The notes under the pieces were generated by a model that was given only the letters and a program-made list of their open reading frames with translations, did no database searches and was not told the origin of the DNA. From Variovorax sp. (GTDB lineage: Bacteria > Pseudomonadota > Gammaproteobacteria > Burkholderiales > Burkholderiaceae_C), in assembly GCA_028292285.1 (NCBI GenBank), contig JAQGMP010000305.1, positions 1-36,322 of the forward strand: DNA of 36,322 bases, in the 5' to 3' direction. Both the position numbers and the translations under genes were made by a program. Below, one piece after another: positions 1 through 36,322 of this stretch. Within the stretch, counting starts at the first letter, position 1. Each line of letters begins with the position of its first letter.

Positions 1-876
1 CGGATGGTGTTGGGGTATACGCCCGGCGGGGCGGCCGACGCGGTGGCGCGCGATCTCGCCCCGCTGATGGCAAAAACTCTGGGCCAACCTGTGGTGGTCG
101 ACTACAGGCCCGGAGCCGGTGGCGCCATCGGCGCCGAGGCAGTGGCAGCAGCGCCTGCTGATGGATACACGATCGGTCTGATCGACGGTGCGCCGCTCAC
201 GATCATCCCGAACGCACGCAAGGTGCTGTACGACCCGCAGTCTTCCTTCAGCTATGTAGGAGTGGTCGCCAAGGCACCGCTGGTGATCCTGGTGCACCCC
301 TCCGTGCCGGCGAAAAACCTGAGCGAACTGCTGGCGATGGCCAAGAGCAAGCCCGGTACGGTGAGCTATTCAACCTCGGGCCTCGGCACGTTCCATCAGA
401 TGGCTGCCGAACTGCTCGGCGCTGCCACCGGCACGTCGATGCTGCACGTGCCCTACAAAGGCGCCGCGCCGGCGTTGACCGACCTGATGGGCGGCGCTGT
501 CCAGGTGTCGTTCGCGACCATCGCACCGGCAGCGCCGATCGTACAAAGCGGCAGAGCCCGTGCCATCGCCGTTACTTCGACCCGGGAGGTGCCGGCATTC
601 CCCGGCATCAAGCCGGTCGCCGACCAGGGGGTGCCCGGCTACGACGCACAGGGCTGGTTCGTGATCGCAGGCCCGAAGGGCATGCCGGCGGCGGTGGTTC
701 AGCGACTCAACGCATCGCTGAATGCCGCTCTCAATACGCCTTCGATGCGCGACAGGCTGCTCGCCTTGGGCAACGACGTGGCGGCAGGGACACCGACCGC
801 TGCCACTGAACTGGTGACGGGCGACTACCAAAAGTGGGGCAAGGTCATACGCGACCAGCACCTTCGCTTCGATTGA
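1..876 (+). CDS. Tripartite tricarboxylate transporter (Bug/TctC-like) substrate-binding protein, 5'-truncated by window edge
   Basis: Translation MVLGYTPGGAADAVARDLAPLMAKTLGQPVVVDYRPGAGGAIGAEAVAAAPADGYT has the Bug-family pattern (GGxxDxxAR, PVVVDxRPGAGG). No signal peptide is present, so the true start lies upstream. Confidence 0.9.
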   Translation, partial: RMVLGYTPGGAADAVARDLAPLMAKTLGQPVVVDYRPGAGGAIGAEAVAAAPADGYTIGLIDGAPLTIIPNARKVLYDPQSSFSYVGVVAKAPLVILVHPSVPAKNLSELLAMAKSKPGTVSYSTSGLGTFHQMAAELLGAATGTSMLHVPYKGAAPALTDLMGGAVQVSFATIAPAAPIVQSGRARAIAVTSTREVPAFPGIKPVADQGVPGYDAQGWFVIAGPKGMPAAVVQRLNASLNAALNTPSMRDRLLALGNDVAAGTPTAATELVTGDYQKWGKVIRDQHLRFD

Positions 877-924
877 ACAGCGCACTTTCCTCCTTTTTTC
901 ACCACCGCTATCTACAGGACCACC

Positions 925-1737
925 ATGACCACCGCACTCCGCAAAACCGTGACCGACGCTACGTCCGATACCACCAACCTCGCTGCAGCACCGCTGTTGG
1001 AGATCGACGGCGCCGTCGCCACCATCACCCTGCGTCGTCCTGCAACGCACAACCGCATCGAGCCGGACGATGTGCCGGCACTGCGCAGCTACCTCCGAGA
1101 TCTGAACGCCAACGCTGCGGTGCGTGTGATTGTTTTCGGCAGCACGGGCAAGAGCTTCAGTTCGGGCTTCGACCTGACGCAGCTGGGCACGGCCGCGACC
1201 GCCGGCGAGAACCAGTTCGAACAGCTCTGCGATGAGATCGAGAACGCCCGCGCCGTCATCATCGCGAAGCTGCACGGCCCGGTGTACGGTGGCTCGACCG
1301 ATCTGGCGCTCGCATGCGATTTTCGGCTCGGCGTGCGCGGCATGCGCATGTTCATGCCGGCGGCGCGACTGGGGTTGCACTACTACGGCCATGGTATTCG
1401 CCGCTGGGTCTCGCGGCTCGGACTCGGTGCTGCCAAGAAGCTGTTCCTGACCTCGCGCCCGATCGACAGCGAAGAGATGCTGCGCATCGGCTATCTCGAT
1501 GCGCTGGTCGAGCCGCAGGCGCTCGATGCCGAGCTTGCTTCGTGGGTCGCCGACCTTCTGTCCATGGCGCCGATCCCACTGGTCTCGATGAAGGCGACGC
1601 TCAATGAAACCGCACGTGGGCACTACGACGAGCAGGCTGCCCGCGCGGCCTCGGTCGCCAGCCTCAAGACGCGCGATGTCGGTGAAGCGCTCGCCGCGTT
1701 CGCCGAACGCCGCACGCCCCGTTTCACGGGAAGCTGA
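925..1737 (+). CDS. Enoyl-CoA hydratase/isomerase family protein
   Basis: Crotonase fold motifs: ATITLRRPATHNRI, SSGFDLTQLG, HGPVYGGSTDLALACDFRLG. Confidence 0.88.
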   Translation: MTTALRKTVTDATSDTTNLAAAPLLEIDGAVATITLRRPATHNRIEPDDVPALRSYLRDLNANAAVRVIVFGSTGKSFSSGFDLTQLGTAATAGENQFEQLCDEIENARAVIIAKLHGPVYGGSTDLALACDFRLGVRGMRMFMPAARLGLHYYGHGIRRWVSRLGLGAAKKLFLTSRPIDSEEMLRIGYLDALVEPQALDAELASWVADLLSMAPIPLVSMKATLNETARGHYDEQAARAASVASLKTRDVGEALAAFAERRTPRFTGS

Positions 1738-1745
1738 ACGACGCC

Positions 1746-2981
1746 ATGACCCCACGACAAGAACTCCCGCTTGCGGGCGTGCGCGTGCTCGAGCTTGGAC
1801 AGATCATGGCAGCCCCGATCTGCGGGCTGATGCTGTCCGACATGGGCGCAGACGTCATCAAGATCGAGAAGTTTCCTGCGGGCGACGATTCGCGCGGCTA
1901 TGCCAAGCCCGGCGATCCGGGCCTGGCGCCGAGCTTCATGATGCTCAATCGAGGCAAGCGATCGGTGGCGGTCGACATCCGCAAGCCGGCCGGCCAGGCC
2001 GTGATCAAGCGGCTCGCAGCGGGCTGCGACATCGTTACGGAGAACTATCGACGCGGCAAGCTCGAAGCGCTCGGGCTCGGCTACCAGCATCTGCATGCCG
2101 TCAACCCGAAGCTGGTCTATTGCTCGATCACCGGCTACGGCCCCAACGGGCCGCTCAGCGACAAGGGTGGCTTCGACCTGGTGTTGCAGGCGTTCTCGGG
2201 TCTCATCAGCGTGACTGGGTCGCTCGAAGGTGAACTGGCCAAGCCGGGCAACTCGGTGGCGGACATCAATGCCGGCATCCTCGCGGCGCTGGGCAGTCTC
2301 ACAGCCTACATCAGGCGCCTGCGCACCGGCGAAGGCGGCAAGGTCGAGACCTCGTTGCTGCAGGCGTCGCTGCAGCAGATGTACTGGTTCGCCGCGAGCT
2401 ATTTCTCGAACGGATCGATCGCGCGCCCGATGGGCACGGCGCATCCGCTGATCGCGCCGTACCAGACCTTTCGCTGCAAGGAAGGCGCGATCGCGCTGGG
2501 CGGCGGCAATCAGGCCAACTGGCAACGCATCGCTGAAGTGCTGGGCCATCCCGAGTGGCTGCAGGACGCGCGCTTTCAATCCGGCCGCGACCGACTTGGC
2601 CATCAGAGCGTGCTGGAAGAGCTGATCACCGAGGCGCTGGCGTCGCATACGGCCAACCACTGGGTAGAAGTGCTGGATGCTGCCGGCGTGCCGGTCGGCC
2701 CGGTCAATAACGTGAAGGAGGCGCTGGAACATGAACAGTCGCGCGCGGTTTCGATGGTGGTCGAGGCGGATCATGGGGATGGCGGCACGACGCGTTCGCT
2801 TGGCTTGCCTATCCACTTCGATGGCGATGCGCCGTACGCGCGGTCTGCCGCACCGCGGGTCGGCCAACAGACGTACGAGGTGCTGCGCGAGTTCGGCTTC
2901 AGCGAGGGAGAGATTGCAGAGCTGGATGGAACCGGGGCGGTCTGCCAGGCTCGGCAAAATGAGTTCCAACCCGCTATTTGA
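1746..2981 (+). CDS. CaiB/BaiF family CoA-transferase
   Basis: LAGVRVLELGQIMAAPICGLMLSDMGADVIKIE, ENYRRGKLEALGLGY, GYGPNGPLSDKGGFDLVLQAFSGL; putative catalytic Asp in SVADINAG. Confidence 0.93.
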   Translation: MTPRQELPLAGVRVLELGQIMAAPICGLMLSDMGADVIKIEKFPAGDDSRGYAKPGDPGLAPSFMMLNRGKRSVAVDIRKPAGQAVIKRLAAGCDIVTENYRRGKLEALGLGYQHLHAVNPKLVYCSITGYGPNGPLSDKGGFDLVLQAFSGLISVTGSLEGELAKPGNSVADINAGILAALGSLTAYIRRLRTGEGGKVETSLLQASLQQMYWFAASYFSNGSIARPMGTAHPLIAPYQTFRCKEGAIALGGGNQANWQRIAEVLGHPEWLQDARFQSGRDRLGHQSVLEELITEALASHTANHWVEVLDAAGVPVGPVNNVKEALEHEQSRAVSMVVEADHGDGGTTRSLGLPIHFDGDAPYARSAAPRVGQQTYEVLREFGFSEGEIAELDGTGAVCQARQNEFQPAI

Positions 2982-3128
2982 GTTGTTGCGATTTGCAGTG
3001 ACCTCAAGCGCGTTTGCGCCGGATAGGGTGCCGTGCCGAATGCCAATGCATAGCGCTGGTCTAGTTCGCCAGCTTGACGGAATTGCGAAACCGAAGCGTC
3101 ATGGCGCAGTCCGAATGGTTTCAGCGGC

Positions 3129-3254
3129 TCATCGGTAGCGTGGTAACTGCCGGTCGTCTTGTCGTGGCGACAGCCGTTCTTGTCCAAACTGCCACCGTGC
3201 CTAAGCACCCAGACGCAAGGCGGGTGCCGCCACGGCAAGCAGGATCTTTTTCAT
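3129..3254 (-). pseudogene. Frameshifted remnant of a small secreted protein (signal peptide plus HGGxxDxxGCxxDxxTGxYH motif)
   Basis: Minus-strand ATG at 3254 encodes MKKILLAVAAPALRLGA*. A shifted frame then reads HGGSLDKNGCRHDKTTGSYH. Together they resemble a small exported protein broken by frameshift(s). Confidence 0.4.
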
Positions 3255-3735
3255 TTGTTCTTCATCGCTCCAAAGGAAAGCCGAGCATGGGACCTGCGCG
3301 GCAAATGTGAACAAATTATTCCTGCTTGCGCATGATATTTGTTGGCTACGGGATGTTGCATTGGGAACTGCTTGCGCGCCAAGACGGCTCACGGTCAGCT
3401 TTAGTCCACGGAGGAGCCGCCTCCTTGCGACTGGTCCCTGGCGATGGTGCCTTGGCCAAGCTCGCTACCGACTACAGCACATGGGCCTTCACCAGCCGTG
3501 CAACCCGGTTGACACCGCATTGCAGATCGTGGGGCGTTGGCTGATGGACCGGCTGCTATATAAAGTGCTTGCCGATGTGCACGCCGCCGACGCGGCCACC
3601 GCGCGCATTGCTGCCTTCGCTCAGCGAGCGCCCACGCGCTACGGCCCGCAGCGCGCGCAGGCAGCTTGCGGCGCCGCACTCACCAGCGCTGACCGATGCA
3701 AAGCCGCCTCGCATAGAACCTGTTATTGGCTGAGT

Positions 3736-4779
3736 TCAGACGTAGCTGGCGCAGAGTTCGCCTTCCGCCTGCATGGCAACGAAGCCGCTGTAGTCCGCCT
3801 TCCAACCCGTGCCAGCGCGCGCTGTGAGCGCCGACAACTCCTTCAGGGTCGCGCTGCCCTCAGCCCGCAACTGGGCTTCGAAGGCTGCGAGATCCGGAAA
3901 GTGCTGCAGCGCCTCCCACCAGATCGCACGGCCCGCCAAAAAGCCGTTGGCGCCGGCCGCGTAGGCGTACTGCATGACACGCACAAACTGGCTCGGCGTC
4001 ACCCCCGCTGACAGCATGACCCAGGGGATGCCCGCGTCTTTGCAGATTGCGCCCATGTCGTCGAAGTACGCTTGCGCCTTGCTCGCCGCATCGCCATCGC
4101 CATGGGCCGGCAGTCCGGCACCGGGCAGTGGACTTTCGAGCTTGAACAGATCGACACCGTACTTCGGCTTGGCGAACTCGCGCACGCTGTCGAGCACCAG
4201 CTCGGGCATTTTCTCGGGCGACTCCACATAGTCGGTTGTGTGGCGCTCGCTCTTGGGAAACGGGTAGACCAGCAGTTCCAGCACCAACGGGATATCGAAG
4301 GTGCGGCACTCGGCGCCGATCTTTTCCACATACTGCTGCTGGTGCGCGATGATGTCTGGCTCGGCATCGGGCCGGTACCAGGCAAGCACCTTCACGCCGT
4401 CACCGCCTGCACGCTTGATCTTCTCGACGCTCCAGTCGTTGATCGAGTGCGAAACACGTCCGCCAGCGGTGTCTTTGAAACGATGGTCTTCGAGTGTCAC
4501 CACCAGCCCGGTGTGGGCCGGCAACTTTTCCAGACCCGCGGGGAACGCAAAGTTCGGGTCGAACAGCATGGCGCTCGCGTGCGGGCCCAGTACGTCGACC
4601 AGCACGCGCTTGACGTCGATCATGTCGGCGAAGGCGACATCGGCCGGAGCAATACCCCTCTTTTTGCCGATCAGGTTGGCGATCGGTGGGCGCTGGTCAA
4701 GCGCCACCATGGTGAAGTGCCCTGCAGGTGTCGCCATGCGACGCAGACCCCATTGCTTGCCCAGATTCAGATTGGCCAT
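3736..4779 (-). CDS. LacD-like class I aldolase (tagatose-1,6-bisphosphate aldolase / sugar-phosphate aldolase family)
   Basis: MANLNLGKQWGLRRMATPAGHFTMVALDQRPPIANLIG; VDLFKLESPLPG contains the putative Schiff-base Lys. Start set at 4779 because the ORF upstream part overlaps the kinase. Confidence 0.82.
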   Translation of the reverse strand: MANLNLGKQWGLRRMATPAGHFTMVALDQRPPIANLIGKKRGIAPADVAFADMIDVKRVLVDVLGPHASAMLFDPNFAFPAGLEKLPAHTGLVVTLEDHRFKDTAGGRVSHSINDWSVEKIKRAGGDGVKVLAWYRPDAEPDIIAHQQQYVEKIGAECRTFDIPLVLELLVYPFPKSERHTTDYVESPEKMPELVLDSVREFAKPKYGVDLFKLESPLPGAGLPAHGDGDAASKAQAYFDDMGAICKDAGIPWVMLSAGVTPSQFVRVMQYAYAAGANGFLAGRAIWWEALQHFPDLAAFEAQLRAEGSATLKELSALTARAGTGWKADYSGFVAMQAEGELCASYV

Positions 4780-4789
4780 GTGTGTGCTC

Positions 4790-5740
4790 CTAGATACCTC
4801 GAAGAAATGAAAGAGTCGCTGGCAGGCCGGGCGCGCCTGCGCGCCCGCCTGCGTGCCGGCACTTGAGTGCCGCCGCCGCAGAAGAAAACCGGAATGCCTC
4901 TGCCACCGGTAGTCCGGCGCCGAGTGCAAACGCAAACGCGCCGTGGAAAACATCGCCAGCGCCTGTCGTGTCCACTACATCGACCGAAAAAGCCGGAACG
5001 CGATGCAACGCGGTGCCCTCCAGCCACGCAACGCCCTCCTCGCCCAGCGTCACCGCGGCAAGCCGGCACCCGCGCGCCTGTGCGAAGAGCAGACCCTGTT
5101 CTGTGTTGGACACGCCTGCAAAGGCGGCGAGCGCGGGCGCAGCAAAGACGGCGTAGTCAGTCAGAGGCAGCAAAGACTCGAAGACCGCCGCATCGGCCAT
5201 GTCGCCGTCGAGCACCGTGATGACGCCGCAAGATCGCGCGGCAGTGAACAACGCATGCGCGCCTTCAGGCCAGCGTGGATCGGCGAGCACCGCGTCGGCA
5301 TCGCGCACGGTGTCGAGCGGCAGCCATGCGGGATCAACAGGCAACGCACCACCGCGAAAGTTGACGATCATCCGCTCGCCTGCGGCGTCCACCACGATGC
5401 CTGACACCGAAGACCGGGCGCCGTCGAACAGACGAAAGTGATCGACATTAACGCCCAGGATGGTTAGTTCTTCGTGCATGGCTCGGCCGGCGCTGTCCTT
5501 GCCGGCACGACCCCAGAACTGCACGTCAGCGCCGAGCCGAGCTGCGGCGACCGAAGCGTTGGCTGCCATGCCGCCGCCACCCTCCTGCAGGTCAATTGCG
5601 CGGCTTTTGCCCCCGCCTGATGGCAGGCGCTCAACGTTCCAGGTGACGTCGAACGCCGACAGCCCGAGGCACACGAGCTTTGGCCTGCGCGAGTTGGCCG
5701 CGCCAGTGGCCAACTCATCGATCGTTGTGATCTCAGGCAC
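4790..5740 (-). CDS. PfkB-family carbohydrate kinase
   Basis: PKLVCLGLSAFDVTWNVERLPSGGGKSRA at the N-terminus and DTTGAGDVFHGAFAFALGAG at the C-terminus. Likely GTG start at 5740, overlapping the stop of the upstream ABC ATPase. Confidence 0.88.
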   Translation of the reverse strand: MPEITTIDELATGAANSRRPKLVCLGLSAFDVTWNVERLPSGGGKSRAIDLQEGGGGMAANASVAAARLGADVQFWGRAGKDSAGRAMHEELTILGVNVDHFRLFDGARSSVSGIVVDAAGERMIVNFRGGALPVDPAWLPLDTVRDADAVLADPRWPEGAHALFTAARSCGVITVLDGDMADAAVFESLLPLTDYAVFAAPALAAFAGVSNTEQGLLFAQARGCRLAAVTLGEEGVAWLEGTALHRVPAFSVDVVDTTGAGDVFHGAFAFALGAGLPVAEAFRFSSAAAALKCRHAGGRAGAPGLPATLSFLRGI

Positions 5741-6815
5741 GCAGCACTTCCCCGCTTGCAGCGTCGAAGAGATGTGCCTTGTCGGTATCGAATCCGAAAT
5801 GCAAGGTGTCGCCGGGCGCCACGGGCAATTCGGGCGCCACGCGGGCCACCAGACGCACGCCGCCGCGGTTGAAGTACACCAGCGTGTCGGACCCAAGCGG
5901 CTCCACCACGCTCACTGTGGCCCGGATACCGCTGTGCTCACCGGCGGGCAACACCCGAAGGTGTTCGGGGCGCAGGCCCAGAACAGCCTTGGCAGGCGAC
6001 GCACTGCGCAGCGCCGTCAGTCGTCCCGGCGGGAGCGCCAGCATCGCGCCATCGTCCAATCGCAAGCTGTCGCCCTCGAATGCCACATCGAAAAAATTCA
6101 TGGTGGGCGAGCCGATGAAGCTCGCCACGAACTGGTTCGCCGGATTGCGGTAGACCTCGGCCGGCGTGCCGAACTGCTGCACCACGCCCGCTTTCAGCAC
6201 CACGATGCGGTCGGCCATCGTCATCGCTTCGACTTGGTCGTGGGTAACGAAGACCATGGTGGTCTTCAGTTGCTGCGACAGCGCCTTGATCTCGGTGCGC
6301 ACTTCCCCGCGCAACTTGGCATCAAGGTTCGACAGGGGTTCGTCGAACAGGAACACTTTGGGGTTGCGCACCATCGCGCGGCCCATCGCCACGCGCTGTC
6401 GCTGGCCGCCAGACAACGCCTTCGGCTTGCGTTGCAGGAAGGGTTCGATCTTGAGCAGCCCGGCGGCGCGCTGTACCCGACGATCGATCTCGTCCTTGGG
6501 CGTGTTGCGCATCTCGAGGCCGAAGGCCATGTTGTCGTACACCGTCATGTGCGGGTAGAGCGCGTAGTCCTGGAACACCATCGCGATGTCGCGCTGCGCA
6601 GGCGCCACGTCGTTGACCAGGGTGTCACCGATATACAGCTCGCCAGCGTCGATCGGCTCAAGACCGGCGATCACCCTCAACAATGTCGACTTGCCGCAAC
6701 CCGATGGCCCGACGAACACCACGAACTCCTGGTCATGAATCTCGAGGTCGATGGACGGCAACACGGTAACGTCCGCGTAGCGCTTGGTCAGCCCCTTCAA
6801 ACGAATCGATGCCAT
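5733..6815 (-). CDS. Sugar ABC transporter ATP-binding protein (MalK/UgpC type)
   Basis: MASIRLKGLTKRYADVTVLPSIDLEIHDQEFVVFVGPSGCGKSTLLRVIAG, LSGGQRQRVAMGRAMVRNPKVFLFDEPLSNLDAKLR, C-terminal TOBE-like region. Confidence 0.95.
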   Translation of the reverse strand: MASIRLKGLTKRYADVTVLPSIDLEIHDQEFVVFVGPSGCGKSTLLRVIAGLEPIDAGELYIGDTLVNDVAPAQRDIAMVFQDYALYPHMTVYDNMAFGLEMRNTPKDEIDRRVQRAAGLLKIEPFLQRKPKALSGGQRQRVAMGRAMVRNPKVFLFDEPLSNLDAKLRGEVRTEIKALSQQLKTTMVFVTHDQVEAMTMADRIVVLKAGVVQQFGTPAEVYRNPANQFVASFIGSPTMNFFDVAFEGDSLRLDDGAMLALPPGRLTALRSASPAKAVLGLRPEHLRVLPAGEHSGIRATVSVVEPLGSDTLVYFNRGGVRLVARVAPELPVAPGDTLHFGFDTDKAHLFDAASGEVLRA

Positions 6816-6822
6816 GCGGATC

Positions 6823-7797
6823 TCAGGCGAAAGACAGCATGGGCTTGACCAGCTCGCCGGCCACGAAGCGGCCGAACATCTCGGGCAGCTTGTCAATGCT
6901 GAATTGCGCATCGACCAACTGCCTGTAGCGTGTCTTCTCCTTGCGAAGCAACTCGACGTTCAGCGGGAAGTCGCTCTTCGGAAAGTAGAAGGTACGCACC
7001 ATGTAGAAGTCTTTGCGGCGGATCGCCTTGTTCTCCTGCACCGGCCAGGGCAAGTCGCTCTCGCCAATGAGGATCAGTACGCCGCGCGGCAGCACGATTT
7101 CCATGCCGAGCGATCGCGCCGCGTGCGCACCGCTGCACTCGACGATGAGCTTGAAGCGCTTGTCGTGCGAACCCACCGGATGCCGCTTGGCGCCGAAGGA
7201 TTCGGCCAGCTGCAACCGTTCTTCCTTGAGGTCGGAGACGTAGACATCGGTGTAGCCGAGGTTCTGCAAGGCGACGAGCGCGCCCATGCCGACCGGGCCG
7301 GCGCCCGTGACCAGCACCGGGCCGGTATCGGCCGGCGGCACCAACGGCATGACGAAGCGGATGCCGTGCGCCGCGGTGCCGATGGTGTCGAGCAGCAATG
7401 GGGCGATGTCGTCCTCGATGTCATCGGGCACCGGCAGCAGGCACTGCTCGGGCACGGTGAGGTATTCGGCGTAGCCACCGGGGCGGTTCCAGCCGACCAG
7501 GACCGATTCGTTCAGGCACATCTGCGTGTCGCCTGCCAGGCAGGATTCGCAGTGGCCGCAGTGCACCGGGATGTAGACGAGGCAGCGCTGGCCATCGAGC
7601 GCATGGCCGGGGTGGTCGACCACGCCGAAGATCTCATGGCCCGGGGTGAACTCAGCGCCCTTGATCCAGAGCTTGGTGTCGGACCCGCACAGCGCGGTGC
7701 GCCGCACCTTCAGCAACACCTCGCCGGCTTGAGCTACCGGCTTGTCGACAGTCGCGACCGTGATCTTCTTATCACCATGAAAAACAGCTGCATGCAT
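6823..7797 (-). CDS. Zinc-dependent medium-chain alcohol/polyol dehydrogenase
   Basis: LCGSDTKLW...GHEIFGVV catalytic-zinc region; CGHCESCLAGDTQMC structural-zinc cluster; VTGAGPVGMGALVALQNLG nucleotide-binding motif. Confidence 0.88.
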   Translation of the reverse strand: MHAAVFHGDKKITVATVDKPVAQAGEVLLKVRRTALCGSDTKLWIKGAEFTPGHEIFGVVDHPGHALDGQRCLVYIPVHCGHCESCLAGDTQMCLNESVLVGWNRPGGYAEYLTVPEQCLLPVPDDIEDDIAPLLLDTIGTAAHGIRFVMPLVPPADTGPVLVTGAGPVGMGALVALQNLGYTDVYVSDLKEERLQLAESFGAKRHPVGSHDKRFKLIVECSGAHAARSLGMEIVLPRGVLILIGESDLPWPVQENKAIRRKDFYMVRTFYFPKSDFPLNVELLRKEKTRYRQLVDAQFSIDKLPEMFGRFVAGELVKPMLSFA

Positions 7798-7807
7798 TGG
7801 AGATTTC

Positions 7808-8623
7808 CTAACCTTTGACGGCGCCCATGGCCAGGCCCGAGACGAGCCGGCGTTGAACGAAGAAGGCGAGCACCAGGGGCGGCACCGCGATGAGCGTGGC
7901 CGCGGCCATGAGTGCCCCCCAGTTGGACGCACCCTCGCCGATGAAGTTGAAAGAAGCCGCGATGAGCGTCTTGGTGTCGCCGTTGGACAGCACCAGCGCG
8001 AACAGAAAGTAGTTCCAGGAAAAGACGAACGACAGAATCGACGCGACGATCAGGCCCGGCATCACGAGCGGCAGTGCAATGCGCCACAGGATGCGCGGCA
8101 CGCTGCAGCCGTCGACCTGTGCGCTCTCGAGCACGCTGCGCGGAATGTTGTCGAAGTACGGTAATAGCACCCAGATGACGATCGGCATGGTGATGACCGC
8201 GTGCGTCACGATCAGTGCGGTGTAGCTGCCGATCAGGCCGAGCTCGCGGAACATCACGTACCAGGGCAACAGGAACAATGTGCCCGGTGCCATGCGCGCG
8301 AGCAGCGTCACGGTTGCCGGCCAGGTGATGCGCGTCCATGAGACCGCGAACGAAGCAGGCACTCCCAGCACGATGCCGATGACGGTCGAGCCGACGGTGA
8401 TCACCAGGCTGTTCCAGGTGTAGCGTCCGAACGGCGTGGTGTCGAAGAGCTGTCGGTAGTTGTCGAGCGTCGGTGCGAACCACAGCTTGGGCGGGTACGC
8501 CGTCACTTCGGCCGACGGCTTGAAGGACGACAGCACCATCCAGGCAATAGGCGCCAGGATCATGAACGCCACGATGGCGATCTGCAGCAGGTTCAACCGG
8601 CGAATGAGCGTGTCCTTATTCAT
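7808..8623 (-). CDS. Carbohydrate ABC transporter permease (MalG type)
   Basis: MNKDTLIRRLNLLQIAIVAFMILAPIAWMVLSSFKPSAEV; EAA-loop-like sequence VLESAQVDGCSVPRILWRIALPLVMPGL. Confidence 0.92.
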   Translation of the reverse strand: MNKDTLIRRLNLLQIAIVAFMILAPIAWMVLSSFKPSAEVTAYPPKLWFAPTLDNYRQLFDTTPFGRYTWNSLVITVGSTVIGIVLGVPASFAVSWTRITWPATVTLLARMAPGTLFLLPWYVMFRELGLIGSYTALIVTHAVITMPIVIWVLLPYFDNIPRSVLESAQVDGCSVPRILWRIALPLVMPGLIVASILSFVFSWNYFLFALVLSNGDTKTLIAASFNFIGEGASNWGALMAAATLIAVPPLVLAFFVQRRLVSGLAMGAVKG

Positions 8624-8631
8624 CGCGCTCC

Positions 8632-9501
8632 TCACCAAGCCACGCGCTTGCGCGCCTGGGTCAACACCATCACTGCGCCCAGCACGATGGCCGACAGCGT
8701 GACCATCAGTGCACTCGCATAGCCGATCTCGAAGAACTCGAAACCCTTGCGAAAGCCGTAGATGTTGAGCGTGTTGGACGCGTTGCCTGGCCCCCCTTGC
8801 GTGGTGATGTAGATGATGTCGAAAAAGCGCAGCAAGTCGACGCTGCGCAGGATCGCTGCGGTGACGATGGTCGGCATGAGCAGCGGCAGCGTGATGCGCC
8901 AGAAAGTCTTCCAGCGCGAGGCGCCGTCGATCTGGGCCGCCTCGTACACATTCGGCGGCAGCGACTGCAGGCCGCCCAGCACGATGAGCGCCACGTACGG
9001 CGTCCATTGCCAGGTGTCGATGAAGGCCACCGTCGGGATCACCCACATCGGCGAGGCGAGCCAGTCGGACTTGGGCAGCCCGACGCTTTGCAGGATCCAG
9101 TTGGCGGCGCCGATCGAGGGGTCGAGCACCACCAGCCACATCATCCCCACCACGACCGGCGGCAGCACGAAGGGAGAGATCATGAGCGTGCGCACGATGC
9201 CCGAGAGCTTCTTCGACGTGTGCAGCAGGATTGCGACGTAGGTGCCCAGCACGAGTTGCAGCACCAGTGACAACACATAGAGGATCAGCGTGATCTTCAG
9301 CCCGTTCCAGAACTCCGCATCGCCCAGCATGAGCAGGTAGTTCTTGCCGTAGTTCATCATCGACGCGCCGCCGAATGTGAAGTCGTGCAGGCTCATCCAC
9401 AACGTGTAGGCGAACGGAAACGCGATGAGGGCGACGGTGAAAATCACCGCCGGGAGCGACATTGCCGTGAGCTGCCGGCGGGTGCCGATGGATTGGCTCA
9501 T
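8632..9501 (-). CDS. Carbohydrate ABC transporter permease (MalF type)
   Basis: MSQSIGTRRQLTAMSLPAVIFTVALIAFPFAYTLWMSLHDF; EAA-loop sequence VYEAAQIDGASRWKTFWRITLPLLMPTI. Confidence 0.92.
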   Translation of the reverse strand: MSQSIGTRRQLTAMSLPAVIFTVALIAFPFAYTLWMSLHDFTFGGASMMNYGKNYLLMLGDAEFWNGLKITLILYVLSLVLQLVLGTYVAILLHTSKKLSGIVRTLMISPFVLPPVVVGMMWLVVLDPSIGAANWILQSVGLPKSDWLASPMWVIPTVAFIDTWQWTPYVALIVLGGLQSLPPNVYEAAQIDGASRWKTFWRITLPLLMPTIVTAAILRSVDLLRFFDIIYITTQGGPGNASNTLNIYGFRKGFEFFEIGYASALMVTLSAIVLGAVMVLTQARKRVAW

Positions 9502-9518
9502 GTTGCGTTTTGCTTCGC

Positions 9519-10268
9519 TTAACCAGCCAGAAATCCGCCATCGACCGCCAGCACGGTGCCGGTGATGTAGTGCGCCGACTTCGATGCCAGAAACACCACG
9601 CTGCCCGCGATGTCGTCGGGCTGCGCCCAACGCCCTTGCGGTATGCGCGAGCGGATGCGTTCGTAGTGCGAAAGGTCTTGCCGGCCTTCGGCGTTGATGG
9701 CCGTTTCGACGTAGCCCGGTGCGACCGCGTTGACCCGCACGCCGTCGGCAGCCCACGCCAGCGCCAGCGATTTGGTCAGCATCACCACGCCGCCCTTGCT
9801 CGCGCAGTAAGCTGGAATCGCCGGCAATGCGACGAATGCGTTCATCGACGCGATGTTGACGATGCAGCCGCCCTGCACCGCCAGCAGAGGCTTGCAGGCG
9901 TTGCAAAGCCGGAAGGTACCGGTCAGGTTGACGTCCAGCACCCGCTGGAAGGTCGCGACATCGAACTCCTTGAAGCGCGCCAAGATGCCGGCGCAATTGA
10001 CCAGCGTGTGCAACGTGCCGAGTCCACTGACGAACTCCGCCACCTGGGCATCGCTCGTGACATCGAGTGTCGCCAGGCGCAAGCGCTTGTGTGGCTGCAA
10101 GCTGGTACCGGTCAGTGCTGTCGCGTCGACGCCGGTCGCAACCACGTCGCTCCCGGCTTCAAGAAAAGCCCTGACGATGGCGGCGCCAATGTCCCCGACA
10201 CCGCCCACGACCAAAACGCGATGGCTCGAATGACATGGCCCCGGCGTCATCGTGACTTCTCCGCTCAT
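9519..10268 (-). CDS. SDR-family oxidoreductase
   Basis: VLVVGGVGDIGAAIVRAFLEAG, NCAGILARF, YCASKGGVVMLTKSLALAWA, VDGGFLAG. ATG at 10268 overlaps the upstream stop; an alternative start is at 10250. Confidence 0.9.
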   Translation of the reverse strand: MSGEVTMTPGPCHSSHRVLVVGGVGDIGAAIVRAFLEAGSDVVATGVDATALTGTSLQPHKRLRLATLDVTSDAQVAEFVSGLGTLHTLVNCAGILARFKEFDVATFQRVLDVNLTGTFRLCNACKPLLAVQGGCIVNIASMNAFVALPAIPAYCASKGGVVMLTKSLALAWAADGVRVNAVAPGYVETAINAEGRQDLSHYERIRSRIPQGRWAQPDDIAGSVVFLASKSAHYITGTVLAVDGGFLAG

Positions 10269-11566
10269 TCCTTGGCAATCAATGCGTCGAGTTGCTTGTC
10301 GGCATCGGCACACGCTTCGGCAACGGTCTTCTGGCCGAGGATCACTTCGTCGACAGCCTGGCCCACGAACTCGCGTGACGCCGGGTTCGCGGTGATCGGG
10401 TAGCCGACTTCCGAAATGCCGGTCTTGCCCAGCTCGGTGACGGCCTTGGCCCATTCGCGTCGCACCGGCTGCTCGTCGATCCAGCGCTTGTAGTCGGCAC
10501 CGTTGGCCACTGCGGCGCGTGGCGGCGCAACGCCATCGAGCGCGAGTTTTTCCTGCACGGCCTTGCTCGTGGCCCACTGCACGAAGTACCAGGCGGCCTC
10601 CTTCTTCTTGCTGTGCGCCGATACGGACATGGTCCATCCGATGACGGTCGGCCGCGAGCCGCCTGGGCCCGCCGGCAGCACGGCAATGCTGGTGTCCTTC
10701 AGGCGGGCGTCACCCTGCATCACGCTGCTGAGTTCGTTCGAGGATTCGAACGCCATCGCCGCCTTGCCCTCGCGGTAGAGGCCCGATATTTGATAGAAGC
10801 TGTAGTTCACCACGCCCGGTGGGCCATAGTCCTTCAGGAGCTTGGCGTAGAGGCCAAGCGAGGTCTGGCCCTCCTTGCTGCACAACTGCGACTTGCCGCC
10901 CTTCATGTAGTCGCCACCCATGTTGTGCAGGAAGACGCTGTAGCTGAACGGCAGCGCGGGCTTGAGTCCACGCGAGACAAAGGGCGTCACGTTGGAATCG
11001 CACGCCTTGAGCTTGGCCGCCACGCCTTCAAGTTCGGGCAGGCTGGCCGGCAGGGCTACGCCGCATTTCTGGAACATGTCCTTGCGGTAGTAAAGCACCG
11101 GCCCTTCGATGTTGAGCGGCACGCCCATCACGCGGCCGTTGTAGCTCGCGTCCTTGACCAGTCCCGGACTGATGTCGCCGAAGTCGTAGTCTTTGCTGGA
11201 TACAGCTTTCACGTAGTCGGTGAGGTCGGCATACCAGCCGGCTTTCGCGAACTGGATGCCTTCGCGCGAAGGCAGCGACATGAAGAGGTCGATCTCGTCG
11301 CTACGCGAGTTCATCACCGTGACCAGACGCTGGCGCATCTGCTGCTCCTGGTAAGCATCGACCTTCAACGTCATGCCGGTCTGCTTTTCGAAGTCGGCTT
11401 TTTGCTTAAGCAGTGCATTCGCGACCGGGTTGTTGTTGGCCAGGAAGGTCAGCGTCGTGCCTTGGTGCTTCTTCCAGTCAAAGGCCTGAGCAATCGCCGA
11501 CTGGCTGCAGACAGCGAATGCGGCAAGCGCGAAAGGCAATGCGGAACGATGATTCTTGAGCGTCAT
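10265..11566 (-). CDS. Sugar ABC transporter extracellular solute-binding protein (family 1 type)
   Basis: Signal peptide MTLKNHRSALPFALAAFAVCSQSAIAQA, then TTLTFLANNNPVANALLKQKADFEKQTGMTLKV; adjacent to the cognate permeases. Confidence 0.92.
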   Translation of the reverse strand: MTLKNHRSALPFALAAFAVCSQSAIAQAFDWKKHQGTTLTFLANNNPVANALLKQKADFEKQTGMTLKVDAYQEQQMRQRLVTVMNSRSDEIDLFMSLPSREGIQFAKAGWYADLTDYVKAVSSKDYDFGDISPGLVKDASYNGRVMGVPLNIEGPVLYYRKDMFQKCGVALPASLPELEGVAAKLKACDSNVTPFVSRGLKPALPFSYSVFLHNMGGDYMKGGKSQLCSKEGQTSLGLYAKLLKDYGPPGVVNYSFYQISGLYREGKAAMAFESSNELSSVMQGDARLKDTSIAVLPAGPGGSRPTVIGWTMSVSAHSKKKEAAWYFVQWATSKAVQEKLALDGVAPPRAAVANGADYKRWIDEQPVRREWAKAVTELGKTGISEVGYPITANPASREFVGQAVDEVILGQKTVAEACADADKQLDALIAKE

Positions 11567-11619
11567 GTCTTGTCTACGTTATGGCGGCGTCGCCGTGTCT
11601 GGCGATACGCGCTGGATGA

Positions 11620-11633
11620 TGTAACCGTTTTCA
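11620..11633. promoter_or_regulatory. LacI/GalR-family operator candidate upstream of the sugar/polyol operon
   Basis: TGTAACCGTTTTCA fits TGNAANCGNTTNCA at every specified position. It overlaps a possible minus-strand -10 (TATGAA, 11635-11630) lying 17 nt from TTGAAG (11658-11653). Confidence 0.65.
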
Positions 11634-11743
11634 TAATTCTGGTTTTCTGACGCTTCAAAGTCAATCCGATGCAGGGCCATTTGGCGGATATTTCATAGGT
11701 GATTGCCCTCATTCATGCGCCTGTCTGCGATGTATCAGTTTCA

Positions 11744-11757
11744 TGTAAGCTGTTTCA
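11744..11757. promoter_or_regulatory. Second LacI/GalR-family operator candidate, just upstream of the regulator ATG
   Basis: TGTAAGCTGTTTCA fits TGNAANCGNTTNCA with one mismatch at the central G. Confidence 0.5.
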
Positions 11758-11759
11758 CC

Positions 11760-12782
11760 ATGAAGAGCAAATCGATTGGCATCCGCGACGTCGCTTTACA
11801 CGCAGGGGTCTCGACCGCGTCGATCTCGCGGGCGTTGAACAGCCCTTCCGCTGTCAGTCCGGCGCTGCGCATGAAAGTCGATGCAGCCATCGCCGCGCTG
11901 GGCTACATCCCCGATGCGGCGGCACGTGCGCTCTCGTCACGCCGCACCCGCACCATCGGCGCCATCGTCCCAACGGTCGACAACGCGATGTTTGCGCGGG
12001 GAATCGAGGCGCTGCAGCAATACCTGTCATTGCAGGGCTATCTGTTGCTGCTGTCGACCAGTGGCTACGACCCCGAGACGGAGTTTCGGCAGGCGCAGAA
12101 CATGGTGAGCCGCGGCATCGACGGATTGATCCTCCGCGGCGACGTGCACACGGACGGGCTGCGCCGCTTGCTGGAGAGCCAGCGGATGCCGTTCGTGAAT
12201 GTCGGCGTCTACCAGCCTGAAAAGCCTTACGCCTCGATCGGCGCTAACAACGAAGATGCCGCGTGGCGTGCGACCGGGCATCTGCTGGACCTCGGACACA
12301 CGCGCATCGCCATGGTCGCGGCAATGTCGGCACACAACGATCGGGCCTCCGCGCGCGTGGCCGGCGTGCGCCGGGCGCTGTCGGAGCGTGGCCTCGCGCT
12401 GCCGGACAACTGGTACTACGAAGTGCACTACCGGCTCGACGACGCGCGGCAGGCAGCCCGCGCGTTGCTCGCGCAGCCCGAGCGCCCGACGGCGGTTATC
12501 TGCGGCAACGACGTGCTGGCCTACGGTGTATTGCTAGAGGTTGAACGCCATGCCCTGCACGTGCCGCAAGACATCTCCGTGATGGGATTCGACGACCTGG
12601 AATGGAGCCGTCATCTGCGCCCGAGCCTCACCACGATGCACCTGCCCACTGATGAAGTGTGGAGCCGGGCCGGTGAATACCTCGTCAATGTCCTGGCTGG
12701 CCGACCCGCACTGCTTCATCACGAAGTCGATGCCTCTCTGGTCGTGCGCGAATCGACCGCTGCGCCTCGGCCGAATCCATGA
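11760..12782 (+). CDS. LacI-family transcriptional regulator
   Basis: HTH MKSKSIGIRDVALHAGVSTASISRALNSPSAVSPALRMKVDAAIAALGYIPDAAARALSSRRTRTIGAIVPTVDNAMFARG; periplasmic-binding-like C-terminal domain. Confidence 0.95.
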   Translation: MKSKSIGIRDVALHAGVSTASISRALNSPSAVSPALRMKVDAAIAALGYIPDAAARALSSRRTRTIGAIVPTVDNAMFARGIEALQQYLSLQGYLLLLSTSGYDPETEFRQAQNMVSRGIDGLILRGDVHTDGLRRLLESQRMPFVNVGVYQPEKPYASIGANNEDAAWRATGHLLDLGHTRIAMVAAMSAHNDRASARVAGVRRALSERGLALPDNWYYEVHYRLDDARQAARALLAQPERPTAVICGNDVLAYGVLLEVERHALHVPQDISVMGFDDLEWSRHLRPSLTTMHLPTDEVWSRAGEYLVNVLAGRPALLHHEVDASLVVRESTAAPRPNP

Positions 12783-12805
12783 CACCCTTGATCTTTAGTT
12801 TGACG

Positions 12806-12833
12806 GAGCGGGTAGGCGAGAAACCTACTGCTC
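12806..12833. terminator. Possible hairpin between convergent genes (LacI regulator and Bug receptor)
   Basis: GAGCGG-GTAGG-CGAGAAA-CCTAC-T-GCTC imperfect stem-loop; no convincing U-tract. Confidence 0.25.
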
Positions 12834-13793
12834 GATCTTTGCTGACTGCACGATCTTGCGAAACTTCTCGCGCTCGTTTCGCACGAAACCTTCGAACTCC
12901 GCTGTTGGCATACCGCTCGGAAGTGCCCCCTGCCGCAGCAACGTGTCACGCACTTCCGGAATCGCAAGGACCGCTGCCACGTCACGCTGGATTTGCTGCA
13001 CGACGGCCGCAGGCGTTTTCGCGGGCACGAATACACCGAACCACTGGATCAACTCGAATTTCTCCAGGCCGGGCGTGAGCGAAATCGGCGGAATACTCGG
13101 CGCGGCTTCAGCCACTGCTTTGGATGACACGCCAAGAGCCCGCAATTTGCCAGCTTCGATCTGCTGGAGTGCAGTCGGCAGCCCGGCAAAGCCGACGTCG
13201 ACCTGGCCGCTCAACAGATCAGTCATGGCTTGCGCCACGCCCTTGAATGGCACATGTAGCAAGGAGACGCCTGCCAGCTGCTCGACCAGCACCCCCGCTA
13301 GATGTTGGGGCGTGCCTGAGCCCGATGACGCGTAGCTCACCGCGCCGGGATGCTGCTTTGCATAGGCCAGCAGCCCTGCCATGTCCGTATACGGTTTCGA
13401 CGGCTGTGTTACCAGCGCGAACGGTAGACGCACAAGCAGCGTCACCGGCTGCAGATCTCTGTCCGGGTCGTAGGGCATCTTCTTCATGAAGTGCTCGTTG
13501 ATAACCACTTCGGCCGTGGCCGACATCAGGATTGTCGTGCCGTCGGGGGTTGCCCTGGCCACCGCATTCGCGCCGATCGTGCCACTTGCACCTGCCTTGT
13601 TGTCAACGACCACGGGTTGTTTCCAACGCAGGGCAAGCTGCTGGGACACAAGACGCGCCACCGGGTCGACACCACCCCCAGCGAGGTAGGGAACGATCAC
13701 TGTCACGGGCTTAGACGGCCATGGCTGTGACGCCGCCGGCAGGCTGCAGGACATAAATGCCGTCGCAGCAACCAAAGTCAGAAAAAGCTTCAT
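12825..13793 (-). CDS. Tripartite tricarboxylate transporter (Bug) substrate-binding protein
   Basis: MKLFLTLVAATAFMSCSLPAASQPWPSKPVTVIVPYLAGGGVDPVARLVSQQLALRWKQPVVVDNKAGASGTIGANAVARATPDGTTI. Confidence 0.94.
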   Translation of the reverse strand: MKLFLTLVAATAFMSCSLPAASQPWPSKPVTVIVPYLAGGGVDPVARLVSQQLALRWKQPVVVDNKAGASGTIGANAVARATPDGTTILMSATAEVVINEHFMKKMPYDPDRDLQPVTLLVRLPFALVTQPSKPYTDMAGLLAYAKQHPGAVSYASSGSGTPQHLAGVLVEQLAGVSLLHVPFKGVAQAMTDLLSGQVDVGFAGLPTALQQIEAGKLRALGVSSKAVAEAAPSIPPISLTPGLEKFELIQWFGVFVPAKTPAAVVQQIQRDVAAVLAIPEVRDTLLRQGALPSGMPTAEFEGFVRNEREKFRKIVQSAKIEQ

Positions 13794-13843
13794 CTGGATC
13801 TCCAATTTCGTTCTTAGAGGCTTGGCGGTCGCGTCTACGCCGT

Positions 13844-14698
13844 TCAGGTCAACAACGCATTCAACGCAGTCACGACAAGTATCCCGCCCGCCAGCAACAG
13901 CAATGCCGCAACAGCGTACCGCAGCATTGCAGGCGAGGCCTTTGACGGGAAGCGATGATTCAGTCTGGTGACACCGTAGACGACCGGCATTGCACATACA
14001 CTCAGCAAACCGGCCCGCGCGGAGAATTGCCCACTTGCGCCGATGAGCACCAGACGTGCTGCTGCATTGGCGGCGAACGCGAGCAAGAGGCAGTTGCGCA
14101 CCATGAGCGCATCAAGTGGCTGACGGTACAGGTGATAGACCAACGGCGGACCCGAGCTTGAGAAAAGCCCACCCAGGATTCCGGACAGAACGCCGACCAT
14201 CACGAAGCTGCGCGGGTGCGACATCGTGCTGCGCGGCTTGGCCTGGAGCAACAACATCGCGGCACAGGCCACGATGCAAATACCCAGCAGCCCGCGCAGC
14301 CAGTACAGAGATGTGCTGCCAAGCAGACCAAGGAGCGCCACACCGAGGGCGACCCCTATCGAACTGCTCCAGAGCACCGGACGCATCAGGCGCCACGGCG
14401 GCCGCACGCGATGCAGCCGGAAATAGCTCCACGCGTTGACCAACGTGAGAAGCATCGCAGCGTTTGCTGCATCGGGTATCGGACCCACGTGGAGCATGGC
14501 TACCAGGCCAAGGAGAATCAAGCTAAACGCGAAGCCGGTCAGGTTTTGAGCGTAGGTCGACACCGCCACGCATGCCATGAACAGTCCATACGCAGCTATG
14601 CTTGCGCCGAAGGCCGTCATAGCGAGAGCCGGCAGATAACCACGCGCGATGTCCGATCGCCTGAACAGGTCACCGAGGCCCCTCGATAGGATTGCCAT
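13844..14698 (-). CDS. TauE/SafE-family sulfite-exporter-like membrane permease
   Basis: Polytopic protein with YAQNLTGFAFSLILLGLVAML, a glycine-rich repeat SGILGGLFSSSGPPLVYHLYRQPLDALMVRNCLL, and several TM segments. Confidence 0.8.
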   Translation of the reverse strand: MAILSRGLGDLFRRSDIARGYLPALAMTAFGASIAAYGLFMACVAVSTYAQNLTGFAFSLILLGLVAMLHVGPIPDAANAAMLLTLVNAWSYFRLHRVRPPWRLMRPVLWSSSIGVALGVALLGLLGSTSLYWLRGLLGICIVACAAMLLLQAKPRSTMSHPRSFVMVGVLSGILGGLFSSSGPPLVYHLYRQPLDALMVRNCLLLAFAANAAARLVLIGASGQFSARAGLLSVCAMPVVYGVTRLNHRFPSKASPAMLRYAVAALLLLAGGILVVTALNALLT

Positions 14699-16010
14699 AC
14701 AGCGGCCTTACACCGAACTGCGTGCTGACCGCATAGGCGACGCCGCAGGCCAGCATCACCGGTATCGTGAACTGGAACTGGTTGGTCATCTCCAGGACCA
14801 TGACGATGGCCATGAGAGGGGCGTGTGTCACGGCGGACAACACGGCCGCCATGCCGATGACTGCCAGCCCGCGCGGGTCACCGAGCCAGGCGGCCGGCAT
14901 GTATAGCGAAGTGATCTGTGCCAGCACGCTGCCAGCCGTTGCCCCGACGAACAGAGCGGGCGTGAACACACCGCCGATGGCGCCGCTCCCCGAACTGAGC
15001 GCCGTCGCAGCCACCTTGCACACCAGCACGATCGCAAGCCAGGACCAGGCCTGGCCGCCTGCCAGCACCTGGGACACCACGCTGTACCCATTGCCCCAGA
15101 CCTGTGGCACCCCAGCGGACAGAAGTCCAACCAGCAGCCCGCCGAGGCCCAGGCGAAGTGGCAGCGAACTGATGCGTGCAAAGAGAGCCTTGCTGCGCTC
15201 GAGCAACGCAATCAAGCCCCAGCCCAATGCACCGAACAGCAGGCCCGCCAACAACGCCACGCCCAGGCTCGTCGAGGTCATCTCGACCGGCGCCATGGTG
15301 TAAAGAGGTCTGGGCTCGACCAGCCAGTAAATCAACGAGCTGGCCGTGGCTGAGGCGATCAGGACCGGCGCCACGGTGTGTCGTGCAAAAAAGCCCAGTG
15401 CAAGTTCGAGGACAAACACCACGCCTGCGACGGGCGCGTGGTAGGCCGATCCGATGCCCGCGGCAATGCCACAGACCATGATCGCGCTGCGCTGCTCGGA
15501 AGCGATCGGCACGAGACGAGCAAGCCAGCCGCTCAGCCACGCCGCCAGTTGCACCATGGGCCCTTCCCGCCCGATCGATGCGCCCGTGCCGACAGATACA
15601 AGGGCCGACAGCGTCCGCGTGAGTGTGGTGCGGTCGTTGAGGTCGACCCGGCCCGCTCGCGCCGCATCGATGTAGTCGAGGTGCAGATCGCCACTCTTGC
15701 CTCGCGTGGCCCAGCGCCCACCCCTCTCCAGAATGTAGCCGGCAAGCAGGCCGCCCGCACAGCAGACCAGCGCCCGACGCGACGGCGTCAACGACATTGC
15801 TGCCTCGACAAGTCCGCCTGTGTGGCCGGTTGCGAGCCATTCAACTTGTTGCATCAGCCACCTGAAGCCGACGATCGCGAAGGCAGACAAGGCACCCGCA
15901 ATCGCCGCCCAGAGCCAGAGCTGAAGGGTTCGCCCGGCCGGTCGAAGCAGCCATCGCCGCCTGTTCCCCTGCGGGGCGGAGCCTGGGTTGGAATCAGGTG
16001 CTGGCGGCAT
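14670..16010 (-). CDS. ClC-type chloride channel/antiporter (ClcB-like)
   Basis: GTGASIGREGPMVQLAAWLS (GREGP motif), AYHAPVAGVVFVLELALGFFARH, GAIGGVFTPALFVGATAGSVLAQ. Confidence 0.9.
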   Translation of the reverse strand: MPPAPDSNPGSAPQGNRRRWLLRPAGRTLQLWLWAAIAGALSAFAIVGFRWLMQQVEWLATGHTGGLVEAAMSLTPSRRALVCCAGGLLAGYILERGGRWATRGKSGDLHLDYIDAARAGRVDLNDRTTLTRTLSALVSVGTGASIGREGPMVQLAAWLSGWLARLVPIASEQRSAIMVCGIAAGIGSAYHAPVAGVVFVLELALGFFARHTVAPVLIASATASSLIYWLVEPRPLYTMAPVEMTSTSLGVALLAGLLFGALGWGLIALLERSKALFARISSLPLRLGLGGLLVGLLSAGVPQVWGNGYSVVSQVLAGGQAWSWLAIVLVCKVAATALSSGSGAIGGVFTPALFVGATAGSVLAQITSLYMPAAWLGDPRGLAVIGMAAVLSAVTHAPLMAIVMVLEMTNQFQFTIPVMLACGVAYAVSTQFGVRPLYGNPIEGPR

Positions 16011-16052
16011 GGAGAATCAAATCAAGCGCCGCAGAACTTCGAAGCTGTGCCG

Positions 16053-17156
16053 CTAGCCCCAACTGCATAAGCGAGCCCAAGCAGCCTGCATGTCGTCAAC
16101 CAGCACGCGCATCTGGTCGGCAACCGTGGTCTCGCGTTCGATGGCAAACACACTCTGGCCTGCAGCCTCGTAGATCAATTCGGCATTGTCGTATTCGTGC
16201 ATCGACGCGAACACATCGCCCGTGAGCGCCTGTTGCAGCGGCATGCCAAGCGGCGCGGGGGCACCGGACGCGTCCCATGCGTCGATCCACGCGCTGCGGA
16301 CCACGCGGCACGGCTTGCCGCTATGGGCGCGCGTGATCAGCGTGTCTTCGCTGCCGCTTTCGATGAGCCGCCGCAGCAATGCGGGCGGTGTGTGATTTTC
16401 TTTCGCGCCCATCCACAGCGTACCCAGCCATGCGCCCTGCGCGCCCATGCCCATCACGCCCAAAATCTGCGCCCCCGTTGCGATCCCGCCCGCCGCCAGC
16501 ACCGGCACGGTGCCCGCTTCGGCAATCACTTGCGGCAACAGTGAAAGCGTACCGACTGTGCCGGTGTGGCCGCCTGCGTCGTAGCCTTGCGCGACCAGCA
16601 CTTCCACGCCCATATCCAGGGCTTTGCGCGCATGGCGTACGGAGCCCACGAGCGAGAACGTGAGCTTGCCCCTTGCTTTTGCGCGCTCGATGAGATCGGC
16701 GCGCAGGCCGATGGCGGTCGCAATGGCGTGTGCGTCGGAGGCGAGCACTGCTTCGATCTGATCATCAAACAGCGCCTTGGTGCGTACCTGCGTGGTGAAA
16801 AAGCTTGGTTGCTCCGGTGGCTTGACACCGAAGCGCTCACGAAGTCCCTCCACGAAGGCCACGTGTTGCGCAGGCAATTGCGCACGCACGCTTTCCAGGC
16901 TCGCAGCATCGGGCACCTGCGACGGCAGCATCAGGTCGATGCCGTAGGGCATTCCGGCCATGCGCGCGCTGATCTCGGCCAGGATGTGCGGAATCTCCGC
17001 CGGCAATTCTCGTGCGAGCCCCAGCACTGGAAAACCGCCGGCATGCGCAACAGCAACGCACACATCCACCGAGTGCGAGAAACCGAAGATCGGATGACGG
17101 ATGCCCAGCCGGTCGCACAACGGCGGCCGCACAGGTGAATCGAGCGACCCGTTCAT
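16053..17156 (-). CDS. Nitronate monooxygenase/2-nitropropane dioxygenase-like flavin oxidoreductase
   Basis: LCDRLGIRHPIFGFSHSVDVCVAVAHAGGFPVLG; VLVAQGYDAGGHTGTVGTLSLLPQVIAEAGTVPVLAAGGIATGAQILGVMGMGAQGAWLGT. Confidence 0.85.
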   Translation of the reverse strand: MNGSLDSPVRPPLCDRLGIRHPIFGFSHSVDVCVAVAHAGGFPVLGLARELPAEIPHILAEISARMAGMPYGIDLMLPSQVPDAASLESVRAQLPAQHVAFVEGLRERFGVKPPEQPSFFTTQVRTKALFDDQIEAVLASDAHAIATAIGLRADLIERAKARGKLTFSLVGSVRHARKALDMGVEVLVAQGYDAGGHTGTVGTLSLLPQVIAEAGTVPVLAAGGIATGAQILGVMGMGAQGAWLGTLWMGAKENHTPPALLRRLIESGSEDTLITRAHSGKPCRVVRSAWIDAWDASGAPAPLGMPLQQALTGDVFASMHEYDNAELIYEAAGQSVFAIERETTVADQMRVLVDDMQAAWARLCSWG

Positions 17157-18133
17157 TGCGCCTCGATGCCCGCAGCCTTGATGACCTTGCCCCACTTGTC
17201 ATACTCGCTTGCGATGAAGGCGTCGAACTGCTTCGGCCCTTGCGGCGCGAGTTCAAGGCCCAGGATGTCGAACTTGGGCTTCATCGCGGGGTCAGCCAGT
17301 ATCGCGGCCACGTCGGCCGACAGCTTCGCGGCAATGGCGTCGGGTGTCTTCACCGGGGCGACGAGGCCAAACCATGTGCCAACGTCGTAGTCCTTCAGGC
17401 CCGTGGCTTCGGCAACGGTGGGAACGTCGGGCAAGGCACTGGAACGCGCGCGCGTGGTCACGGCCAGCGGACGCAGCTTGCCGGCCTTGATATGCGGCAC
17501 AGCCAGAGCCACCGTGAGGGGCATCATCGTCACGCGCCCCGCGAGCAGGTCGCTCAAAGCGTCTGGTTGCCCGCGGTACGGCACATGCGTGAGCTTGATG
17601 CCCGCGCTTTGTGCCAGCAGTTCCCCCGACAGGTGGTTGGAGGTGCCAACGCCGGCCGTAGCATAGGTGAGCGGCTGGGTGGCCTTCTTCGCCATCGCCA
17701 CCAGCTCGGCCATGCTCTTTACGGGCACTTCCGGCGGCACGACGAATACATTCGGAATGACGCCGAATCCTTCGATGGCGCGGAAGTCGCGCACGGGATT
17801 CCAGCCTACACCCTTGATGAGACTCGGCGCGACCGCATGGCCAGGACTCACGCAAAGCAGCGTGTAGCCATCGGGCGCCGACTTGGCGACGTAATCAGTG
17901 CCGATCGACCCTCCGGCGCCGGCCTTGTTCTCGATGATGACGGGCTGGCCGTACTTGACCGAAAGGCGCTCGCCCACGAGCCGCGCGATCGAGTCGACCA
18001 CGCCGCCGGCGGTGAAGGGAACGATGATGCGGATCGGCTTGGTCGGGTAGGTGTCCTGCGCAAGCGCGGGCGCAGCCAATGCCAGGGACTGGACTGCGAC
18101 GAACGCTGCCAGCAGGGTGCCTTTGAAAGTCAT
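17153..18133 (-). CDS. Tripartite tricarboxylate transporter (Bug) substrate-binding protein
   Basis: MTFKGTLLAAFVAVQSLALAAPALAQDTYPTKPIRIIVPFTAGGVVDSIARLVGERLSVKYGQPVIIENKAGAGGSIGTDYVAKSAPDGYTLL. Confidence 0.95.
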   Translation of the reverse strand: MTFKGTLLAAFVAVQSLALAAPALAQDTYPTKPIRIIVPFTAGGVVDSIARLVGERLSVKYGQPVIIENKAGAGGSIGTDYVAKSAPDGYTLLCVSPGHAVAPSLIKGVGWNPVRDFRAIEGFGVIPNVFVVPPEVPVKSMAELVAMAKKATQPLTYATAGVGTSNHLSGELLAQSAGIKLTHVPYRGQPDALSDLLAGRVTMMPLTVALAVPHIKAGKLRPLAVTTRARSSALPDVPTVAEATGLKDYDVGTWFGLVAPVKTPDAIAAKLSADVAAILADPAMKPKFDILGLELAPQGPKQFDAFIASEYDKWGKVIKAAGIEAQ

Positions 18134-18171
18134 GGTTCTGTCTCCGTTGATGATGTTTGCTTGCGCGCGGC

Positions 18172-19332
18172 TTAGCCGGTTTCCGTGGCTCTGGCCATGG
18201 TGCGCCGCGCGATGTTGGTCAGATGGATCTGGCTCGTGCCTTCGTAGAGGCGAAACAACCGCACGTCGCGGTAGAAGCGCTCAGCCACGTTGTCGTTGAT
18301 GTAGCCGCCGCCGCCGAACACCTGCACTGCGCGGTCGGCCACGCGGCCGCACATCTCGGAGGCAAAAAGCTTGCACATTGACGCTTCCATGGTCACGTCG
18401 GCGCCCTCGTCGCGCTTGCGTGCCGTTTCCAACAGCAATGCACGCGCGGCATGCACTTCCGTGTTGCTTTGGGCAATCATCTGCTGGACCAGCTGGAACT
18501 CGGCGATGGCCTGGCCGAACTGCCGCCGCGACGCAGCGCGTGCCACCATTTCGTCGACCAGGCGGATGGCCGGTCCGATACACAGGCCGGCAAGGTTGAT
18601 GCGCTGCTTGTTCAGCGCCTTCATTGCCGTCTTGAAGCCCAAACCGGGGGTACCGCCGATGACAGCCGAGGCATGCACGCGGCAGCTTTCGAGAATGACC
18701 TCTCCCACGGGAGAGCCATGCTGCCCCATCTTGCGGTAGCCCTCGGGCGCCAGCAGACCGGCTGTGCCGCGCTCCACGAGAAACGCCGTGATGCCTGCTG
18801 CACCCTTGGCCTGCATGTCGGTGCGGGCGAACACTGTGAACAGGCCTGCGATGGGCGCATTGGTGATGTAGCACTTGCGCCCCGTGATCACATAGTGGTC
18901 GCCGTCGCGCACGGCCAGGGTCTGCTGCGCCGTGGCGTCGGAGCCGGCCTCGGGTTCCGTGAGTGCGAAGCAACCCGTAAGACGACCGCTCGCAAGCTGG
19001 GGCAGCCAGCGCGCCTTCTGTTCGGGGGTGCCGTCGACCACCAGCGATTCGGAAGCAATACCGGTATTGCCGCCAAAGCGCGCGCGGAACGCAGTCGCGG
19101 CCTGCGAAACCTCCATGTTGACGAGCGACAACTCTTCACTCGTCAGCCCAGCGCCGCCGTATTCCTCCGGGATGCTGTGTCCAAACAGACCCAGTGCGCG
19201 CATGCGCTCGACCAGCGGCTCTGGAATGAGATCGTTGCGGTCGACCTCTGCCTCGATGGGCATACATTCATGGCGCATGAAGCTGCGGACTTCGGCAAGC
19301 AGGGCGTTGAAACTGTCAGGGTTGCGGATCAT
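18172..19332 (-). CDS. Acyl-CoA dehydrogenase
   Basis: FALTEPEAGSDATAQQT, FGQAIAEFQLVQQMIAQ, QVFGGGGYINDNVAERFYRDVRLFRLYEGTSQIHL. Confidence 0.94.
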   Translation of the reverse strand: MIRNPDSFNALLAEVRSFMRHECMPIEAEVDRNDLIPEPLVERMRALGLFGHSIPEEYGGAGLTSEELSLVNMEVSQAATAFRARFGGNTGIASESLVVDGTPEQKARWLPQLASGRLTGCFALTEPEAGSDATAQQTLAVRDGDHYVITGRKCYITNAPIAGLFTVFARTDMQAKGAAGITAFLVERGTAGLLAPEGYRKMGQHGSPVGEVILESCRVHASAVIGGTPGLGFKTAMKALNKQRINLAGLCIGPAIRLVDEMVARAASRRQFGQAIAEFQLVQQMIAQSNTEVHAARALLLETARKRDEGADVTMEASMCKLFASEMCGRVADRAVQVFGGGGYINDNVAERFYRDVRLFRLYEGTSQIHLTNIARRTMARATETG

Positions 19333-19353
19333 TGAGATATGGCTTTGATTTTC

Positions 19354-20193
19354 TCAGCGCAGGCCTTGCGCGGTTTCGAGTTGGCGCACGGCGTCGAGCA
19401 GAAGGGGAGCGACTTCCCTTTCCATCTTTTCGCCGGGCTGCCGGTAGGTAGCGAGCGTGCAGTTCATGGCCAGGGGCGTTTCGCGCGGTGATACGCGCAC
19501 GGGTACGGCCACCGCATGGATGTCCTTCTTCCAGTCGCCGCGCGAGTGGCAAAAGCCGCTTGCTGCAAAGAGCTTTTGATCGGCCTCCCAAGCCGGGCGC
19601 AGCGCCTCGAACAACTCGGTGTCCTGCAGCCGCAGGCGGTTGAGAATGGCCGCGCGTTCCTGCGCAGCGCAGGCCAGCACAAGCGCCCGACCGATCGAAG
19701 CCGCCAGCAACGGACGCGTGCTGCCGATGTCCGGCATATGGGTGTTGGAGTTGTCCGTGCGGATGGTGTCGACGTAGACCACATTGGCGCGATCACGCAT
19801 GCCCAGGTTGACCGAACAGCCCGTCTCGCGCGCCAGCCTTTCCATGATCGGCCGAGCGATCTGTCGCACCTGCATGCTGGCCAGCAGCGGGTAGCCAAGT
19901 GAGAGCACGCCAGGCCCGAGCCTGTATTTCTGCGCGCCTGCGTCGCGACTCAGGTAGCCGAGCAGCGTGAGCGTGTACGCGATGCGTGAAACCGTTGGCT
20001 TGGGCAGACCGGTGCGATCGGAGATCTCGCGATTGCCCAGCACAGGATCAGTACTGGTGAACGCACGCAGCACTTCCATGCCGCGCGCCAGGTTCATCGA
20101 GAACTGGCGGTCGGCGCTGAGGTCGTGCGGGTCGACAAGACCCGGGAGCGCGATGGTTGTCATGCGAGTGGCGGGGCGCGATGGAGTGGGCAT
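19354..20193 (-). CDS. IclR-family transcriptional regulator
   Basis: FSMNLARGMEVLRAFTSTDPVLGNREISDRTGLPKPTVSRIAYTLTLLGYLSRDAGAQKYRLGPGVLSLGYPLLASMQVRQIARPIMERLARETGCSVNLGMRD. Start may be 20193 or 20163. Confidence 0.93.
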   Translation of the reverse strand: MPTPSRPATRMTTIALPGLVDPHDLSADRQFSMNLARGMEVLRAFTSTDPVLGNREISDRTGLPKPTVSRIAYTLTLLGYLSRDAGAQKYRLGPGVLSLGYPLLASMQVRQIARPIMERLARETGCSVNLGMRDRANVVYVDTIRTDNSNTHMPDIGSTRPLLAASIGRALVLACAAQERAAILNRLRLQDTELFEALRPAWEADQKLFAASGFCHSRGDWKKDIHAVAVPVRVSPRETPLAMNCTLATYRQPGEKMEREVAPLLLDAVRQLETAQGLR

Positions 20194-20233
20194 GATTGGC
20201 CGTGCGAAATGTAGAGTCAATGAATCGAAGCGG

Positions 20234-20254
20234 GTGTTTCGCTGTGCGAACCAT
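20234..20254. promoter_or_regulatory. Candidate IclR operator, copy 1 (imperfect palindrome)
   Basis: GTGTTTCGCTGTGCGAACCAT lies in the divergent intergenic region between the IclR gene and the CaiB gene. It resembles the 22845-22865 site. Confidence 0.5.
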
Positions 20255-20313
20255 TGATTGTTGGCGTCATTGCGGTCTGGCAAAACAGGCGCTTTCCCGG
20301 GGCTGCCCCCGGC

Positions 20314-21549
20314 ATGGAGCACCGGTTGAATTCCAGCGATGACTTGCAACAGGCCCCGCGCGGCGCCCTATCTGGCGTGCGGATACTCGACATGGCCACG
20401 GTGCTGGCGGCGCCTCTGGGCGCCACGTTGTGCGCCGACCAGGGCGCAGAGGTGGTGAAGCTCGAACTGCCCGGCGGCGGCGACGCCCTGCGCGGACTGC
20501 AGCCGGTGAAAGACGGCAAGGCGCTGTGGTGGAAGATTGCCAACCGTGGCAAGCGCGGCATCACGCTCGACGTGCGACAGGTAGCTGGACGCGAGCTTTT
20601 CTTGAAGATGATCCCGAAATTTGACGTATTGGTGGAGAACTTTCGCACCGGTACGCTCGACCGATGGGGATTGGACCTCGCCACGTTGCACCGTGCCAAC
20701 CCCAGGCTCGTGGTAGTGCGACTCACGGGCTTCGGCCAGACCGGCCCCTACAAGGCTCGGCCGGGCTTCGCACGCATCTTCGAAGCGATGAGCGGCTTCA
20801 CCAATCTCACAGGTGAAGCGGGCGGGTCGCCGTTGCACAGCAACTTTCCGGTCGGCGATGCGGTGGCGGGCCTGTTCTGCGCTTTCTCCATTGCATCGGA
20901 GATTGCGCGCCTGCGCGGCGATCCCGGGGCACTGGGCTGCGAAGTCGACCTGGCTGCGACCGAGGCGTTGTTTCGCCTGCTTGACCCGCTGCCGGTAGAG
21001 CACGAACAGCTCGGCATCGTACGCAAGCCCGCAGGCAACCGAGCAAGCTACACAGCGCCGTCGAATATGTACTGCAGTCGCGATGGCATCTACTTTTCCG
21101 TGGTCGCGTCTTCAGATCCGATCTTCCAGCGGCTGTGCACGGCCATCGAGCGGCCCGAATGGGTCAGTGACATGCGCTTCGCCACCAACCCGTCGCGCGT
21201 GGTGAACCTTGTAGCGCTGGATGAAGGTCTGGGCGAATGGTTCGGCGCGCACGACTACGTCACCGTGGAACGCCGCCTAGAAGGCGCGGGCATCCCGTTC
21301 AGCAAGATCTTCACCATCGCGGACATCGAGCAAGACCCACACTACCAAGCCCGCAAGGCCATCATTCGCTTGCCCGATCCCGACTACGGCTCGCTGCCCG
21401 CGCCCTGCGTGGTGCCACGCGTGCCGGGGCGCGAGTTGCCCATACCGCGCACCGGGCCGGACACCGGCGAGCACAACGCCGAGGTGTACGGGGAATTTGG
21501 CCTTGATGCCGCAGAGCTCGATGCGCTGCGAGTGGCCAAGGTGATCTGA
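20314..21549 (+). CDS. CaiB/BaiF family CoA-transferase
   Basis: LSGVRILDMATVLAAPLGATLCADQGAEVVKLELPGGGDALR, ENFRTGTLDRWGLDLATLH, putative catalytic Asp in PVGDAVAGLFCA. Confidence 0.92.
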   Translation: MEHRLNSSDDLQQAPRGALSGVRILDMATVLAAPLGATLCADQGAEVVKLELPGGGDALRGLQPVKDGKALWWKIANRGKRGITLDVRQVAGRELFLKMIPKFDVLVENFRTGTLDRWGLDLATLHRANPRLVVVRLTGFGQTGPYKARPGFARIFEAMSGFTNLTGEAGGSPLHSNFPVGDAVAGLFCAFSIASEIARLRGDPGALGCEVDLAATEALFRLLDPLPVEHEQLGIVRKPAGNRASYTAPSNMYCSRDGIYFSVVASSDPIFQRLCTAIERPEWVSDMRFATNPSRVVNLVALDEGLGEWFGAHDYVTVERRLEGAGIPFSKIFTIADIEQDPHYQARKAIIRLPDPDYGSLPAPCVVPRVPGRELPIPRTGPDTGEHNAEVYGEFGLDAAELDALRVAKVI

Positions 21550-21553
21550 GCCT

Positions 21554-22783
21554 TCAGTAATCCGTGAGCGGCCCGTCATGCAGGCACGGATGGCGCTCGG
21601 CAAGCGCCGCGCGGCGCATCACGTCGCGCCCGATGACGGTCTTGTGCACTTCGCTCGCGCCTTCGCCGATCTGGTTGAGCTTCGCGTCGCGGAAAAATCG
21701 CTCCAGCGGAAAGTCGCGCAGGTAGCCGCGACCGCCCGTAAGTTGCAGCGCCTCCGTCACCACCTTCATGCAAAGGTCGGTGGCATGCAACTTGGTCATG
21801 GACGCGAACAGCGCGACATCGGGCGCACCTTGGTCATATTTGTCTGCTGTCAACGCGAGCAATGCGCGGCTCGCCTCGATCTGCGTGACCATGTCCGCCA
21901 GCATCCATTGCACGCCCTGATGATCGCCCTCGCGCCGCCCGGACAGCACGCGCTCGCTGGCGTAGCGGCTTGCGATTTCGACGGATCCGATGGCGCGACC
22001 GAGCGCCATCGCCGCATGGCCGATGCGCGCGCGCAGCAACGCGTCTTGGGCAAGCGAGAAGCCGTCGCCCTCCGCGCCGAGGCGATGCGAGGCCCTCACC
22101 TCGACCGCGTTGAATTCGAGTGAAGAGATCGGCACTCCGAACCATCCGAGCTTGCCGGCCTCGGCGCTGATACGAAAGCCCTTGGCGTCGCGAGGGATCA
22201 GCACCGCAATGAATACCGATGGGTCGTCTTCTGCGCGCCCGACCACTGCGAACCAGTCGGCAGTGCTTGCGCGCGTGATGAACTTCTTGCGCCCGTTAAC
22301 GATATAGCGATCGCCATCGCGTCGGATCGAGGTCTGAAGGCCACGCACGTCCGAGCCGGCTCCGGGTTCGGTGAGCGCGAACGCCGCCTGCAATTCGCCG
22401 CTGCACAGGCGCGGCACAATTTCGTGGCGCAGCGTTTCGCTTGCGCCTGCGACGATGGCCCGACTCGACAGGTCCGTGCCGGTGATCATCGAGGCCGAGG
22501 TGCTGCACACGCGGCCCAACTCCTCGATGATGCGTATGCGCACGACCTGCCGCGCATCACTGCCGCCGTAGTCTCGCGGGAAAGCGGTGGCGATCACACC
22601 TTCGCGGGCCAGTGTGCGGAAGGTGGCCCATGCGAATACATCCTCGCGCGACACTGCGTCAGCCTCTGGGCCGAGCGTGCTGCGACACAGTTCGCGCACC
22701 TGCAACACGGTAGCCTGCTCGGGCGAGTCCAGCCGTGCAAGAAAGTGGTCGCCAAATAGGCGGGCTGCGGGGCTCGTAGTCAT
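21554..22783 (-). CDS. Acyl-CoA dehydrogenase family protein
   Basis: AFALTEPGAGSDVRGLQTSI, QLTGGRGYLRDFPLERFFRDAKLNQIGEGASEVHKTVIGRD. Confidence 0.93.
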   Translation of the reverse strand: MTTSPAARLFGDHFLARLDSPEQATVLQVRELCRSTLGPEADAVSREDVFAWATFRTLAREGVIATAFPRDYGGSDARQVVRIRIIEELGRVCSTSASMITGTDLSSRAIVAGASETLRHEIVPRLCSGELQAAFALTEPGAGSDVRGLQTSIRRDGDRYIVNGRKKFITRASTADWFAVVGRAEDDPSVFIAVLIPRDAKGFRISAEAGKLGWFGVPISSLEFNAVEVRASHRLGAEGDGFSLAQDALLRARIGHAAMALGRAIGSVEIASRYASERVLSGRREGDHQGVQWMLADMVTQIEASRALLALTADKYDQGAPDVALFASMTKLHATDLCMKVVTEALQLTGGRGYLRDFPLERFFRDAKLNQIGEGASEVHKTVIGRDVMRRAALAERHPCLHDGPLTDY

Positions 22784-22844
22784 CGTTTGTCGTACCTGGT
22801 TTGGCGGACTGGATGGTGGATCGGGTCCGCCCTGTGGTCGAGCA

Positions 22845-22865
22845 GTGTTTCGACAGGCGAAACAC
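22845..22865. promoter_or_regulatory. Candidate IclR operator, copy 2 (perfect 8-bp inverted repeat, 5-nt spacer)
   Basis: GTGTTTCG-ACAGG-CGAAACAC in the divergent region between the acyl-CoA dehydrogenase (22783) and the reductase (22906). Confidence 0.55.
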
Positions 22866-22905
22866 CGGCTTGTGCACGTCGGTCGACGCTGGTCAGATGC
22901 CGCTT

Positions 22906-23907
22906 ATGCCAATTCCCCAATCCTTCGAGGCCCTTCGCACGCAGCAGTCGGGGGGAGAGGTGCAGAGCCGGATCGAGACGCTGCGGCTGGACGACCTGTC
23001 CCGCGGTGATGTTGTCATTCGCAATCTTTATGCGGGCGTCAATTACAAGGATTGCCTGTCGCTGCATGGGCTCGCAAAGATCATCACCTCCTACCCACGT
23101 GTGGCCGGCATCGAGTTGGTTGGCGAAGTTATCGAATCCTCGGTGTCCACATTCGAAGCCGGGCAGCATGTACTGGTTCATGGCTTTCAGACTGGCATCG
23201 CCTTCGACGGTGGTTTTTCCGAGTACGTACGCGTGCCGGCGGCGCATGTGCAGACGCTACCGCAAGGGCTCACAGCGCATGAGGCAGCCGTGATCGGCGT
23301 GCCCGGCTTCACGGCAGCAATGGCACTCGAGCGCTTCCTTGAGCTTGGCATCGCGCCCGATGCGGGAAGCGTCGCAATCAGCGGCGCAGGAGGGGCAGTG
23401 GGCTTGCTTGGTACGGCCATTCTGGCGCGCGCGGGCTATCGCGTTGCGGCCATCACGCGCCGTATGGCGCAGCAAGAAAAGCTGCTAGCCATCGGCGCAC
23501 ACGAAATAGTCGACGCTGCCGTGCTCGACGCGCCGCAGCGCCCACTCGAGAAGCCGCGCTTCGCGGCTGCCATCGACAATGTCGGCGGCCCGATGCTCTC
23601 TTGGCTGTTGCGCTCGATGGCCGACGGCGGCGCTCTGGCCTCTGTTGGCAACGCATCGGGCAACACCTTTGAAGGCAGCGTTTTGCCTTTCATCATGCGG
23701 CGCGTACAGCTGTTCGGCATCGTGGCGAATGCCCCCCTCGACCAGCGACAACGTCTTTGGAAGAGGTTGGGGGCCGACTGGAAACCGGACATGGCCGCGG
23801 TGTTGCCGCATGTGCATCACATTCCGCTCACGGCACTGATGGACCACAGCGCTTTGCAACTCGAAGGCAGCACGTCTGGCCGGGTGCTCGTCGACTTTTC
23901 CCTCTGA
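22906..23907 (+). CDS. MDR-family quinone/acryloyl-CoA reductase (AcuI/YhdH-like)
   Basis: LYAGVNYKDCLSLHGLAKIITSYPRVAGIELVGEV; VLVHGFQTGIAFDGGFSEYVRVPA; ISGAGGAVGLLGTAILARAGYRVAAITRR. Alternative ATG at 22897. Confidence 0.87.
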   Translation: MPIPQSFEALRTQQSGGEVQSRIETLRLDDLSRGDVVIRNLYAGVNYKDCLSLHGLAKIITSYPRVAGIELVGEVIESSVSTFEAGQHVLVHGFQTGIAFDGGFSEYVRVPAAHVQTLPQGLTAHEAAVIGVPGFTAAMALERFLELGIAPDAGSVAISGAGGAVGLLGTAILARAGYRVAAITRRMAQQEKLLAIGAHEIVDAAVLDAPQRPLEKPRFAAAIDNVGGPMLSWLLRSMADGGALASVGNASGNTFEGSVLPFIMRRVQLFGIVANAPLDQRQRLWKRLGADWKPDMAAVLPHVHHIPLTALMDHSALQLEGSTSGRVLVDFSL

Positions 23908-23918
23908 AGTATTCGACG

Positions 23919-25052
23919 ATGGGTCCCTTGCACGGTCTGCGTGTGCTCGAGTTCGAAGCCGTAGGTCCTGTACCCTGGGCCGCGATGATGCTCGCCAACA
24001 TGGGCGCCGATGTGCTGCGTGTTGCACGGCCCACGCCGGCTGACATGGGCCTTGTCCGCGACCTGCAACACGAAACCCTTCAACGTGGACGGCGCAGCGT
24101 GAGCGCGAACCTCAAAGATGCCGCCGCACGCGGCGCGGTGCTTACGCTGACGCAGAAGGCACATGTGCTTCTTGAAGGCCATCGGCCGGGCGTAATGGAG
24201 CGCCTTGGCCTGGGCCCGGATATGTGCCTTGCGGCATCGCCGTCTCTGGTGTACGGGCGCATGACCGGCTGGGGTCAGCAAGGCCCGCTCGCGCAGACCG
24301 TGGGGCATGACATCAATTACATCGGCCTAACGGGCGCGCTGCACGCAATCGGCACGGCGGAGCGCCCTGTTGTGCCGCTCAACCTTGTCGGTGATTTTGG
24401 CGGTGGCGCAATGCTGCTGGCCCTGGGCGTGATGGCCGCAGTGCTGGAGGCGCGCAGCAGCGGCAAAGGCCAGGTCATCGATGCCGCAATGGTGGATGGC
24501 AGCATGCTGCTGATGGCCCCCGTGCTGGGGCGCGTGGCCACGGGCGAATGGCTGGACCAGCGCGAGTCCAACCTGCTCGATGGCGGTGCGCCTTTCTATG
24601 GTGTGTATGAGACGGGTGACAAACGGCATCTTGCGGTTGGTGCCATTGAGGCACCTTTTTACGCGGCGTTGCTGAAGGGATTGGGCATTGCGCTCCATGA
24701 CTTGCCGCCGCAGCTTGAACGTTCTGCGTGGCCCGAGACACGCCAGCGCTTTGCCGCCCTTTTCGCCATGCGTTCGCGCGACGAGTGGTGCGCGATATTC
24801 GAAGGTACCGATGCCTGCGTGACGCCGGTGCTTTCGCTCAGCGAAGTACCCGGCCACGCGCATCACATTGCACGTGAAAGCTTCGTGAATGTCGGCGGCA
24901 TACGCCAGCCGGCGCCGGCTCCGCGCTTCTCGCGCACTGTGAACACGACGGGTCGAACGCCTGCGGAATCCTGCAGCGGCTCCGACGATGCGCTTCGCGA
25001 CTGGGGGCTTGATCCTGTGGATCCTCGCCTGTCGCCGCTTGGGCGTCTTTGA
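23919..25052 (+). CDS. Alpha-methylacyl-CoA racemase (CaiB/BaiF superfamily)
   Basis: GPLHGLRVLEFEAVGPVPWAAMMLANMGADVLRV; AMACR hallmark GHDINYIGLTGALHAIG, then NLVGDFGGGAMLLALGVMAAV. Confidence 0.88.
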   Translation: MGPLHGLRVLEFEAVGPVPWAAMMLANMGADVLRVARPTPADMGLVRDLQHETLQRGRRSVSANLKDAAARGAVLTLTQKAHVLLEGHRPGVMERLGLGPDMCLAASPSLVYGRMTGWGQQGPLAQTVGHDINYIGLTGALHAIGTAERPVVPLNLVGDFGGGAMLLALGVMAAVLEARSSGKGQVIDAAMVDGSMLLMAPVLGRVATGEWLDQRESNLLDGGAPFYGVYETGDKRHLAVGAIEAPFYAALLKGLGIALHDLPPQLERSAWPETRQRFAALFAMRSRDEWCAIFEGTDACVTPVLSLSEVPGHAHHIARESFVNVGGIRQPAPAPRFSRTVNTTGRTPAESCSGSDDALRDWGLDPVDPRLSPLGRL

Positions 25053-25147
25053 GGCTGTGTGAATATGAAGCACCGGCGAGCCGCTACCAGAAAAATTTGT
25101 ATGAGGACGCAGCTGGTAGGGTCGTTGGTTGCTCGGATTGGATTCGA

Positions 25148-26524
25148 ATGAATGCGCCTGATTTATCGGCGTTGCTCGCGCCCCGCTCAATAGCGGTAGT
25201 CGGCGCCTCGACCCAAGCGCACAAAGTAGGCGGCATGCCCCTTCGCCTGCTGCGCGAAAATGGCTATGCCGGTGCGATCTATCCGGTGCACCGCGATGCG
25301 ACCGAGATCCAGGGCCTGCGCGCCTATGCGTCACTGCTGGCGATTGACCAGCCGGTGGACTTGGCCATCGTGGCGGTACCAGCTGCAGGTTGCGAGGCTG
25401 CAATGGACCAGATGCTGGCCAGCGGCACCCGTGCTGCCGTGATATTCAGCTCCGGCTTCGCCGAAACCGGCGCGGCGGGGGCAGCGGCTCAGGCCCGGAT
25501 GGGCGCGCGTGCGCGCGAAGCTGGCATGTTGCTGCTCGGGCCGAATTGCCTGGGAGCCATGAATATGAGGGAGAAGGTGTTCGCCACCTTCTCGCCGGTA
25601 GCGTTAGGAGGTGCCGAGGCCGGCGCGCTGGCGCTGGTCAGCCAAAGCGGAGCGTTCGGTGGTTACGCGTTCTCAATGGCCCGAGATGCAGGCCTGGGAC
25701 TTGGCTATTGGATCACTACCGGCAATGAGGCTGGGGTACAGGTGGCCGACGCGATTCACTGGCTGGCGCAGGATACTGCCACCCGCGTGATCCTTGTTTA
25801 CATCGAAGGCTGTCGTGATGAGCCGCGCCTCGTTACCGCGTTGGCTGCGGCGCGCAGCGCGGGCAAGCCGGTTGTGGTCGTGAAGGTCGGCCACACCCCA
25901 GCCGGTGCTCGCGCCGCGCGGCTGCACACGGGTAGCGATACCGGAGATGCGGCTCGCTGGGATACGCTGCTGTTAGAGCACGGCGTGCACCGAGCCGCAA
26001 CGCTTGGCGAGCTATTCCGGCTTGGTCATGTGCTTGCGAGCGGTCGCAGGCCGCAGGCGCCAGTGAGTGCGCTGGCAATCCTGAGCATCTCCGGCGGCGT
26101 GGGCATCATGATGGCGGACCGCGCCGAGTGGCACGGCCTGGCCCTGCCCTCGTTTCCTGAGAGACCCGCGCAACGCTTGAAGGGCGCCATCCCGTTCGCT
26201 TCCACCGCCAATCCGATTGACGTCACCGGCAACGTATTCGCTCAACCACAGGTGTTGGTGGCCGCATTGGAGGACGCAGCGCGATGCGGCTGCTACGGCA
26301 GCGTAGTCACCTTCCTGGCCGCCGCCGGCAAGGCGCCCGGCGTATGGCCGGCCCTGCAGGCCTGCGTCGACATCTTGGCCTCAGATCCCACCGCGGCACC
26401 GTCGATGTTCAGCGGGCTGATGAGCCCCGGACAAGTTGCGTGGTTGGAGTCGCGCGGTTGCATGGTGTTCGCCGAGCCAACTCAGGCGATTGACGCAGTC
26501 GCTGCACTGGCCCGCCGAGCCTGA
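25148..26524 (+). CDS. CoA-binding / NDP-forming acyl-CoA synthetase, alpha-subunit-type protein without an ATP-grasp domain
   Basis: LLAPRSIAVVGASTQAHKVGGMPLRLLRENGYAGAIYPVHRDATEIQGLRAY; VVVVKVGHTPAGARAARLHTGSDTGDAARWDTLLLEHG (putative phospho-His). The protein ends after about 459 aa. Confidence 0.85.
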   Translation: MNAPDLSALLAPRSIAVVGASTQAHKVGGMPLRLLRENGYAGAIYPVHRDATEIQGLRAYASLLAIDQPVDLAIVAVPAAGCEAAMDQMLASGTRAAVIFSSGFAETGAAGAAAQARMGARAREAGMLLLGPNCLGAMNMREKVFATFSPVALGGAEAGALALVSQSGAFGGYAFSMARDAGLGLGYWITTGNEAGVQVADAIHWLAQDTATRVILVYIEGCRDEPRLVTALAAARSAGKPVVVVKVGHTPAGARAARLHTGSDTGDAARWDTLLLEHGVHRAATLGELFRLGHVLASGRRPQAPVSALAILSISGGVGIMMADRAEWHGLALPSFPERPAQRLKGAIPFASTANPIDVTGNVFAQPQVLVAALEDAARCGCYGSVVTFLAAAGKAPGVWPALQACVDILASDPTAAPSMFSGLMSPGQVAWLESRGCMVFAEPTQAIDAVAALARRA

Positions 26525-26540
26525 CCGAAGCGCGTTCATG

Positions 26541-27494
26541 TCATGCTAGCGGTGGCCACACCGGTGTGTGCAGCAGTGGGTGGTCCTGCAAGGCTTCGGC
26601 GATGAAGTCGACGAAGGCCCGCACCGGACCGGGCAGATGCTTGCGGTCGCGGAAGCAGGCGAAGTATTCCAAAGGCTCCGGGTCGGCCAGCGCCTGCCCC
26701 CGTTCATCGGCAGTCAGAAACAGTGGCTCCAGCAGGCCGGCGGCGATCAATGGGTTGGCAATAAAGCTGCTGAGTCGGGTCACGCCTGCACCAGCCAACG
26801 CCAAGGCTGCCAGGGTGTCGATATCGTTGCAAACCGTGTGGGCGCGGAGCGTCGGCGCGAAACGCATACCATCGCGTAGAAACGGCCATTGCACGATGCG
26901 TCCATCCAGTGGCCTGCGAAAGGTCAAGCAGGAATGTCCTGCCAGATCTTCGGGGATTTTGGGGCGGCCATGTTTCTGCAGGTAGGCGGGTGCCGCGCAG
27001 ATCAAGATGGGCGAAGTCGCAACACGACGCGCCACCAAGCCGGGCTCCAGCACGTCGCGGTAGCGGATGCTGGCGTCCACGTCCTCTTTCACGTGGTCCA
27101 CATTGCGGTCGACCATCAGCATCTCCAGCTTCACCCGTGGATAGCGGGCCAGGAAGGCCGGCATCAGCGGTGCCACGACATGGCGCCCAAATGCCACTGA
27201 GCAGGAGAGCTTGAGCCGCCCTTGTACAGCGTCCTGCAGTGCCGACAGTTTGGACTTCGCGTAGGCCAGCCCGTCAAGCAAGGGGCCGACCTGGGCGAAG
27301 TAAACCTCACCCGCCGCCGTCAGTGCCTGCGCGCGAGTGGTGCGCGTCAGCAAACGCGTGCCGAGTTCCTCTTCCAGGCGGCCGAGGTTCTGGCTGGCGG
27401 CCGCAGCGCTTATGCCCAGCTGACGCGCCGCAGCGGCGATGCTGCCGCCTTCAACCGCACGGACAAACGTTTCAATCCCGCGCAAATTGGACAT
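26541..27494 (-). CDS. LysR-family transcriptional regulator
   Basis: MSNLRGIETFVRAVEGGSIAAAARQLGISAAAASQNLGRLEEELGTRLLTRTTRAQALTAAGEVYF. Confidence 0.95.
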   Translation of the reverse strand: MSNLRGIETFVRAVEGGSIAAAARQLGISAAAASQNLGRLEEELGTRLLTRTTRAQALTAAGEVYFAQVGPLLDGLAYAKSKLSALQDAVQGRLKLSCSVAFGRHVVAPLMPAFLARYPRVKLEMLMVDRNVDHVKEDVDASIRYRDVLEPGLVARRVATSPILICAAPAYLQKHGRPKIPEDLAGHSCLTFRRPLDGRIVQWPFLRDGMRFAPTLRAHTVCNDIDTLAALALAGAGVTRLSSFIANPLIAAGLLEPLFLTADERGQALADPEPLEYFACFRDRKHLPGPVRAFVDFIAEALQDHPLLHTPVWPPLA

Positions 27495-27596
27495 GTCTTT
27501 ATTTGATCGAGGATTCTGAATTCATAACCTTAGCTTAGTAATGAACATGCCTGGAGGGGGCTAGTGCCCAGGCCGGTCGGCATTTAACGTTGCAGC

Positions 27597-27648
27597 TGCT
27601 GCTTGCCCTCGACGGTTTTCTCGAGATTTCAACCACAGGCAAGCAGCA
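27597..27648. repeat. 11-bp perfect inverted repeat with 30-nt loop (potential stem-loop) upstream of a membrane-protein gene
   Basis: TGCTGCTTGCC (27597-27607) and GGCAAGCAGCA (27638-27648) are exact reverse complements. The loop contains CTCGA...TCGAG. Confidence 0.7.
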
Positions 27649-27707
27649 ATCCCATCCGCTATCACTCCGATGCGGTCTCCAATTTCTCAGTTCGCAAAAA
27701 GGAACAC

Positions 27708-28301
27708 ATGTTCGATATCAACTCCAATCCCAAAACTTTCCCGGCGGCAAACCAGTGGCTGAAAACCTACTATTTTTCTCGCGCGGCATTTTCAATTTTC
27801 TGGGTCGCCGCGGCATTTACGCTGGGCAAAGGCGCACCGGCCATCTCCGCTGCCTTGCTTCTTGTCTATCCACTTTGGGACGCCGCGGCGAATATGGTGG
27901 ACGCAACGCGCAACGGAGGACTGAAGAGCAATCCGACGCAGGCTCTCAATGTGGGCGTCAGCGCCGTGACGACAGTTGCGGTCGCGCTGGCGCTCGGGAT
28001 GAGCATGCATGCGGTGCTTTTCGTCTTCGGAATATGGGCGGCTCTGGCCGGGCTCTTTCAACTTGCGACGGCTGTTCGGCGCTGGAAATACTACGGGGCG
28101 CAATGGGCGATGGTCCTCAGCGGCGCGCAGTCGGCACTGGCGGGAGGCATCTTTGTCACCCGAGCAAGCGGGCCTAAGTCACCCAGCATCACCGACATCG
28201 CTCCCTACGCGGCGTTTGGCGCCTTCTATTTTCTGGCCTCTGCCATCTGGCTCACAGTTGCGCACGCGCGCCGCCACGAAGCGGCACCCATCAACACTTG
28301 A
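27708..28301 (+). CDS. DUF308-like small integral membrane protein
   Basis: Multiple TM segments: FSRAAFSIFWVAAAFTLGKGAPAISAALLLVYPLWDAAANMVD...VLFVFGIWAALAGLFQLATAVRRWKYYGAQWAMVLSGAQSALAGGIF. AAAAAGGA Shine-Dalgarno-like sequence before the ATG. Confidence 0.7.
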   Translation: MFDINSNPKTFPAANQWLKTYYFSRAAFSIFWVAAAFTLGKGAPAISAALLLVYPLWDAAANMVDATRNGGLKSNPTQALNVGVSAVTTVAVALALGMSMHAVLFVFGIWAALAGLFQLATAVRRWKYYGAQWAMVLSGAQSALAGGIFVTRASGPKSPSITDIAPYAAFGAFYFLASAIWLTVAHARRHEAAPINT

Positions 28302-28340
28302 TCAGGCCCAATCAGGCAACAACAGAAAGCGCGTTCTCGA

Positions 28341-29156
28341 ATGGACCTCAAATTGGCAGGCAAGAAGGCCCTGGTCACGGGCAGCAGCAAGGGTATCGGT
28401 GAAGCCATTGCGAGAAAGCTCGCTCTGGAGCACGCGATCTTGATCGTTCATGGGCGAGACCGGATTCTCGCAACGGCAGTGGCGGACGACATCATCGCCA
28501 ACGGCGGTCGGGCCTATGCTGTCACCGGCGATTTGACCCACGATGACGAGGTCCAGCGATTGGTCGACGATGCGGAGGCATTTGCGGGTCCGATAGACAT
28601 CTTGATCAACAACGCCGGAGGGTCTGGCGGCACGACGGAGAGCTGGACGGATTCGCGAGCGGAGTCTTGGTCGGCCGCCTACGACCGCAACGTGCTCGCC
28701 GCCCTTCGGGTCAGCACCCGGCTGTTGCCCAAGATGCGACAAGCGCGATGGGGCCGCGTGATCAACATCTCCAGCCTTGCCGCGACGATACCGCCAGCAT
28801 CCCGAGCAGACTATTCGGCCTGCAAGGCGGCACTCAATGCTATGACGGCGTCTATGGCCAAGGCTGTGGCAAGCGAAGGGGTGACCGTCAATGCCGTGTC
28901 TCCCGGAACGATCCACAGCCCCGCGCTGGAGGGTGCATTCCGCCAGGGCGCTGTGGAACGCGGGCTGGCAAACATGGACGCGCCGTGGGCCGAAATCGAG
29001 CGTGTGGCGCTACCCATCTTTGCGCAGGTTCCGGTTGGTCGAGTCGGGAGGCTGGAGGAGATTGCGGACGCCATTGCCTTCCTTGCGAGCCCGCTCGCCG
29101 GCTATATCACCGGCGTCAACCTTCGTGTCGATGGCGGACTGTCACCAAGCCTGTAG
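28341..29156 (+). CDS. SDR-family oxidoreductase (3-oxoacyl-ACP reductase-like)
   Basis: KKALVTGSSKGIGEAIARKLALEHA, INNAGGSGGTTE, YSACKAALNAMTASMAKAVASEGVTVNAVSPGT, VDGGLSPSL. Confidence 0.94.
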   Translation: MDLKLAGKKALVTGSSKGIGEAIARKLALEHAILIVHGRDRILATAVADDIIANGGRAYAVTGDLTHDDEVQRLVDDAEAFAGPIDILINNAGGSGGTTESWTDSRAESWSAAYDRNVLAALRVSTRLLPKMRQARWGRVINISSLAATIPPASRADYSACKAALNAMTASMAKAVASEGVTVNAVSPGTIHSPALEGAFRQGAVERGLANMDAPWAEIERVALPIFAQVPVGRVGRLEEIADAIAFLASPLAGYITGVNLRVDGGLSPSL

Positions 29157-29238
29157 CTGGGTAGCTTTGAAGCCGGACCTCCGATTTCAAGCTTATAGGC
29201 TTTCGTTCTTGCTCGGATCGGATTAGCTGCATAGGTCT

Positions 29239-29257
29239 CGATAAGGCCTGCTTATCG
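29239..29257. terminator. Perfect 7-bp inverted repeat between convergent genes; possible bidirectional terminator
   Basis: CGATAAG-GCCTG-CTTATCG; no flanking T-tract. Confidence 0.25.
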
Positions 29258-29316
29258 TGAGCGCTCCAGCAATCTTTTCAAACGTCTGACTTCGCAAGCC
29301 GAACGAGCAGCTGACT

Positions 29317-29754
29317 TCAGGATTGTGCCGGTCGGTAGGCCACAGCCTTGATCTCGATCAATAGGTATGGATGCGGCAGCTGGTGCACTGCTACGGTTGT
29401 GCGCGCCGGCCCAGTCGAATCGAAGAACTCCCCGTAAACCTCGTTGTAGCCACCGAAATCGTTCATGTTGACGAGGTACGAACTGATCTCGACCACGTCT
29501 TCTAACCCCGCACCGACGCCTTGAAGAATGTCGCGGATGTTCTCGATGACGGCGCGCGTCTGCTCGCGGATGTCGAGCATGGTGGTGCCCATCGCGTCGG
29601 CCTGTGCGCCGGCAAAGCTGTTGTCGGCCCGGCGCGAACTCGTGCCCGACACGAACAGGAAATCACCGGCACGCTTGACGTGCGGAAACTTGCCGCGCGG
29701 CGTGGCCTTGCCCTGCACCAGCGTGCCGGTCGTGGTGTCTTGCGGATCGCTCAT
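29317..29754 (-). CDS. amnD: 2-aminomuconate deaminase (RidA/YjgF-family)
   Basis: [36 protein letters not shown]...[80 protein letters not shown] closely resembles remembered 2-aminomuconate deaminases. Confidence 0.85.
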
Positions 29755-31220
29755 GTCGGCTCCTGGTCGATGCGGATGCACACGTTGGTCAGCTCGGAAT
29801 AGAAATTCATCGAGTGCATGCCGCCCTCGCGCCCGATGCCCGACAACCCACTGCCGCCGAACGGCGTTCGCAGGTCGCGCAGGAACCATGAATTGACCCA
29901 CGCCAGCCCGACCTTCATCGATTGCGACACGCGGTGCGCGCGGTTCAGGTTGGTAGTCCAGATCGTCGCAGCCAATCCGTACCGCGTGTCGTTGGCGCGG
30001 CGGATGACCTCGGCTTCGGTGTCGAACGGCGCCACGTGGCAGATCGGTCCGAAGATCTCTTCCTTGATGCAACGCGCACTGTCGGGCAGGTCGGCGACCA
30101 CCGTGGGCTCGACCCAGAAGCCGTTGTCCAGCGCATTGCCGAAGTGCGGCACGCCGCCACCGGCGATGAAGCTTGCACCCTCCTCGAGTGCCAGCGCGTA
30201 GTAGCCCAGCACCTTGTCGCGATGCTCCGCCGAGATCATCGGGCCCATGGTGGTGGCCGCATCGGTCGGCCAGCCGAGCTTGACCGACTTCAAGCGCTCG
30301 GCCAGCGCCGCGACGAAGCGTTCATAGATTGGCCGCTCGACGAACACGCGCTCCGAGCACAGACACACTTGGCCGCTATTGAGGTAGATAGCACGCATCA
30401 TCCCGTCGAGCGTTTTGTCGAAGTCGCAATCGGCAAAGACGATGGCGGCGTTCTTGCCGCCGAGCTCGAAGGAGATCGGCTTCACATGTTCCGCAGCAGC
30501 TCGCATGATGGCCGAGCCTGTGCGCGATTCACCGGTAAAGGTGATGGCGTCGATGTCCGGGCTGGTCGTGATGAACTCGCCCGCCGAATCAGGCCCGAAA
30601 CCGTGCACCAGGTTGAACGCACCCGCCGGCATGCCGACGGCGTGCATCACCTCGGCCAGCAACGTGGCGGTGCCCGGTGTCTCTTCCGATGGCTTGCAAA
30701 CCACCGCGTTGCCGCAGGCCAGCGCCGGCGCCACTTTCCAGGTGAGCAACAGCAGCGGCAGGTTCCACGGCGAGATGATGCCCACCACGCCCAGGGGCTT
30801 GCGCACCGTGTAGTTGATGGCATGCGCGCCATCGGGCAGGTCGGTCTTGAACGACTCCAGCGGCGCGGTCTTGAGAATGTCGGCAAAGATGCGAAAGTTG
30901 GCCGCACCGCGCGGGATGTCGACGGTCGATGCGAGCGACGTCGGCTTGCCGGTGTCGCTCATCTCCGCTTCGAGAAAGTCGGCGAAGCGGCGCTCGATCT
31001 CGTCGGCGATGCGATAGAGCATGGCCGCGCGCTGCGCCGGCGGGGTTTTGCCCCACGCGCCATCGACGGCGGCTTTGCCGGCCGCGATGGCCGTCTCGAC
31101 CGCGGCCCTGTCGGCCTCGTGCACCTGCGCGATCACGCTGCCATCGGCCGGGTCGATGTCGTCGAAGCGCCGGGTCGATTCGACGAACTCGCCGGCGATG
31201 TAGTTGCGATACTGTTTCAT
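29751..31220 (-). CDS. amnC: Aldehyde dehydrogenase, 2-aminomuconate/2-hydroxymuconate semialdehyde dehydrogenase type
   Basis: [81 protein letters not shown]. The ATG of the deaminase overlaps its end, and the context is the 2-aminophenol pathway. Confidence 0.87.
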
Positions 31221-31255
31221 GATGGCTTCATGAGCTGGACGACTGTTGGATGCTT

Positions 31256-33283
31256 TCAAAGAAGTCGGACGACAGCCGCGCCGTTGCCGTACTGCGGGCC
31301 ATACGCCAGCACCTTGGCCTCGCCGAGGCGGCCGCCGAGCGCGCCCAGCGCAAATGCGAAGTGCTTGAAGCCCATGTCGACCTTGGCCTGCGCCAGGTAG
31401 TCGGGCAACTGGCGCGCCAGCTCGTCGAGTTCGCGCTGCTCGATGAGCTTCAGCATGCGGCGGTTCCAGTCGTCGTCGGTGGCCGTCGCGATCTTGTCGT
31501 CGGCCAGCGGGCGGTCGTCCCTGAATGCGGTGCCTGACAGTTCGCCGATGGCCAGCACGACGACGCGCTTGCCCTGTGCCGTCGCTTGCGCCGCGGCCAG
31601 CTCGCCGAGCGAGCGCGTCTTGTCGTAGTCGAGGTAGAGGTTGTTGGCAACGATGAGGGTCGGAAACACGCCATCGCCGTTGACCAGCGCATTCACCGAC
31701 AACGTGCCCGAGTCGAGCGGAAAACCGGCATAGTCGACCAGCTTCGAATGCACGCCGGCGCGGTTGGCCGCCTTCATGCAGGCGCGTGCCAGCGACACGT
31801 CGGTCGTGATGTCGTAGCGCATCTCGCCGAACTCGTGCCAGTTGTCGTCGACATGCAGACCGGTGATGCGGGCACGGCCTTGCCATTGCTGGTCGAGCAC
31901 CGCCAGCCAGCGCGTCGAGTAGATGACCAGCGTGTCGGGCTGCAGCTTTTCGATCTCGCGCGACACCTGCGCCATGCCGGCGAGCAGTTCGGCATACGCC
32001 GGCACGTTTCGCTGCAGCGTCAGCAACGGACTGCCGGGAAGCAGGTAGGCGCCGACCACGCCCGGCTGTTCCGTCAATGCCGCGCGGTTGGAGTGCGCGT
32101 TGTCGCCGAGCAGCAGGCGCTTCAGCTGGTTCCAGCTCGACGGTCCGCGGCGTGCGCGGTGCGGATGGCGCAGGTCGTGCACGATGCCCATCAGCCCGCG
32201 TGGCAGCAGCAGCATGAGGATGATCGACAGGGCACCCAGCACCAGCAGCCCCTGCCCGGCCACCGCGCCGAGCAGCCGGTCGACGACGATGAACAGCACG
32301 GCGCCGATCACCGGGCCGGCCACCGTGCCCATGCCACCGGCCACGACCACGAAGACGATGTAGGAGGCCCACGAGATCGCGAAAGCCGAAGGCGGCGTGA
32401 TGATCACCACGTCCATGAAGTACAGGCCCGACGCCAACCCCGTGATGACGGCGCTGAACATGAAGACGCCGGCCTTTACTTTGCTGACGTCGATGCCGCT
32501 GCTGCGCGCCGCCTCCTCGTCGTCACGCACCGCCGTCAACGCCAGCCCGTAGGTCGAGCGCATCCAACGCCAGATGATGGCGGTCGTGATGATGAGCAGC
32601 ACCAGCGCCACGTAGTAGAGTGATAGCGGCGACACGTCCGACTTCAACTGCATGCCACCGCCGGCGCCGGCCACGTTCCAGCCGTTGAACACGGTCGAGA
32701 CCGACTCCGCGATGAGCCAGGTCGCCACTGCGAAATACGCGCCCTGCAAGCGCAGCAGCGGCAGTGCGCCAAGAAAGATCAGCAGCAGGATCGCGACCCG
32801 GCGCACGTAGTCGCTCTTGAACACGTCAACCGCCGGATTGACCGCGATCAACCATTCGTACAGCACCCACAGGACGACCGCCACCGCCACGCCGATCCAC
32901 ATGCGGCGCTTGCTGCCGCTCTCGCGCAGCGGCAGGCACAGCAGCCAGGCGAAGAGCAACGACACGATGCCCGACACCGGCCAGGCGACCCAGATCGGCG
33001 TCGCCGCGTAATAGAAAACCAGCGCCTGCGCGAATCCGCCGAGGCCGATGAACACCTGCTGGCCGAAGCTGAGCAAACCGGCGTAGCCCGCCATCAGATT
33101 CCATGCATGACCGAGCAGCGCGAACACGAACACGGAGAACAACAGGTGCAGCGTGAAGCTGCTGCTCGGCAACGTCGCCGGCAGCACCAGCAGCACGACG
33201 GCGATAACCGCCGCCCACGCCGCGCCACGGCGGCCGTAGAACGACTCGGCCATTGCCTGAAGAGGTCGTTGCGGTGCGCTCAT
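31256..33283 (-). CDS. Apparent fusion: LivM-type branched-chain ABC permease (N-terminal) plus 2-aminophenol 1,6-dioxygenase alpha-subunit-like LigB-superfamily domain (C-terminal)
   Basis: One uninterrupted 675-codon ORF. The N-terminal part is polytopic with the LivM motif FAISWASYIVFVVVAGGMGTVAGPVIGAVLFIVVDRLLG. The C-terminal part is VVGAYLLPGSPLLTLQRNVPAYAELLAGM...TLVIYSTRWLAVLDQQWQ...GLHVDDNWHEFGEMRYDI...IGELSGTAFRDD...VDMGFKHFAFALGALGG...VLAYGPQYGNGAAVVRLL. Boundary about 32080-32165. Confidence 0.85.
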   Translation of the reverse strand: MSAPQRPLQAMAESFYGRRGAAWAAVIAVVLLVLPATLPSSSFTLHLLFSVFVFALLGHAWNLMAGYAGLLSFGQQVFIGLGGFAQALVFYYAATPIWVAWPVSGIVSLLFAWLLCLPLRESGSKRRMWIGVAVAVVLWVLYEWLIAVNPAVDVFKSDYVRRVAILLLIFLGALPLLRLQGAYFAVATWLIAESVSTVFNGWNVAGAGGGMQLKSDVSPLSLYYVALVLLIITTAIIWRWMRSTYGLALTAVRDDEEAARSSGIDVSKVKAGVFMFSAVITGLASGLYFMDVVIITPPSAFAISWASYIVFVVVAGGMGTVAGPVIGAVLFIVVDRLLGAVAGQGLLVLGALSIILMLLLPRGLMGIVHDLRHPHRARRGPSSWNQLKRLLLGDNAHSNRAALTEQPGVVGAYLLPGSPLLTLQRNVPAYAELLAGMAQVSREIEKLQPDTLVIYSTRWLAVLDQQWQGRARITGLHVDDNWHEFGEMRYDITTDVSLARACMKAANRAGVHSKLVDYAGFPLDSGTLSVNALVNGDGVFPTLIVANNLYLDYDKTRSLGELAAAQATAQGKRVVVLAIGELSGTAFRDDRPLADDKIATATDDDWNRRMLKLIEQRELDELARQLPDYLAQAKVDMGFKHFAFALGALGGRLGEAKVLAYGPQYGNGAAVVRLL

Positions 33284-34203
33284 TTTTTGGCGAGCAGGCC
33301 TTGCGGGCGTACCGCCAGGACCAGCAGGATGAGCAGGTAGCCCGACACCTGTTGCGCGGCCGGTCCGAAATAAGTGCCGGCGAGCACCTGCACGATGCCC
33401 AGCACGATGCCGCCGACGAAGCTGCCGGCCAGTGACCCGAGGCCGCCGAGGATCACCACGCCGAAAGCCATCAGCAGGAACGGCGGTCCGTCGAACGGCT
33501 GGAAGGAGCGGGACATGCCGACCATGAAACCCGCCACCGAGGCCGATGCCAGCGCCACGCCACTGGCCACCGCGTAGACGTGCGGCGTGCGCATGCCCAT
33601 CAGCGTCGCGATCTCCGGGTCGTCAGACGCGGCGCGGATCGCGCGGCCGATATGGGTCGAACGCATCCACAGCGCAAGACCGCCCAGCAGCACCGCAGCC
33701 GCCACGAAGAAGCCGAGCCGCAAGGTCGACACGCTCAGGTCTTCGGTCAGGCGAATGGCGGAGAACGACAGGTCGTTCTTGATGGTGGCCGCGTCGGAAT
33801 TGAAGATCAGCAGCATGCCCTGGCTCAACACGATCGACAGGCCGAAGGTGACGAGCAACGGCAGCATGAGGCCGAACACCGGCGACATGCCACGCCGCTC
33901 GGCCGACTGCACCGACACGTGGTTGAGGAGAAAGCGCTGCACCGCATAGCCGATGCCGTACATCAGCGGCACCACGATCACGAGCGACCAGAACGGTGCC
34001 ATCGGGATGTAGGTGAGCAAGGTCACGCAAAGGTACGCAGCCACGATGAGCCAGTCGCCGTGCGACAGGTTGACCAGCCGCATCACGCCGAAGTTGAGCG
34101 CCAGGCCGACGCTGATGAGCGCGTAGTAGCCGCCGAGCATGGCGCCCGACAGGATGCCGTTGGCGAGGTCGACACCGACCCAGTAGAGATCGACGTTACC
34201 CAT
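33280..34203 (-). CDS. Branched-chain amino acid-type ABC transporter permease (LivH type)
   Basis: LANGILSGAMLGGYYALISVGLALNFGVMRLVNLSHGDWLIVAAYL; FGVVILGGLGSLAGSFVGGIVLGIVQVL. Confidence 0.94.
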   Translation of the reverse strand: MGNVDLYWVGVDLANGILSGAMLGGYYALISVGLALNFGVMRLVNLSHGDWLIVAAYLCVTLLTYIPMAPFWSLVIVVPLMYGIGYAVQRFLLNHVSVQSAERRGMSPVFGLMLPLLVTFGLSIVLSQGMLLIFNSDAATIKNDLSFSAIRLTEDLSVSTLRLGFFVAAAVLLGGLALWMRSTHIGRAIRAASDDPEIATLMGMRTPHVYAVASGVALASASVAGFMVGMSRSFQPFDGPPFLLMAFGVVILGGLGSLAGSFVGGIVLGIVQVLAGTYFGPAAQQVSGYLLILLVLAVRPQGLLAKK

Positions 34204-34972
34204 GGGCCGCCCCTGCCTTGTGAGCTGCGGTCGTGCCGAAGTACGCCGCGGTGATCGCGTCTTCACTCACTTCGCCGGGCCGGCCTTCGAGCACGATGCT
34301 GCCTTCGAGCATGACGACGAAACGGTTGCAGGCCGACAGCGCGCGCTTCAGGTCCTGCTCGACCACGATGGTGGTGGTGCCACTCGCAACGATGCGCGCG
34401 AAATTCTTGTAGATCTCTTCGACCATCGCAGGCGACAGGCCGAGCGACAGCTCGTCGAAGATGACCAACTTGGGCGACGACATGAGTGCGCGGCCGATCG
34501 CCACCATCTGCTGCTCGCCGCCCGACATTTCCGACACCACCTGGCGACGCCGCTCTCGCAATGCCGGAAACAGCGTGAACACCTCTTCGAGCTTGGCCGG
34601 AATGGTCGGCCGGCAACGCGGCAGGTAAGCGCCGGCCAGCAGGTTGTCTTCGACCGACAGGCGCGCGAACAGGCGCCGGCCCTCGGGCACCAAGGCCACG
34701 CCGGCGTCGACGATGCGGTCGGGCGTGAGCTTGTCGAGGCGTTGGCCTTCGAACTCGATGACGCCACGCGTGCGCGTCTTGCCGCCTTGGTTCATGAGCC
34801 CGACCAGCGAGCGCAGCAGCGTCGACTTGCCGGCACCGTTGGCGCCGATGATGGCCAGCACATCGCCGCGCTGCAGCTCGAGCGAGATGTCGTAGATGGC
34901 CCGCAGCTCGCCGTAGTACGCGGCGAGGCTCGTCACCCGGAGCACAGGTGAGGACAAGGACGCCGCAGCCAT
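34196..34972 (-). CDS. ABC transporter ATP-binding protein (LivF type)
   Basis: AAYYGELRAIYDISLELQRGDVLAIIGANGAGKSTLLRSLVGL; EMSGGEQQMVAIGRALMSSPKLVIFDELSLGLSPAMVEEI. Confidence 0.95.
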   Translation of the reverse strand: MAAASLSSPVLRVTSLAAYYGELRAIYDISLELQRGDVLAIIGANGAGKSTLLRSLVGLMNQGGKTRTRGVIEFEGQRLDKLTPDRIVDAGVALVPEGRRLFARLSVEDNLLAGAYLPRCRPTIPAKLEEVFTLFPALRERRRQVVSEMSGGEQQMVAIGRALMSSPKLVIFDELSLGLSPAMVEEIYKNFARIVASGTTTIVVEQDLKRALSACNRFVVMLEGSIVLEGRPGEVSEDAITAAYFGTTAAHKAGAAHG

Positions 34973-34976
34973 GAGG

Positions 34977-35693
34977 TCAGAGGCCGAGGTATACACGCTT
35001 GACCTCCGGCAGATTGATGACTTCGTGCGGAATACCGATGGCCAGCACATTGCCGCCGGCCAGCGCCATCAGACGATCGGTCGCGGTCAGCATGGTGCGG
35101 ATGACGTGCTCGATCCAGACCACGGTCGTGCCCATGTTGCGGATGCGCCGCACCAGGTCGATGAATTCGCTGACCTCCGACTCGGTCAGGCCGGCGGCCA
35201 CCTCGTCGATCAGCAGCAGCTTGGGCCGTGCCGCCAGCGCACGGGCCAGCTCGTGCCGCTTGCGCACCAGCAACGGCAGGCGGCCCGCCAGCGTGTCGGC
35301 ATGTCGCGTAAGGCCGGTGGTAGCGAGCGTGCGCTCGATCCAGTCGGTCGCCTCGACGCCCTGCATGCCGCCAGCGAAGGTCGCAGCCACGCGCAGGTTG
35401 TCGAACACCGTCATCTGGCCGAAAGGCCGCGGCACCTGGAAGGTGCGGGCGATGCCCAGCCGGGCGCGGTCGTGCGTGACCAGCGCAGTGATGTCGTCGC
35501 CCCTGAAGATGACCTTGCCGGCCGAGGGCGGGATGTGGCCCGACAGCATGCCGAAGAGCGTGGTCTTGCCGGCCCCGTTGGGCCCGATGACGCCGAGGAT
35601 CTCGCCTTCGGCCACGTTGAAATGTACATCGCTCGCCACATGGATGGCGCCGAACGATTTGGTGAGTCCTTGCACCTGGAGGATGTCGGCCAT
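34977..35693 (-). CDS. ABC transporter ATP-binding protein (LivG type) with non-canonical signature motif
   Basis: LTKSFGAIHVASDVHFNVAEGEILGVIGPNGAGKTTLFGMLSGHIPPSAGKVIFRGDDIT; the LSGGQ position reads LPLLVRKRHELARALAARPKLLLIDEVAAGL. Confidence 0.94.
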   Translation of the reverse strand: MADILQVQGLTKSFGAIHVASDVHFNVAEGEILGVIGPNGAGKTTLFGMLSGHIPPSAGKVIFRGDDITALVTHDRARLGIARTFQVPRPFGQMTVFDNLRVAATFAGGMQGVEATDWIERTLATTGLTRHADTLAGRLPLLVRKRHELARALAARPKLLLIDEVAAGLTESEVSEFIDLVRRIRNMGTTVVWIEHVIRTMLTATDRLMALAGGNVLAIGIPHEVINLPEVKRVYLGL

Positions 35694-35707
35694 CGTGTTG
35701 CGCTGAC

Positions 35708-36322
35708 TCAGACCCGCGGCGTGTTGGCTGCCTGCAGCACCCACTGGCACAGCATGCTCTTCGGGTCTTCGAAGCCGTAGATGGCGGTGAAGTGATTCGC
35801 CCCGGGCTGCGCCCACGACTTCGCGCGATTGCCGATGTCTTTCCAGCCTTCGAGGTAGCGCTCGGACTGCCGGCGGAATTCACCCGGCTCGGCGTCGCCC
35901 CACGTGACGAGCGCCGGCGTCGGCGACTTGCGCAAGTGGAACAGCGGCGAGTTGCGCTGGATCACGCCGTCGTCGAGCTGCAACTGCGGCTGCTTGTTGC
36001 TGTAGCGCAGCGGCCGCAGGTCGAACAGGCCGCTGACCATCACGACGCCGCGCAAGGGATCCTGCGGCAGCCCGTACTCTTCGGCCCATGGCGTCTGCAC
36101 GCACATGGCGGTCAGGTGGCCGCCGGCCGAATGGCCGCCGACGACCACCCGGGTCGGATCGCCGCCGTACCGTTCGATGCGACGCAGAACCCACGCTACC
36201 GCTGAGCGCGCCTGCCGCGAGATCTCGTCGATCGACACCTTGGGCGAAAGCGCGTAGTTGACCACCACCACCGTGATGCCGAGCTGGTTCAGGCCCAGCG
36301 CCACGCAGCTGAACTCTTTCGA
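35708..36322 (-). CDS. Alpha/beta hydrolase (arylformamidase/esterase-like), N-terminus truncated by window edge
   Basis: VVVVNYALSPKVSIDEISRQARSAVAWVLRRIERYGGDPTRVVVGGHSAGGHLTAMCV (GHSAGGHL nucleophile elbow). The frame stays open to the window end. Confidence 0.87.
   Translation of the reverse strand, partial: SKEFSCVALGLNQLGITVVVVNYALSPKVSIDEISRQARSAVAWVLRRIERYGGDPTRVVVGGHSAGGHLTAMCVQTPWAEEYGLPQDPLRGVVMVSGLFDLRPLRYSNKQPQLQLDDGVIQRNSPLFHLRKSPTPALVTWGDAEPGEFRRQSERYLEGWKDIGNRAKSWAQPGANHFTAIYGFEDPKSMLCQWVLQAANTPRV

Follow-up and report, generated by a model that had tools for sequence, protein, structure and literature searches.

A Permease and a Dioxygenase Subunit in One Open Reading Frame

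Analysis of the window, by which we mean the whole 36,322-nucleotide stretch of Variovorax sp. DNA studied here, confirmed that it encodes a genuine in-frame fusion of a LivM-type permease to an AmnA-like alpha subunit of the aminophenol dioxygenase family. The minus-strand frame of the gene contained 675 codons without a stop (Table 1), and its ATG overlapped the LivH stop codon by 4 nt (ATGA, 33280–33283). Pfam searches placed BPD_transp_2 at residues 45–357 (E 1.1e-25) and LigB at residues 431–654, both far over the gathering score. The preliminary description of this DNA had proposed that LivM and an AmnA-like alpha subunit share one ORF, and the open frame, the Pfam domains, the alpha-chain best matches and 13 other assemblies with the same fusion all bear this out.

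Table 1. Positions of the fusion gene, its domains, the neighboring genes in the window and the related features at other loci.
Feature	Locus	Position	Strand	Basis or remark
LivM::AmnA fusion gene, 675 aa	Window	31256–33283	−	Open frame; Pfam BPD_transp_2/LigB; 13 other assemblies
LivM-type permease domain, residues ~1–370	Window	32174–33283	−	BPD_transp_2; all-helical part of AF2 model
Basic flexible linker, residues ~371–406	Window	32066–32173	−	Residues 393–406 with pLDDT <50
AmnA-like alpha-subunit domain, residues 409–673	Window	31265–32059	−	Match to 3vsg_A and fold; metal ligands absent
LivH-type second permease subunit	Window	33280–34203	−	58% to Ensifer LivH; stop overlaps fusion start (ATGA)
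LivF-type ATPase	Window	34196–34972	−	62% to Ensifer LivF
LivG-type ATPase	Window	34977–35693	−	62% to Ensifer LivG
Alpha/beta hydrolase (Abhydrolase_3/BD-FAE)	Window	35708–36322	−	Pfam; 47% to Ensifer hydrolase; cut by contig end
2-Hydroxy/2-aminomuconic semialdehyde-type aldehyde dehydrogenase (AmnC-like)	Window	29751–31220	−	TIGR03216, 867 bits vs. cut-off 693
RidA-family protein, candidate 2-aminomuconate deaminase (AmnD-like)	Window	29317–29754	−	Ribonuc_L-PSP/Rid family
Three-domain protein	L038	6151–9261	−	
Three-domain protein	L039	14101–17214	+	
Three-domain protein	L058	12016–15138	+	
Three-domain protein	L060			
Three-domain protein	L061			
Flotillin gene	L036	3765–5522	−	
Flotillin gene	L024	6648–8720	−	
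Flotillin gene	L039	4754–6457	−	
Flotillin gene	L058	3262–4986	−	
Flotillin gene	L045	893–2599	−	

The permease part was assigned to an ABC importer of the HAAT/LivFGHM type based on its BPD_transp_2 domain and its LivH, LivF and LivG partners, features that it has in common with permeases of the LivM/UrtC type. It differs from these in its catabolic operon, in its C-terminal enzyme-subunit domain and in its scores, which were far under the cut-offs of the curated models for LivM (NF008450; 106.8 bits vs. 366) and UrtC (101.6 bits vs. 296). The AF2 model of the fusion, whose input rows left out plasmid-collection sequences, had a mean pLDDT of 80 and a pTM of 0.55, with a helical membrane part and a poorly ordered linker at residues 393–406. 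A fold search with this model returned no permease match with E <0.001. Basic residues follow the last permease helix (positive-inside), and based on these residues and on the cytosolic partner enzyme, the C-terminus of the fusion is probably cytoplasmic.

The linker had the same coding periodicity as both flanking domains, with GC at the three codon positions of 0.72/0.47/0.88, compared to 0.63/0.45/0.90 in LivM and 0.70/0.42/0.88 in AmnA. Across the ten members with a parsed linker, 47–52 residues lay between a PRGxMG motif and the alpha domain.

Recurrence of the Fusion in Other Genomes

The window comes from a fragmented metagenome-assembled genome (MAG; 695 contigs, 59% complete), so it was a real possibility at the outset that a lost stop codon or a frame error had joined two neighboring genes. 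Thirteen other assemblies of Burkholderiales and Alphaproteobacteria (14 with the window, in two classes) were, however, found to carry the same fusion as an uninterrupted frame, which excludes chance or a lost stop as its origin. These fused homologs, and the coding periodicity that continues through the linker, led us to reject a frame error as well, and we consider any sequence artifact extremely improbable. The fusion of Xenophilus sp. L33 was 90% identical to that of the window, two more assemblies had fusions at 74% identity, and three fused genomes of the same order were 56–58% identical to it. Starting from two Rhodospirillales MAGs and searching their class led to six alphaproteobacterial genomes with the fusion; direct comparison with the window, made for two of them, gave 50–51% identity. 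On the complete plasmid pC of Ensifer adhaerens M8, the fusion is annotated in RefSeq as a single CDS (WP_252161566.1, “hypothetical protein”). Most members are MAGs or genomes without a name, and the fused assemblies include an isolate as well as this completely sequenced plasmid.

The spread of the fusion was patchy. Of 101 relatives, 2 carried it, as did 4 of 399 genomes from the order. Of 385 genomes from the alphaproteobacterial class, seven had a match, five of them to the fusion and two to the alpha part only. In samples of the window's own class and phylum it was identified only in the window's genome. The preliminary description had named, as an outcome that would speak against a fusion, homologous loci that always consist of two separate genes; every full-length homolog that we found was fused.

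Comparison of the window and Xenophilus (L036) genes by the NG86 method gave a dN/dS of 0.062 in the permease part and 0.080 in the alpha part, and the free alpha genes of Xenophilus and contig C319 (described below) gave 0.086. These low values in both halves of the fusion indicated that the permease and the alpha domain are each under purifying selection. In AU tests, p was 0.036 against the fused alphas as one clade and 0.070 for the free alphas as one clade; on these values the fusion may have arisen once or several times.

The Fused Domain Is an Alpha Subunit without the Iron Site

Sequence and structure comparisons both supported the earlier assignment of the C-terminal domain to the alpha subunits. 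It matched the alpha chains 3vsg_A and 8ihg_B with E-values of 1e-76 and 1.7e-67, and the beta chains of the same two enzymes with E-values of 5.8e-18 and 2.1e-19. Its AF2 model superposed on 3vsg_A with a TM-score of 0.95 (1.5 Å), and TM-scores overall were 0.91–0.95 against alpha chains vs. 0.82–0.84 against beta chains.

We then compared 14 fused alphas, 18 free alphas and 11 betas at the columns (His13, His62, and Glu251) that, judging by known motifs and not by coordinates, correspond to the iron ligands of beta. These presumed ligand columns were H, H and E in all 11 betas. The fused alphas had G/A/S at the first position, R/Q/S at the second and D/E at the third; the free alphas had G/A/S, Q/A and D/E, respectively. 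Both histidines of the 2-His-1-carboxylate iron site are therefore replaced in the fused domain, and it should not cleave a ring alone; we therefore reject the reading of this domain as an enzyme active in ring cleavage. In the aminophenol dioxygenase family the iron sits in beta, the heterodimers pair via beta, and alpha and beta are each insoluble singly and co-purify (PMC10470539). The expression “ring-cleavage enzyme subunit” in the preliminary description is thus correct as to the alpha subunit, but with two of three metal ligands absent it should not be read as ring-cleaving activity of this domain on its own.

The fused domain resembles the alpha subunits of 2-aminophenol and 2-amino-5-chlorophenol 1,6-dioxygenases (AmnA and CnbCa; PDB 3VSG, 8IHG, and 7TXY) in sequence, fold, absent metal ligands and pathway neighborhood. 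It differs in that AmnA and CnbCa are normally free soluble subunits of ~270 aa, whereas the fused domain forms the C-terminal end of an ABC permease chain and occurs, in relatives, alongside a free alpha. Among 78 sites invariant in the free alphas, 56 were shared by 90% or more of the fused alphas and 65 by the window. The remaining 22 sites were not retained at that level, and at residue 458 four fused members had Arg where the free alpha has Gln; from the alignment, these changes could represent a changed partner or role.

Operon Context

The gene order in the window is hydrolase (cut), LivG, LivF, LivH, fusion, dehydrogenase and RidA, with the RidA-family gene overlapping the dehydrogenase gene by 4 nt. 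The dehydrogenase passed the model for 2-hydroxymuconic semialdehyde dehydrogenase, which is the step expected after aminophenol ring cleavage. A dehydrogenase also follows the fusion in the close relatives L036, L037 and L013, and a RidA-family gene comes next where the sequence reaches. Relatives of the hydrolase include kynurenine formamidase (4e11) and esterases; a benzoxazolinone or N-acyl-aminophenol precursor was considered as its substrate, and a single search gave no support for either. Elsewhere, the 36-kb window carries CoA-transferase and acyl-CoA dehydrogenase genes and three TctC genes for binding proteins of the tripartite-tricarboxylate type (4–876, 12825–13997, and 17153–18133).

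The window contig ends in the hydrolase gene, short of the amnBA/flotillin part of the cluster, and contains no amnB or flotillin gene. Most loci with enough sequence had the order amnB, amnA (free), periplasmic binding protein (Peripla_BP_6, a position that lies beyond the window's end), hydrolase (in some), LivG, LivF, LivH and LivM::AmnA. Hence amnB is in the same cluster as the fusion in most relatives, and their operons encode a separate catalytic beta and a free alpha besides the fused alpha. Ensifer is an exception, with amnBA ~14–15 kb from the transporter operon. At the unfused transporter loci of Shinella p1 and Rhizobium BG4, the hydrolase gene came directly after LivM and AmnA was not found. 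A second contig of the same bin, C319 (L045), encodes flotillin, RidA, amnB, amnA, a binding protein and a hydrolase. It overlapped the end of the window (35642–36322) at only 84% identity, which ruled it out as the window's missing continuation and indicated that it represents another strain, species or copy, the bin being mixed or the genome having two copies.

The Novosphingobium humi plasmid (L027) has two separate amnBA pairs (745–2456 and 9090–10801) ~7 kb apart. RefSeq names AmnB and/or AmnA “tRNA U-34 5-methylaminomethyl-2-thiouridine biosynthesis protein” on Ensifer pC (L062, 4516–6371) and in a Pseudomonas veronii plasmid match, which is probably a propagated misannotation.

Triple Fusions and a Flotillin Neighbor

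Five alphaproteobacterial MAGs (G461, G462, G527, G741, and G819) encode chains of 1024–1040 aa in which LivM and AmnA are followed by a hydrolase homologous to that of the window. Pfam identified the permease, LigB and hydrolase domains in both triple fusions that were scanned. The linker between AmnA and the hydrolase is on the scale of 80 residues and rich in Arg, Pro or Ala. It had no ATG, GTG or TTG in four of the five, so that the hydrolase there should be made solely within the chain; G527 had several such codons. The hydrolase motifs HGGYW, GHSAGGH, GGDE and NHF (Ser/Asp/His) were kept in the four triple fusions that were parsed, and from these motifs the triple fusions plausibly join an active enzyme covalently to the importer.

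Bacterial flotillins are widespread and organize membrane patches. A gene of this family (Flot and Band_7) adjoined the fused operon, on the opposite strand, at all ten fused loci with enough flank (L024, L036, L037, L038, L039, L040, L058, L059, L060, and L061), the family being named by Pfam or RefSeq at four loci and by tblastn at the others. No flotillin was found at the unfused amnBA loci (L015, L017, L018, L019–L023, and L027), where some of the control flanks were short, or at the unfused transporter loci L025 and L026, and five of six control genomes had no flotillin match at all. A Fisher test of 10/10 vs. 0/6 gave p 1.2e-4, a value to be read with the loci being related and non-independent, the association having been noticed before testing, and some control flanks being short. 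In Ensifer, the flotillin gene adjoins the transporter operon and not amnBA.

A Proposed Membrane Dock for the Dioxygenase

That distant bacteria share the fusion, in some cases extended by a hydrolase, suggests a physical link at the membrane between the import of a toxic aromatic and its degradation. Since the relatives' operons encode a catalytic beta and a free alpha and the fused alpha is non-catalytic, any recruitment to the membrane would have to act via beta. The substrate channeling or membrane recruitment raised in the preliminary description has indirect support from the triple fusions, the flotillin neighbor and the selection on both domains. The permease half of the fusion is the second permease subunit of a LivFGHM-type importer, and the domain at its C-terminus is a catalytically dead alpha. 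In the reading that we favor, this alpha keeps its ancestral role of binding the catalytic beta (AmnB, from the same operon type). Binding of this kind would hold the iron-containing enzyme where the importer opens into the cytoplasm. Once imported, the precursor would be hydrolyzed by the alpha/beta hydrolase that the operon encodes and that, in the five alphaproteobacterial MAGs, belongs to the fusion chain itself; the ring would then be opened by beta at the membrane, perhaps with channeling between the steps. The dehydrogenase and the deaminase of the RidA family would take over the unstable semialdehyde. A reason for coupling these steps is offered by the chemistry of the ring-cleavage product: without action of the dehydrogenase it cyclizes to picolinic acid (PMC10470539), a compound that inhibits growth (PMC3790839).

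We put the chances that the fused alpha serves to anchor beta at the membrane, so that hydrolysis and ring cleavage take place where the substrate leaves the importer, at about even. In its favor we count the 14 assemblies with the fusion, the conserved operon, the triple fusions, the flotillin neighbor, the purifying selection on both domains and a fold near identical to that of real alpha chains. Against it, relatives also encode a free alpha, so beta has no need of the fused one, the sites at which fused alphas depart from free ones could reflect a changed partner or role, and the flotillin gene is divergently transcribed and outside the operon. The neighboring flotillin may gather the assembly in a membrane patch. 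The resulting flotillin-scaffolded, importer-tethered complex, in which a pseudo-enzyme dock (with a hydrolase in some lineages) recruits the aminophenol dioxygenase so that a toxic aromatic is hydrolyzed and ring-opened on entry, is a more tentative proposal, to which we give somewhat worse than even chances.

The main rival to docking is that the metal-less alpha keeps its aromatic pocket, senses aminophenol or its product and throttles or promotes transport from the cytoplasm, in the way of the known ABC importers with C-terminal regulatory domains. The alpha domain probably lies where the permease meets the cytoplasm, close to the ATPases, which would suit such a sensor, as would its being a diverged paralog beside a free alpha, and lineage-specific changes such as the Arg for Gln at residue 458 could tune binding. 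The loss of the two metal-binding histidines is also consistent with sensing, but ordinary free alphas equally have no metal ligands, so the fusion is not distinguished by this loss. A sensor would also leave both the triple fusion with the hydrolase and the flotillin neighbor unexplained. We consider this role unlikely. Another reading is that cleavage of the linker or re-initiation frees a second soluble alpha, and that the fusion couples expression only, with no spatial function. The basic, flexible linker would permit this, and the preliminary description had pointed to an internal TTG near 32077, just ahead of the alpha domain, as an additional start for free AmnA. The codon is present and, as described, has no Shine–Dalgarno sequence upstream. 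However, it is kept only in close relatives (the window, L036, and G460), and most other members with a parsed linker have no start codon at that position, which led us to reject it as a general start. The operon of relatives already has a free alpha gene, and the hydrolase linker in four of five triple fusions has no start codon. We regard such a supply of free alpha as distinctly improbable.

Relation to Known Systems

Our search of open-access literature turned up no earlier description of an ABC-importer permease joined to a soluble catabolic dioxygenase subunit, and nothing relevant on a LivM–dioxygenase fusion or on phenotypes of Ensifer adhaerens M8. If docking of beta by the fused alpha is correct, the fusion would be a compact, genetically encoded case of coupled uptake and catabolism, testable by deleting one domain, in which a catalytically dead subunit is used as a membrane dock. 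It would also provide a rationale for the flotillin gene that accompanies the catabolic operon.

The ARO bacterial microcompartment of Actinobacteria is thought to enclose the 2-aminophenol dioxygenase pathway in a protein shell (PMC10470539). It is similar to the system described here in its dioxygenase family, its dehydrogenase step and a proposed spatial organization that has been argued to contain unstable intermediates (PMC10470539). It differs in having a protein shell and no fusion, and in belonging to another phylum, whereas we propose a membrane tether. The flotillin-scaffolded complex, if real, would be the membrane counterpart of this microcompartment.

In SulP–carbonic anhydrase, a natural transporter–enzyme fusion, the joined parts are believed to link import to the first step inside the cell, according to Felce and Saier (2004) as cited in PMC6458275. 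That protein combines a secondary transporter with a catalytic enzyme, whereas the window's two-domain form combines an ABC-importer permease with a non-catalytic subunit that has no metal site, and so has no competent enzyme domain; in some lineages a hydrolase is added.
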